Positions 1 through 47,597 of a DNA stretch of 47,597 nt are shown here, piece after piece (position 1 is the stretch's first letter; each line of letters opens with the position of its first letter). Both the position numbers and the translations under genes were made by a program. Origin of the DNA: an uncultured Mailhella sp. Lineage in GTDB: Bacteria; Desulfobacterota; Desulfovibrionia; Desulfovibrionales; Desulfovibrionaceae. The notes beneath the pieces were generated by a model. The model searched no databases. It saw nothing but the letters and a program-made list of their open reading frames with translations, and had not been told where the DNA came from. The DNA lies in assembly GCA_944322695.1 (NCBI GenBank), contig CALUPQ010000047.1, positions 1-47,597 of the forward strand, in the 5' to 3' direction.

Positions 1-120
1 AACAACTGCCCCAAGGCTCTGTTCAACGACGTGAACTGGCCCGTGGCCGCCGGACATCCCTGCATCGGCTGTTCCGAACCGAACTTCTGGGACAAGCTGA
101 CCCCCTTCTATGAAAACTAG
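1..120 (+). CDS. hynB: [NiFe] hydrogenase small subunit, C-terminal end (partial)
   Basis: The last 39 codons of a gene whose start lies outside the window. The small subunit carries the Fe-S relay that passes electrons between the NiFe site and a periplasmic cytochrome c3. The fragment shows the ligands of the medial cluster: Cys3, then Cys21 and Cys24 in a GHPCIGC context, followed by SEPNFW. The 18-residue gap from Cys3 to Cys21 and Pro14 in the place of a fourth ligand match the [3Fe-4S] medial cluster of standard Desulfovibrio [NiFe] enzymes rather than the [NiFeSe] type. The large-subunit gene begins 14 bases after the stop, so the two are co-transcribed. Confidence 0.95.
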
Positions 121-134
121 CGAGTAATGCCACC

Positions 135-1814
135 ATGAGCGAAGCAAAAACTACTCCCCAGAGTTCCTATACCGGGCCCATCGTGGTGGACCCGCTTACC
201 CGTATCGAGGGCCATCTCCGCATTGAGGTGGAAGTCGAGAACGGACGGGTCAAGGATGCCAGAAGCTGCTCCACCCTGTTCCGCGGACTGGAAACCATCC
301 TGAAGGGCCGCGATCCCCGCGACGCCCAGTTCTTCTCCGGCCGCACCTGCGGCGTGTGCACCTACACCCACTCCCTGGCGTCCACCCGTGCTCTCGAAGA
401 CGCCATGAAGATCGAAATTCCCGTCAATGCCACGCTGATCCGCAATCTCGTGCTCGGCATGCAGAATCTGCACGACCATGTGGTGCACTTCTATCACCTC
501 CACGCCCTCGACTTCGTGGACGTGGCTGCGGCGCTCAAGGCCGATCCGGCCAAGGCCGCCAAGCTGAACGCCTCCATTTCTCCCCGTCCCACGAGCGAGG
601 ATGAACTGCGCGCCGTTCAGGCCAAGGTCAAGGCTCTTGTGGAAAGCGGTCAGCTCGGCCCCTTCACCAACGCCTACTTCCTCGGCGGACATCCTTCCTA
701 CTATCTGGACCCCGAAGCCAACCTCGTGGCCACGGCCCACTATCTGGAAGCCCTTCGCGTCCAGGTGGAGATCGCCCGTGCCACGGCCGTGTTCGGCGCC
801 AAGAACCCCCATCCTCAGTTCCTCATCGCGGGCGGCGTGACCTGCTACAACGCCCTGCGCCCCGACACCATCGCCCAGTTCAAGGCGCTCTATCAGAAGG
901 CCCGCACCTTCGTGGAGCAGGTCTATATTCCGGACCTGCTGCTCGTGGCCGGCGCCTACAAGGACTGGGCCTCCATCGGCGGCGGTGTGTCCGACTACAT
1001 GGACTTCGGCGAATTCCCCGGCAACGAACGCGACTTGACCACCCGTCAGCTCAAGCCCGGCATCATCTACAACCGTGACCTGGCCAATCCTCTGACCTTC
1101 GACCCGTCGAAGATTTCCGAGCACGTCCGTCACAGCTGGTATGAAGGTGAAGAAGCCCGCGCCCCCTATCAGGGCGTGACCAATCCCAAATTCACCCGCA
1201 TGGGCGACACCGACCGCTATTCCTGGATGAAGGCTCCGCGCTACGACGGCCACGCCGTGGAAACCGGCCCTCTCGCGCAGATGCTCATTTCCTACGCTCA
1301 GGGCGACAAGCTCGTCACCTCCACGGTGGACACCGTGCTCAAGGCTCTGAACGTGGGGCCGGAAGCGCTGTTCTCCACGCTGGGCCGCACCGCCGCCCGC
1401 GGCGTGGAATCCGTGGTTGTGGCCAACAGCATCGGCGACTGGATTCAGGAGCTTGAGGACAACATCGCCAAGGGCGACCAGAAAATCTGCGTCAACACCG
1501 AAGTGCCCAAGAACGCCGAAGGCGTGGGCTTCGTGCATGCTCCCCGCGGCGGCCTGTCGCACTGGATTGTCATCGAGAACGGCAAGATTGCCAACTTCCA
1601 GCTCGTGGTGCCTTCCACCTGGAACCTCGGCCCGCGCTGCGCCGAAGGCAAGCTCTCCGCCGTGGAAGCCGCTCTCGTCGGCACTCCCGTGGCTGACCCC
1701 AAGCGCCCGGTGGAAATCCTGCGCACCGTGCATTCCTTCGCCCCGTGCATCGCCTGCGGCGTGCACGTCATCGACGGTCGGACCAATGAGGGCTACGACT
1801 TCAAGGTCCTGTAA
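135..1814 (+). CDS. hynA: [NiFe] hydrogenase large subunit (group 1, periplasmic)
   Basis: Catalytic subunit for reversible H2 oxidation; with HynB it forms the periplasmic uptake hydrogenase, exported on the small subunit's Tat signal. The 559-residue length is normal. RIEGH gives proton-relay Glu25; RTCGVC gives Cys72 and Cys75; the distal pair is Cys538 and Cys541 in PCIACGVH, so all four thiols that hold Ni and Fe are present. Asp114 and Arg471 (HAPRGG) of the active-site canopy are also present. Maturation should cut after His544 and remove a 15-residue tail. One oddity: the residue before PC, normally the Asp of DPCxxC, is Ala536 here (codon GCC at 1740-1742). The start has no strong ribosome binding site and probably relies on coupling to hynB. 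Confidence 0.97.
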   Translation: MSEAKTTPQSSYTGPIVVDPLTRIEGHLRIEVEVENGRVKDARSCSTLFRGLETILKGRDPRDAQFFSGRTCGVCTYTHSLASTRALEDAMKIEIPVNATLIRNLVLGMQNLHDHVVHFYHLHALDFVDVAAALKADPAKAAKLNASISPRPTSEDELRAVQAKVKALVESGQLGPFTNAYFLGGHPSYYLDPEANLVATAHYLEALRVQVEIARATAVFGAKNPHPQFLIAGGVTCYNALRPDTIAQFKALYQKARTFVEQVYIPDLLLVAGAYKDWASIGGGVSDYMDFGEFPGNERDLTTRQLKPGIIYNRDLANPLTFDPSKISEHVRHSWYEGEEARAPYQGVTNPKFTRMGDTDRYSWMKAPRYDGHAVETGPLAQMLISYAQGDKLVTSTVDTVLKALNVGPEALFSTLGRTAARGVESVVVANSIGDWIQELEDNIAKGDQKICVNTEVPKNAEGVGFVHAPRGGLSHWIVIENGKIANFQLVVPSTWNLGPRCAEGKLSAVEAALVGTPVADPKRPVEILRTVHSFAPCIACGVHVIDGRTNEGYDFKVL

Positions 1815-1823
1815 CAGACATTG

Positions 1824-1856
1824 AAAAAGGGGGAGGTACGCCTCCCCTTTTTTTTC
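1824..1856 (+). terminator. Rho-independent terminator after hynA
   Basis: GGGGAGG (1830-1836), loop TACG, CCTCCCC (1841-1847), then an unbroken T run. It sits just after the hynA stop and so separates the structural genes from the protease gene downstream. Confidence 0.85.
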
Positions 1857-2050
1857 ATGGACCAAAAGCTCAACTACAGATACCGGGGCCGTATGTCACG
1901 ACGCCCCTTGTCTCTTCGTTCCGGGCACACCGTGTCTGCACGGCAGCTTCCATGCCGTACAGAACTTCAGAGCCATTCGGCCCCTTCCGTTCGGAAACGG
2001 GGACATTTCAGACCGGATGCACGACCGTTTTCCGGCCTTTTGAGAGCAGC

Positions 2051-2530
2051 ATGAAACACATACTCATTCTCGGCGTAGGCAACATTCTTTTCACGGATGA
2101 AGGCATAGGGGTGCGAGCCCTGGAATGGCTGCAGGAACATTATGCCTTTCCGGAAAACGTCACTCTTGTGGACGGCGGCACGCTGGGAATGGGACTCATG
2201 GACGCTCTTCTGAAATGCGATTACGTCTATGTGCTTGATGCCGTGCTCGGCGGAAAGGAGCCCGGCAGCATCTACCGCCTGACAGACAACGATTTGCGCA
2301 AGAGCATGAGCTTCCGCGACTCCCTGCACCAGACCGACCTTGTCGATACGCTCATCTACTGCGACATTCTCGGGCACAGGCCCGAAGGGGTCGTCTTCGG
2401 CATGGAGCCTTCCGATTACCATACCATGGAGCTCGGCCTCTCTCCCGTATGCAGTCAGGCACTGCCGTCTCTGGGCGAAGCGCTGGTGGAAGAGCTGCGC
2501 GGTCTCGGCATGACGATAGAGGAGCGCTAG
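2051..2530 (+). CDS. Hydrogenase maturation protease (HyaD/HybD/HupD family)
   Basis: Cytoplasmic nickel-dependent endopeptidase that removes the C-terminal tail of the [NiFe] large subunit once the NiFe centre is inserted. The 159-residue protein starts MKHILILGVGN, the usual N-terminal strand and Gly-rich turn. The three residues equivalent to the nickel-sensing ligands of E. coli HybD (Glu16, Asp62, His93) are visible as Glu17, Asp63 and His93. An in-frame start exists at 1952, but the added 33 residues do not resemble the family, so 2051 is chosen; a GAGAG sequence lies just upstream. The likely substrate is the HynA encoded upstream, although a terminator and about 190 bases separate the two, so it may have its own promoter. 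Confidence 0.92.
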   Translation: MKHILILGVGNILFTDEGIGVRALEWLQEHYAFPENVTLVDGGTLGMGLMDALLKCDYVYVLDAVLGGKEPGSIYRLTDNDLRKSMSFRDSLHQTDLVDTLIYCDILGHRPEGVVFGMEPSDYHTMELGLSPVCSQALPSLGEALVEELRGLGMTIEER

Positions 2531-2811
2531 TCCGTTTCCCGGACAGGTCCTGCCTGAAAAACCTCTCTTTCCGGACAGCGCCCCTCTCCGCCTCTGCCGC
2601 AAGAACGCCTTTTCGGCCAGTCCGTCTTCCGTCGGCATCTGCCATACCATAACCCGTCGGGCCTTTCCGCCTCTCCTTCCCTGCCCCATGTTCAGGCCAG
2701 GCCATACCCGCTTTTCAGCTCCCCACGTCGAAAAAATGGACAGCCGGGGCTCCTCGTTTTCGTCAATGCCTCCTGCGTTGCAAAAACTCTTGCGCTTTTT
2801 CGCCGCCTTCT

Positions 2812-5478
2812 TCACGGCAGCGTCATCCCGGCATCGTTTCCACGCCACATGACGCGCATGCCGCCAAGTTCCGTCGTACTGTAGAGCGGAATGCCTCTTG
2901 CAGCCATTTCCGCCCTTACTTTTCTGCTGGGAAAACCGTAATGGTTGAACGTAGCCGCAGAAGCAAAGACCGCTTCGGGCTCCACGGCATCATAAAAGGA
3001 ACGCTGAAAACTGGACGCCGCTCCATGGTGCGGCAGTACCAGCGCTTCCGCGCGCAGCTCTCTGCCGCTTTTCACGAGACGACGAAGGGCGGGAGCCGTC
3101 ATGTCGCCGCACAAAAGCGCAAGGCCTTTTCCATCCTTCGTCAGACGCAGCGCCAGCGACATATCGTTGCGCCAGCCTTTCTTTCCGGGCTCCGGCTCAT
3201 TCCTGTCCGGCCAGAGGACTTCAAGGGCCATATTCTCCGTCAGAGGCAGCACGTCCCCTTCAGCAACAATGCTCTCCGGGATGTTCCTCCTTCGGATAAT
3301 CTCCCGCAGGGCTGCGGCATCCGCAGAGTCGTCACGAGATGAAAAGGATGACCAGTAGAGCCGCCCCACGTCGAAATGCTCCAGTATCCAGCGAAGTCCC
3401 CGCGCGTGGTCCATGTCCGTATGGCTGACCAGCACGGCATCAAGACGGGGCAGTCGGCCTGCGGTAAGGGCGGGCGCGAGAATGCTCCGCCCGACATCGA
3501 AAAACGACGATGTGCTTCCGCCGCCGTCTACAAGCATCCTGCCTCCGGGATATTCCAGCAACACCGCCTGTCCCTGACCGACATCGAACACGGTCATGGT
3601 CGTGCGCCGTTCAACATGAGCCTGAAGCGCATCCGCCCATACGGGAACCTGACCGATGGGCATCAGCAAGAATCCGGCCAGCAGCAGCCTTTTCACCACG
3701 CTCCCGGCGGGTCTATGCATAATCCGCGCATGGGCGAGAAGAAAAAGGCCTGTAAGGAGAACACCATAGCCCAGACAGGTCACCGTGCCGGGACGGAAAC
3801 ACTGGACGAAAGGCAGCCAGCCGCCTTGCTCAAGCACGATCAAAAGTTCGAGCATGGCATCGGCAGGCCATGCGGCTACGGAAAACAGCAGCGTGGACAC
3901 AGGTTGAGGACCGAAACAGAGCAGGACGAGCAGTCCCAAAGCGGCACAGGGAAGCGTGACGAACGTAAGCGGCGGCAGCCATACAAGGTTCATCCAGAAG
4001 TTCGGACTCACGACACCGAAAACGGAGACAAGTATCGGCAGAACGGCAAGCTGGGCGGCGCAGGAAAGAATCAGCATGTTTCCCGCCCAGCGCATGAGGG
4101 CATACGCCGCCCGTCGGGGCCACGGCAGAAGACGACGCTTTCCGTGCTTCTCTTTCGGAGAAAAACGTCTGTGCCAGGCAGAGACCAGCGGAAGAGAAAG
4201 CAATATGCCCGCCACGGCAAGCACGGAGAGCTGTGCGGAGAGGTCGAAGGCCACAAGCGGCCGATAAAGAAAGAGCAGGAGAGCCGCGGCGAAAAGAGCG
4301 TCCAGAGGAGCCGAAGAACGGCGCAGACACAGGAAAAAGGCAGCCGCCAGCATCATGAACGCCGCCCTCACAAGAGAAAACGGCGCACCGCCTATGAACA
4401 GATAGACCAGCGCAAAGGGAATTCCTGCCGAAACCACGAGCACGCGCCGGGGAGTGAGAAGAAAAAGTCCGCTCCACAGACGGGAAAGCATCAGGATGCA
4501 TACCGTTCCGGCCATGGCGGCAAGCGCCAGATGCTGACCGGACAAAGCCAGGGAATGCACCAGCCCCGCCCTGTTGAAAAGGTCCACGGTTTCGGGAGAA
4601 AGCCAGGAGCGGTCACCGAAAAGAAGCGCCGGCAGCATGGCACGCCCCTGAGAAAAAGGAGCCACTCCTTCACCGAACGTACCGGCAGACTCTTCGGAGT
4701 CGAGCCCTTTCTCGTTCATCAGGGCATGCAGCATGGTTTCGAGCCAGGCCTCGCGAAGCTCAGCGGCACGACAGGCCGCGCCTTCCCCTTCCTCCAGCTC
4801 CAGAAAAATAAGTCCTTCCCTGTCCCGGCCAGGTCTCGCATTATGCCAGACGTCCCTGTCGGCCCAGTAGGCTCCAAGGTCCGACGTGCCCGGGTTCACA
4901 CTGCCCGTGACGGGATAAAGCCGCAAAAGGGCACGCAGACGCTGCCCCGGTACGGGACGCCCGCATAATCCGATATCATCGGCATAAAGCGTCAGACTCA
5001 CAAGGCCGGGAACAGGAGAAACCTCGTCCGGGACGACGCCACCCGGGTAATCCTTCCTGCTGCCGGGAATCGAAGCAGGCGGCCTGCGCAAAAGCGCCTT
5101 GCGCACGGCCTCTGCCGTTTCATCGGAAACTTCCGGAAGGCCCGGCAGAGGATGCAGCTCTTCCAGAAGAACGCGCACCCTGCCGCCGGGAAGCCCCGTC
5201 GCCGAAGCGACACGCCCTTCGGCCAGCACATATTTGCCGGGAACAGCCGCCCAGGATGGAGTATCCGGAGCTTTTGGGGAAGCAAGAAACGTCAGACCGC
5301 AGCCCAGCAGAAAAAACGCCGCCATCAATGCACGCCGAAGAGTCTTTTCCCTCCCCGGAATCACCAGAAGCAAGAAAAGCAGCGCGACGCCGAGCGCAGC
5401 ATCGCGCACGGAGACGGAACCCGCCAGCAGAGCGAAAAGAAGTCTCTGCCTGAAAAGAAGCGACGGCAGTTCCGACAC
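2812..5478 (-). CDS. comEC: ComEC/Rec2-family DNA uptake channel protein
   Basis: Inner-membrane protein of the natural transformation pathway that carries single-stranded DNA into the cytoplasm. An N-terminal cluster of hydrophobic segments is followed by a soluble OB-like region, the competence domain with many membrane segments (including GLVHSLALSGQHLA), and a C-terminal metallo-beta-lactamase domain starting at VFDVGQGQAVLL with the metal motif SHTDMDHA. The reading frame is open to an ATG at 5616, but a GTG at 5478 is preceded by the strong GGAGGGGGAGGG sequence and by the first hydrophobic segment, so I prefer 5478 (888 residues). Domain order and length fit full ComEC. Competence in this organism is not shown by this gene alone. 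Confidence 0.9.
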   Translation of the reverse strand: MSELPSLLFRQRLLFALLAGSVSVRDAALGVALLFLLLVIPGREKTLRRALMAAFFLLGCGLTFLASPKAPDTPSWAAVPGKYVLAEGRVASATGLPGGRVRVLLEELHPLPGLPEVSDETAEAVRKALLRRPPASIPGSRKDYPGGVVPDEVSPVPGLVSLTLYADDIGLCGRPVPGQRLRALLRLYPVTGSVNPGTSDLGAYWADRDVWHNARPGRDREGLIFLELEEGEGAACRAAELREAWLETMLHALMNEKGLDSEESAGTFGEGVAPFSQGRAMLPALLFGDRSWLSPETVDLFNRAGLVHSLALSGQHLALAAMAGTVCILMLSRLWSGLFLLTPRRVLVVSAGIPFALVYLFIGGAPFSLVRAAFMMLAAAFFLCLRRSSAPLDALFAAALLLFLYRPLVAFDLSAQLSVLAVAGILLSLPLVSAWHRRFSPKEKHGKRRLLPWPRRAAYALMRWAGNMLILSCAAQLAVLPILVSVFGVVSPNFWMNLVWLPPLTFVTLPCAALGLLVLLCFGPQPVSTLLFSVAAWPADAMLELLIVLEQGGWLPFVQCFRPGTVTCLGYGVLLTGLFLLAHARIMHRPAGSVVKRLLLAGFLLMPIGQVPVWADALQAHVERRTTMTVFDVGQGQAVLLEYPGGRMLVDGGGSTSSFFDVGRSILAPALTAGRLPRLDAVLVSHTDMDHARGLRWILEHFDVGRLYWSSFSSRDDSADAAALREIIRRRNIPESIVAEGDVLPLTENMALEVLWPDRNEPEPGKKGWRNDMSLALRLTKDGKGLALLCGDMTAPALRRLVKSGRELRAEALVLPHHGAASSFQRSFYDAVEPEAVFASAATFNHYGFPSRKVRAEMAARGIPLYSTTELGGMRVMWRGNDAGMTLP

Positions 5479-5698
5479 GCCCTCCCCCTCCGCTGCCGCT
5501 TCCGGAATGCCGCAGCCATGAAAACGGTATCTTCCCGGGAAAACATGAAAAACTGAAGCCGCCGGAGAAGTCGTGCTGCTGCCAGTCCTTCGCCGCAGCT
5601 CATGCCCCGACGCCATGTTTCCGCCCGGGGCGGCAGGAAAAGTCCCGGCCAGGATTCTGCGTGCCGAAAGGCTTCGCAGGTCCTGACCGGGAAAAGCC

Positions 5699-6961
5699 TC
5701 AGTCCTCTTCCTTCACGCGACGGATGCGTGCGCCCACGGCAGACAGCTTGTCGGCCAGATGCTCATAGCCTCTGTCCACGTGGTATATGCGCTGCACGCG
5801 GGTCTCCCCTTCCGCAGCAAGTCCGGCAAGCACAAGGGCGGCGCCGGCCCGCAAGTCGGAAGCCATCACCGGAGCGCCGGTCAGTCTGCGGCCTCCGCGC
5901 ACCATGGCGGAGGAGCCCGTCACATGAATGTCCGCTCCCATGCGCACCAGTTCCTGAACGTGCATGAAGCGGTTTTCGAAAATGTTCTCCTCCACAAGAC
6001 CGGAGCCCTGCGCACAGCACATGAGCACCATGAACTGCGCCTGCATGTCCGTGGGAAAGCCGGGATGCGGTCTCGTGCTGACATCCACGCAGCGCAGGCC
6101 GCCCTCTCCCGCACGGGCCAGCACGCCTTCCTCCGTTTCCTCAATGACCATGCCCGCATCGCGCAGCTTGTCCACCACGGCGGACATATCCTCCACAGGG
6201 CAGTTCTTCAGGAGAAGCTCGCCTCCGGTCACACCGGCGGCCACAAGGAAGGTTCCGGCTTCGATGCGGTCGGGCATGATGGCATAGGTGCAACCGTGCA
6301 GACGATCCACGCCCTGCACCCGTATCATCGTCGTGCCCTGCCCTTCGATTCGGGCTCCGCAACGGATGAGGAAGTTGGCCAAATCCACGATTTCCGGCTC
6401 GCGTGCCACGTTCTCCAGCACGGTTTCGCCCTTCGCCAGACAGGCGGCCATAAGCACGTTTTCCGTGCCGCCTACGGTGGGGAAATCGAAGCGTATCTGC
6501 GCCCCTCTGAGCCCGTCCGGGCAACGGCCATGGATATAGCCGTTTTCCAAATCAAAGACGGCTCCCATCTTTTCCAGCGCCGAAAGATGCTGGTCCACGG
6601 GACGCGCGCCGATGGCGCATCCGCCGGGCAGGGAGACCTTGGCTTCTCCGAGCCTGGCCAGCAGCGGCCCGAGACAGAGCACGGAAGCGCGCATGGTCTT
6701 GACGAGGTCGTAAGGAGCCTCCATGCCCAGCACGCCGTTCTTCACCCTTACCGTCCCCTGCTCAAGCCCCACCTCACGCCCGAGTATGTTGAGCAGTCTG
6801 ATGGTGGTGTGAATATCCCTGAGGTCGGGCACATTGGTATAGGTCACCTCGTCGTCCACGGCGATGGACGCCATGATGATGGGCAGGGCTGCATTCTTGG
6901 AACCGCTGATGCTGATGACACCTCTGAGCGGCACCCCGCCCTGTATGAGAAAACTGTCCAA
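5699..6961 (-). CDS. murA: UDP-N-acetylglucosamine 1-carboxyvinyltransferase
   Basis: First committed step of peptidoglycan synthesis in the cytoplasm: transfer of enolpyruvate from PEP to UDP-GlcNAc. The 420-residue length is standard. Visible marks are the N-terminal GSKNAALPI substrate-binding strand (Lys22, Asn23), catalytic Cys115 in [11 protein letters not shown] (the residue attacked by fosfomycin), and the FPTDMQAQ segment carrying the catalytic Asp. The start codon is TTG, preceded by GGAGG at a 6-base spacing, which makes this start convincing despite the rare codon. It is followed on the same strand by comEC after about 220 bases. Confidence 0.97.
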
Positions 6962-6993
6962 ACTTATCCTCCGAAAGGTTCGTAAAAAAATGC

Positions 6994-7022
6994 TTGACTA
7001 TTCTTCGGCAATCGAATAATTA
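6994..7022 (+). promoter_or_regulatory. Probable sigma-70 promoter of tRNA-His
   Basis: TTGACT at 6994-6999 is followed by an AATAAT/TAATTA stretch at 7015-7022 (spacing 15-17 depending on the hexamer chosen), about a dozen bases before the mature tRNA 5' end. Confidence 0.5.
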
Positions 7023-7034
7023 CTCTTTCTGCAC

Positions 7035-7111
7035 GGCGAATATAGCTCAGTTGGCAGAGCACCTGGTTGTGGCCCAGGGGGTCGCAGGTTCAAACCCTGT
7101 TATTCGCCCCA
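7035..7111 (+). tRNA. tRNA-His (anticodon GTG)
   Basis: Cloverleaf read by eye: acceptor GCGAATA (7036-7042) pairs with TATTCGC (7101-7107). The anticodon stem CCTGG/CCAGG encloses TTGTGGC, giving anticodon GTG. The T arm is GCAGG-TTCAAAC-CCTGT, with a genomically encoded CCA at 7109-7111. Base G at 7035 faces C73 (7108), the G-1:C73 pair that identifies tRNA-His, and it is encoded in the DNA as usual in bacteria. Confidence 0.97.
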
Positions 7112-7117
7112 TATTTT

Positions 7118-7144
7118 GCCCCGATTTCATCGGGGCTTTTTTTG
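7118..7144 (+). terminator. Rho-independent terminator of tRNA-His
   Basis: Perfect 8-bp stem GCCCCGAT / ATCGGGGC followed by eight T residues, six bases after the tRNA CCA end. Confidence 0.92.
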
Positions 7145-7226
7145 TGCCCGCGCTTCTGCCTTCTTTCAGGCTCATACCCGCTCCTTTCCCTTTCCGGCAG
7201 GCGGACAACGCCGCGTGCCGGTTCTC

Positions 7227-8018
7227 CTACAACTCCAGCGCCAGTCCCACGGGACAGTGGTCGGAACCGTAAACGTCGTTTTCTATCCACGCATCACGGA
7301 TGTTGTTCCTAAGCTCGGACGAAACGAAAAAGTAATCCAGCCGCCAACCTATGTTGCGTTCCCGCGCCCTTGTCTTATACGACCACCAGCTGTAGGCGCC
7401 TTCCTCGTCACCATGCACATGGCGGAAGGTGTCCACATAACCGGCCTGCACAAAGCCGTCCATCCAGGCCCGCTCTTCAGGCAGAAAACCGGTATTGAAC
7501 ACGTTTTCCTTCGGACGGGCCAAATCAATTTCCCGGTGGGAAATGTTGAAGTCCCCGCAGACTACGATGGGCTTGTCCTGCCTGAGCTCTTCCGCATAGT
7601 CCAGAAAGGCGTTGAAAAAGCCCATCTTGTACGGAACACGGCGGAACACGCCCTTCGACAGTTCCTCTCCTCCGTTGGGAAAATAGATGTTGAAGTAGTG
7701 CAGCTCGGGAAATTCCAGATGAAGCACGCGCCCTTCGCCGTGATAGTCCGCATCCGGCAGCTCGTATTCCACGCGCAGGGGTTCCCTGCGACTGAACACC
7801 GCCACACCGGAGTAGCCCTTCTTCACCGTGGAAGCCGCCCACCAGGCATGCCAGCCTTCGGGCTCGCGCTGCTCCGCGGGTATCTGCTCGGGAGACGCCT
7901 TGGTCTCCTGAAGGCCCACCACATCGGCCTGCGTGCGGGAAAACCATTCCCAGTCCGACTTCTTGCTGACCGCGCGAAAGCCGTTGACGTTCCATGATAC
8001 AAAACGCATGAGTGACAT
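7227..8018 (-). CDS. xth: Exodeoxyribonuclease III (AP endonuclease)
   Basis: Mg-dependent DNA repair nuclease of the exonuclease-endonuclease-phosphatase fold that cleaves at abasic sites and degrades 3' ends of duplex DNA. The 263-residue length is normal. Family motifs are visible: RFVSWNVNG at the N-terminus, LQETKA with the metal-binding Glu, CGDFNISHREIDL with the catalytic Asp/Asn pair, and GSDHCPVGL with the terminal Asp-His. The ATG at 8018 has AAGGA about 7 bases upstream; a second Met three codons in is less well placed. It appears to be a single-gene unit between tRNA-His and the HU/IHF gene. Confidence 0.96.
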   Translation of the reverse strand: MSLMRFVSWNVNGFRAVSKKSDWEWFSRTQADVVGLQETKASPEQIPAEQREPEGWHAWWAASTVKKGYSGVAVFSRREPLRVEYELPDADYHGEGRVLHLEFPELHYFNIYFPNGGEELSKGVFRRVPYKMGFFNAFLDYAEELRQDKPIVVCGDFNISHREIDLARPKENVFNTGFLPEERAWMDGFVQAGYVDTFRHVHGDEEGAYSWWSYKTRARERNIGWRLDYFFVSSELRNNIRDAWIENDVYGSDHCPVGLALEL

Positions 8019-8288
8019 AGCACCGTCCTTTTCGTTCGGCTGAAGTTACGCGAGAAGCCCTGTTATCTCAAGAAAAAAACAGCCCGGCAACCTGCCGGAA
8101 GGCCTCCGTCCCGCCATCCGTCTCCGAAGAAGGCACTCCTCGGAAAGCCTGCCGAAGAAACGCCTTCCATGTCGCCGTTCCCACTTTCCTGAAAAACGGC
8201 CTTTCACCGGAAAAGGCAGAATGTATCCGCCCCGCATCCCGCTCCGCTTCAGGCTGAACGGAACATTCCGTCCCAAAAGCCGGGAGCG
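8019..8288. other. Intergenic stretch, no gene seen
   Basis: Between xth and the terminator of the HU/IHF gene. A minus-strand frame of 76 codons is open here, but it is Arg-rich, lacks a ribosome binding site and resembles no family. I see no RNA gene or convincing repeat. It presumably holds the xth promoter. Confidence 0.5.
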
Positions 8289-8316
8289 AAAAAAGGCAGG
8301 TTCAAGACCTGCCTTT
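8289..8316 (-). terminator. Rho-independent terminator of the HU/IHF gene
   Basis: Read on the minus strand: AAAGGCAGGT, loop CTTGA, ACCTGCCTTT, running into a T tract. It is a 10-bp stem, located 29 bases past the stop of the HU/IHF-like gene. Confidence 0.9.
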
Positions 8317-8344
8317 CATGTCCGCTCAAAGTCGGGAGATATCG

Positions 8345-8620
8345 CTAATCGTTGAGGTATTCCTTGAGTTCCTTGCCGGCACGGAAGAAGGGGAGGCGCT
8401 TGGGACTGACTTCCACACGGTCGCCCGTACGGGGATTGCGCCCGGCATAGGAACCGTATTCTTTAACCTTGAAACTGCCGAAGCCGCGGATTTCCACACG
8501 GTCGCCAGCAAGAAGCGCCTCTTTCATGCAATCCACGAAAGTGTTGACCACAAGGGTGGCTTCATCTAGCGAGACATTGGACTGTTCGGCAAGATTCTTG
8601 ATCAGTTCACTCTTGTTCAT
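8345..8620 (-). CDS. HU/IHF-family DNA-binding protein (IHF beta-like)
   Basis: Small nucleoid protein of 91 residues that binds as a dimer in the minor groove and bends DNA. It begins MNKSELIKNLAE, has the GDRVEIRGFGSF core, and carries the beta-arm sequence GRNPRTGD with the intercalating Pro, followed by PFFRAGKELKEYL. The MNKSEL start and the RNPRTGD arm look closer to IHF beta than to HU, but the two cannot be told apart safely by eye. The frame is open further upstream; the ATG at 8620 is chosen because GGAG lies 6 bases before it and the protein then has the family's exact length. It has its own promoter and terminator. Confidence 0.95.
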   Translation of the reverse strand: MNKSELIKNLAEQSNVSLDEATLVVNTFVDCMKEALLAGDRVEIRGFGSFKVKEYGSYAGRNPRTGDRVEVSPKRLPFFRAGKELKEYLND

Positions 8621-8721
8621 GACATCTCCGTCATACGGTATTATCCTGCCGTGGCACCGACAGGGGGAAAGATTACGGCGCGGGGGATGCCCCCGTTGAC
8701 TTACTCTCGGCAAGTCACCCA

Positions 8722-8750
8722 TCTATAACCCTAAATCCGTTGCCTTGCAA
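8722..8750 (-). promoter_or_regulatory. Promoter of the HU/IHF gene
   Basis: On the minus strand, TTGCAA (8750-8745), a 17-base spacer, then TATAGA (8727-8722). It lies between the prfB stop and the HU/IHF start, giving a leader of about 95 bases. Confidence 0.55.
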
Positions 8751-8762
8751 GGAAAAACGGGC

Positions 8763-9876
8763 CTATCCACGGCTGTGCTCATGCTGCCAGAGAAGATAGT
8801 CCCTCAGGAAGCTATCAATGCGCCCGTTGAGCACGGCCTCCACGTCACCGCATTCGCTTCCGGTACGGTGGTCTTTTACAAGTCTGTAAGGCTGAAGCGT
8901 GTAGGTGCGTATCTGGCTGCCGAAGGCAATGGCGTCCTTGCCGGCATAGTCGGCCTGACGGGAGGCATCGCGCTTGCTCTGCTCATAGGCGTACAGACGG
9001 GCCTTAAGCACGCGCATGGCGCTTTCGCGGTTGCTCTGCTGCGAGCGTTCGTTCTGGCACTGCGCCACGATGCCCGTGGGAATATGGGTGATGCGCACGG
9101 CGGATTCCGTCTTGTTCACGTGCTGACCGCCGGCACCGGAAGCGCGGTACACGTCGATGCGAAGGTCGCATTCCCTGATTTCGATATTCGAAATTTCCCC
9201 GGCATCGGGAATGAGGTCCACGGAAGCGAAGGATGTGTGTCTGCGCCCGGAAGCGTCGTAGGGAGAAATGCGGATGAGCCGGTGTATGCCCTTCTCACCT
9301 TTGAGGAGGCCATAGGCGTTCTCTCCCTGCATGCGAATGGTCACGGATTTGATGCCGGCTTCTTCACCGGGCAGAAAGTCCACGATTTCCGCCTTGACGT
9401 GATGAGATTCTGCCCAGCGCAGATACATGCGTTCCAGCATTTCCGCCCAGTCCTGAGCCTCGGTGCCGCCGGCGCCCGGGTGTATGTCCAGAAGGGCGTC
9501 CATGTGGTCGGCTTCACCGCTGAGAAGCACCGTCATTTCCGTTTCCGTCAGGAGCTTCTCCAGAATGTCGGCCTGCTCGTTCAGCGTTTCCAGCGCCTCT
9601 TCCTCACCCTCGGACACGAAGCCGAGCCACTCCTCCATTTCCTCATAGCTGGCACGAAGTTCCCGGAAACGGGCCACTTCGGCCTCAAGACGGCTCTTTT
9701 CCCGGAGCACGGGCGTAAGAGCCTCCTGATTGGACCAGGCATCGGGACTGGAGATGATTCCCTCTATTTCTTCAAGGCGCGCCTCCCGCGTGGGCAGGTC
9801 AAAGACGCCCCCAGAGGGAATTGAACTGTTCGGAAAGGGCATGACAGCGAGAACGCAGTTCGGCCAGCTGAAGCAT
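8763..9876 (-). CDS. prfB: Peptide chain release factor 2, with programmed +1 frameshift
   Basis: RF2 recognises UGA and UAA in the ribosomal A site and triggers peptide release. Translation begins at the ATG at 9876-9874 (AAGGA upstream, 7-base spacing) and reads 25 codons to an in-frame TGA at 9801-9799. A +1 slip on CTT-TGA-C then joins the main frame, giving 370 residues. Catalytic GGQ is present in GAGGQHVNKTESAVRI, and the N-terminal region is the expected coiled coil. The tripeptide that reads the stop codon, SPF in E. coli RF2, is written SPY here (RISPYDASGRRHTSF), a change from Phe to Tyr. The gene follows lnt after 34 bases and probably shares its transcript. Confidence 0.97.
9798..9816 (-). 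promoter_or_regulatory. prfB autoregulatory +1 frameshift site
   Basis: Minus-strand sequence CTCTGGGGGCGTCTTTGAC. A GGGGG Shine-Dalgarno-like element sits a few bases before the slippery CTT codon, followed by TGA and C. This is the classical arrangement in which low RF2 favours the shift and restores RF2 synthesis. Confidence 0.95.
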
Positions 9877-9910
9877 AGTGATATCCTTTTTTATGCGGTA
9901 GTTATCATCG

Positions 9911-11614
9911 TTAACGATGGCTTTCGGAACATGAGCCGCCCTGCTTCTTCCGGCGAAACGCCGGATACGCCAGGGCGCAGAAAAGCGCGAGCGCAATGGA
10001 GGGCAGCCATGGATGAAGATAAAAGTAAGGCGTATGGCCCTGCAAGGCAAGAGCCGTCCCTGTGAGGCTTCCGGGCCTGAACAGGGCATACCCGTCCTCT
10101 TCCGAGCCCATGGCGTGACGCCCGCCCAGGGGGTCGAGCACCGCGGTGATGCCGCTGTTGGTGGCGCGCACAACATAGCGCCCCTGCTCCACCGCCCGCA
10201 TGAGGGCAAGCTGAAGATGCTGCATGGGAGCGGATGTATAGTCGTACCAGGCGTCGTTGCTGATGTTCAGAAGAACATCGGCGCCGTCCGCCACACGCCT
10301 GCGGGAAAGCTCCGGGAAGATGGCCTCATAGCAGACAAGCATGCCCATATCCACCTTCTGCCTGCCTGAAGGCTGCAGCGTGAACAGATGCTCTCCCTTT
10401 CCGGCCGTAAAACCGCCGAGCCCCTGCAGAAGAGGCTCAAACAGCTTCCAGTCGAAAACCGGAGGCAGGTACTCCCCGAAGGGAACAAGATGCTCTTTGT
10501 CATAGTGCCCGGCATCCCCCTCCGGCAGAAGCAGGAAAGCACGGTTGAACAGCGCCGTCGAGCCGTCCGGCCGACGCTCCACTCCCGGAGCGCCGAACAG
10601 CAGGGGAATCCCCAGTTCCTTCACGAAGGCACGCAGCTCCTGGGAAAGAGGCGCGGAAGGATAGGCAAACGGCATGGCCGTTTCCGGCCAGAGCAGAAGG
10701 TCCGGCAGCGCAGGAGCGAGGGTACGGTCCTGTGGTCCGCCGACGCTGCGCCCCATGGAGGCGGCGAGTCCTGCCGCCGCATCGCCTTCCCTTCCTGCGG
10801 GAAGCGCCCGCATGTCGGCCCGGACGCCTTCAAGACTGAGGCGGATGTAGCTCTCCAGCGTGTGCAGCTGATATTCGGGCGACCATTTCACATCCTGCCG
10901 CACGCTGCCCTGCACCAGAGTGAACGTGACCGGAACCCCGCTGGAGGCCAGCTTTTCCGGCAATGCTGCAAGACGCCATGCTCCGAACGCGACGAAGCAA
11001 ATCACGATAAGCGCCGCTCCTGCGCTCATGAGCGCGCCCTCGCGCATTCCGTGGCCGCCACGGCAGCGCAGAAGCCCCTCGCAGGCAAGGCAGGCCACCA
11101 TGGCGAGCAGGCCGGAAAAGCCGTAGGTTCCAAGCACGCTGAGAGGCTGCATGAAGAGCGGCCACGCGGCAAGTCCCGAAGAAAGGGTAAGCCAGGAAAA
11201 ACCGGTGCAGAACCAGCCGCGCGTCCATTCCAGAAGAAACCAGAGCAGCCCTGCGGCCACACAGCGCCGCCACGACGGCAAACCTTCAAGCCTCGCCACG
11301 ACCCAGGCGAACAGTCCGCCCCACAGCGCCACGTACATGCCGAGCAGTATGGAGCACGGCGCAGCCAGAATCCACGGGAAGCCTCCGTACATGTGGGCGG
11401 CCACGGCTATCCAGTACAACGCTGCCGCCGCTCCGGGAATGCCCGCGCACCAGCCGAGCCGGAACGGCACGCCGCTGCGGGCGGCCACCCAGAGGCACGC
11501 GGGGTAGCCGAGCATGACAAAAGGCAGGTGGCAAAACGGATTGGGCGTTCCAAAAAATACGGAAAGTGAGGCGACGAGCGTGAGCAGCACGCAGCGCCGC
11601 AGAGAAAACGTCAT
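9911..11614 (-). CDS. lnt: Apolipoprotein N-acyltransferase
   Basis: Inner-membrane enzyme that adds the third acyl chain to the N-terminal Cys of lipoproteins. The 567-residue protein has about six hydrophobic segments in its first 215 residues, followed by a periplasmic nitrilase-type domain. The catalytic triad is visible as Glu311 (LLWPETAMP), Lys373 (DKEHLVPFGEYLPP) and Cys428 (LVCYEAIFPELSR). A final hydrophobic segment near the C-terminus completes the family layout. Its ATG overlaps the comM stop (ATGA at 11614-11611), so the two are translationally coupled. The lipoprotein at 30078 would be one of its substrates. Confidence 0.96.
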   Translation of the reverse strand: MTFSLRRCVLLTLVASLSVFFGTPNPFCHLPFVMLGYPACLWVAARSGVPFRLGWCAGIPGAAAALYWIAVAAHMYGGFPWILAAPCSILLGMYVALWGGLFAWVVARLEGLPSWRRCVAAGLLWFLLEWTRGWFCTGFSWLTLSSGLAAWPLFMQPLSVLGTYGFSGLLAMVACLACEGLLRCRGGHGMREGALMSAGAALIVICFVAFGAWRLAALPEKLASSGVPVTFTLVQGSVRQDVKWSPEYQLHTLESYIRLSLEGVRADMRALPAGREGDAAAGLAASMGRSVGGPQDRTLAPALPDLLLWPETAMPFAYPSAPLSQELRAFVKELGIPLLFGAPGVERRPDGSTALFNRAFLLLPEGDAGHYDKEHLVPFGEYLPPVFDWKLFEPLLQGLGGFTAGKGEHLFTLQPSGRQKVDMGMLVCYEAIFPELSRRRVADGADVLLNISNDAWYDYTSAPMQHLQLALMRAVEQGRYVVRATNSGITAVLDPLGGRHAMGSEEDGYALFRPGSLTGTALALQGHTPYFYLHPWLPSIALALFCALAYPAFRRKKQGGSCSESHR

Positions 11615-13131
11615 ATCTGCCCCCTGTCGAGGACGCGGCAGCTGATGGCCTCCGCGATATGTGCAAGCGACAAGTCTTCCGCGCCTTCGAGGTCGGCAAT
11701 GGTTCTCGCCACGCGCAAAATACGGGTGTACGCTCTGGCCGAAAGCGCCAGGGCGTTGACGGCATTCCCCAGAAATTCGTGTTCCGCCTCGCCGAGCCTG
11801 CAGTATTCCTCAAGCATCCGTCCCGACAGGTCGGCGTTGGTACGGCAGTTCGTTCCCCTGTAGCGTTCCGTCTGTATGTCCCGTGCCCGCATCACCCTTT
11901 CGCGCACATGGGCGGAGCTGTCCGCAGGCCGTCTTGAACGGATTTCCTCATAGGAAACGGCCGGAACCTCCACGTGCATGTCTATGCGGTCCAGAAGAGG
12001 CCCGGAAAGTCTGGCCCGGTAACGGGCCTTCGCCTGGGCTGTACACGTGCACTCGTGACGCGCATCGGTGCTGTAGCCGCACGGACAGGGGTTCATGGCC
12101 GCAAGCAGCATGAAATCCGCCGGATAGGACACCGCATAGGCCGCGCGGGAAATGAACACCCTTCCCTGCTCCAGAGGCTGGCGCAGCACCTCCAGCGCCT
12201 GACGCTGGAACTCGGGAAGCTCGTCGAGAAAAAGCACGCCCCTGTGGGCAAGGCTCACCTCTCCCGGATGCGGAGGCACGCCTCCGCCGATGAGGGAAAC
12301 GCTGGAGTCGCTGTGGTGAGGCGTGCGGAACGGACGTTCGACTATAAGTCCCTTCCCGTCCAGCATGCGGGCCACGCTGTAGATTTTCGTCACTTCCAGA
12401 GACTCTTCCAGACTGAGCGGCGGAAGTATGCCGCTCATGCGTCGGGCCAGCATGGTCTTGCCGCTTCCCGGAGGACCGATGAACAGCAGATTATGGGCGC
12501 CGGCCGCCGCCACTTCCATGGCGCGCTTGGCCTTTTCCTGCCCCTTCACATCGGAAAGGTCGAGGACGAAATTTCCCTCTTCCTCCGCGCAGGAAGCCTC
12601 CACCGGAACCAGTTCGGTTCGCCCGGCCAGAAAGGCTGCGGCTTCCGCCAGCGTGCGCGGGGCGAACACGGACACTCCCTCGGCAAGAGCGGCTTCCGCT
12701 CCGTTCTCCGGAGCCACCAGGACGCCGCGGGCCTTTTCCTCCCTGGCCAGAAGCGCAAGAGAAAGCGCGCCCGGAACAGCCTTGAGTCTCCCGTCAAGAG
12801 AAAGCTCCGCGGCAAAGAACCAGCCCTGCAAGGCTTCGGCAGGAAGAGTCCCCGAGGCCGCGAGCAGACCGAGAGCCAGCGGCAAATCGTAGGCCGAGCC
12901 TTCCTTGCGCCTGTCCGCCGGAGCGAGATTGACGGTGATGCGCCCCGGAGGAAGTCGAAAACCGGAATTCTGCAGAGCCTTGAGCACACGCTCGCGTGAC
13001 TCGCGCACCGCGCCTTCGGCAAGCCCCACCATCACGAAGGAAGGCATTCCCTGCCTGCTGTAGTCCACCTCCAAATCAACCCTGAAGGCGTCCACCCCCT
13101 GAATGGCTCCGCAGGCGAGCTGTACTACCAT
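11611..13131 (-). CDS. comM: YifB/ComM-family Mg chelatase-like AAA+ ATPase
   Basis: Cytoplasmic hexameric helicase-type ATPase; the family member ComM promotes branch migration during natural transformation. The 506-residue protein has the N-terminal fold typical of the family (GLAEGAVRESRERV, VNLAPADRRKEGSAYDLP), Walker A at 219-226 (GPPGSGKT), Walker B around LFLDELPEF, and a Cys-rich insertion NPCPCGYS...ECTCT that looks like a metal site. The C-terminal helical lid ends with a YTRILRVARTIADLEG segment. It starts 8 bases after the lptD stop. Together with comEC it suggests a DNA-uptake capability, though no pilus genes are in view. Confidence 0.95.
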   Translation of the reverse strand: MVVQLACGAIQGVDAFRVDLEVDYSRQGMPSFVMVGLAEGAVRESRERVLKALQNSGFRLPPGRITVNLAPADRRKEGSAYDLPLALGLLAASGTLPAEALQGWFFAAELSLDGRLKAVPGALSLALLAREEKARGVLVAPENGAEAALAEGVSVFAPRTLAEAAAFLAGRTELVPVEASCAEEEGNFVLDLSDVKGQEKAKRAMEVAAAGAHNLLFIGPPGSGKTMLARRMSGILPPLSLEESLEVTKIYSVARMLDGKGLIVERPFRTPHHSDSSVSLIGGGVPPHPGEVSLAHRGVLFLDELPEFQRQALEVLRQPLEQGRVFISRAAYAVSYPADFMLLAAMNPCPCGYSTDARHECTCTAQAKARYRARLSGPLLDRIDMHVEVPAVSYEEIRSRRPADSSAHVRERVMRARDIQTERYRGTNCRTNADLSGRMLEEYCRLGEAEHEFLGNAVNALALSARAYTRILRVARTIADLEGAEDLSLAHIAEAISCRVLDRGQI

Positions 13132-13138
13132 GGCCGCC

Positions 13139-15556
13139 TCAGAAGTTCAGCCCCGGCAGCTCAAGGACGACCCGGTAGGAATTATCTCTGGCCTTGCTCT
13201 TGATGGAGCCGATGATATGGAAGCACTGATGGTAATAGCCGATGGAGAACTGACGTTCGTAGTTCTTGCCGGTATCGATATTGTCTTCCGTTCTGTAGTA
13301 CAGGGCTATCTTGTCCAGAGGACGAAGCGTGAACGTGTTGACGAGAAGACGCTGAGGCGTGGTGAAGTCCATGTCGCTCAGATTGTCGCGCTTCATCTCG
13401 TCAAGATAGTTGTAGTACTCGTTGCGGGTGCTGTACGACACGCTCCAGGAACCCCAGCGGGCATTGGAGAACGTGGCGCCGGTATCGCAGCGGGTCACCC
13501 CGTCGCCGTACATGGAAACATAAAGCCGGTTCCACAGGCTCATCCAGTTGACCGGACGTAATTCCAGGAAGGAATACGTATCCATCAGCGGCTTGCGGCT
13601 GTAAAGGTCGCGGTACTTCGTACGCCCGGCCTCGTCGATGTCGTATCCGGTGGCGATTTCCCAGCGCACGGGGTCGAAATAGGATTCGTTCGTCTTGTAG
13701 ACGCCGTTGGCCCCCGACACGCTCTCACGCCGGGCCGTAAGAATGTTGGTGAAGGAAAGCTTCACGCGCTGGGAAGGCTTGAGGCGGTCCTCCTCCTCGA
13801 ACATGGGGTTGTCGGACTGGTCCCTGTCCGGCGTCCATTCATAGCTCAGCCGGGGCTGAATCCGGTGCTGCAGGCCGGTCCAGCTGGTCTCGCCCACGTT
13901 CTCGGCCGTGGCCTCCAGCTTGTTTTCAGGCATGTCCCATATGCGGGACATCTGCGTAAAGGCGACGGCGCTCACGTCGGGAATGAAGCGGTCCTTCGTT
14001 CCGCCCCCGCGCGTCCAGCGCTGATTGTTGTCGAAATTCACGTGATTGCTGTTGTAGTATGTCTGACGGATACCGCCGCTCACAAGCAGAGAAGCTCCGG
14101 GCAGATTCACGGGCACGCTCAGCTCAGGGTGGATTTCCGTGCGCAGGCCGCGCACACCCTTGGCGCGGTACTCGTAGGTGCTCGACACCTCGCCCTGCAG
14201 TTCAAGCGGCAGATTTTCCAGCAGACGCCCCTTGAACAGGTAGGCGTTCACGGGAAGGCGCTGCACCGTGGTGTCCTCGCTGTGCGAAAGGTTGCCGTGG
14301 CCGAAGGAGGGGTCCTGCTCGTAGCGGAAGCCCACGGAAACCATGAAGCGGTCCCAGTCCTTATAGAGGAAACCTTCGCTCACACGGTTCTGGTCCACTT
14401 CCGGAAGGTCGCGGCCGAACATGTCGTAAAGCGCATCGCGGGAACTGTTGAAGCCGGTTCGCATATCGCGGAACTGACGCAGAAAGTTCTGGTCGGACGT
14501 ATAATCAAGGTTGTAGCGGTAACGCCAGCCGGAGTCGCCAAGGAAACCGTCACCCATGCCGCGCAGCCAGTAGCGCTCCTCGTTGGTGTTCACCTTGCCG
14601 TCGGTATCGTTGACGAAGTCTCCCGCCTCGGTACTGAAGGTATGCTTGTCGTAAAGTACGTCGAAGGCCAGCCAGGTCTTATCCTGGTCACGGGTGTGCG
14701 CACGGTATTCGATGCCGGGCATGAATCCCGCCTTGCTCATGTAGGTACCGTAGAAGGTCAAGTCCCGGCTCTCGTCAATCACCTGAAAATACGGCTGGGA
14801 AAAGAAGGTGCCGTTCAGACTGCTGTAGCCGAAGTCGGGCATGAGCAGACCGGACTGACGGGTCGTCTTGGCGGGAAGCACAAGATAGGGAGCATCCATG
14901 AGCGGGATGTCGAGAATGTTCAGCGTGGTATGGGAGAGCTTCGCGTAACCGTCGATTTCGATATCCGCCTGCTCCGCCTCCAGAGACCAGGCAGGGCGGT
15001 CGCCGTCACAGGCCGTGACCTTGGCGTCCTTGAAGCGGTAGCGGTCACCGAAGAGCTTGTCCACCTTCTCGCCCGTGACATACATGTGCGGCCCGGCGAT
15101 GAAGATGGAGCCGTCCTTGAGCCAGCCGGTACGGGAGGTGAGGTCGAACTCCGCCTCCGCCGCGTTCAGCATATCCCGACCCATGCGGACTTCCACGTTG
15201 CCTTTGACGAATATCCAGTTGGTGGTGGTGTAGTAGCGGGCGAAGTCCGCCTTCATGTAGTCTTCGCCCCGCTGAAGCAGCACATGACCGGAGGCTTCCA
15301 CAATCACGCCGTCATCCAGGCTCACGAGCGAATCGGCATTGAGAGTCCAGGGCACGTCACCGCGGGTATTCAGGGATTTCTGACCGCTGTCGGAAGCGGC
15401 CAGCGCCGAAGAAGAAAGACAAAGCAGAACCGTCAGTACGGTCGCCAGCACGCGAGACAGGGAAAAAGAAGGAGCGGCAGAAAAAAGCACGGCATATTCC
15501 GGGTTGCAAGACAGGGAAAGAGGCGGTAGAGGCAGGAACGGAACACAAAAAAACAC
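13139..15556 (-). CDS. lptD: LPS-assembly outer-membrane protein LptD
   Basis: Outer-membrane beta-barrel that, with the LptE lipoprotein, inserts lipopolysaccharide into the outer leaflet. It is up to 805 residues long. A signal peptide is visible (hydrophobic run ending SSSALAAS), then an OstA/LptA-like beta-jellyroll with repeated strands (ASGHVLLQRGEDYMKAD, FVKGNVEVRMG), then a long Tyr/Trp/Arg-rich barrel ending in ELPGLNF with a terminal Phe. The listed start at 15556 is a GTG without a good ribosome binding site, so the true N-terminus is uncertain; a second GTG lies closer to the signal peptide. comM follows after 7 bases. Confidence 0.93.
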   Translation of the reverse strand: MFFCVPFLPLPPLSLSCNPEYAVLFSAAPSFSLSRVLATVLTVLLCLSSSALAASDSGQKSLNTRGDVPWTLNADSLVSLDDGVIVEASGHVLLQRGEDYMKADFARYYTTTNWIFVKGNVEVRMGRDMLNAAEAEFDLTSRTGWLKDGSIFIAGPHMYVTGEKVDKLFGDRYRFKDAKVTACDGDRPAWSLEAEQADIEIDGYAKLSHTTLNILDIPLMDAPYLVLPAKTTRQSGLLMPDFGYSSLNGTFFSQPYFQVIDESRDLTFYGTYMSKAGFMPGIEYRAHTRDQDKTWLAFDVLYDKHTFSTEAGDFVNDTDGKVNTNEERYWLRGMGDGFLGDSGWRYRYNLDYTSDQNFLRQFRDMRTGFNSSRDALYDMFGRDLPEVDQNRVSEGFLYKDWDRFMVSVGFRYEQDPSFGHGNLSHSEDTTVQRLPVNAYLFKGRLLENLPLELQGEVSSTYEYRAKGVRGLRTEIHPELSVPVNLPGASLLVSGGIRQTYYNSNHVNFDNNQRWTRGGGTKDRFIPDVSAVAFTQMSRIWDMPENKLEATAENVGETSWTGLQHRIQPRLSYEWTPDRDQSDNPMFEEEDRLKPSQRVKLSFTNILTARRESVSGANGVYKTNESYFDPVRWEIATGYDIDEAGRTKYRDLYSRKPLMDTYSFLELRPVNWMSLWNRLYVSMYGDGVTRCDTGATFSNARWGSWSVSYSTRNEYYNYLDEMKRDNLSDMDFTTPQRLLVNTFTLRPLDKIALYYRTEDNIDTGKNYERQFSIGYYHQCFHIIGSIKSKARDNSYRVVLELPGLNF

Positions 15557-15620
15557 CCGCCGATGCGCCGGCCGAAAAGTACGACCGGAACCGGATGTTC
15601 CATAACATACAAATCGAGCG

Positions 15621-15644
15621 AAAAAAAGCCCCCGTACAGGGCTT
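15621..15644 (-). terminator. Terminator-like hairpin in the lptD leader
   Basis: Read on the minus strand: AAGCCC, loop TGTACGG, GGGCTT followed by more T residues, seven in all. It has the shape of an intrinsic terminator but lies upstream of lptD, in the divergent lptD/alr interval, where no minus-strand gene precedes it. Confidence 0.45.
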
Positions 15645-15681
15645 AACGCCGAACGCCCCCATGGGGAACGAGAGCCTTACC

Positions 15682-16800
15682 ATGATTCAGCCTTCATGCC
15701 GCGTGCACATCAACTGGGAAAATTTTTGTCATAATATCAATATATTAAATAAAAAAGGGCACAGCCTGATGCCCGTCATCAAAGCCGACGCCTACGGGCA
15801 CGGCGTGCTGAAGGCAGCCGCAGCGCTGGAAAAGCTCGGCATAGGCTGGGCGGCGACAGGAACGCTGGAAGAAGCGGCCGCCGTCAGAGACTCGGGCTTT
15901 TCCGGCAACGTCGTCGCCCTGCTCTCTCTCGTTCCCGATAAGGAACACGTCAGACTCGCCGTGGAAAAACGTCTGGTTCCCCTCATTCACAACCGGGAGG
16001 GACTGCACGCCGTCAAAAACGTCCTTGCCGAGCTGTCGCCCGACCGCCCTCTGGACATAGCCGTCAAAGTGGACACGGGCATGGCCCGTCTCGGCTTTAC
16101 TCTGGATGAGATGGAGAACGTGGCCGAGTTCCTCGCCGACTCTCCGTCCCTCAATCCTCTTGTTCAGGTTTCCCACTTTTCCGTAGCCGACGAGCCGGAA
16201 GAGGATGATTATACCTCCCGTCAGAGAGACATCTTTTCCCGCGCCGCGGCCGTCATGCACCGGCGCTTTCCCGCCATGCGCTGCTCCCTCGGCAACACCG
16301 CCGGGCTGGCGGGAAAACACTCCGACACCGACGACATCTGCCGCCCCGGCATAGCCCTGTACGGCTACAATCCGCTTTACGGCACCTCGCGGGAAAAGGA
16401 CTGCGCGGGCCTTCTGCCGGTCATGGAGGTCTCGGCACCTCTCGTCAACGTGCATCCGCTTCACAAAGGCGAAAGCCTGGGCTACGGACGCAGCTACGTG
16501 GCGACATCGGAGCGCCTCGTCGGCTGGGTGGCCATCGGCTATGCCGACGGGTACAGGCGCAATCCCGCCCCGGAAACCTGCATGTGCGTGAACGGCGTAC
16601 GCGTGCCTGTCATAGGTCGAGTGGCCATGCAGATGACCTGCATCGACCTTACGGACCTGCCCGTTCCCCCAGTTGCCGGAGATACGGTCTATGTGATGGG
16701 CGGCCCCGGAAACGCCGTAAGCGCACAGGACATCGCCGCCTGGTGGGGCACCATTCCCTACGAGGTCACCTGTCTGCTGGGCAAAAACAGGCTCGACTGA
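15682..16800 (+). CDS. alr: Alanine racemase
   Basis: PLP enzyme that interconverts L- and D-alanine for peptidoglycan. With the start at 15682 the protein has 372 residues, the usual length. PLP Lys34 lies in PVIKADAYGHG, and the second catalytic base, Tyr268, is in LGYGRSY of the C-terminal domain. Other marks are VKVDTGMARLGF, the NTAGL segment and RPGIALYGYNP. Two earlier in-frame Met codons exist (15595 and 15661). 15682 is chosen because a GAGAG sequence precedes it and the protein then begins just before the first barrel strand. It is divergent from lptD. Confidence 0.95.
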   Translation: MIQPSCRVHINWENFCHNINILNKKGHSLMPVIKADAYGHGVLKAAAALEKLGIGWAATGTLEEAAAVRDSGFSGNVVALLSLVPDKEHVRLAVEKRLVPLIHNREGLHAVKNVLAELSPDRPLDIAVKVDTGMARLGFTLDEMENVAEFLADSPSLNPLVQVSHFSVADEPEEDDYTSRQRDIFSRAAAVMHRRFPAMRCSLGNTAGLAGKHSDTDDICRPGIALYGYNPLYGTSREKDCAGLLPVMEVSAPLVNVHPLHKGESLGYGRSYVATSERLVGWVAIGYADGYRRNPAPETCMCVNGVRVPVIGRVAMQMTCIDLTDLPVPPVAGDTVYVMGGPGNAVSAQDIAAWWGTIPYEVTCLLGKNRLD

Positions 16801-16818
16801 GCAGCGTATTCCTGCTTC

Positions 16819-16849
16819 AAAAGGCGGCCTTCCAAGGTCGCCTTTTCAG
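16819..16849 (+). terminator. Terminator after alr
   Basis: Long hairpin AAAAGGCG (16819-16826) with CGCCTTTT (16839-16846); inner bases also pair (CCTT/AAGG). It starts 19 bases past the alr stop. Confidence 0.75.
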
Positions 16850-16944
16850 CTTCCGCCCGGTCGCCGCTCAGGCGACGGACAAAAAACGGCGACGGAGCAA
16901 AGCCGCCCTCTTTCTCTCGGAAGGAGACAGGGCAAAGAAACATG

Positions 16945-16969
16945 AAAGGGGCCTTTCGGCCCCTTTTTT
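16945..16969 (+). terminator. Second terminator between convergent alr and pyrD
   Basis: AAAGGGGCC, loop TTTC, GGCCCCTTT continuing to six T residues. It abuts the pyrD stop codon and could serve both strands, although the T tract favours the plus strand. Confidence 0.75.
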
Positions 16970-17889
16970 CATGCTTCAAGCGAGCCTCTGAAGCGGCTCA
17001 AATCGTCAATGCCCAGCTCCTCGCACAGGGCGGGAAGTTCGCGGATGATGCGGAAAATGGTTCCCGGGTCGCTGAAGTTCGCCGTTCCCACGGCTACGGC
17101 ATGAGCGCCGACAAGCAGAAACTCCAGCACGTCGCGCGCCGTACGCACGCCGCCCACGCCGATGATGGGAACCTGCACGACCTTGGAAATCTGCCATACG
17201 CAGCGCAAAGCCATGGGCTTGATGGCCGGTCCGGAAAGTCCGCCTATGACGCTCCCCAGCATGGGACGGCGGGTCATGACGTCAACGGCCATGCCCTGAA
17301 CGGTACCTATGCAGGATATGATGTCGGCTCCTGCGGCTTCCACGGCACGGGCGACTTCCACGATGTCCATAATCTGCGGAGAAAGTTTGGCAATGACGGG
17401 CTTGTTCCCCGCGCCGCGCTTCACCGCGTTGACGGCACGCGCCGCCGTGACCGGGTTCTGACAGAAGCGCTGTCCGCCTCTGTGGTCGTTGCGGCAGGAA
17501 AGATTCACTTCAAGGGCGGCAACTCCCCTCTCCGCCGAAAGAATGGACGCAAGTTCGGAAAATTCGTCCACGTTGGAAGCGTTGAGATTGGGAATGACCG
17601 GCACTTCCTGCCAGGGAAGCATGGGCAGAATCTCCCTGACGAAATGCTCCGCCCCGTCGTTCTGGGTACCCACGGCGCTCAGCATGCCCGAAGGCGTTTC
17701 CGCCACGCGGGGCATGGGCGAACCGGCACAGGGACGAAGGGTAAGACCGTTCGTGATGATGCCGCCGAGCATGGTAATGTCGCCGTAGGGACGATATTCA
17801 AGACCGCTGCCGAAAGTACCGGAAGCGCTGAGTACGGGATTTTTCAGGTCGAGACGACCGTCGGCAAGAGATACGTGAAAATCCATCAT
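16969..17889 (-). CDS. pyrD: Dihydroorotate dehydrogenase B, catalytic subunit
   Basis: Fourth step of pyrimidine synthesis: FMN-dependent oxidation of dihydroorotate to orotate. In class 1B enzymes the electrons pass to NAD through PyrK. The 306-residue TIM barrel shows NPVLSASGTFG at the N-terminus, the TNGLTL strand, IAKLSPQI, and the FMN phosphate segments IGVGGVRTARDVLEFLLVGA. The active-site loop is unusual: the catalytic Cys (residue 132) is in NLSCRNDH, where most members have SCPN, and the later segment that usually reads FGxDP reads RFCQNP. The start overlaps the pyrK stop (ATGA), and the pair forms the pyrK-pyrD operon. Confidence 0.93.
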   Translation of the reverse strand: MMDFHVSLADGRLDLKNPVLSASGTFGSGLEYRPYGDITMLGGIITNGLTLRPCAGSPMPRVAETPSGMLSAVGTQNDGAEHFVREILPMLPWQEVPVIPNLNASNVDEFSELASILSAERGVAALEVNLSCRNDHRGGQRFCQNPVTAARAVNAVKRGAGNKPVIAKLSPQIMDIVEVARAVEAAGADIISCIGTVQGMAVDVMTRRPMLGSVIGGLSGPAIKPMALRCVWQISKVVQVPIIGVGGVRTARDVLEFLLVGAHAVAVGTANFSDPGTIFRIIRELPALCEELGIDDLSRFRGSLEA

Positions 17890-18737
17890 GCCCTCCTTTC
17901 TGCCGGCAGGACGGCATGCAGGTCAATATCGGAAGCCCAGAATACGGGACCGCTGGTACACGTCTGCACGGGAAGTCCGGCCCTGACTGGGTCGGGCCAG
18001 TGCTTTGATGTGATGGTGGTGCAGCCGAGGCACGCTCCCGTTCCGCAGGCCATGCGCTCCTCCAGGGAAAGCTGCGTGGGTAAATCGAGCTCAAGCGCCC
18101 GCTCCCACACCCGCTTCAGGAAAGGCATGGGCCCGCAGGCCAGACACATGCCGCCGTGTTCCTTGTATTCCAGCATCTTATCTCGAACGAGCCTGTGAAA
18201 CTGCTCCAGCTCTTCAGGCGTGCGGTCGCGCAGGTTTTCCATTTCCACGCGTGCCGCCATGGCGTCGGTAGGATAGTTGTTGCTGGGCAGGGCATGCCCG
18301 AAAAGCATGTACAGGCTGGCCGGAGCCGGATGCACATCGGCATATCCGGCAAAGGGGGCTATGCCCACGCCCCGCGCCAGAAGAAGGGTAGGCGTATCGG
18401 GCCGCATTTCGAAGCTGGTGCCGAGAGGGCCCCAGACCACCACTTTATCCCCGCTTTTGAGCCGGGAAAGCCGGTCCGTTCCCGAGCCCACCACACGGAA
18501 AAACAGCACCAGGCTCTGAGACGTCACCCGGCAGATGGAAAGCGGGCGGGCCCAGGTCGTCCCTTCACTGTCCTGCACGGGACGCAGCATGATGAACTGG
18601 CCGGGACGCCAGCTTTTCCAGGCCGGGCGTTCCAGCGTAAGCGCATAAAAACGGTAAACGCCCGCAGGCCCGGCCACGGGCTGGCCGAAGGGGACGTTGT
18701 CCGTTACCGTCAGTTCTGTGCGAACAGGGGAAATCAT
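17886..18737 (-). CDS. pyrK: Dihydroorotate dehydrogenase B, electron-transfer subunit
   Basis: FAD and [2Fe-2S] protein that connects PyrD to NAD. Of its 283 residues, the N-terminal half is a ferredoxin-reductase FAD domain (ARPLSICRV motif), the middle is an NAD-binding domain (TPTLLLARGVGIAPF), and the C-terminal Cys cluster MACGTGACLGC...QTC supplies the four iron-sulfur ligands. GGAGG stands 6 bases before the ATG. It is directly upstream of, and overlaps, pyrD by four bases, which is the standard PyrDB arrangement and supports the class 1B call for its partner. Confidence 0.95.
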   Translation of the reverse strand: MISPVRTELTVTDNVPFGQPVAGPAGVYRFYALTLERPAWKSWRPGQFIMLRPVQDSEGTTWARPLSICRVTSQSLVLFFRVVGSGTDRLSRLKSGDKVVVWGPLGTSFEMRPDTPTLLLARGVGIAPFAGYADVHPAPASLYMLFGHALPSNNYPTDAMAARVEMENLRDRTPEELEQFHRLVRDKMLEYKEHGGMCLACGPMPFLKRVWERALELDLPTQLSLEERMACGTGACLGCTTITSKHWPDPVRAGLPVQTCTSGPVFWASDIDLHAVLPAERRA

Positions 18738-18760
18738 GGGAGCCTCCGCAAATATTTCTT

Positions 18761-18791
18761 TCTATATGTATCCGTTCTTATCCCCGGTCAA
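18761..18791 (-). promoter_or_regulatory. Possible pyrK-pyrD promoter
   Basis: On the minus strand, TTGACC (18791-18786) and TATAGA (18766-18761), spaced by 19 bases, which is longer than ideal. A suboptimal promoter would fit a regulated biosynthetic operon. Confidence 0.4.
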
Positions 18792-18820
18792 GGGTGTTCA
18801 CCTCCCGTCCGGCCGGTCGC

Positions 18821-19390
18821 TTACCATACTCCGTGTTCGTGCAGAATCTTCAGACCGATGCCGATAAGCACCAGTCCTCCGAGTACGGAAGCCTTGTTGC
18901 CCAGAAAGCTGGAAGAACCGAGCAGCCGTCCGAGCTTCACTCCCGTCGCCGTAATGGCCGCACAGACAAGGCCGATGACGGCGGCAGGCCACCATACCGA
19001 AACGCCGAGCATGGCGAAGGAAAGTCCAACGGCCATGGCATCAATGCTGGTGGCCACGGCAAGCATCACCAGCTGCAGACCGCGGGACGGGTCGCCCGAA
19101 GAGCTCTCCTCTTCTTCCCCGAACCAGGCTTCGCGAAGCATGTTCAGCCCCACAAGCGCCAGCATGGCAAAGGCAATCCAATGGTCCCATGCTTCGATGT
19201 AGCTGCGGACGGAAAGCCCCAGAGCCCAGCCCGCAACCGGCATGAGGAACTGAAAAAGTCCGAAATGGAAGGACAGACGGAAATAGTGCCTCCACGTAAC
19301 GGCAGGAAGCGTGGCCGCGGCGGAAACGGACACGGCAAACGCATCCATGGCCAGAGCCACGGCAATGGCGAGAACGGAAAGAAATGACAC
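18821..19390 (-). CDS. mntP: Manganese efflux pump MntP
   Basis: Inner-membrane exporter that lowers cytoplasmic Mn(II). The 189-residue protein has six hydrophobic segments in two repeats, each with an Asp-containing signature: AMDAFAVSVS near residue 16 and TSIDAMAVGLSFA near residue 110, the conserved DAxAV motifs of the family. The start is taken as GTG at 19390, with GGAG 6 bases upstream. An in-frame ATG at 19420 falls inside the -10 box of the gene's own promoter and cannot be used from it. No yybP-ykoY type riboswitch fits in the short leader. It is divergent from rnj and shares a palindromic promoter region with it. Confidence 0.93.
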   Translation of the reverse strand: MSFLSVLAIAVALAMDAFAVSVSAAATLPAVTWRHYFRLSFHFGLFQFLMPVAGWALGLSVRSYIEAWDHWIAFAMLALVGLNMLREAWFGEEEESSSGDPSRGLQLVMLAVATSIDAMAVGLSFAMLGVSVWWPAAVIGLVCAAITATGVKLGRLLGSSSFLGNKASVLGGLVLIGIGLKILHEHGVW

Positions 19391-19418
19391 GGCATGCTCC
19401 GGAAAAGTTGTTCCGCGC

Positions 19419-19479
19419 ATTATACATAGCCGACACTCCGGCACAAGAGCTTGTGCTGTGAAGCGGTCTGGGATAGGAT
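19419..19479. promoter_or_regulatory. Back-to-back mntP and rnj promoters on a palindrome
   Basis: Palindrome GCACAAG-AG-CTTGTGC at 19441-19456. Its right arm supplies TTGTGC as the -35 of rnj (19451-19456), followed after exactly 17 bases by TAGGAT (19474-19479). Its left arm supplies TTGTGC on the minus strand as the -35 of mntP, followed after 16 bases by TATAAT (19424-19419). The two -35 boxes are therefore mirror images within one inverted repeat. Confidence 0.7.
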
Positions 19480-19515
19480 AGAATGTACGCCAAAGAATCA
19501 AAGGATTTTCCGAAC

Positions 19516-21195
19516 ATGTCTGAACCTTATCTGACCATAACCCCGCTGGGAGGACTCGGCGAAATCGGCATGAACTGCCAGAAGTGGCAAACAGACCAGG
19601 GGGTTGTGCTGATAGACTGCGGGCTGATGTTTCCCGATGACGCACTGCTCGGAGTGGATGTCGTCATTCCCCGGCTGGAGTCCGTTTTCGCCGAAGGGGA
19701 AAACGTGCTGGGCATCGTGCTCACCCACGGGCATGAAGACCACATAGGCGCCCTTCCCTGGCTGCTGCTCCAGTACAAGAGCCTGCGCGGCATACGCATC
19801 TACGGCTCTCCCTTTACGCTCGCCCTCGTCGAGCACAAACTGGGCGAACAGAACCTGCTCGACAGGGTGGAACTTGTTCCCATGGCCGCCCACAGCTCGG
19901 TGACGCTCGGCAACCTCACCTTTCACTTCCTTCCTGTCCACCACTCCATTCCGCAGTGCTACGCCCTGGGCGTGGAAACTCCCATCGGCAAGATTCTCCA
20001 TACCGGAGACATCAAGCTGGACCATGCCCCGCTGGACGATGAGGCATGCGACCCGCTTTCCGAATTCGCGCGCTTTGCCGAAGAAGGAGAGACCAAGGGC
20101 ATACGTCTTCTTCTGGCCGATTCCACAAACGTGGAAAACCCCGGCCGTTCCCTTCCCGAGCGTCAGGTCCGCGACGACCTCGACGCCATTTTCTCCGAAG
20201 TGAAGGGCCGCATCATCATCGCTCTTTTCTCCAGCCACATCCGCCGCATACGCACCGTACTCGAGCTTGCGAAAAAATACCGGCGTTCCGTGCTCGTGAG
20301 CGGACGCAGCCTTTCCACCAACATCGACAAGGCCGTGGAACTCGGCCTGCTGGAAAGGCCCGAAAACGTCTATACCGAAGCAGCCGGCTTTCCGGAACTC
20401 GACCCCGGACAGACCGTGGTGCTGGCCACCGGTACCCAGGGCGAAGCCCTTTCCGCACTCGCACGCATCGCCCGCGGCGAACACCGGCAGCTCTCCCTGC
20501 ATGAAGGCGATACGGTCATCATGTCCTCAAGAGTGATTCCCGGAAACGCCAGAGCCGTATCGAAGGTACTCAACCAGATTTACCGGCTCGGAGCCGAAGT
20601 CTATCACAACCCGGACAGAACCGTTCATGCCACGGGTCATGCTTGCCGCAGCGAACTCAGGGAAATCATCGAAACCGTCCGGCCGGAATACTTCATTCCC
20701 GTACACGGTGAGTTCCGCCACCTGGCACTGCACGCCCGCCTGGCCGAAGAATGCGGTGTCCGCCACGACCACATCAAAATCATCGAGGACGGACAGCCCG
20801 TCACCTTTACGGCCGACGCCATCCGCCCGGAGGAGCCCGTCTTCGTGGAATCCGTCATGGTTGACGGCAAGGGCGTGGGAGACGTGGGACGCATGGTCCT
20901 CAAGGAACGCCGCATCCTCGGCGGGGAAGGACTCGTGGCCGTGGTACTTGTCGTGGCGGCGGAAACGGGCGAAGTGCTGCACGGCCCGGAAATGATTTCC
21001 CGCGGGTTCGTCTTCGAGCAGCAGTACAGCCATCTTCTGGAAGACGCCAAGTGTCTCGTGCTCGACCAGCTCGAATCCACGAACCCCAACGACATCTCAC
21101 GTCTGTCCGACAGAATCCGCTCAAGTCTGCGACGCTTTTTCCGCGACGTACTGGGAAGAGACCCCATCGTCGTGCCCATCGTCTCTCAGGTATAA
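19516..21195 (+). CDS. rnj: Ribonuclease J
   Basis: Metallo-beta-lactamase/beta-CASP RNase with endonuclease and 5'-3' exonuclease activity, acting in mRNA decay and rRNA maturation. The protein of about 559 residues has the zinc motif HGHEDHIGALPW (His71 to His76), then VHHSIPQCYAL, GDIKLDH, a beta-CASP insert with TGTQGE, and HxSGHA-like segments (VHATGHACRSEL, FIPVHGEFRHL). The C-terminal domain that promotes dimerisation is present. An ATG at 19483 is in frame, but the -10 box at 19474-19479 would start transcription just past it, so 19516, with AAGGA upstream, is preferred. It is divergent from mntP. Confidence 0.95.
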   Translation: MSEPYLTITPLGGLGEIGMNCQKWQTDQGVVLIDCGLMFPDDALLGVDVVIPRLESVFAEGENVLGIVLTHGHEDHIGALPWLLLQYKSLRGIRIYGSPFTLALVEHKLGEQNLLDRVELVPMAAHSSVTLGNLTFHFLPVHHSIPQCYALGVETPIGKILHTGDIKLDHAPLDDEACDPLSEFARFAEEGETKGIRLLLADSTNVENPGRSLPERQVRDDLDAIFSEVKGRIIIALFSSHIRRIRTVLELAKKYRRSVLVSGRSLSTNIDKAVELGLLERPENVYTEAAGFPELDPGQTVVLATGTQGEALSALARIARGEHRQLSLHEGDTVIMSSRVIPGNARAVSKVLNQIYRLGAEVYHNPDRTVHATGHACRSELREIIETVRPEYFIPVHGEFRHLALHARLAEECGVRHDHIKIIEDGQPVTFTADAIRPEEPVFVESVMVDGKGVGDVGRMVLKERRILGGEGLVAVVLVVAAETGEVLHGPEMISRGFVFEQQYSHLLEDAKCLVLDQLESTNPNDISRLSDRIRSSLRRFFRDVLGRDPIVVPIVSQV

Positions 21196-21209
21196 AGGTC
21201 TGCAATGCC

Positions 21210-21247
21210 GAAGGGGAGCCGCTTGCCGGGGCTCCCCTTCAAGTTTA
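21210..21247 (+). terminator. Terminator after rnj
   Basis: GAAGGGGAGCC (21210-21220) pairs with GGCTCCCCTTC (21230-21240), an 11-bp stem followed by a short, imperfect T tract. Confidence 0.75.
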
Positions 21248-21374
21248 AGCGGGCCTGTCCGGCGCCACCTGCTTCCGCCGACGAAAAAAACATGAACTGC
21301 CGATACGTTTCCACGTTCCGGCACTGTCATGACCGATAAAAAACCTCCTGTCCCGAAACGAAAGCATAAAAGCC

Positions 21375-21404
21375 TTGACTTTTTGTTCGATATCAAACTA
21401 AATA
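21375..21404 (+). promoter_or_regulatory. Possible promoter of the alkylsulfatase-like gene
   Basis: TTGACT (21375-21380), then TAAATA (21399-21404) after 18 bases, in an AT-rich patch. The spacer contains an imperfect inverted repeat, GTTcGATATCaAAC, which could be an operator. Confidence 0.4.
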
Positions 21405-21447
21405 AAAAAAACAGTTGTCCTCATCAATGTTTTCTCCAGGAGGTCTT

Positions 21448-22797
21448 ATGAACAAAAGCCCCGCCACTCTCACTCTGGAAAAAAGACGCGAGCAGCTCCA
21501 GCCCCACATTGTCCAGGTCAGTCCCAACGTCTGGGTTTCCGTGGCCGAAGACGTATCCAACGTGGCCATGATTCGCGGAAAGGACGGCCTCGTGCTTGTG
21601 GATACCGGCATGATTCCCGACAGAGCGGCAGTCACTCTGGAAGCCTTCCGGAACATTGCGCCCCTCGACCGCTATCCCATCAAGGCCATCATCTATACTC
21701 ACGGACACGGCGACCACACCGGCGGGTCTCCCGTCTTCTGCGCCGAAGGTTCAAAGCCGGAAATCTGGGCCAGAGACAATTTCGGTGCGGAAGTTCTTCC
21801 TTTCGAACGTGCGGGCCTCATGCCTCTGTTCAAGGCTCGCGGGGGAAAACAGGGAGGCTTTCTGCTTCCCCCGGAAAAGCGCATCTGCAACGGCATCTCA
21901 CCGGTACGCTATCCCCGCGCAGGCGGCGCCGTTTTCAGCGGTAAGACGGGCGCCGTTCTCCCCGACCATTTCTTCAGCGACGACGTCACCCTGGAAATTG
22001 CCGGACTGAAGCTGCATCTTTTCGCCACCCCGGGAGAAACCGACGACGCCCTCTCCGTATGGTTTCCCGAAGAGCGCGTGCTCTTCTGCGGCGATGACCT
22101 GTACCGTTCCTTTCCCAACGTCTATCCTGTACGGGGGACGGGCAACCGCGATATTCCCGCCTGGTGCTCCAGCCTGAAACGTCTCGAATCCCTGGATGCC
22201 GACGTGCTGGTTCCGGGGCATACCGACCCGTTCACGGGTAAGGACCATGTAAAGGAAGTGCTCACCAACTATCGCGAAGCGCTCGAGTACGTGTTCGACA
22301 AAACCATAGAGGGCATGAACGCAGGCAAAACGCCCGACGAACTTGCCCGTGAAGTCAGGCTGCCGGAACATCTCTCCTCCCTCGACTATCTTGAGGAAGC
22401 CTACGGCAACGTCTCCTGGACGGTGCGCAACATCTTCAACAGTCTCGTCGGATGGTTCGACGGCAACCCTCTCCATCTGGCAGAAGGAAACAGTCCCGAG
22501 AGGGAGGCACTACACATGGCAGCCCTTGCCGGCGGCGAAGAGGCTCTTTTCCGTCAGGCTCAGAACGCCCTCGCCCTGAAAGACGCGATATGGGCGGCCA
22601 GACTTGCCGACCATCTGCTCGCGCTGAAGCCTCGGCAAAAGGAGTATCTGACGCTCAAAGCCGATGCGCTGGAAATTCTTGCCGAAGAGATGCTGACCGC
22701 CACGGGCCGCAACTACACCTTCAGCGTGGCGCAGGAGTTGAGAAGTCGGGCGGAAAAGACCGCCACGAATCCTGAAGGACCCGTCGCCTCAGCATAG
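21448..22797 (+). CDS. Metallo-beta-lactamase-fold alkylsulfatase-like hydrolase
   Basis: Resembles the SdsA1/BDS1 sulfatase group, which cleaves sulfate from alkyl esters with a two-zinc centre. The 449-residue protein has metal ligands HGHGDH (His85, His87, Asp89, His90), later FPNVYPVRGTGNRD and VPGHTDP segments, and then a helical region (LEYVFDKTIEGMNAGKTPDEL) like the family's dimerisation domain. It ends with RNYTFSVAQELR and lacks the C-terminal sterol-carrier-like domain of SdsA1, so it is clearly shorter. No signal peptide is seen, suggesting a cytoplasmic location. ATG 21448 has GGAGG 5 bases upstream. Its neighbour across a terminator is an arylsulfotransferase/TRAP cluster, which fits sulfate-ester use, but the substrate is unknown. 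Confidence 0.8.
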   Translation: MNKSPATLTLEKRREQLQPHIVQVSPNVWVSVAEDVSNVAMIRGKDGLVLVDTGMIPDRAAVTLEAFRNIAPLDRYPIKAIIYTHGHGDHTGGSPVFCAEGSKPEIWARDNFGAEVLPFERAGLMPLFKARGGKQGGFLLPPEKRICNGISPVRYPRAGGAVFSGKTGAVLPDHFFSDDVTLEIAGLKLHLFATPGETDDALSVWFPEERVLFCGDDLYRSFPNVYPVRGTGNRDIPAWCSSLKRLESLDADVLVPGHTDPFTGKDHVKEVLTNYREALEYVFDKTIEGMNAGKTPDELAREVRLPEHLSSLDYLEEAYGNVSWTVRNIFNSLVGWFDGNPLHLAEGNSPEREALHMAALAGGEEALFRQAQNALALKDAIWAARLADHLLALKPRQKEYLTLKADALEILAEEMLTATGRNYTFSVAQELRSRAEKTATNPEGPVASA

Positions 22798-22947
22798 TGA
22801 CCCGACTTCTCGCCCGGCCAGTCATACGCAATCCGCTTTCCGGACGCCTGGCGACAAGGCATGACGGGCAGCAGGCCAGGCAAAGGTCGAAAAAATCCGC
22901 TCCCCTGCCCTGTTCCGACAAGGCTCCACTCACAGTAATGCCTTTTA

Positions 22948-22975
22948 GCCCCAGCCCCGCTGGGGCTTTTCTTAA
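22948..22975 (+). terminator. Terminator after the alkylsulfatase-like gene
   Basis: AGCCCCAGC (22948-22956), loop CCC, GCTGGGGCT (22960-22968), then TTTCTT. Confidence 0.85.
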
Positions 22976-22982
22976 ACGAAGA

Positions 22983-23011
22983 AGCGCGCCCGGAAACCGG
23001 ACGCGCTTTTT
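22983..23011 (+). terminator. Second hairpin between convergent genes
   Basis: AGCGCGCCCGG (22983-22993) with CCGGACGCGCT (22997-23007), one mismatch, then TTTT. It lies 34 bases beyond the arylsulfotransferase stop on the other strand and may also end that operon. Confidence 0.65.
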
Positions 23012-23044
23012 CAGGTCAGAGGACGGGGAGAATCCCGCTACGGC

Positions 23045-24493
23045 TTAGTCGTCGGTGGCGGCAATGCAGTCGCCGGCGTTGGCCACATAGCCGAGGGTGC
23101 CTTCCACTTCCACTTCGCTGCTGCGGCTGCCGAAAGCGGCGGCGCCGGGCATACGGAAGGTAGCGCAGTCGGCGGGAGCGATGGCCACTTCAGGCGTGTG
23201 CTGAGCCTGAGGCACCCATTCGTAGGGCACGCGGTAGGCACGGTACACCATGTTCATGTTGCGGCCGTCCTTGTAGGGGTTGATGAATTCCCACACAATC
23301 TGATGGTCGGCGGTCACTTCGAGCAGACGGCCGTCGGAGCCCTCGGTAATGAGGGTGTTGCCGTTGGGCAGACGCTGCGCGGCGCTGATGAAGGGGCTGT
23401 AGAAGCGGCTGGCATCCAGCGGCACAACGAAGCCGGCTTCGTGGGGAGTGTACTGCCACACAATCTTCAGAGTGATGGGGTCGAACTCCAGCACACGGGT
23501 GTAGTCGCGCTGGGCGGCCTTCACACCGATGGGCGCACCGGGGTTCGGGTTGTCGTAACCGGCCCAACCGCCGTTGTCAAACACAAGAATGTTGCCCGCA
23601 CCGGGAAGGCCGTCGGGAATCATGTGCGCATGGTGCTGACCGATAATCCAGCCGAGGGAATGCTCGGGATGGCCGATGCTGTAGTCGGGACCGACCTTCC
23701 AGACAATCTTGCCGGTTTCCTTGCTGATGATGAAGATGATGTTGGTTTCACGGCCGTCCATGATGATGTTGTCGGGATGGAAACGTTCGTCACCGGCATC
23801 ATACCACTTGTTGGGGCCGAGGGTGGACATGGAGTTGATGTGCATCCAGTCGCCGAGACCGGGAGCGCTGTCGATGAGGGAACCGCCGCGGTAGTTGGGG
23901 TTACGGGCCATGGCGTTGCGGGCGGCTTCGGAGAAGCCCATTTCCTCCACATGGTCGGAAGCCTGCCATTCCCAGATGATTTCGCCTTCCCAGTTCACTT
24001 CGTACACCACGTCGTCAAGCAGAGGCTTGTCGGAGATGTATTCGCAGTGAGCGTCGCGGTGGCAGAGCACGAGGGTGTTACCGGACATGGACTGAGGTTC
24101 GTGACCGGGAGCGTAGTAACCGGTGGTGCTGCCTTCACGCTGGAAGTCGTGATGCTGGCGGGCCATCCACTGGGGCTTTTCGCCCGGGTCCTCGATGAAT
24201 TCGGCCTGGTTGAATTCCCAGACCACGTTGCCGTCCCAGTCCACCTGAATGAGGTCGACCTGGTCCTGAAGGCCGTACTTGGGGTTACGAATGCCGCGGC
24301 TGCCGAGCAGATAACCGCCGGGGAAAATCTTGTTCGGGAAGCCGTGCACGCCCTTCCAGAGCTTGATTTCCTGGCCGTTCATGTCGATGAGCATGGCGCC
24401 CTGCCCTTTGACGGGCATGACGGTATAGCCGTTATACGCCCTTTCAGGGTCGTAGAGGGTAACACCGGTGGGGTAAACTGTAGGATGACCCAT
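23045..24493 (-). CDS. Arylsulfotransferase-family (ASST-like) beta-propeller protein
   Basis: ASST enzymes move sulfate from one phenolic ester to another through a sulfo-histidine intermediate. The 482-residue protein shows at least five propeller-blade repeats of the form 'V/E-x-D...IVW-x-F' (DWDGNVVWEF, NWEGEIIWEW, KETGKIVWKV, ITLKIVWQY, ADHQIVWEF). His-rich motifs typical of the active face are RQHHDF (114-115), GDWMHINSM (His218) and GQHHAHM (287-290). Known ASSTs are exported and periplasmic, but this protein begins MGHPTVYPTG with no signal peptide. AAGGAG stands 7 bases before the ATG. It is the last gene of a TRAP transporter operon, so its substrate probably enters through that transporter; the actual reaction is unproven. 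Confidence 0.85.
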   Translation of the reverse strand: MGHPTVYPTGVTLYDPERAYNGYTVMPVKGQGAMLIDMNGQEIKLWKGVHGFPNKIFPGGYLLGSRGIRNPKYGLQDQVDLIQVDWDGNVVWEFNQAEFIEDPGEKPQWMARQHHDFQREGSTTGYYAPGHEPQSMSGNTLVLCHRDAHCEYISDKPLLDDVVYEVNWEGEIIWEWQASDHVEEMGFSEAARNAMARNPNYRGGSLIDSAPGLGDWMHINSMSTLGPNKWYDAGDERFHPDNIIMDGRETNIIFIISKETGKIVWKVGPDYSIGHPEHSLGWIIGQHHAHMIPDGLPGAGNILVFDNGGWAGYDNPNPGAPIGVKAAQRDYTRVLEFDPITLKIVWQYTPHEAGFVVPLDASRFYSPFISAAQRLPNGNTLITEGSDGRLLEVTADHQIVWEFINPYKDGRNMNMVYRAYRVPYEWVPQAQHTPEVAIAPADCATFRMPGAAAFGSRSSEVEVEGTLGYVANAGDCIAATDD

Positions 24494-24562
24494 GATAAAA
24501 CTCCTTACATAAGAGTTAGGGGGAAAAGGCCCGAGGCCGAGGCCTCGGGGTGCAGGGAAAAC

Positions 24563-26476
24563 TTAGAGAATTTCCGGACCCATGAGGGTGTAGGGCAGCC
24601 AGAGGGCGATGTCCGGAATGATGGTGATGAGCACGACCGCAAGAATCATCAGACCCACGAAAGGCACGATGCCCTTGAAGATGGTCTCAATCGGGATGCC
24701 CTTGGCCACACCGGCAAGGGCGAACACCACCACGCCCACGGGAGGCGTAATCTGGCCCATTTCCATAATCATGACGGACACGACGCCGAACCACACGGGG
24801 TCGAAGCCGAGGGCCACGACGGTGGGGAAGATGGAGGGCAGGGTGAGCATGAGCATGGGGATAACGTTCATCATGCAGCCGAGGATGATGTAGATGACCA
24901 CGATGATGGCGAACACCCAGTAACGGTTGAACGGCAGGGAGACGATGAAGTCGGCCAGCAGGAAGGGAAGACGGGTGGCGGCGAAGAAGTAGCCGAGAAT
25001 GGCCACGCCCACCATGATGCCCATGATGCGGGCGGTGAGTTCACCGGTTTCATGCAGGGAGGCCAGCAGGTTCTGCTTGGTCACCTTGCGACGGGCGAGG
25101 GCGTAGAGGAAGGCGCCCATGGCGCCGATGCCGCCGCCTTCGTTGGGGGAGCAGATACCGGCCACGATGCTGCCCAGAACCAGCACGAACAGTGCGAGGA
25201 TGGGAAGCAGGCCCATGGAGGACTGAATCTTTTCGGCCAGAGTGTACTTGGGACCGCGGGGAGCGAGCTCAGGATGACGCACGGCCATGTAGTAGATGTA
25301 GCCCATGAACATGAGGGCCAGCATGATGCCGGGAATCAGGCCGGCCATGAACAGGCGGCCGATGGAAACTTCCGTGACGATACCGTAGATGATGAAGCCC
25401 GAGCTTGGCGGAATGAGGATGCCGAGCGTACCGCCGGCGGCCAGAGAGCCTGTGGCGAGGGAGGGCGAATACTTGAGGCGCATCATTTCCGGCAGGGACA
25501 CGGAGCCCATGGTCACGGCGGTGGAGAGGGAGTCGCCGCACACGGCAGCGAAGCCGGTGCAGCCGGCGACGCCGGCCATGCCCATGCCGCCGGGCATGTG
25601 GCCTATCCATTTATTGGCGGAGTTGAACAGGTCAACGGAAATGCCGGAGTAAAGAATCATGCAGCCCATGAGCACGAAGAGCGGCAGGGCCACAAGGTTG
25701 TAGTTGGCGGAAGCGGCGTAAGGCGTGGTGCCCACGGCGGCGAGAGCGGCGATAACGTTACGGGACACGGCCACCATGCCCATGGCACCGATGATGCTCA
25801 TGGCCCAGGCGATGGGCATGCGGATGAACAGGAAGAGGAACAGCAGGCCGAACGCTATGAGGCCGAGGAAAAGATTGGAAATTTCGTAGGGGCTTTCACG
25901 ATACCAGAAAGGCAGGTAGGCAAGAGCGAAAGCGAAGGCGACACCGAGCACGAAGGGAATGTAGTGACCGGAACCGAGGCACTTGATGCTTTCGCGCACG
26001 AACTGGAACAAGGCCACGAAGGCGGTGAGGCAGAGGCCCACCACGGGCATCCAGTAATAGAATTCCAGAGGAACATAAAGCTCCATGGACTGGGTGCCGA
26101 ACTTGCTCAGGAATGCATCGTAGCTTTCAAAAGTAAGCAGAACCATGACGCCGAGCACCAGAGAGGAGACCGTCATGTCGCACCAGCGCTTCATTCCCTT
26201 GGACATGCGCTCGTAGATGAAGTCAATCATCATATGGCGGTCTTGCAACTGCAGCAGCGCCATGAAGGAGAAGGTCGTGAGCGCAAGAAGGTTTTCCTGC
26301 AATTCCAGCGAACCGGGAACGCTGAAACCGAACAGGCGGCAGCAGACGTCCACGGTGATGAGCACCGGCAGAATGGCCATGGCCGCGTAGCTCAGCCAGC
26401 TCACCTTGGTGGTGAATTTGTCAAGAAAGTCATAGACGCGCTGTAAAGCGGGAGAAAGGGAAACTTGTTCTGCCAT
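24563..26476 (-). CDS. TRAP transporter fused permease (DctQ-DctM)
   Basis: Inner-membrane part of a tripartite ATP-independent periplasmic transporter, which uses an ion gradient to import organic anions delivered by a DctP protein. The 637-residue protein fuses the small DctQ subunit (about residues 1-175, four hydrophobic segments including LQDRHMMIDFIYERM) to the large DctM subunit (about a dozen segments; GMAGVAGCTGFAAVCGDS and the GTLGILIPPSSGFIIYG scoop motif). GAGG precedes the ATG. It lies 69 bases before the arylsulfotransferase and 116 bases after the nearer dctP, in one operon. Confidence 0.93.
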   Translation of the reverse strand: MAEQVSLSPALQRVYDFLDKFTTKVSWLSYAAMAILPVLITVDVCCRLFGFSVPGSLELQENLLALTTFSFMALLQLQDRHMMIDFIYERMSKGMKRWCDMTVSSLVLGVMVLLTFESYDAFLSKFGTQSMELYVPLEFYYWMPVVGLCLTAFVALFQFVRESIKCLGSGHYIPFVLGVAFAFALAYLPFWYRESPYEISNLFLGLIAFGLLFLFLFIRMPIAWAMSIIGAMGMVAVSRNVIAALAAVGTTPYAASANYNLVALPLFVLMGCMILYSGISVDLFNSANKWIGHMPGGMGMAGVAGCTGFAAVCGDSLSTAVTMGSVSLPEMMRLKYSPSLATGSLAAGGTLGILIPPSSGFIIYGIVTEVSIGRLFMAGLIPGIMLALMFMGYIYYMAVRHPELAPRGPKYTLAEKIQSSMGLLPILALFVLVLGSIVAGICSPNEGGGIGAMGAFLYALARRKVTKQNLLASLHETGELTARIMGIMVGVAILGYFFAATRLPFLLADFIVSLPFNRYWVFAIIVVIYIILGCMMNVIPMLMLTLPSIFPTVVALGFDPVWFGVVSVMIMEMGQITPPVGVVVFALAGVAKGIPIETIFKGIVPFVGLMILAVVLITIIPDIALWLPYTLMGPEIL

Positions 26477-26592
26477 GGAAACCTCGGCTTTTCACGGTTC
26501 GCACCCGAGCGAACCGCACAGAAAAGGATACGCCAAAAAACTCTACCTGATAATGAAGGAGGGAGGGGCAGAGACACCCCTCCCTCTACATA

Positions 26593-27666
26593 TTACATCT
26601 TATAGTCGCCGTACTTACCGGCTCTCATCTCTTCGGTGTAGAACTTGGAACGTTCCTGAGCATACTTGTACACGGCGTCGATGACTTCAGGCTTCGCGCC
26701 TTCGCAGGACTCCTTCCAGTCTTCCACGAAGTGGCCGAGAGGAGCGAGGAAGGGAGCACGTTCTTCATCGGTCAGATAATAGAAGGTGTGGCCCTGAGCT
26801 TCCATCCAGGCGGTATCTTCCATGGCGCCGTCTTCAAGGGACTTGCCAACGCCGAGAGCCATTTCCATGCCGCCGGTCTGCTTCAGGTAGCTCTTCATGT
26901 CGTCAGGCATAGCGTCCCACAAATCCTTGTTGGCTTCCATGGTGAAGGCCTGCACCATGATGTTGAGCATGAGGTGATGCTTGGTGGCTTCGGTAATCTT
27001 GTAGGACTTGAGGGGAGCGAGGGGGCAGATGACGCCGTCACCCATGCCCTTGGACAGGGCGAGGTAGGTGTCGGGAGAGGTCATGCGGATGGGGTTGGCG
27101 CCGAGAGCCTTCACGAGTTCAAGCGCGACGGCGTCCCACACGATAATCTTCTTGCCCTTCAGCTCTTCCATGGTCTTGACGGGCTTGATGGTGTGCAGCT
27201 GATAAGCGGCGGAAGCCCAGGAAGTGAAGTGTTCGCTGTTCGCAGGAAGTTCGGCACGAACTTCGGGGAACTTCTGAATGAGGTCCTCAAGCACCAGGGA
27301 ACCGATGATGGCGTTGGGGCACATGCCGGGGATGGCGATGACGTTCATCAGGTTGTACTTGCCGGGATACACGGCGGGACGAATCACACCGAAGTCCACG
27401 CGGCCGTCGGTGATGGCCTGGGGCGCTTCGGATTCAGGATACAGAGCGTTGGTGGCAAAATAGTCAAACGACAGCTTGCCGCCGAACTTTTCTTCCGTAG
27501 CCTTGAAATAGGGTTGCCAGTAGTTAACCACGGTGGGATGCTTTTCAAGGTAGCTGCCCATGAAGGACAGATGCTTGAACCCCTTGGCAGCCATGGCCGT
27601 GCCGGACAGGGCCAGCATGCCGCCTACGGCGAGAGCAACCGCCAGAACACCAAATTTTTTCAACAT
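26593..27666 (-). CDS. TRAP transporter substrate-binding protein, copy 1
   Basis: Periplasmic DctP-type receptor that captures the ligand and hands it to the membrane subunits. Its 357 residues begin with a clear signal peptide (MLKKFGVLAVALAVGG... ending AMA before AKGF). The mature part has family landmarks: ITDGRVDFG, GLCL-type region PGMCPNAIIG, the ELKGKKIIVWD strand-turn where family members carry the carboxylate-binding region, and SPDTYLALSKGMGDG. AAGGAG lies 7 bases upstream. It is close to copy 2 over its whole length (roughly 70 percent identical by eye). Being adjacent to the permease, it is probably the main receptor for it. Confidence 0.93.
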   Translation of the reverse strand: MLKKFGVLAVALAVGGMLALSGTAMAAKGFKHLSFMGSYLEKHPTVVNYWQPYFKATEEKFGGKLSFDYFATNALYPESEAPQAITDGRVDFGVIRPAVYPGKYNLMNVIAIPGMCPNAIIGSLVLEDLIQKFPEVRAELPANSEHFTSWASAAYQLHTIKPVKTMEELKGKKIIVWDAVALELVKALGANPIRMTSPDTYLALSKGMGDGVICPLAPLKSYKITEATKHHLMLNIMVQAFTMEANKDLWDAMPDDMKSYLKQTGGMEMALGVGKSLEDGAMEDTAWMEAQGHTFYYLTDEERAPFLAPLGHFVEDWKESCEGAKPEVIDAVYKYAQERSKFYTEEMRAGKYGDYKM

Positions 27667-27753
27667 ATCCAGCTCCTTCGATGTGAAAAATAGCCTTTGC
27701 CTCCATCGGAAACCCTTCCGATGAATGACACCTGAGCCTCATTCAATAGAGTC

Positions 27754-27783
27754 TTAGTAAAATAAATATCAAGGTTAAGTCAA
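27754..27783 (-). promoter_or_regulatory. Possible promoter of the dctP1-dctQM-arylsulfotransferase operon
   Basis: On the minus strand, TTGACT (27783-27778), then TACTAA (27759-27754) after 18 bases, in an AT-rich interval between the terminator of copy 2 and the start of copy 1. Confidence 0.4.
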
Positions 27784-27855
27784 CAGGAAAAAGTTTTTTG
27801 CAACATTAACTAGCTGAAATAATTGTACTAAAAATATATTTCCCCTTTTAGAAGA

Positions 27856-27891
27856 CAAGAAAAGGGCCCGGCCGCAAATACGGTCGAGCCC
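27856..27891 (-). terminator. Terminator after dctP copy 2
   Basis: On the minus strand, GGGCTCGACCG, loop TATTTG, CGGCCGGGCCC, then TTTTCTT; the stem has two mismatches. It begins 16 bases past the stop of copy 2 and isolates that gene from the operon downstream. Confidence 0.75.
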
Positions 27892-27906
27892 GATAAAGGA
27901 ACAAAA

Positions 27907-28983
27907 CTAGATTTTGTAGTCGCCGTAGACGCCGGCACGAACCTGTTCCGTATAGAACTTGCTGCGCTCACGGGCGAAGGAGAGCACTTCCTCCACCAGC
28001 TTGGGGTCCATGTCCTTGCAGTCCACCTTTTCCCAGGTTTCCGCAAACGAAGCGAGCGGAGCGAGAATGGCGGCTCTCTCCTCATCGGTCAGATAATGGA
28101 AGGTGTGGCCCTGGGCTTCCATCCAGGCGGTGTCTTCCTTGGCGCCGTCTTCGAGGGACTTGCCGCAGGCTTCGGCCATCTTGAGGCCGCCTTCCTGCGT
28201 GAGCCAGGCGCGCATGTCATCGGGCAAGGAGTCCCACAAGTCCTTGTTGGCTTCCAGCGAGAAGGTGTTGACGCCGAGGTTCAGGATGAGGTGATGCTTG
28301 GTGGATTCGGTAATCTTGTAGGAACGAAGAGGAGCCAGCGGACAAAGCACGCCGTCCGCCATGCCCTTGGACAGGGCGAGATAGGTATCGGGAGAGCTCA
28401 TGCGGATGGGGTTGGCGCCGAGCGCCTTCACGAATTCAAGGGTCGTGGCGTCCCATACGATAATCTTCTTGCCCTTAAGTTCCTGAGCGTTGCGGATGGG
28501 TTTTATGGAGTGAATCTGATATGCGGCCGAAGCCCAGGACGTGAAGTGAACGGAATTCGGAGGAAATTCGGCGCGCACTTCGGGGAACTTCTGGATGATT
28601 TCTTCCGCCACGAGGCTGCCCACAATGGCGTTGGGGCACATGCCGGGAAGAGCCACGACACCGAGAAGATTCATCTTGCCCGGAAAGAGCGCAGGCCGCA
28701 CTTCACCGATGTCCACGCGACCGTCAGTCACGGCGTTGAAGGATTCGGATTCGGGATACAGCGCATTGGTGGAGAAATAGTCAAACGACAGTTGTCCGTT
28801 GAACTGCTTCTCCGCGGCCTCGATGAACGGCTTGAACACGTTCACCGTGGTGGGATGCTTTTCCATGTAGCCGCCCATGAAGGACAGATGCTTGAACCCC
28901 TTGGCAGCTACGGCTTCTCCGGAAAAGGTCAGCATCCCGCCCAGAGCAAGAATCAACGCCAGAGCTCCGAATTTTTTAAGCAT
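27907..28983 (-). CDS. TRAP transporter substrate-binding protein, copy 2
   Basis: A second DctP-type receptor of 358 residues. It has a signal peptide (MLKKFGALALILALGG... ending AVA before AKGF) and the same landmarks as copy 1 (VTDGRVDIG, PGMCPNAIVG, ELKGKKIIVWD, SPDTYLALSKGMADG, MEAQGHTFHYLTDEE). Differences cluster in the first 60 mature residues and in the last third, so ligand range may differ. ATG 28983 is preferred over a GTG three codons upstream because AAGAG then lies at a normal distance. It has its own strong promoter and terminator, so it can be made independently of the permease. Confidence 0.92.
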   Translation of the reverse strand: MLKKFGALALILALGGMLTFSGEAVAAKGFKHLSFMGGYMEKHPTTVNVFKPFIEAAEKQFNGQLSFDYFSTNALYPESESFNAVTDGRVDIGEVRPALFPGKMNLLGVVALPGMCPNAIVGSLVAEEIIQKFPEVRAEFPPNSVHFTSWASAAYQIHSIKPIRNAQELKGKKIIVWDATTLEFVKALGANPIRMSSPDTYLALSKGMADGVLCPLAPLRSYKITESTKHHLILNLGVNTFSLEANKDLWDSLPDDMRAWLTQEGGLKMAEACGKSLEDGAKEDTAWMEAQGHTFHYLTDEERAAILAPLASFAETWEKVDCKDMDPKLVEEVLSFARERSKFYTEQVRAGVYGDYKI

Positions 28984-29062
28984 ACGCAGCACTCTTTTTG
29001 TGAAATTTCTATCACGCCATTTTTCAACAAAACGCCCAGCAGAAATTTTCTCTGCTTATCCT

Positions 29063-29092
29063 TTTATAGTAGGGAATAATTCCTTGCGTCAA
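29063..29092 (-). promoter_or_regulatory. Promoter of dctP copy 2 with an embedded palindrome
   Basis: On the minus strand, TTGACG (29092-29087) and TATAAA (29068-29063), 18 bases apart. The spacer contains the palindrome GGAA-TTA-TTCC (29083-29073), placed where a bound repressor would block RNA polymerase. Confidence 0.6.
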
Positions 29093-29103
29093 CAGAAAAA
29101 ATA

Positions 29104-29149
29104 TTTCAGAGCCGCTTTTCAGAGGATTAAAAAAACTCTTTTTTCAGAG
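29104..29149. repeat. Three direct repeats TTTCAGAG upstream of dctP copy 2
   Basis: Identical octamers at 29104-29111, 29117-29124 and 29142-29149 (CTCTGAAA on the minus strand), with start-to-start spacing of 13 and 25 bases. They lie just upstream of the -35 box of the dctP copy 2 promoter. Confidence 0.55.
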
Positions 29150-29632
29150 CCATACCCCCTCTCAACTTTTCCGTCTTCCTCAAAAAGCAACACAACTATC
29201 CATTCTGCTTGCACTTAAAAGAACAATTCCATTTTAAAAACGACCCTCCTGAGAAAAATCCGCCCACGGCGTGGAACTCCGGAAGCCGTCCCGGAGCAAA
29301 GAGAAACCGTGAACACAACATCCGGCCCACTCACCGACCAGCTCCGCCTCTTCCTCCCCCCTGCCCTTTTCCCGTGCAAAGGCGCCCGGCCCTTCTTCGG
29401 AAGGCGACTTTCCTCACGGAATGCGGAGAGCCTCGCGAGCAAAGCCGGACAGAAGTCGGCGCAACCAGAACGAAGGCGTGTCCCCATAGGCGGCCGTCTC
29501 GCAGAAGTCATCCCCCCCCGCCCCTTTGCAGCAGAAGGCGTCATCTCTTCACGCGGCTGCTCCGAGAAAAACGCACTGTCTGCCTGCTTGCGGAGGCTCC
29601 TTCGCTGATGCCGTCCGGCGGTCATTGGGCAC
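29150..29632. other. Non-coding stretch, no gene seen
   Basis: About 480 bases between the dctP copy 2 control region and the terminator of the winged-helix gene. Frames are open on both strands, but the translations are Arg/Pro-rich, lack ribosome binding sites and resemble no family. No tRNA, CRISPR or insertion-sequence end was recognised. A small RNA cannot be excluded by eye. Confidence 0.5.
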
Positions 29633-29657
29633 AAAAAAACCGGCCGAGAGGCCGGTT
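29633..29657 (-). terminator. Terminator of the small winged-helix gene
   Basis: AACCGGCC (29638-29645), loop GAGA, GGCCGGTT (29650-29657). On the minus strand the hairpin is followed by seven T residues. Confidence 0.9.
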
Positions 29658-29679
29658 GAAAATGCCGCGGGACGAAAAA

Positions 29680-29856
29680 CTATTCCGCCACGGGTTCGTA
29701 ATAACAGCGTTTGGGGGAATAAATCTTGCCGGCCTTCTTCAGTTCGGCACAGGCCTTGGAAACTTCCTTGGAGTCCACACCGAGGGCTTTGGCGATATCA
29801 CCGGGGCGGACGGGCTTTCCGGCTTCCTTCATGGCTTTGAGAACCTGTTCTTCCAT
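29680..29856 (-). CDS. Small winged-helix DNA-binding protein
   Basis: A 58-residue protein that is essentially one winged helix-turn-helix: a first helix (EEQVLKAMKEAG), then PVRPGDIAKALGVDSKEVSKACAELKKAG with the turn around ALGVDSK and the recognition helix EVSKACAELKKAG, then the wing KIYSPKRCYYEPVAE. The form resembles MarR/FaeA-like mini-regulators, but no effector domain is present, so what it senses is unknown. The frame is open for 49 more codons upstream; ATG 29856 is chosen because AAGGAG lies 7 bases before it and the extension is not protein-like. It is a single-gene unit with its own terminator, upstream of dctP copy 2. Confidence 0.82.
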   Translation of the reverse strand: MEEQVLKAMKEAGKPVRPGDIAKALGVDSKEVSKACAELKKAGKIYSPKRCYYEPVAE

Positions 29857-29933
29857 GGTAATACTCCTTTTTATGCGACGCATCCTTGCGCCTGTGAGCT
29901 GCTTGTACCCTGACGGCGCACAAAAGGCAAGAG

Positions 29934-29956
29934 TTATCAAGAATAATTCCTGATAA
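29934..29956. promoter_or_regulatory. Inverted repeat upstream of the winged-helix gene
   Basis: TTATCA (29934-29939) and TGATAA (29951-29956) flank AGAATAATTCC. The core GAATAATTCC also occurs in the promoter of dctP copy 2 (29074-29083). Confidence 0.45.
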
Positions 29957-30077
29957 TTTTTTTTATCCTTCCCAAAACCACGAAGGCGAAGCCGCGTCGC
30001 CATGCGGCTCGTCTGTCCCTGCCGCTCTCCCCTGCACGTCTTTCCACCTCGGATGTCCGTAGGATTTTTGAAAAGCC

Positions 30078-32045
30078 ATGAAACATTTCCCCGCCTGTCT
30101 TCTGTCAGCCCTGCTCGTATGCTTTTTTCTCTCCGCCTGCGCAGTGAAAACGACGCCTTCTGCTGACGACCGCCCTCTCAGAGCCGGGCCGGCCTATGTC
30201 CAGTGGCTGGAGGAGCAGGCATGCCTGCGAAAAGCCCCAAAACTCACCGCCATCGTCAGCGGTTCCTCCATAAGCTGGCGATACGGCTCCCAAACATCCC
30301 TGCTTCCGGAGGACGCAAGGGTATGGCTCCGTCTTTCCCCGACGCTTACGGCATGGGCGGGACAGAATTCCTTTCTGAACGCTCTTGCCGACAAAAACAT
30401 GGCGGAAACGCTGCGAGCGCTCGGCATCCACGGGCTTTTTCTTTCCGGCTGCTCGGACACGGGAGACGAATGGGCCGGGGCATCTCCGATTTCCAGTCTG
30501 GGAGAAGACGGGACAAGCCTGTCCTTTGGGAGAACGACCGGCAAAAAAGAAGAACATGCCCGCCTTCTGGAAACGCTTTCGCGCGCGAATGTTCTGGCGG
30601 GAGGAACCCTGCTTCCCGCCCATACGGGCATGGGGCCGGACTTCTTTCTCGCTCTGCGCGCGGTAAGAGATTACCCGGGGCTTTACGCCATGACCGAAGT
30701 GCCGCAGGAATGCTGGCCCCTCCTTCCTTCTTTAAAAGAAGACGGCGTGGCCGCCCTTTCGTCCGACGAAGCCGCGGCCCTGCTCGTCAGAGGGGTGCTG
30801 CCTGCCCCTCTGGTACAGGACGCGCCCCGCTTTTCCCCCGTTCCGCGCGGATGGGCCGCCACAGGTCCGGTAGCCGGGGTGGACGGCGTAAAACGGCGCT
30901 GGCTCTACCGCTGGTATGAAAAGCCCGACAGACCCGTATTGCACTGGGACGACCCTTCCGGCACGGCAAGGCGCATTCTCGAAGCCTCTCTCATCCAGAA
31001 CGTCGGTCTCCGCCACGAGGTCCTCGTCGGGCTTCACGCCGCGGCATGGCTGGGACTGGAACCGATATCTTCCAGCGGGCCTTCTTCGGCGGACCATGGA
31101 TTCGAGCCCGGCCTGTCCGCCCTGCACGAACTTGCGCGCAGCGCCCACCGCTACGGAGCCGCCCTGCTCCTGATGGACGACCAGCCCGTGGAACGGCTGG
31201 CCCTGCTGCAACGGGCAGGAGCGGACTTCTCCTTCGACAGCGTGCTCTCGCCCGCGCTGGAGCGCTCCCTTCTGGAAGGGAATGCCGAAGCCGTGCAGAA
31301 AAGCCTGCGCCGCTCCCTCAGGCTCGGAGTCTCCCATGCCGCCCTGTGGAGAGGCACGGCCGACGGTCTTCCCCGGCCCTCTCTGGCGACGCTGCTTCCC
31401 CTCATTCCCGAAGGATGGCAAAAGCTCGTTCTCCTCCCGGGAGAATCCCCTTCCGATATGCGCATAAACGCTCCCACCCTTGCGGCCATGGCCTGCGGTC
31501 TTGCCCCGGGAGCAAGGCCGAAAACGGAAAAGCTCGCCGCCATCCGCAGCGCGCACATGCTTCAGCTCGCTACCCGGGCCTTTCTGCCGGGCCTGCTCAT
31601 GCTTTCCGGCGCCGACCTCGACGGTTCTCTGCCCGAAGGGAAGGACTGGCCCGCCACGCCTCCGCTCTGGCAGCTCTCCTCCCGTCCATCGGGCAGACAT
31701 GGTCTGCCTTCCGGGCTGGCCATGTACCGTCTGCCGGGAAACGGCGTGGAAGAATTGCTGGAACGCATGCTCGCCTCCCGGGCGAACTGCCGCATCGCAA
31801 CGGGTGAGCTCATCGACGTACCTTCCTGCGGGGAAAAAAGCGTGCTCATCACGGTCTCGCGCCTGCCGGACGGAGCATCGCTGGCATTCTTCGGCAACTT
31901 TTCCGGCGGCAGCGTCACCTTTACTCCCCGCTTTTCCCTCTGGATGAACGCATCGTCCAGAATCGACGTTCTTTCCGAGAACGCCCTCCCCTCCGGCGCC
32001 ATGACGCTGCCGGAGTGGGGGTGGAAGGCCGTGCTGCTGCGCTGA
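30078..32045 (+). CDS. Large lipoprotein of unknown function
   Basis: A 655-residue secreted protein with a type II signal peptide: MKHFPACLLSALLVCFFLSAC, with lipobox LSAC and lipidated Cys21. I do not recognise the family with certainty. The order of segments (an N-terminal barrel-like region, a long helical middle, and a C-terminal beta-rich part starting near VLITVSRLPDG and containing LAFFGNFSGGSVTF) vaguely recalls GH13 alpha-amylase-like proteins, but I cannot point to a complete set of catalytic Asp/Glu residues, so that link is only a guess. A weak TAGGA-type ribosome binding site precedes the ATG. The next gene downstream is a membrane glycosyltransferase, so a cell-envelope role is plausible. 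Confidence 0.8.
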   Translation: MKHFPACLLSALLVCFFLSACAVKTTPSADDRPLRAGPAYVQWLEEQACLRKAPKLTAIVSGSSISWRYGSQTSLLPEDARVWLRLSPTLTAWAGQNSFLNALADKNMAETLRALGIHGLFLSGCSDTGDEWAGASPISSLGEDGTSLSFGRTTGKKEEHARLLETLSRANVLAGGTLLPAHTGMGPDFFLALRAVRDYPGLYAMTEVPQECWPLLPSLKEDGVAALSSDEAAALLVRGVLPAPLVQDAPRFSPVPRGWAATGPVAGVDGVKRRWLYRWYEKPDRPVLHWDDPSGTARRILEASLIQNVGLRHEVLVGLHAAAWLGLEPISSSGPSSADHGFEPGLSALHELARSAHRYGAALLLMDDQPVERLALLQRAGADFSFDSVLSPALERSLLEGNAEAVQKSLRRSLRLGVSHAALWRGTADGLPRPSLATLLPLIPEGWQKLVLLPGESPSDMRINAPTLAAMACGLAPGARPKTEKLAAIRSAHMLQLATRAFLPGLLMLSGADLDGSLPEGKDWPATPPLWQLSSRPSGRHGLPSGLAMYRLPGNGVEELLERMLASRANCRIATGELIDVPSCGEKSVLITVSRLPDGASLAFFGNFSGGSVTFTPRFSLWMNASSRIDVLSENALPSGAMTLPEWGWKAVLLR

Positions 32046-32204
32046 GAGCGTTCGCCCCTTCCCCTGAACAGGAGGGATTGATGCCGCATGAAAAATCGCA
32101 CCGGATGCGGTGCGGGGCTTGCGCCATTCAGGATATTTTGGGATACTTCCCACACTTGCCGGTCCGACCGGAAACCCTTTCACGAACCGCAGTGGAGCCC
32201 CACC

Positions 32205-34550
32205 ATGGACGAAAAAATAGAACATACGGGCAAGGAAAAGGAACAGTTTTCCGCAGACGGCGGCCTCGCCTCCGCCGGGCAGGAAGAGGCGCAGACCTCT
32301 CCTTCCCCGACGGAAACCGTGCAGAGCCAGGCCGTGACGGAAGAGCCTTCCGAAAACACGCAAGCCGTAAAAGACACTGACGAGCCTTCCGACGCAGAAA
32401 GGAAGGAGGACAACACCGAAACGCCTGAAGAAAAGGCCGAGGAACTCTCCGCTCCGGAAAAGGACGGGACGGACGACGCTCCCGAAGCTCCGGCAGAAAA
32501 GGCTCAGGAAGCCGAAGGTGAAGAGACCTCCTCCGCTCCGGCGGAAGAAGCCGAAAACGCCGAAGGCTCCTCCGAAGAAAATGACGCGGAAGGCCCCCTC
32601 GTTCTCGGACAGGCGGACGCCCCCGAAGCAGGGGCCGTTCCTCAGGAAGAACCCGCCCCCGCGCCCTCCGGCTTCGCCGCCAAGCTGTTCAACGGCCTTT
32701 CCTTTGCGGGACTTCCCGTGCTGCTCATGCTCGCCGCGGCCATGACCTTCCTCGAAGTGTGGCAGGTTCGTGACTTGTGGTTCTCCGACGAGGTTCGCCT
32801 GGCCGACGCCTTCATGAACCTCAGAAACGGCGACTGGCTCATGCTCACCATGAACGGCCTGCCCTACCCCGACAAGCCGCCCTTCTATTTCTGGTTCATG
32901 GAAGCGCTGATGAGAATACCCGGCGTTACCATGCCCATGGTATTCTTCCTGGCCGTGGCCGTTTCCCACGCGCTTTTCATAGGCTCCGTCTGGCTGCTCG
33001 CCCGCGGCACGGGACACGACCGGCGCGAAGCCTTCGCCGCCGGACTGGTGAGCCTCTGCTGCGTGTACGTCAGCGGCGCGGCCTGCTACCCCCGCATGGA
33101 CCTTCTGTTCGCCGCCGTGGTCACGCTGGGCATGACCTGCCTGTATCGCGGCTGGATAAAGTCCTTTGCGCCGTTCTGGCTGGCCGCCGGCTTTCTTCTC
33201 ATGGGCGTCGCCACGCTCATAAAGAGCCCTCTCGGCATCGCCTTCGCCGTGGTCGCCAGCATTCTCTTCCTGTTCTGGCGCGGCACGCCCGGCCGTCTGA
33301 ACGGCCGCGACGGCCTGCCCGGCTTCCTTCTCATGCTGCTCATGATTGCGGCCTGGCTCGGCATGCTCTACCTTGACGGCCATCAGAACTACCTGCGCGA
33401 CATGCTGGAAAACCAGCTTGCGGGCCGCGTGCTGGAAGGCGGTCATCACGCCGCCGTGTGGTGGTATTATCTGGCCGCCATTCCGCTCATCTGGCTTCCC
33501 TGGACCCTGCTCGTCCTCTTCGTGAACTGGTTCGCCGCACTGCGCGGCATCCCCACGGCGTGGAAAACCCGCAAGACCAACGGCGGTTCGAGCTGGCTGT
33601 GGATATGGTTCGTCTCCGGCGTGGCCATGCTCTCCTGCGTGCAGGCCAAAATGGCCGTCTATGCGCTGCCGCTCCTCGCTCCTCTGGCTGTTCTCACCGG
33701 CCGCTCCCTGCTCAGGCTTTCCGCAGGACGCAGCCGCCTCTTCTTCAGCCTCGCCTCCATCGTGCTGGCTCTTGCCGGTCTCGCCCTCGTGCTCATAGTC
33801 TTCCCCGTCGTCCGGCCCTATGTGGATAGCTTCCTGCCCGCCGTTCCGGCCGTGGCCGACCCCTGGCTGAGCGCGCTTGAAGGCACCATGTACATGGGCG
33901 GCATCCTCGTGCTCACCGCCGTGGTGCTGCTCTTCTTCACCCGCCGTGCCCTGCCCGGCGGCGCGCTGCTCGTCATGACCATCGGCATGATGGCCATGCT
34001 CCAGCCCTATCAGGCCTTCGTGGCCCCCTCCATGGACAAGCTGCTCAGCCCGCGCGCCCAGGCGGCCGTCATGGCCGAAAAGGTGCAGGAAGGCTATGCT
34101 CCCGCCGCCTTCAACGTCTATCCCGGCGCCTATGCCTGGCACCTCAATGAGATACTGGCTCCGTCGGAAAAACGTCTCGCCGTGCCCGACCTTTCCACCG
34201 CCGCCGACAGAGACGCCTGGCTGAAGGCCCACCCCGCCGCCGTCATGGCCATGCCCGCCGCCGACTGGGAAGCATGGACGGACCGCCCCGCCGACGCGGA
34301 AGTGCTCGTCACCGCCTGGATGGTGCACAAGCCCTACGTAGTGGTCCGTCTCGGCAGCCTTGCCGCTTCCGACGCCGCCCCTGCGGAGAGCGCCGAAGTT
34401 CCCGCCGCACCCGCGGAACAGACGGCCCCGGCCGAAGAGGCTGTCGCTCCCGCCGACCCCGCTCCCGAAGCGGCCGCTCCTGCGGAGGAACCTGCCCAGG
34501 CGCAGCCCGCTGCTGCGGACGCAGGTTCTGCCGCTCCTGCCGCGAACTGA
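32205..34550 (+). CDS. GT39/ArnT-like membrane glycosyltransferase with charged tails
   Basis: Polytopic inner-membrane enzyme of the ArnT/PMT type, which transfers sugars from polyprenyl-phosphate donors on the periplasmic side. About a dozen hydrophobic segments start near residue 165. The first periplasmic loop has the family pattern SDEVRLADAF...NGDWLML...GLPYPDKPPFYFW, including the acidic catalytic site and the KPP motif. Two features are odd: the first 155 residues are an acidic Glu/Ala/Pro/Ser low-complexity stretch, and the last 60 or so are Ala/Pro/Glu-rich. ATG 32205 is chosen over an open frame from 32088 because GGAG lies 7 bases upstream and the extra 39 residues are not family-like. 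The acceptor (lipid A, glycan or protein) is unknown. Confidence 0.85.
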   Translation: MDEKIEHTGKEKEQFSADGGLASAGQEEAQTSPSPTETVQSQAVTEEPSENTQAVKDTDEPSDAERKEDNTETPEEKAEELSAPEKDGTDDAPEAPAEKAQEAEGEETSSAPAEEAENAEGSSEENDAEGPLVLGQADAPEAGAVPQEEPAPAPSGFAAKLFNGLSFAGLPVLLMLAAAMTFLEVWQVRDLWFSDEVRLADAFMNLRNGDWLMLTMNGLPYPDKPPFYFWFMEALMRIPGVTMPMVFFLAVAVSHALFIGSVWLLARGTGHDRREAFAAGLVSLCCVYVSGAACYPRMDLLFAAVVTLGMTCLYRGWIKSFAPFWLAAGFLLMGVATLIKSPLGIAFAVVASILFLFWRGTPGRLNGRDGLPGFLLMLLMIAAWLGMLYLDGHQNYLRDMLENQLAGRVLEGGHHAAVWWYYLAAIPLIWLPWTLLVLFVNWFAALRGIPTAWKTRKTNGGSSWLWIWFVSGVAMLSCVQAKMAVYALPLLAPLAVLTGRSLLRLSAGRSRLFFSLASIVLALAGLALVLIVFPVVRPYVDSFLPAVPAVADPWLSALEGTMYMGGILVLTAVVLLFFTRRALPGGALLVMTIGMMAMLQPYQAFVAPSMDKLLSPRAQAAVMAEKVQEGYAPAAFNVYPGAYAWHLNEILAPSEKRLAVPDLSTAADRDAWLKAHPAAVMAMPAADWEAWTDRPADAEVLVTAWMVHKPYVVVRLGSLAASDAAPAESAEVPAAPAEQTAPAEEAVAPADPAPEAAAPAEEPAQAQPAAADAGSAAPAAN

Positions 34551-34556
34551 ATCCAT

Positions 34557-34592
34557 GCCCGGCGTGACAGGCTCGCGCCGGGCCTCTTTTTT
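34557..34592 (+). terminator. Terminator after the GT39-like gene
   Basis: GCCCGGCG (34557-34564) pairs with CGCCGGGC (34576-34583), followed by CTCTTTTTT. Confidence 0.85.
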
Positions 34593-34630
34593 CTCCGTAC
34601 CGGCGACAACCTCAACACGGATACGCTCCC

Positions 34631-35233
34631 ATGACCTATCTTGCCCTCATTCTCTGCATCGCCCTGGCCTTCTTTCTCGGCTCCATTCCCTTCGGACTGG
34701 TCATTGCCAGAACGTTCAAAGGCATCGACCCCCGCAAGGCCGGAAGCGGCAACATCGGCTCCACCAACGTGGCGCGTCTCTGCGGCCTGCCCTGGGGCAT
34801 CCTGACCCTTTTCTGCGACATCATGAAAGGGCTGCTGCCCGTTCTTCTCGCCGTGCAGTTCCTGCCTTCGCCCTACATGCAGAGCGCCGTGGCCTTCGCC
34901 GCGGTGGCGGGGCACGTCAAGTCTCCTTTCCTCGGCTTTCGCGGGGGCAAGGGCGTGGCCACCACCATCGGCGCCCTCATTCCTCTGGCCTTCTGGCCTC
35001 TGCTTTGCGCCGTGCTCTGCTGCGTGGCCGTCATAGCCGTCACGCGCTACGTCTCTCTGGGCTCCATGGTCATGTCCGGCTCTCTCATAGTGTTCTACGC
35101 CCTTTTCGGCCGCTTCGAACTTGAGCCCCTCGCCGTCGTACTCTTCGCCATGATAGTCTGGGCACACCGGGCCAACATAGGCCGTCTCATGCGGGGTGAG
35201 GAAAGCAAGTTCCTTGCAAAAAAGAAGAGCTGA
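34631..35233 (+). CDS. plsY: Acyl-phosphate:glycerol-3-phosphate acyltransferase
   Basis: Inner-membrane enzyme that makes lysophosphatidic acid from acyl-phosphate, the first acylation of phospholipid synthesis. The 200-residue protein has five hydrophobic segments. The family's three cytoplasmic motifs are visible: GSIPFGLVIAR with GSGNIGSTNVAR, then GHVKSPFLGFRGGKGVATTIGA, and finally a C-terminal HRANIGRLMRGEESK. The ribosome binding site is weak (GGATACG region), but no better start exists. It lies 80 bases after the GT39-like gene and beyond that gene's terminator, so it probably has its own promoter. Confidence 0.96.
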   Translation: MTYLALILCIALAFFLGSIPFGLVIARTFKGIDPRKAGSGNIGSTNVARLCGLPWGILTLFCDIMKGLLPVLLAVQFLPSPYMQSAVAFAAVAGHVKSPFLGFRGGKGVATTIGALIPLAFWPLLCAVLCCVAVIAVTRYVSLGSMVMSGSLIVFYALFGRFELEPLAVVLFAMIVWAHRANIGRLMRGEESKFLAKKKS

Positions 35234-35398
35234 GACTTTTGGAAAAAGTTCCGTATTTACAACTCATGTAATACTGGACCTTCATCATCTTCTATGCTAG
35301 CTTCTTTTTAAGAGCAGAAGACCGTATGGTCCGATGTCTTTGCGTCCCATGAACGCGGGCCTGTCCCGCTCCCGGCCTGGCCGGGGAAGGAATTGCTT

Positions 35399-35731
35399 AT
35401 GCAGATCGAAGTCGTTTTCCGCAATCTCACTCCTTCCGACCCTCTCAAGAACTACGCCGTCAAGCGCTTCCAGAAGATTGAACGCATGGTCGGTGCCGAA
35501 GATGCGAAGCTTCTGGTAACGCTTTCCATGGAAAGCAATCGCCCCAGAGCCGACCTGCTGCTCACCGGGCAGAACCTGAATTTCGCCGCCAGTGAAAAGA
35601 ACGACGACATGTACGCCGCCATAGATTTGTGCAACGACCGCATCGGGCAGCAGCTGCGCAAGGCCAGCGAACGCCGCAGTCAGATAAACCGCGAAACCGT
35701 GGTGGATGCTCTCGACAGCGAAAACGCGTAA
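35399..35731 (+). CDS. hpf: Short ribosome hibernation promoting factor (HPF/YfiA family)
   Basis: Ribosome-associated protein that occupies the mRNA/tRNA channel of the 30S subunit and inactivates ribosomes in stationary phase. The 110-residue protein has the family's beta-alpha-beta-beta-beta-alpha order: MQIEVVFRNL, LKNYAVKRFQKIERMV, AKLLVTLSMESNR, ADLLLTGQNLNFAASEKNDDMYAAIDLCNDRIGQQLRKASERR. It is the short form without the C-terminal dimerisation domain of long HPF. GGAAGGA stands 7 bases before ATG 35399; a TTG two codons upstream is less likely. In many proteobacteria the gene follows rpoN, but here its neighbours are plsY and a phosphofructokinase. Confidence 0.92.
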   Translation: MQIEVVFRNLTPSDPLKNYAVKRFQKIERMVGAEDAKLLVTLSMESNRPRADLLLTGQNLNFAASEKNDDMYAAIDLCNDRIGQQLRKASERRSQINRETVVDALDSENA

Positions 35732-35769
35732 TCCCGTTTCCGGCCTCTGACCGTCATCTGAAACATCGA

Positions 35770-35802
35770 ACCCCCGGACGCCTTGGCATCCGGGGGTTTT
35801 CA
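35770..35802 (+). terminator. Terminator after hpf
   Basis: ACCCCCGGA (35770-35778) pairs with TCCGGGGGT (35789-35797), then TTTT. Confidence 0.88.
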
Positions 35803-35883
35803 TCAGCCTCTCTCCAATTTTTTCGCGTGACAAGCGGAAGTAAAAAAAGTATCTTTTCCGCTCTACGATTTTGGAGGCTCAAA

Positions 35884-37170
35884 ATGACCCATGAAATAGA
35901 TACGCATATCATGACGGTGGGCAAGGCCAAAATAGACAACCCAGCCATTGGTCCCTATGTCGACGACACTCCCGTCCCCTTCTACCTCGATGCCGAACAC
36001 GGCGGGGAAGACGTCAAGGGCCTTGAAGATACTCCCATCTACATCGAACAGGCGGGTCCCCGCCAGCATGTGTACTACGACCCCGGCAAGACCAAGGCGG
36101 CCATCGTCACCTGCGGCGGCCTGTGCCCCGGCCTGAACGACGTCATCCGCGCCGTCGTGCTGGAATCCTACTACGGCTACGGCGTGCGCTCCATCCTCGG
36201 CATCCGTTACGGTCTCGAAGGCTTCATTCCCAAGTATCATCACGACATCATGGAGCTCACGCCCCGCAACGTGTCGGAAATCCACACCTTCGGCGGCACC
36301 ATTCTCGGCTCCTCCCGCGGCCCGCAGAGCCCCGAGGAAATCGTGGACGCGCTTGAGCGGATGAACGTCAACATCCTGTACATCATAGGCGGCGACGGCA
36401 CCATGAAGGCCGCTTCCGCCATTCAGGAAGAAATTTTCCGCCGCAACCTGCACACGTCCGTCATCGGCATTCCCAAGACCATCGACAACGACATCAACTT
36501 CGTGCCCAAGTCCTTCGGCTTCGATACCGCCGTGGACGTGGCGACCTCCTCGCTGCGCTGCGCGCACACCGAGGCTATCGGCGCGCCCTACGGCGTGGGC
36601 CTCGTCAAGCTCATGGGCCGCGAATCCGGCTTCATCGCCGCGCAGGCCACGCTTTCGCTGAACATCGTCAACTTCGTGCTCGTGCCCGAAGTGCCCTTCA
36701 AGCTGGAAGGCGAAGGCGGTCTGCTGCCTGCTCTCGAAGAACGTCTGCGCAACCGCTCCCATGCCGTCATCGTGGCGGCCGAAGGCGCCGGGCAGGATTT
36801 GCTCACCGCAAGCGGCAAGACCGACGCTTCCGGCAACCGCGTTCTCGGCGACATAGGCATCTTCCTGCAGAAGGCCATCAAGAACTATTTCGCCACCAAG
36901 GACATGAACGTCACCGTGAAGTACATCGACCCGAGCTACATCGTCCGCTCGGTGCCCGCCAACACCAACGACCGCGTCTATTGCGGTCTGCTCGGCAGAA
37001 ACGCCGTGCACGCCGCCATGGCCGGCAAGACAAACATGGTCGTCGCCCGTCTGCTCGACCGCTTCGTGCACCTGCCGCTGCAGCTCGTCACGCGCCGTCG
37101 CCGCCAGATAGACATCAAGTCCAACTACTGGCGCTCGGTCATCGCCACCACGGGTCAGCGTCTCGCCTGA
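35884..37170 (+). CDS. 6-phosphofructokinase (PfkA superfamily, long type)
   Basis: Phosphorylates fructose 6-phosphate at C1 in glycolysis. The 428-residue length, longer than E. coli PfkA, and the extended N-terminus place it with the plant/trypanosome/spirochaete type. Key motifs are VTCGGLCPGLNDVIR, GIRYGLEGF, the phosphoryl-donor loop GGDGT (169-173), and PKTIDND (197-203), whose Asp residues are catalytic. Gly172 points to ATP as donor, because PPi-dependent enzymes have Asp there, whereas Lys198 is found in both PPi enzymes and ATP enzymes of this subgroup. ATP is therefore more likely but not certain. GGAGG precedes the ATG. Confidence 0.93.
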   Translation: MTHEIDTHIMTVGKAKIDNPAIGPYVDDTPVPFYLDAEHGGEDVKGLEDTPIYIEQAGPRQHVYYDPGKTKAAIVTCGGLCPGLNDVIRAVVLESYYGYGVRSILGIRYGLEGFIPKYHHDIMELTPRNVSEIHTFGGTILGSSRGPQSPEEIVDALERMNVNILYIIGGDGTMKAASAIQEEIFRRNLHTSVIGIPKTIDNDINFVPKSFGFDTAVDVATSSLRCAHTEAIGAPYGVGLVKLMGRESGFIAAQATLSLNIVNFVLVPEVPFKLEGEGGLLPALEERLRNRSHAVIVAAEGAGQDLLTASGKTDASGNRVLGDIGIFLQKAIKNYFATKDMNVTVKYIDPSYIVRSVPANTNDRVYCGLLGRNAVHAAMAGKTNMVVARLLDRFVHLPLQLVTRRRRQIDIKSNYWRSVIATTGQRLA

Positions 37171-37199
37171 CAGGCATGAATGCGCCATGATGCAAGAGC

Positions 37200-37234
37200 A
37201 GCCTCCGTATCCTTCAGGGTACGGAGGCTTTTTC
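37200..37234 (+). terminator. Terminator after the phosphofructokinase gene
   Basis: AGCCTCCGTA (37200-37209) pairs with TACGGAGGCT (37220-37229), then TTTTTC. It abuts the stop codon of the convergent XRE gene. Confidence 0.88.
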
Positions 37235-37491
37235 TATGAGATTCCGCGCTCAAGCCTCTCCCGCTCGGTCATGACCTCATGAACGAATTCGTCTGGCTTC
37301 ATGCCGAGCGCATCGCTCAGATAAAAAAGTACGTTCAGCGTTACATTCCATTTCCCGGCCTCGAGTCCCGTGATGTATGCCCGCTCGATAAATGCCTGTT
37401 CGGAAAGTTTTTTCTTGCTCATGGCAAGTTCGGCCCTTCGTCGTGCAAGAACAGCGGCAACCGCTTCGTTCAGGTAGGGATACTTTTCCAT
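37234..37491 (-). CDS. XRE-family helix-turn-helix regulator
   Basis: An 85-residue protein containing one Cro/C1-type DNA-binding domain: NEAVAAVLARRRAELAMSKKKLSEQAFIERAYITGLEAGKWNVTLNVLFYLSDALGMKPDEFV. The helix-turn-helix is SKKKLSEQAFIERAYITGLEAG, and there is no ligand domain. The frame stays open far upstream (to 39540), but that part is antisense to the outer-membrane protein and addA genes and is not real. Starts at 37491, 37521 and 37542 are all possible; the first gives the standard domain length, but none has a good ribosome binding site. It is divergent from the outer-membrane protein gene and next to an 18-bp palindrome that is a natural candidate for its operator. Confidence 0.85.
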   Translation of the reverse strand: MEKYPYLNEAVAAVLARRRAELAMSKKKLSEQAFIERAYITGLEAGKWNVTLNVLFYLSDALGMKPDEFVHEVMTERERLERGIS

Positions 37492-37514
37492 GCATGCACA
37501 GTAACGAATTTGCC

Positions 37515-37542
37515 TTGACATGGAATGGTAATATATTACCAT
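37515..37542 (+). promoter_or_regulatory. Promoter and perfect 18-bp palindrome between XRE and OMP genes
   Basis: Consensus TTGACA at 37515-37520 and TACCAT at 37537-37542 (spacer 16) face the outer-membrane protein gene. The palindrome ATGGTAATATATTACCAT fills 37525-37542 and covers the -10 box. A protein bound there would repress the promoter. Confidence 0.65.
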
Positions 37543-37575
37543 CCCCACATCACATATTTCATCAACGGAGGGTAT

Positions 37576-38232
37576 ATGTTCAACACCTTGAAAACTCTGG
37601 TTCTGGCCGTCAGCCTTCTCCTTCCGGCCGGCGCCGTGGCCGCCGAGACCGGCGTCTATGTGGCTCCCAAGTTCGCGCTGAACGTGCAGCACGCCGAAGG
37701 CAACCTTTCCTTTGAAGGTCAGAGCCTCGGCTCCGAAAGCAAGACCGGCGCCCGCGCAGGCGGCGCTCTTGCCGTCGGCTACGATTTCGCCCCCCTCTTC
37801 CAGGTGCCGGTACGTGCGGAACTCGAATACGGCGCCTACGGCGACGTTTCCAAAACCGTGGATATGGGCGGCGGCATAGCCTTCAAGGGAACCATGGGCT
37901 TCCAGACGCTGCTTGCCAACGTGTACTGGGACATCACGGAATGGAACGGCTTCACTCCGTACCTCGGCGCCGGCATCGGCATGGCCTTCCTGAAAACGGA
38001 AGGCGAGGCCAGCGTTATGGGCTTCTCGGAATCCGAAAAGAACACCGACACCGTCTTTGCCGGACAGGTGGGACTCGGCTGCTCCTACGCCTTTACCGAA
38101 AACATTTCGGCCGACTTCGGCTATCGCTTTCTCATGATGGGCGACGGTGATGTGGAAAAATCCGGCGTAAGGCTGGATTCCGAAGAAAATCATGCCCATC
38201 AGTTCATGCTGGGGCTTCGCGTGACCTTCTAG
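37576..38232 (+). CDS. Small outer-membrane beta-barrel protein
   Basis: A 218-residue exported protein. The signal peptide is MFNTLKTLVLAVSLLLPAGA, ending AVAA before ETGVYVAP. The mature part alternates polar and hydrophobic residues in about eight strands (VYVAPKFALNVQ, GALAVGYDF, VRAELEYGAYG, TLLANVYWDI, TPYLGAGIGMAFL, FAGQVGLGCSYAF, ADFGYRFLMMG, HQFMLGLRVTF) and ends in Phe, the BAM recognition signal. It resembles the Opa/OmpX-like or OMP_b-brl group of porin-like adhesins; the function is unknown. GGAGGG stands just before the ATG. It is divergently transcribed from the XRE regulator, which probably controls it. Confidence 0.88.
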   Translation: MFNTLKTLVLAVSLLLPAGAVAAETGVYVAPKFALNVQHAEGNLSFEGQSLGSESKTGARAGGALAVGYDFAPLFQVPVRAELEYGAYGDVSKTVDMGGGIAFKGTMGFQTLLANVYWDITEWNGFTPYLGAGIGMAFLKTEGEASVMGFSESEKNTDTVFAGQVGLGCSYAFTENISADFGYRFLMMGDGDVEKSGVRLDSEENHAHQFMLGLRVTF

Positions 38233-38291
38233 CAGTCCCGATTTTTGCCCGACAGCGGCCGAGGCCACCTTGCCCCGGCCCCCGTTTCCTG

Positions 38292-38323
38292 AAGGCTGCG
38301 ACGGTATCCGTCGCAGCCTTCTT
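38292..38323 (+). terminator. Terminator after the outer-membrane protein gene
   Basis: Perfect 13-bp stem AAGGCTGCGACGG / CCGTCGCAGCCTT with a 3-base loop, followed by CTT; the T tract is short but the stem is very stable. Confidence 0.8.
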
Positions 38324-38412
38324 CCGTTCCCCGGCGGACGCGGGACATCTTGCGAAGATGCTTCAAATGACCGATGATGGAGAAAGGCATCCTCCATCAA
38401 CCCCGTGTGCGT

Positions 38413-41400
38413 ATGAGCGAATTTCGACAGATAAAAGCCTCCGCCGGCTCCGGCAAGACCTACACGCTGACCAGCCGCTTTCTCGACCTTCTGGCCGGCT
38501 CTTCCGGCGCCTCGTGGAGCCGTCCGCCCTCGGGCTGCGCTCTTTCCGGGGAGGAGAGCTACGGCTGGCAGGAAATTCTGGCCATCACCTTCACCAACAA
38601 GGCCGCCGCGGAAATGCGGGAGCGACTGCTCACCCGCCTGAAGACGCTGGCCCTCGCCTCTGCCGAAAGCGCCGCGAAGGAAACGTTCTGGAAACCGGCG
38701 AAGGCGCGCGAGGCCGTGGACATGCTCATCCAGAGCTACGGCTCTCTGAACATCCGCACCATCGACAGCCTGCTGCACCTCATGGTGCGCCTCTCTGCGC
38801 TGGATTTCGACCTGTCGCCCGACTTCGAGCCCCGTTTTTCCGAAAGCGACATCACCGGTCCCCTGTTCGACGAGCTGGCGGAGAGAGCCCGCGAAGACGA
38901 GGAGCTCGGCCTTCTGTTCCGCCGCGCCTGCCGCCAGCTGCTGCGCACGGAAAAAATGTGCGGCTTTCTGGCCGGCGACCGCATCCGCGAACGTGTGATG
39001 ACCATGGTCTCCCTCATGCTGAACGCGGACGGCTGGAGCATGCGCGACCTCGCGAGCCCGGAAGAGGCGGAGGAACATTTTCAGGCCGTCATGCGCGACA
39101 TACAGAACGAGTCCCGGGAAATCCGCGCCCGCCTGGAGCAGGAAGAACTGACGGCAAGCAAAAACTTTCTCAACGCCCTGACTTCCTGCATAGAGTGCGG
39201 AGGCAGGGCGAGCAGGCTGAAGAGCGACTCGGCCATGTTTCAGAAGGAAAGTTTCGACGACTGCCTGCTCAAGGTCTCCAAAGGCAACGCGAGTCTCGCC
39301 CTGCACGCTCTGTACGGCAGCCTGAAGGACGACATACGCGAAATCCGCGTGCTTCTCGGCGCGCGCAGGCTCATGCCCTTCGCCGAGCTGGCCCAGGCTG
39401 TCTATGCCGGACTGGAAAGCTATGAGCGCCAAAGCGGCATCATCGCCGCCTCGCAGGTGCCGAGGCTCGCCATCCGGGCCGCGGACGACAGCGAAGGCGT
39501 GAACGAGCTGTTCTGCCGCCTCGGTGCGCGCATCACGCACATGCTCATCGACGAATTTCAGGACACCAGCCGCGACCAGTGGTTCGCACTTCAGCCCCTG
39601 GCCGAGGAGGCGCTTGCCAAGAACGGCTCGCTCACCATCGTGGGCGACGTGAAGCAGGCCATCTACGGCTGGCGCGGCGGCGACGCCTCCCTGTTCGACG
39701 ACCTCGTGCGTGAGGGCTCGCCCCTGTGCTCGCTGGTGAAAAGCCCCGTATTGGAAACCCTGCCTTTCAACTGGCGCAGCCGCCGGAACATCGTGTCATG
39801 GAACAACGCCCTTTTCTCCCCGCTCGGCGACAGAAATACGGCAAAAAGCCTGCTCGCCCCGATGGCGGAAGGCGATGAGGAGCTTCTGGAAAAAGAAGCG
39901 GACCGCCTCTGCGAAGCCTTTGCAAAAGCCTCCCAGAGCGCGGAAAAATGTGCTCCCGGCGGTCTTGTGCATCTTGTCAGGCTGGAAAAGGGGCGCGGCG
40001 ACGAACAGCTGTCCACAAGGCTGCCCGAGCTTGTGGAAGAGCTGGGGCACTCCCGCTCGTGGGGAGACATCTGCATTCTCACGCGCAACAACGACCAGTC
40101 CGCCAAGGCCTCGTCCTGGCTCATGACCCGCCACATTCCCGTGGTCACGCAGGCCAGTCTGCTGCTCGCGGAACAGCCCGTCATTGCCGGGCTCGTCAGT
40201 CTGCTGCGCTTTCTGAACGACGCCGACGACGATATCGCCTTCTGGTCCACCCTGCTGTCCGAAGCGCTGCTGCCGCCCCTGCCCGTACAGCCTGCCGAGT
40301 TGTACGACTGGGCCGCACGCCGTCCCCGCAGAAGAAGCATGGCGCGGCAGTTCGCCGTGGACTTTCCCGACATCTGGCAGAAGGTCTTCGCCCCTCTGCA
40401 CGACAATGCCGGGCTTCTCACCCCCTACGACGCCGTCATGGAAGTGCTGGACCGATGGCAGGTCACACAGCGCCGCCCCGAGGCCACGGGCTTCGTGCGC
40501 CGCTTTCTCGAAGTGCTCTTCTGTGCCGAAGAACAGGGAGTTTCCGACCTGTCCGGCTTTCTTGACTTCTGGGACAAGACCGGAAGTCAGGAAAAGGCTC
40601 CCCTGCCCGAAAGCATGAACGCCGTGAGCATCATGACCATACACAAATCCAAGGGACTGGAATTCGACACCGTCATTCTGCCGTGGCTGAACTTCGCTCC
40701 CGGCCGGGCCTCGGACGACAAGGCCGTGTTCTGGAACAGCCGGGGAACGGGCCTTCTCGCGCCTCTGTGCAGGGACATGGGCAGGCCATGGCTGGAAGAC
40801 CGCATGGATACGGCCCGGGAGGACATGCACCTCATCTATGTGGCCATGACGCGCGCCGTTTCGGAAATGCACTGCTTCCTGCCCGACCCTGCCGAGGGCA
40901 CGGTGGCCCTCATGCTGGAAAAACTCGTCTCCCCTCTGGAGGAAAGCCTGCGGAAACACGGCGACGAACTTTTCTGGGGCGAAGAATCCACGCCGCCGTC
41001 CTCCCCGCGCCGCCATGACGAAGATACCGGACAAGGCCGTGAAGCGCTCCTTTCCCCCGTGCCGGATACGGCGGAAGACGCATCTCTGGAAGACGCAGAA
41101 GACTGGCGGCCCATGGACTGGCTGCCGCGACTCCGCATGTTCCGCAGCCCCCTGGAAGACTGGACCTTCACGCCCAAAAGGCGCGGCACGCTCATCCATC
41201 ACTGCCTCGAATCCCTGCAAATCTCGGGCGTCGGCGAAGCCTCGGCAAGGCGCGACGCCGCCCTTGCCGCCGCGCGCGGGGTGGCCACCTTCCCTCTGCC
41301 CGTTCCGGACAAAGACGCCGCGCAGAAGGAAGTGGAAGACATTCTCTGCTGGTACGCCCTTCAACCAGAAACCCCGCACTGGCTGGCCTTCGGCTCGCCG

Positions 41401-41652
41401 GAGCATGCCCTGCTGGACGGGGACGGACGGCAGTACCGCGTGGACCTTCTGGTGGACGACGGCCGGGAACTTGTCGCCGTGGAATACAAAACCGGCGCGC
41501 AGGGCGATTTGCCGCGCCCGGAACACAAAGAGCAGCTCTCCCGCTATCTTTCGCTGCTGAGGCAGGCCGGAGAGACCAACGTGCGCGGCGCGCTCGTCTA
41601 TCTCGACCGCCGCGAAATCTTCCCTCTTTTTCCCGGAGATTCGCATGAGTAG
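38413..41652 (+). CDS. addA: AddA: UvrD-type helicase with C-terminal nuclease
   Basis: Helicase-nuclease subunit that, with AddB, processes double-strand breaks for RecA loading. It has about 1079 residues. Superfamily 1 motifs appear in order: Walker A ASAGSGKT (9-16), FTNKAAAEMRER (motif Ia), LIDEFQDTSRDQW (near 380), VGDVKQAIYGWRGG (near 410), NWRSR, TIHKSKGLEFD (near 742) and LIYVAMTRA. The C-terminal PD-(D/E)xK nuclease domain ends with VDLLVDDGRELVAVEYKTG (near 1022). A longer start at 38374 is in frame, but neither has a clear ribosome binding site; 38413 is chosen because family members begin just before the Walker motif. addB overlaps its end by 8 bases. Confidence 0.93.
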   Translation: MSEFRQIKASAGSGKTYTLTSRFLDLLAGSSGASWSRPPSGCALSGEESYGWQEILAITFTNKAAAEMRERLLTRLKTLALASAESAAKETFWKPAKAREAVDMLIQSYGSLNIRTIDSLLHLMVRLSALDFDLSPDFEPRFSESDITGPLFDELAERAREDEELGLLFRRACRQLLRTEKMCGFLAGDRIRERVMTMVSLMLNADGWSMRDLASPEEAEEHFQAVMRDIQNESREIRARLEQEELTASKNFLNALTSCIECGGRASRLKSDSAMFQKESFDDCLLKVSKGNASLALHALYGSLKDDIREIRVLLGARRLMPFAELAQAVYAGLESYERQSGIIAASQVPRLAIRAADDSEGVNELFCRLGARITHMLIDEFQDTSRDQWFALQPLAEEALAKNGSLTIVGDVKQAIYGWRGGDASLFDDLVREGSPLCSLVKSPVLETLPFNWRSRRNIVSWNNALFSPLGDRNTAKSLLAPMAEGDEELLEKEADRLCEAFAKASQSAEKCAPGGLVHLVRLEKGRGDEQLSTRLPELVEELGHSRSWGDICILTRNNDQSAKASSWLMTRHIPVVTQASLLLAEQPVIAGLVSLLRFLNDADDDIAFWSTLLSEALLPPLPVQPAELYDWAARRPRRRSMARQFAVDFPDIWQKVFAPLHDNAGLLTPYDAVMEVLDRWQVTQRRPEATGFVRRFLEVLFCAEEQGVSDLSGFLDFWDKTGSQEKAPLPESMNAVSIMTIHKSKGLEFDTVILPWLNFAPGRASDDKAVFWNSRGTGLLAPLCRDMGRPWLEDRMDTAREDMHLIYVAMTRAVSEMHCFLPDPAEGTVALMLEKLVSPLEESLRKHGDELFWGEESTPPSSPRRHDEDTGQGREALLSPVPDTAEDASLEDAEDWRPMDWLPRLRMFRSPLEDWTFTPKRRGTLIHHCLESLQISGVGEASARRDAALAAARGVATFPLPVPDKDAAQKEVEDILCWYALQPETPHWLAFGSPEHALLDGDGRQYRVDLLVDDGRELVAVEYKTGAQGDLPRPEHKEQLSRYLSLLRQAGETNVRGALVYLDRREIFPLFPGDSHE

Positions 41653-44641
41653 CCGCAGTTCCCGCTCGTTTTCCCCCTTCCGCATCGTACCGTGGGACGA
41701 CGATTTCATGCGGCGCGTCCACGAACTGGTCCGCGACGTGACGCATGGGCGGCCCGGCAAGGCCGTCATCGTCTTTCCGCTCAACCGACCGAAGCGCTAC
41801 CTGCTCGACATCTACCGCCATGAGGCAGACAAGCCTCTTCTGCTGCCGGACATCATCAACGCGGGGCAACTTGTCCGCACCTGTCTTGAAAGCTGGAGCC
41901 GCAGCGTTCCGCGCATGGCGGGCACGCTGGACCAGGTGGCCCTGCTCAAGGAATGCCTGCTCGAAATGAGCGCCGGAGAAAAACCGGGAAGTCCTCTGGC
42001 GCTTCTGGCCAAAAGCCTGGAAGAAGGCGACGGCATGGCGCGCTTCTTCCCGTGGGGAGCCCGTCTGGCCCGCCTTCTGGACGAATGTGCGGGACACATG
42101 GTGGAAGCGGAGGATTTGCTTCATGTGGACGACATGGTCGCGCCCTATGCCGTGGCGCTGCTCGGCAGCCTCGGCCGCATTCAGGAGCGCTACCGCGCTC
42201 TTCTGCGCCGCCGCGGCCTGAGCACGCCGGGGCTCGACGCCCAGCTTGCGGCCCAGCTTGCCGGAGCCTCGCCGGACCTTCCCCTCAAGCTCCAGGGCAA
42301 AAGCGTCATTCTCGCGGGCTTCGTGCGGCTCACCCGCTCGGAAGACGCACTCTTCCACTACCTGTGGGAGCACGGAGCGCATATCTGCCTGCATACGGAC
42401 GCGGACATTCTTTCCGGCAAAGGCCACTGGAGCTGTACGGAACACAGGGAATGGATGGCGCGCTGGAAGGCCAGGGGCGAAATTCTGGGAGAAAAAAAGG
42501 GCAACGAGCCTTCCATCCATTTTCATGCGGGCTATGACCTTCATTCCCAGCTGCTGGAGTTGAAAAACGAGCTCACAGCCCATCCTCACCCCGAAGAAAG
42601 CAGGGCCGTGGTCATCACCCACGACTCGCTGCTCATGCCCACCCTGCACCACATTCCTGAAAAGAGCATCAACATTTCCCTGGGCTATCCGCTGGAACGT
42701 TCTCTGCTCGCCCAGCTGGTGGAAAGAATTCTGCAGGCAAGGCAGAGCATGGACAGCGCCGGACGGGTTCACTGGAAAAGCCTCCTCGCGCTCATCCGCC
42801 ATCCCTACGTCCGCATGCTCTGCGTGCCCTCCGAAGCCGAAGAAGGCACCCCTCTTCCCCTGCGCACCTTCCTCTCCCGCATGGAGGAGCGCCTGCGCAC
42901 GGGCAGCCGCATGGTGGAGGCCGGTCCCTGCGCCTCCGACCTGGTGGACGAAATCCTGGGCGACCTGGAAAGAAGTCTCCCTTCGGAAGACCTTACGGAG
43001 GCCACGGGGCAGCTTCTGGAAAAGCTCATGGACGTTCTCGTGGCTTCCTGGAAAGACGTGACCACGCTGAGCGGACTCGCTGCCCGTCTGAGGGAACTGT
43101 GCCGTCTGCTGCTCGATAACGGCGCGCACATCTGGCCGCGTTTTCCTCTGGACGCGGAGTGTCTGGCCAGGCTCATGCAGAGCGTCATTCCCGCCCTTTC
43201 CGACAACGCCATGGCAGACGAGTGCCTTTCCATGGAATCGCTCTTCGCCATCGTGCGGGAGAGCATGGCAGAACAGCGCGTCCCCTTTGAGGCCGACCCG
43301 CTGACGGGCCTTCAGATTCTGGGCACGCTGGAGACGCGTCTGCTGCACTTCGACAGGGTGTATCTGCTGGATGTCACCGAAGACGCCCTGCCCGGCGCTC
43401 CCGCGCGCGACCCGCTTCTACCCGACAGCCTGCGCCCCCTGCTCGGCCTGCCCGACAACAGTCGGCGCGACATGCTCGCCGCCCACACCTTCCACCGCCT
43501 CATAGCCGGCGCAAAGGAAGTGTTCCTCTACTGGCAGGAAGGCGTGCAGACCGGCGTGATGGACGGCAAGAAAAGCCGCTCCCGCCTGGTGGAAGAAGCC
43601 ATCTGGCGCGTGGAAAAACGCAGGGGAGAACTTCTGCGCCCGGGCAGGGAACCGCTTTTCGCCTCCGTCTTTCCCATGTCGGAACCTCCGGCCGTCCCGT
43701 ACGCCCCCATTCCCCGGACGGCCGCCGTCAATGAACGGATGCTGGAAGTGCTCGGCAAAAAACTCTCTCCCACGGCGCTCGACACCTACATTTCCTGTCC
43801 CGCGCGCTTCTTCCGGCAGTACGTCTGCTCGCTGAAGGAGCAGGACGAGGTGCTGGAAGGGGACGACCACCTCGGCGTGGGCACCATGCTGCACACCGTG
43901 CTGCAGCGCGCCTTTCAGCCGTTTCTCGGCAGGGCCGTACCCCACGGCGCGCCGGGCGCGGAAGAGCTCGAACGCCTGTTCTTCGAAGAGCTCCAGGCAA
44001 GCGACCTTGCCGTCAATCTTCCGGCGCAGAGCCGCTTCATGCTGGAAGCGGCCGGCCCTTCGAGGCTGAGGGACTTTGCCTCCGTCCAGCCTGACGTGCT
44101 GGAGCTTGTGCAGGTCGAGCATACCGTCTCCGCCACGCTGGAGGAAGGCGGACGCCGCTTCATGCTGAAAGGCAAGATTGACCGTCTGGACAGGCGGGAA
44201 CAGGGGCTGGTCATTCTCGACTACAAGAGCGGAAGCACGAGCCGCCAGCCGTCAGCCGGCTTCTGGGAGGACGAAACGCTCTGGAACGCCATGGAAAACT
44301 GGACGGCCGGTCTTCCCGACCCGCTGCCGGAGCTTGCCGGAGCGCTGCACAGCATACAGCTGCCCTGCTATCTTTATCTGTGCGGGCACGATGCGCAGAA
44401 CGCCGCGGCGCTCAGCCGCTACCCTCTGGCCGACGCGGCGCTGGTGCAGCTGGCCGACCGGGGAGAGGAACTTCCGCTGCTCGGAGCGAAGGCAGACGAT
44501 AAGACGCGCAGGCGCATCATCGAAGAACGCATCCCGGCGCTCCTGCGTTTCGTGCTCAGGCACATGGCCACGGCCACGGAATTTTCCGCGCGGCGCACCG
44601 AGCGCTGTTCCCGCTGTCCCTACAGAAGCTGCTGCCGCTGA
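41645..44641 (+). CDS. addB: AddB: nuclease subunit with Fe-S cluster
   Basis: Partner of AddA in the break-processing enzyme. The 998-residue protein has an N-terminal degenerate helicase-like region in which I see no Walker A motif, so it probably does not hydrolyse ATP. The C-terminal nuclease domain has LSPTALDTYISCPARFF and LVILDYKSGS (near 857). The [4Fe-4S] ligands that staple the nuclease domain in Bacillus AddB are all present: Cys718 in SCPARFF, and Cys988, Cys991 and Cys997 in the last 11 residues, a C-x2-C-x5-C pattern. The start lies 8 bases inside addA, so the two are coupled. No recD-like gene follows. Confidence 0.92.
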   Translation: MSSRSSRSFSPFRIVPWDDDFMRRVHELVRDVTHGRPGKAVIVFPLNRPKRYLLDIYRHEADKPLLLPDIINAGQLVRTCLESWSRSVPRMAGTLDQVALLKECLLEMSAGEKPGSPLALLAKSLEEGDGMARFFPWGARLARLLDECAGHMVEAEDLLHVDDMVAPYAVALLGSLGRIQERYRALLRRRGLSTPGLDAQLAAQLAGASPDLPLKLQGKSVILAGFVRLTRSEDALFHYLWEHGAHICLHTDADILSGKGHWSCTEHREWMARWKARGEILGEKKGNEPSIHFHAGYDLHSQLLELKNELTAHPHPEESRAVVITHDSLLMPTLHHIPEKSINISLGYPLERSLLAQLVERILQARQSMDSAGRVHWKSLLALIRHPYVRMLCVPSEAEEGTPLPLRTFLSRMEERLRTGSRMVEAGPCASDLVDEILGDLERSLPSEDLTEATGQLLEKLMDVLVASWKDVTTLSGLAARLRELCRLLLDNGAHIWPRFPLDAECLARLMQSVIPALSDNAMADECLSMESLFAIVRESMAEQRVPFEADPLTGLQILGTLETRLLHFDRVYLLDVTEDALPGAPARDPLLPDSLRPLLGLPDNSRRDMLAAHTFHRLIAGAKEVFLYWQEGVQTGVMDGKKSRSRLVEEAIWRVEKRRGELLRPGREPLFASVFPMSEPPAVPYAPIPRTAAVNERMLEVLGKKLSPTALDTYISCPARFFRQYVCSLKEQDEVLEGDDHLGVGTMLHTVLQRAFQPFLGRAVPHGAPGAEELERLFFEELQASDLAVNLPAQSRFMLEAAGPSRLRDFASVQPDVLELVQVEHTVSATLEEGGRRFMLKGKIDRLDRREQGLVILDYKSGSTSRQPSAGFWEDETLWNAMENWTAGLPDPLPELAGALHSIQLPCYLYLCGHDAQNAAALSRYPLADAALVQLADRGEELPLLGAKADDKTRRRIIEERIPALLRFVLRHMATATEFSARRTERCSRCPYRSCCR

Positions 44642-44728
44642 GGCACAAGTCCCGCTAAAGAACGCATCGACGGAGAAAAGCCGCCCGAGACAGCCCACCT
44701 TTCCTCCATGTGCGCGCCCCTGGAAGGT

Positions 44729-45163
44729 TCAGGCTCCGGCCTGCCCGTCCTCATCAAGCATCTCATCCAGTATGGCGCAGGTCTGCTTCAGCATCTCCCC
44801 GCACACGGAAACGAACAGCCCCTTTTCCGCGGCTTCGCGCATGACGCCCGGCTGCGTGATGTCCATGCCGAGGATGTCCCGGCAGGCGCGGCAGGGCTGC
44901 GTCTTCTCAAGCCGCTCTTCAAACTCCGTCACCTTCCGTACGAGAAGCGGCTTGACGCGCTTCGCCTCCTCCATGTTCTCCGCCCGGCCGTAGCGAAGCC
45001 CGAGCACGATGTGCGCGCCGCTGATGCAGCCGCAGACATCGGCATGGCCCATGCCCGTGCCGAAGGCCGCCCCCATGCCGATGGCCTGCGCCTCGCTTAT
45101 GCCGAGGCGGGAGGCACAATGCAGACAGACTTCCTGCGCGCAGTATCCCAGACGAGTCACCAT
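44729..45163 (-). CDS. C_GCAxxG_C_C family cysteine-rich protein
   Basis: A 144-residue protein of a small redox-type family named for its Cys pattern. Visible features are CAQEVCLHCASRLG, then GTGMGHADVCGCISGAHIVLGLRYG (the GxCGxxSGA-type core), then QPCRACRDILGMDI and a final SVCGEML. That is ten cysteines, several in CxxC-like pairs, suggesting metal or iron-sulfur binding or thiol chemistry; the biochemical role of the family is not settled. GGGGG precedes the ATG. It starts 15 bases downstream of the PadR/radical SAM fusion gene and so probably works with it. Confidence 0.88.
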   Translation of the reverse strand: MVTRLGYCAQEVCLHCASRLGISEAQAIGMGAAFGTGMGHADVCGCISGAHIVLGLRYGRAENMEEAKRVKPLLVRKVTEFEERLEKTQPCRACRDILGMDITQPGVMREAAEKGLFVSVCGEMLKQTCAILDEMLDEDGQAGA

Positions 45164-45178
45164 GAATTCCCCCTTTGA

Positions 45179-46642
45179 TTAAAACACTTCCCGAGCAGCC
45201 CCCGGAACCTCTCCGTCCCGGTCTGCGTCGGCTTTCAGCACATAGCCGTGACGAAGAAAAAGCTCGCGGGCTTCCCTGACGGTAAAGCCCTGCCATTCCC
45301 CGCTCACCTCTCCAGACTCTCTGGGAACGGCCCCCGTTTCCACCACGACCACGTTGGCGCCCCATTCCACGGCCTGCGACAGCGGCGGATGCACGCAGAC
45401 ATACGGCGTGCGGATACCTCCGCACAGGCGCACCACGGCAGCGACCCGGGCAAGACGCGCTTCCGGCACGCCTGCACGCCCTTCATACGGCGTACCCGGC
45501 ACATTGACGCGCGCCATGACGCCGCAGATTTGCGCTCCGGCAGACATGGCCGCAAGCATGACATCGGCAATCTCCTCATTACCGTGTTCCCCGCCCAAAG
45601 GCTCCACCAGGCAGGCCAGGGCCACGTCTTCTCTCCCTATGCGGCAAAGAGCCTCCCGGCGCAGCTTCGGGTCAAAGGGCGTATCTTTCCCTTCCCCGAG
45701 GCGCAGCGCATGGTACATGACGCCGAACCCCGCCTCGTGAAGGCGGCGTATGTCTTCACGGCTCTTCTGCCCCGTATTTGCCACAAGCGCGCAACGCTTC
45801 GGCAGCGAGGCACGGACGACTCCGGCAAGACGGCAAAGCCTCTCGAGCCCGTAATGTTCCGTCGTGCGCAGCACCATCCACGAAGCTCCTTCGGCCGCGT
45901 ATCGCCGTGCGGCAACGACAATCTCCTCTTCAGACAGCTCATGCTTCTCACGCACCACTCCCCACGCCTCGCCGAAAGCGCAGAAGGCGCAGTTCATGGA
46001 ACAGGGGGCCGAGTCCACGCCGATGGCCGCCCACACTCCCGCCCGGTTTCCGGCCGCTTCACGGGCCGTTTCCCGGGCGAGCCTGCCGAGATACTCCTCC
46101 TCCGGAGAACCGGGCGCATAGGCAAGCAGACGAAGAACGTCCTCTCTGCGGGGCATCTCCCCGTTCATGGCTCTTTTTCGAACATCCTCCATGAACAGCC
46201 GCTCTTCTTCAGGGCAGTATCCGCCACCATCCATGGCAGCAAGCCGTGCCGCAAGCAGAAAGGAGAGCACCCGCTCCGTATGGTCCCGGCTTCTGGTCAG
46301 AGAATCTATCCAGCGGTTGAGGCAGCGCCGCCCCAGAGCCGTAACGCGATATTTCTTCCTCTGCGGCCCCTCGCCTCTGTCGGTCGAAGCCTCCAGCACG
46401 CCGCTGCGCTCCATGTCGCGCAGCATGCGGTAACATCCCGTCATATCCGGTACCTGAGCACCGAAAAGCCCCGTCTCACCGAGCTTCTGCACAAGGACGT
46501 AGCCGTGCATGGACTCTTCCGCGAGAAGCGCCAGCAGCACAGGCTGCACGAAACGGGGAAGATTGCCCCCCGAACAGGCACAGGAATCCAGAATATCCAA
46601 GGCCTCTTCCCAAAGGCGTTTTGCCGAGCCGACCGGAACCAT
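45179..46642 (-). CDS. PadR-type winged-helix / radical SAM fusion protein
   Basis: A 487-residue protein that joins two families. Residues 30-130 form a PadR-like winged helix (PVLLALLAEESMHGYVLVQKL, CYRMLRDMERSGVLEAS, RKKYRVTALGRR, then a coiled-coil-like helix). From about 205 on it is a radical SAM enzyme with Cys214, Cys218 and Cys221 in CSMNCAFC, the CxxxCxxC motif that holds the [4Fe-4S] cluster and SAM, followed by barrel strands resembling the BioB/HydE-like group (for example ANTGQKS, ALACLVEPLGGEHGNEEIADVM, MARVNVPGTPYEGR). The substrate is unknown. The frame is continuous. Start 46642 has only a distant GGAG, so the N-terminus may be shorter. The neighbours are ktrA upstream and the cysteine-rich protein downstream. 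Confidence 0.88.
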   Translation of the reverse strand: MVPVGSAKRLWEEALDILDSCACSGGNLPRFVQPVLLALLAEESMHGYVLVQKLGETGLFGAQVPDMTGCYRMLRDMERSGVLEASTDRGEGPQRKKYRVTALGRRCLNRWIDSLTRSRDHTERVLSFLLAARLAAMDGGGYCPEEERLFMEDVRKRAMNGEMPRREDVLRLLAYAPGSPEEEYLGRLARETAREAAGNRAGVWAAIGVDSAPCSMNCAFCAFGEAWGVVREKHELSEEEIVVAARRYAAEGASWMVLRTTEHYGLERLCRLAGVVRASLPKRCALVANTGQKSREDIRRLHEAGFGVMYHALRLGEGKDTPFDPKLRREALCRIGREDVALACLVEPLGGEHGNEEIADVMLAAMSAGAQICGVMARVNVPGTPYEGRAGVPEARLARVAAVVRLCGGIRTPYVCVHPPLSQAVEWGANVVVVETGAVPRESGEVSGEWQGFTVREARELFLRHGYVLKADADRDGEVPGAAREVF

Positions 46643-46711
46643 CGACTATAAGCTGCTCCGATAGCAGCCCCCAAAAATCCGGTCTGCAAGAACCTCCGGA
46701 GAAAAGGCTCT

Positions 46712-47362
46712 TCAGTTCCGGCTCAGAAGCGTCTGCACGTCCCTGTCGTGACCGAGGATGAGCACTCTCTCATCAGCCTGAAAGCGGTGCGAAGGCTCGG
46801 GCATGGGCTGAAGGACCCCGCCCTGTTTCACGCCGAGCACATTGACGCGGTAGCGCTGCCGAACGGCCAGCTCCATCACCGTTTTTCCCTGCCACTCGCG
46901 CGGAACGGCTATTTCGTAGATGGAATACTCAGGCGAGAGCTTCACGTAATCGAAAATGTGGTCGCTGCTGTAGCGCATGGCGGACCAGTCGGCCATCTGA
47001 CGTTCGGGGTACACCACGTCGTCGGCGCCGTTGCGCAAAAGAAATTTGGCATGCACTTCACGGGAGGCCCGGGAAAGCACGAAGCGGGCTCCGCATTCCT
47101 TCAGAAGCGCCGTGGTTTCCAGCGAGCTCTGAAAGTCGTCGCCGATGGCCACCACGCACAAGTCAAAATTGCTCACGCCCACGGAGCGCATGAAGGTTTC
47201 GCTCGTGGCATCGGCAATCTGCGCGTTGGTCACGACATTCAGCGCGTCGTTGACCCTCTCCTCGTCCTTGTCTATGGCGAGCACCTCGTGGTTCAGTTCG
47301 CGCAGCTTTCCCGCCATGCGGCGACCGAACCGGCCCAGTCCTATGAGCAATACGGATTTCAT
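46712..47362 (-). CDS. ktrA: Potassium uptake regulatory subunit (KtrA/TrkA, RCK)
   Basis: Cytoplasmic ring-forming subunit that gates the KtrB K+ channel according to bound nucleotide. The 216-residue protein has an RCK_N Rossmann domain starting MKSVLLIGLGRFGRRMAGKL (GxGxxG-type) with the acidic end of the second strand at AIDKDEERV, then a hinge and an RCK_C domain (YSIYEIAVPREWQGKTVMELAVRQRY...). One RCK unit only, which is the KtrA form rather than the two-unit E. coli TrkA. AAAGGAG lies 8 bases before the ATG. It starts 14 bases after the ktrB stop. Confidence 0.95.
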   Translation of the reverse strand: MKSVLLIGLGRFGRRMAGKLRELNHEVLAIDKDEERVNDALNVVTNAQIADATSETFMRSVGVSNFDLCVVAIGDDFQSSLETTALLKECGARFVLSRASREVHAKFLLRNGADDVVYPERQMADWSAMRYSSDHIFDYVKLSPEYSIYEIAVPREWQGKTVMELAVRQRYRVNVLGVKQGGVLQPMPEPSHRFQADERVLILGHDRDVQTLLSRN

Positions 47363-47376
47363 GCCAAATTCTCCTT

Positions 47377-47597
47377 TCAGCCCACGGCCACTTCTTCGGA
47401 AGGATAACGGAAGGCATCCTGCCGCATGCCGGAAGACACGGCAAACAGCACCGTAAGGCTGCCCACTCTGCCGAAATACATGAGCAGGATGAGCACCGCA
47501 CGGGAAGCCTCGGACAGATGCGGCGTCGCTCCCAGGGAAAGCCCCACCGTGCCGATGGCCGACGCCGATTCGAAAAAGGCCGTCATGAGAGGCAGCC
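47377..47597 (-). CDS. ktrB: Potassium channel subunit KtrB/TrkH, C-terminal end (partial)
   Basis: The C-terminal 72 codons of a membrane K+ translocation protein whose start lies beyond the window. The fragment contains the fourth pore loop, ASAIGTVGLSLG, with the selectivity-filter Gly, then the last helix, LILLMYFGRVGSLTVLFAV, with the conserved Gly-Arg of the family. It is followed by ktrA, completing the ktrBA operon. Confidence 0.93.
   Translation of the reverse strand, partial: LPLMTAFFESASAIGTVGLSLGATPHLSEASRAVLILLMYFGRVGSLTVLFAVSSGMRQDAFRYPSEEVAVG

Follow-up and report, generated by a model that had tools for sequence, protein, structure and literature searches.

What role could an arylsulfotransferase-family enzyme (ASST) play in the cytosol, beside an importer, in a bacterium whose genotype points to the respiration of sulfite rather than sulfate? 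The question is raised by a stretch of 47,597 nucleotides (the window) from a member of the genus Mailhella, in which the following features were identified.

The locus and its variation within Mailhella

21448..22797, plus strand: alkylsulfatase-like metallo-hydrolase (449 aa; PF00753 2e-25, PF14863 1.6e-34)
22947..23008, no strand assigned: two convergent terminator-like hairpins between the hydrolase gene and the operon (hairpin scan versus shuffles)
23045..24493, minus strand: cytosolic arylsulfotransferase-family protein, the core enzyme (482 aa; PF05935 (Arylsulfotrans) 1.6e-22)
24563..26476, minus strand: fused TRAP permease DctQM (DctM 1.9e-88, DctQ 1.2e-16)
26593..27666, minus strand: TRAP binding protein DctP-1 (PF03480 1.7e-28)
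27907..28992, minus strand: TRAP binding protein DctP-2, encoded by the first gene of the operon (PF03480 1.2e-30)

The operon thus reads DctP-DctP-DctQM-arylsulfotransferase (28992-23045, minus strand) and lies tail to tail with the hydrolase gene (21448-22797, plus strand). This is the arrangement described in the original prediction, all of whose genes were confirmed, except that its region extended to 29092 whereas the first gene of the operon begins at 28992 (or 28956). The same prediction held that the two units are separated only by terminators. The gap of 247 bp (22798-23044) does contain one terminator-like hairpin per strand, at 22947-22967 (plus) and 22982-23008 (minus); however, the whole region has 8 such hairpins versus 9.3 +/- 3.0 expected from shuffles. 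As there is no excess, it is their placement that suggests a role as terminators.

The hydrolase, which has an HGHGDH motif at residue 85, combines an MBL domain (PF00753) and an alkylsulfatase dimerisation domain (PF14863), a combination that places it in the SdsA1/YjcS family. No further Pfam domain was detected where the C-terminal third domain of that family would be expected, and the alignments with its PDB relatives (YjcS, SdsA1 and sec-alkylsulfatase) end at approximately residues 507-530 of their 633-668, indicating that the protein lacks the last domain.

We compared nine Mailhella loci in which the sulfotransferase gene adjoins an RNase J gene (the window, L048, L049, L063-L066, L068 and L075). 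The hydrolase gene is present in six of them, and DctQM was likewise called in six, with none in L048, L065 and L066. The direct linkage proposed at the outset is therefore real in the window but not fixed in the genus: the hydrolase and TRAP genes accompany the sulfotransferase in some loci and not in others. With its gene missing from 3/9 syntenic loci, the hydrolase was rejected as the core of the system.

The two DctP proteins are 70% identical. Deducing their ligand from relatives was abandoned, since the nearest solved DctP proteins (4n6d, 4p56, 4nap and 4pgn) are distant; the 4nap, 4pgn and 4pgp structures, reportedly solved with indole-type ligands, were given no weight. Over the whole branch of related sulfotransferases, an importer is encoded within 4.5 kb in 75/86 loci, be it of the SLC13, ABC, TRAP, Tct, MFS, NhaC or SLC13-like family. 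Of the earlier proposal that esters are imported and their sulfate captured, the link between an anion importer and an arylsulfotransferase-family enzyme is thus retained, but not the capture of sulfate.

The sulfotransferase branch and its tail cysteine

The window sulfotransferase scores 80.5 bits against PF05935, for a curated cut-off of 24.2. Its AF2 model (pLDDT 86.3) has the propeller fold of the family, the best Foldseek matches being Cpz4 (4e-17) and E. coli AssT (3ELQ, 3ETS and 4P05; 5e-11 to 7e-10). It has neither a leader nor a match to PF17425, the Ig-like N domain, and hence falls outside the periplasmic AssT subgroup. It belongs to a branch of leaderless, cytosolic proteins, roughly 480 aa long and with members in several phyla, which share the start motif MG(H)PT.YPTG. 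Among the carriers in culture are Desulforamulus aeronauticus DSM 10349, Moorella sulfitireducens and Desulfosporosinus. The codons of its key residues are as follows.

24149..24151, minus strand: His115, equivalent to AssT His252 by the HHD motif only; invariant (42/42)
23840..23842, minus strand: His218, equivalent to AssT His356 by hhalign; 42/42
23750..23752, minus strand: Arg248, equivalent to AssT Arg374 by hhalign; 42/42
23633..23635, minus strand: His287, equivalent to AssT His436, the sulfated histidine, by hhalign; 42/42
23066..23068, minus strand: Cys476, in the C-terminal tail; invariant (42/42)

All four residues of the AssT active site (H252, H356, R374 and H436) are therefore kept in the 42 aligned branch members. 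By score, fold and active site the window protein is an arylsulfotransferase-family member, for which PAPS-independent sulfuryl transfer is predicted. Cys476 is its one invariant cysteine (42/42 aligned), and the residues that flank it are modelled with pLDDT <50, in a low-confidence and probably flexible tail. A tail cysteine is present in 93/93 full-length branch members versus 1/41 other PF05935 proteins.

Thiol-redox partners

Coupling of the sulfotransferase branch to thiol redox is well supported. A thiol partner is encoded within 6 kb or fused to the sulfotransferase in 44/86 branch loci. Three types of sets were found: a glutaredoxin-like protein of 276 aa with GcvH and lipoamide dehydrogenase (Lpd); thioredoxin with its reductase; and thioredoxin fused behind the tail. 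In the three natural fusions, one of them from Cetobacterium, thioredoxin directly follows the tail cysteine (PF00085 7e-14, 3e-10 and 6e-21), and a TrxB gene adjoins them. In L101 and L104, the genes for GcvH, the glutaredoxin-like protein, ASST, Lpd, LipB and LipA form a single run. The redox motifs of the partners are intact (CxRC 41/41, lipoyl ESxK 23/23, Lpd CxxxxC 21/21). In the genome of the window, the thiol partner operon is on another contig (G000:C20:3033-5903).

Partners have been gained or lost many times across the sulfotransferase tree. None was found nearby in the remaining 42 of the 86 loci, including all SsuABC-type Paenibacillus and Clostridium loci except L136. In the order, the glutaredoxin-like protein occurs in 44 and the sulfotransferase in 46 of 248 genomes, with 43 of the 44 shared (co-occurrence p of 2e-43 counted by genome and 8e-8 by genus); in G011, G423 and G363 an ASST is present and the glutaredoxin-like protein was not found. 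In a set of 296 genomes of the phylum, 12 have the sulfotransferase, and the 10 carriers of the glutaredoxin-like protein all fall among them. A second type of cytosolic ASST shows a similar association, with thioredoxin adjoining in 10/11 loci and TrxB in 8, and Mailhella carries such a second, long sulfotransferase beside a thioredoxin.

The GcvH and Lpd partners exceed the standard thresholds of their families, scoring as ordinary glycine-cleavage H protein and lipoamide dehydrogenase. Neither GcvP nor GcvT was recognised among the identified neighbours in the mapped operons, and no sulfite reductase gene was recognised among the identified neighbours of the branch. A gene of the TauE/SafE type (sulfite exporter) lies upstream of the branch member in L134. 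Nitrogenase-like genes are found near the members in L144 and L154.

A proposed route from sulfate esters to sulfite

Sat (ATP-sulfurylase) was found in none of 19 Mailhella genomes, versus 35/40 other relatives that served as a control, and AprA matches were below the cut-off in all 19. Dissimilatory sulfate reduction, for which both Sat and AprA are needed, is thus not indicated in the genus. DsrA matched in 14/19 genomes, although not in the draft genome of the window itself, which is 77% complete. By genotype, Mailhella species are predicted to respire sulfite and not sulfate, and free sulfate seems to be of no use to their respiration. On this pattern we rejected sulfate capture, part of the original prediction, as the main role of the locus.

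We propose instead that DsrAB is supplied with sulfite through the reductive cleavage of imported sulfate esters, in a reaction resembling that of PAPS reductase but without ATP; we give this reading a probability of roughly one half. The TRAP transporter would import an organic sulfate ester, whose sulfuryl group would pass in the cytoplasm to His287 of the sulfotransferase, as it does to His436 of E. coli AssT. It would then move to a thiol in place of a phenol, the likeliest recipients being Cys476 of the mobile tail and the partner protein itself. A dithiol would resolve the S-sulfonate, releasing sulfite for DsrAB and leaving a disulfide. In Mailhella this dithiol system would consist of the glutaredoxin-like protein, a lipoylated GcvH-like carrier and lipoamide dehydrogenase, and in other bacteria of thioredoxin and its reductase. 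The net reaction would be R-O-SO3(-) + NADH -> ROH + sulfite, with neither ATP nor Sat/Apr, as in PAPS reductase except that the donor is an ester. The ester substrate, the sulfuryl acceptor, the order of the electron carriers and sulfite as the product are what we infer. As Sat is present in several sulfotransferase carriers (G046, G058 and G053), use of such a path would not be confined to hosts without it. More tentatively, at somewhat less than even odds, organosulfate respiration through a cysteine-tail relay might constitute a third entry to dissimilatory sulfite reduction, with a role common to the two cytosolic ASST branches in several phyla.

The complete AssT-type active site would also suit an ordinary sulfuryl shuttle, of the kind catalysed by AssT and Cpz4, from imported aryl sulfates to phenols or alcohols in the cytoplasm, the thiol partners only keeping the enzyme cysteines reduced or aiding its folding. 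Such a non-catalytic role is known for the periplasmic thiol enzymes encoded beside ASST genes (DsbL/DsbI), which work in the opposite redox direction. Yet a lipoyl carrier accompanied by LipA and LipB would be an odd upkeep system, the single invariant cysteine of the enzyme implies that there is no conserved disulfide to maintain, and a shuttle yields no sulfite for a sulfite respirer devoid of Sat; we regard it as rather unlikely, if a serious contender. The route first put forward, in which the alkylsulfatase-like enzyme or the ASST hydrolyses imported esters and free sulfate serves as electron acceptor or sulfur source, accords with the hydrolase gene adjoining the operon. It appears improbable, less so for assimilation than for respiration, given the lack in Mailhella of Sat and of AprA above the cut-off (0/19 each) and the three syntenic loci without the hydrolase, and it leaves the thiol partners unexplained.

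The importers of the branch are broad anion carriers, and dithiols naturally reduce S-sulfonates; the substrate might therefore be an S-sulfonate (R-S-SO3), a thiosulfonate or some other oxyanion, handled by the propeller and reduced by the dithiol system to sulfite and a thiol. That reaction with thiols needs no AssT-type set of histidines, however, and the set is invariant here, which makes this substrate hard to credit. We also consider it very doubtful that the propeller has left sulfuryl chemistry for another lipoyl-linked pathway, such as glycine or C1 metabolism. The family scores of GcvH and Lpd and the nitrogenase-like genes of L144 and L154 would fit that idea, but the active site is kept in 42/42 members, thioredoxin replaces the lipoyl module in some of them and a TauE/SafE-type gene precedes the L134 member.

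If reductive cleavage is correct, S-O cleavage of whole imported esters would save the ATP cost of sulfate activation, and PAPS reduction would have an ATP-free counterpart. Gut bacteria unable to use sulfate would be able to form hydrogen sulfide directly from the sulfate esters of the host and its diet, and the purpose of many bacterial arylsulfotransferases, whose physiological role is described as poorly understood in a 2026 review (PMC13426309), would be explained. The link to a dithiol reductant turns that role into a cheap and concrete question, namely whether sulfite is formed from an aryl sulfate with the partners. No publication proposing an arylsulfotransferase-dithiol-sulfite path was found in the literature searched, whose coverage leaves out most subscription journals and preprints.

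AssT of E. coli CFT073 (PDB 3ELQ, 3ETS, 4P05) shares the propeller fold and the four active-site residues with the window protein. In contrast, AssT is a periplasmic protein with an Ig-like domain at its N terminus, encoded together with the thiol enzymes DsbL/DsbI, which serve its folding (PMC13426309), whereas the window protein has no leader and no Ig-like domain, ends in a cysteine tail and has its putative reducing partners elsewhere in the genome. The gut bacterium Sutterella wadsworthensis has a large ASST expansion, with 17 members, but 16 of them carry signal peptides, and the neighbourhood table of that study names no dithiol reductant (PMC10932419). Streptomyces Cpz4 (PDB 9KF4, 9KF6), a PAPS-independent enzyme of caprazamycin synthesis, is of similar length and has the closest solved fold; however, it sulfates an antibiotic and is 19% identical to the window protein over the fold alignment. 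Cpz4 is not known to have a thiol partner. PAPS/APS reductase (CysH) is an analogue of the proposed sulfuryl-cysteine-dithiol-sulfite chemistry only and not a family member: its fold is unrelated, and its donor is a phosphosulfate made with ATP rather than an ester. In CysH the sulfuryl group passes to a cysteine of the C-terminal region, and a thioredoxin or glutaredoxin dithiol then frees sulfite. The isethionate and DHPS sulfite-lyases (IslA and HpsG) of Bilophila and Mailhella would share the purpose of the proposed route, since they release sulfite inside the cell from imported organosulfur compounds, for use by DsrAB (PMC13219744); they are glycyl radical enzymes that break the C-S bond of sulfonates, in contrast to the reductive S-O cleavage of an ester proposed here.

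The locus and sulfate use in Mailhella

Translation and profile scans bore out the genes of the original prediction, which occupy the following window positions:

21448-22797 (+), short alkylsulfatase-like hydrolase
23045-24493 (-), arylsulfotransferase-family protein (PF05935; ASST), 482 aa
24563-26476 (-), fused DctQM
26593-27666 (-), DctP-1
27907-28992 (-), DctP-2

The 247-bp gap between the facing units, where terminators had been proposed, holds one terminator-like hairpin per strand; region-wide, the frequency of such hairpins does not exceed that in shuffled sequences. DctP-1 and DctQM are also separated by a strong terminator-like hairpin (26559-26586, -), which could let the DctP binding proteins be produced in excess. 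Further along, the 655-aa product of 30078-32045 (+) has an N-terminus like that of a lipoprotein (TreS_stutzeri model, 136.8 bits, far under the cut-off of 719.4). The window is part of a Mailhella genome (Desulfovibrionaceae): its ASST shares 99% identity with the counterpart in an uncultured Desulfovibrionaceae MAG, and as much as 97% with those in MAGs under the name Mailhella. The hydrolase and DctQM are each present in 6/9 syntenic Mailhella loci. Beyond Mailhella, one case of the hydrolase next to an ASST was seen, in Desulfosporosinus.

Sulfate released from esters can be reduced only after activation. Sat was detected in 0/19 Mailhella genomes by TIGR00339 and PF01747 searches, the latter finding it in 35/40 other relatives, and AprA over the cut-off was likewise found in 0/19. 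The proposal that imported sulfate esters serve to capture their sulfate is thus not supported. DsrA has matches in 14/19 Mailhella genomes, 12 of them over the cut-off, and none in the window's own genome, a 77% complete draft. Published work agrees: Mailhella respires sulfite generated intracellularly from sulfonates (PMC13219744), and the related Taurinivorans has no Sat, consistent with its inability to respire sulfate (PMC10507020). The AprA model also gave sub-cut-off scores to numerous flavoproteins (10 in the window's own genome, up to 19 in sister genomes), which are a large family of fumarate-reductase-like flavoproteins.

Fold, active site and tail of the ASST branch

The best 80 of 346 ASST relatives in named genomes share 59-99% identity with the window protein over nearly its full length. 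The branch occurs in Thermodesulfobacteriota, Bacillota, Fusobacteriota, Actinomycetota, Chlorobiota, Myxococcota and one Pseudomonadota MAG. From its sequence, the window ASST is most likely cytosolic, since a single conserved start motif, with no leader before it, is common to the branch members. Its structural model (pLDDT 86.3) is confident except at both ends and over a short stretch (204-208), and the nearest solved folds are Cpz4 and Escherichia coli AssT. Of the AssT active-site residues, three could be assigned by profile alignment and the remaining one from its motif, and the complete set of four is invariant in 42/42 branch sequences.

The sole cysteine invariant in the same 42/42 sequences is Cys476, seven residues from the C-terminus and flanked on either side by pLDDT <50. 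Such a tail cysteine occurs in 93/93 full-length members (98 clustered frames minus three paralogs with leaders and two contig-truncated members; a few are near-copies, 91 of 95 being distinct), and in 1/41 further PF05935 proteins encoded at the mapped loci, part of these 41 being truncated. The pattern was sought in the last 25 residues of the 41 and slightly more widely in the 93, some of whose tails are longer.

Importers and thiol partners

An anion importer is encoded within 4.5 kb in 75/86 branch loci (SLC13 24, ABC 18, TRAP 17, Tct 9, MFS 5, SLC13-like family 4, NhaC 2). The importer type varies and the enzyme is constant, as expected if differing substrates undergo the same chemistry. 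In Bacillus wudalianchiensis, a TauE/SafE sulfite-exporter family gene (L134:806-1750, 1.4e-43) lies upstream of the ASST-ABC operon. NifH-type and nitrogenase component 1-type genes adjoin the ASST in Ruminiclostridium hungatei and a Chlorobiaceae MAG, together with a BioB-like protein identified by eye.

In 44/86 loci, the ASST either has a glutaredoxin-like protein, GcvH, Lpd, thioredoxin or TrxB encoded within 6 kb or itself carries a fused thioredoxin, the TrxB count including cross-matches to lipoamide dehydrogenase; 42/86 have no such partner within 6 kb and none fused. The 94 clustered loci, which include duplicates, contain the glutaredoxin-like protein in 41 cases, GcvH in 23 and Lpd in 21. 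Desulforamulus aeronauticus and a Desulfotomaculum MAG have the gene order GcvH, glutaredoxin-like, ASST, Lpd, LipB, LipA. In Cetobacterium (two proteins) and Vagococcus, a thioredoxin domain directly behind the tail cysteine ends the ASST, and a TrxB gene adjoins. On an 84-member tree, thioredoxin pairing requires six changes (five forced by well-supported branches) and glutaredoxin/lipoyl pairing 12 (10 so forced); pairing was therefore gained or lost many times.

In the window's genome, one operon (contig C20:3033-5903) encodes the glutaredoxin-like protein, Lpd and GcvH, and in one Mailhella MAG these genes directly adjoin the TRAP-ASST operon. The glutaredoxin-like protein is present in 15/19 Mailhella genomes. 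Within the order (248 genomes), the ASST branch occurs in 46 genomes and the glutaredoxin-like protein in 44, with both in 43 (p = 2e-43 counted by genome and 8e-8 counted by genus, the latter being safer because genomes within one genus are not independent). The glutaredoxin-like protein has one carrier beyond the ASST set, genome G036, where the ASST is matched in part (65% identity); G011, G423 and G363 carry the ASST without it. Within the phylum (296 genomes), the glutaredoxin-like protein is full-length in 10 genomes, every one of them among the 12 ASST carriers, and three more weak matches cover the second domain only. In the model of this protein (pLDDT 95.6), the first domain is NrdH-redoxin-like and the second resembles part of a radical-SAM barrel. 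The protein has a weak NrdG2 match; no CxxxCxxC cluster motif was seen in the own-genome copy (L178:3033-3863), and CxRC is kept in 41/41 copies.

Mailhella also has a second, long cytosolic ASST (PF17425 + PF05935), 26% identical to the window ASST. A thioredoxin gene adjoins it in 10/11 loci from 10 genomes, with TrxB in eight; in the eleventh, the contig starts inside the gene. One such pair lies on contig C87 of the window's own genome. PF05935 is expanded more generally, with 11 matched places in this draft genome and as many as 25 in one sister genome. Many of these proteins have leaders and occur in tandem; some adjoin small secreted HHH_3 proteins, and others TAXI-TRAP, SLC13 or NhaC importers.

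Loci of other PF05935 proteins
Long ASST in thioredoxin operons (Mailhella and genome G026): L039:7899-10210; L192-L198, L200-L202
PF05935 expansion: window's genome, contigs C20, C23, C61, C81, C87, C91, C157, C181; L059-L061, L078

Possible catalytic or maintenance role of the thiols

The thiol partners could serve maintenance of the ASST rather than catalysis, because thiol enzymes are likewise co-encoded with periplasmic AssT, there for folding. We favour reductive cleavage of a sulfate ester with catalytic thiol partners, at a probability of about 0.5, because it accommodates with the least strain the conserved active site together with the tail cysteine, the exchangeable dithiol partners, the fusions and the lack of Sat. 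The sulfuryl group would pass onto His287, the equivalent of the sulfated AssT His436, then onto a thiol, and be released as sulfite. The potentials are -516 mV for sulfate/sulfite and about -290 mV for lipoamide; by our estimate from these values, ester hydrolysis near -44 kJ/mol would be needed for balance at standard state, which would favour aryl esters. A partial coverage of the full-text literature yielded no description of the branch or its thiol coupling. The proposed reductive cleavage would share its thiol half-reaction with PAPS reductases, whose sulfuryl donor is made with ATP.

Follow-up and report, generated by a model that had tools for sequence, protein, structure and literature searches.

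A PadR-type winged helix fused to a radical SAM enzyme in Desulfovibrionaceae, and a candidate operator at its own promoter

Results

One frame for a PadR domain and a radical SAM enzyme

In the window (the whole stretch of Mailhella DNA analysed, 47,597 nucleotides), a single gene on the reverse strand joins an N-terminal PadR winged helix to a C-terminal radical SAM enzyme. We propose, as the fairly likely explanation of the whole, that its product is a self-regulating (trigger) radical SAM enzyme. The sequence contains the fusion, both folds as predicted, a conserved promoter palindrome linked with the PadR subgroup, and a set of conserved cysteines. The gene and the features of its N-terminal half are as follows.

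45179..46600, (-): PadR–radical SAM fusion gene; TTG start probable, homologues start here; GGAAGAGG at 46603-46610
46574..46582, (-): Cys21-x-Cys23 motif ahead of the winged helix; invariant in A5, kept in radical SAM-linked PadRs and missing from most paralogues
46316..46537, (-): PadR winged helix, residues 36-109; PF03551 E 3.7e-12 and fold match to PadR structures
46235..46339, (-): long helix with Cys107 (codon 46322-46324), residues 102-136; predicted structure and Cys107 conservation

The 487-amino-acid open reading frame (45179-46642, reverse strand) has no internal stop and both halves are matched by profiles, in agreement with the earlier note, which had read a PadR domain and a radical SAM core in one frame. 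The first residue of the homologues corresponds to residue 15 of this frame, and a TTG at 46600 sits behind GGAAGAGG; therefore, this TTG is the probable start in place of the ATG at 46642, and the protein would probably be 473 amino acids long. Residue numbers throughout refer to the 487-amino-acid frame.

Nearly full-length fusions with 61-72% identity were found in seven other Mailhella-type genomes, and five further fusions in other Desulfovibrionaceae. Since these fusions are independent, a frameshift or chimera joining two genes, which the earlier note had named as the outcome that would undo its reading, was ruled out. The note had also known of no characterized protein with this layout, and none was found in the literature searched, mostly without subscription journals.

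The PadR half and its cysteines

PF03551 matched residues 36-109 with 46.5 bits (gathering score 27), within the span of residues 30-130 first assigned to the domain. The predicted model has a winged-helix fold followed by a C-terminal helix, as in 2esh and other PadR structures, and the PadR part modelled alone matched solved PadR proteins (2esh, TM 0.71/0.79). By analogy with other PadR proteins, residues 102-136 are a probable dimerization helix. The model of the PhaQ repressor (TIGR02719) gave 36.7 bits against an equivalog cut-off of 139.35 bits, and this assignment failed.

Of 41 aligned PadR rows, 32 have Cys21, 31 have Cys23, and 30 have Cys107. Those rows from which one or more is missing are PadR paralogues that are not beside the enzyme, and the three cysteines occurred together only in enzyme-linked PadRs. 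Such a three-cysteine site resembles those of thiol-ligand sensors, for example some ArsR proteins, and hence suggests a thiol-reactive or metal signal in preference to the one first proposed, SAM or an enzyme metabolite. A regulator of the latter type is possible. The narrower proposal that these cysteines, judged by their conservation, sense a metal or metalloid is tentative; a search of the literature for Rv3488 with cadmium yielded nothing of use.

The radical SAM half

The C-terminal half carries the following features.

45227..46213, (-): radical SAM barrel, BioB/HydE/PylB-like, residues 144-472; bioB model, PDB profiles, and predicted fold
45980..46003, (-): CSMNCAFC, three-cysteine [4Fe-4S] motif, residues 214-221; three cysteines in 68/68 family members
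45389..45397, (-): Cys416-x-His418, close to where the barrel ends at its C terminus; conservation of 91% and 94% across 68 family members

PF04055 scored 23.9 bits over residues 214-313, under its cut-off of 29.5, and a relative, L126, passed the same model at 39.6 bits. Despite this shortfall, other profiles and the predicted fold agree in placing this half in the radical SAM superfamily, as the earlier note had assumed: the bioB model (TIGR00433) matches with E 3e-9, PDB profiles of HydE and biotin synthase match at E 6e-11 to 5e-7, and the fold aligns with biotin synthase at Z 32.9 and with HydE at Z 31.0. The enzyme failed as a member of each named family: it reached 36.5 bits with the bioB model (equivalog cut-off 225), 25.3 bits with that of HydE (TIGR03956, 254.6), and 23.7 bits with that of PylB (TIGR03910, 348.2). 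Cys416-x-His418 may be an extra ligand or a substrate contact.

Distribution of the fusion and of the separate genes

The survey of fusions suggested in the earlier note was run on Desulfovibrionaceae, and 13 of 288 genomes, in two genera, carried an intact fusion; it is thus not restricted to Mailhella. In G018, an insertion sequence splits a 14th fusion between its two parts (L030, 9255-10062); it shows IS4/5-type transposase matches and a duplicated CTAG target. This natural disruption ruled out the split genes of G018 as an ancestral state. The enzyme family, fusions included, was found in 49 of 297 genomes in a search of the class and in 21 of 398 Bacillota. Elsewhere in Bacillota and other Desulfovibrionaceae, PadR and the enzyme are separate genes. 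A free PadR gene of the same subgroup adjoins the enzyme gene in Dethiosulfatibacter, G386, G516, G579, G454, and G421, is divergent to it in G150, G083, and G090, and lies elsewhere in the genome in G091, G166, G105, G671, and G506. Because in these relatives a repressor of this kind accompanies the enzyme as a second protein, the enzyme of the window probably controls its own gene.

These arrangements bear on another reading, in which neighbouring operon genes merged and the PadR part is a repressor merely tethered to the enzyme, with independent halves and with catalysis and DNA binding uncoupled. In Dethiosulfatibacter and Bacillota the two genes stand side by side, in agreement with such a merger, and the PadR and enzyme frames called for G386 and G516 overlap. 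Furthermore, G150 lies within the fused clade and has separate divergent genes; the fusion is therefore dispensable. On the tree, the fusion state needs two changes; a single fusion clade excluding G150 was rejected by the AU test (p 2.9e-5), so that either a single fusion was later split in G150 or fusion took place twice. Against uncoupled halves stands the fact that intact fusions persist in 13 genomes from two genera and that the sequence of both halves is conserved, and we give a merely tethered repressor about an even chance.

Operon partners and neighbours

The next gene encodes a putative redox protein.

44729..45163, (-): gene after the fusion, for a putative redox protein of the C_GCAxxG_C_C type; PF09719 E 4.4e-18, 15-bp gap

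It is probably in the same operon as the fusion gene, and a C_GCAxxG_C_C look-alike accompanies PadR or the enzyme at L028, L029, L036, L081, L089, L090, and L203. In G017, G064, G164, G063, Dethiosulfatibacter, and Bacillota, genes for an SsuA/NMT1-like ABC importer come after the enzyme gene; a search for the binding protein of this importer found none in the window genome (77% complete) or in most of the Mailhella genomes searched. ABC substrate-binding proteins near the enzyme (L025, L122, L206, and others) share the motifs GTWKTAQT and CNKCSALVV. A CxxC, when carried by a protein of the periplasm, is suggestive of a thiophilic ligand.

The covalent link to a DNA-binding domain and the lack of the importer in most Mailhella genomes searched would also fit an enzyme half that had become a sensor without catalysis, with DNA binding governed by the state of its cluster, SAM, or ligand. 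However, the fusions keep the cluster cysteines and the other near-invariant residues of the family; therefore, catalysis is probably kept in them, and we regard a purely sensory role as quite improbable.

Several other neighbourhoods were recorded. In the window, a RecB/AddA-like helicase and an AddB-like PD-(D/E)XK nuclease (38374-44641) are convergent to the fusion operon, and in the majority of the Mailhella loci examined this pair adjoins the operon. At L121, L199, and L200, acyl-CoA dehydratase activase-like genes and a double-cubane reductase (the latter at L121) were seen close to the enzyme and PadR genes. Desulfovibrio members of the same radical SAM family lie inside pyrrolysine/trimethylamine methyltransferase clusters (L027, L076-L078), with PylS and MttB matches at L027, a PylB match at L077, and an MttB frame at L027 ending at TAG, as pyrrolysine would predict. 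In other clades, relatives of the enzyme are beside TIGR04282/TIGR04283 arsenosugar-type glycosyltransferases (L031, L033, L123-L132) and, at L132, near ArsS. As these are sister clades and the PadR-linked clade is not beside such genes, no arsenic role is claimed.

A predicted operator at the fusion promoter

Ahead of fusion genes, the palindrome CTATTGGA-N5-TCCAATAG overlaps an apparent -10 box (TACTAT), read by eye. It was located at the fusion-gene promoter in G016, G018, G004, G013, G014, G010, G017, and G256; G016, G018, and G004 each have a single exact copy, in every case at that promoter. Scanning 13 Mailhella-type genomes with up to two mismatches gave 0-3 sites per genome. The window has a degenerate copy.

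46646..46664, (-): candidate operator CTATCGGAGCAGCTTATAG; degenerate copy of the palindrome, 2 nt shorter than that of the relatives

Both half-site ends are kept in this copy, which was the sole window match of a pattern drawn up post hoc (0.00 expected). A search for a sigma-70-type promoter match at this site found none. An operator-like site elsewhere in the window genome (G000:C84) lies within a coding sequence and was taken as chance.

A matrix was built from seven sites and applied, at a threshold of 12 bits, to loci outside the training set. Within 3 kb upstream, sites were present at 16 of 22 enzyme loci in genomes that encode a PadR of this subgroup and at 4 of 35 controls, the controls being loci in genomes without the PadR subgroup or unchecked, some examined near the enzyme gene only, with status partly assumed. 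Within 1.2 kb, the counts were 15/22 and 1/35 (rank test p 1.4e-6, uncorrected for kinship); related genomes are not independent in these counts, and one control site was counted for two neighbouring loci. The matches include Bacillota and three genomes with an unlinked PadR (G091, G671, and G506). No site of at least 12 bits was present at 6 of the 22 PadR-genome loci, namely G063 (11.1), G164 (9.2), G421, G064, G166, and G105.

The sites track the genomes that encode the PadR subgroup, and repression of its own operon is therefore the most likely role of the PadR domain. The earlier suggestion that the enzyme might bind DNA or govern its operon thus gained support, at the level of sequence, from a promoter palindrome that follows the subgroup across two phyla and from the separate PadRs beside the enzyme. 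Winged helices serve recognition roles in other radical SAM systems, as RiPP recognition elements do, and the one here could likewise be a protein- or peptide-recognition or dimerization module without DNA binding. This reading is quite improbable given that the palindrome tracks the PadR subgroup whether fused or free; on casual inspection, no precursor peptide was seen beside the gene.

Discussion

For the proposed self-regulating enzyme, we infer its binding to DNA, the repression, the nature of the signal, and whatever coupling may link the two halves as follows. The N-terminal PadR domain would dimerize and bind the palindrome that covers the -10 box at the promoter of its own gene, thereby repressing an operon of the fusion gene, the C_GCAxxG_C_C protein gene, and, in some relatives, the SsuA/NMT1-like ABC importer. 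Judging from the conserved sites, self-regulation through this palindrome is likely. The C-terminal half would act as a radical SAM enzyme of a BioB/HydE/PylB-like family without an assigned member function. Repression would probably be relieved by a thiol-reactive or metal ligand at Cys21, Cys23, and Cys107 or, alternatively, by a change of state in the enzyme part. A stronger version, in which the cluster, SAM, or substrate state switches the attached PadR domain in addition to thiol-ligand sensing by the three cysteines, seems unlikely; if true, catalysis and operon transcription would be coupled within one molecule.

The radical SAM family to which the analysis points is unassigned and widespread; with it come a probable regulator and an operator prediction open to direct testing, and the fusion is a candidate self-regulating radical enzyme. 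The operator, the cysteines, and the partner genes (redox protein and SsuA-like importer) offer handles toward the substrate.

The N-terminal half resembles the PadR family (PF03551; LmrR, TM0937, and PhaQ-like proteins) in its winged helix, its long C-terminal helix, and the palindromic site at its own promoter. PadR regulators, in contrast, are normally stand-alone, and the paralogues examined lack the Cys21/23/107 set; we know of no PadR regulator fused to a radical SAM enzyme. The C-terminal half shares with HydE, BioB, and PylB the CxxxCxxC motif, a full barrel, and the fold (Z 29-33), whereas it scores far under every named family cut-off and has other conserved residues, such as Cys416-x-His418. 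PutA is a trigger enzyme, with DNA-binding and catalytic parts on one chain. Although its domains are unrelated to those described here and the coupling in the fusion is putative, the fusion likewise combines DNA-binding and catalytic parts in one polypeptide.
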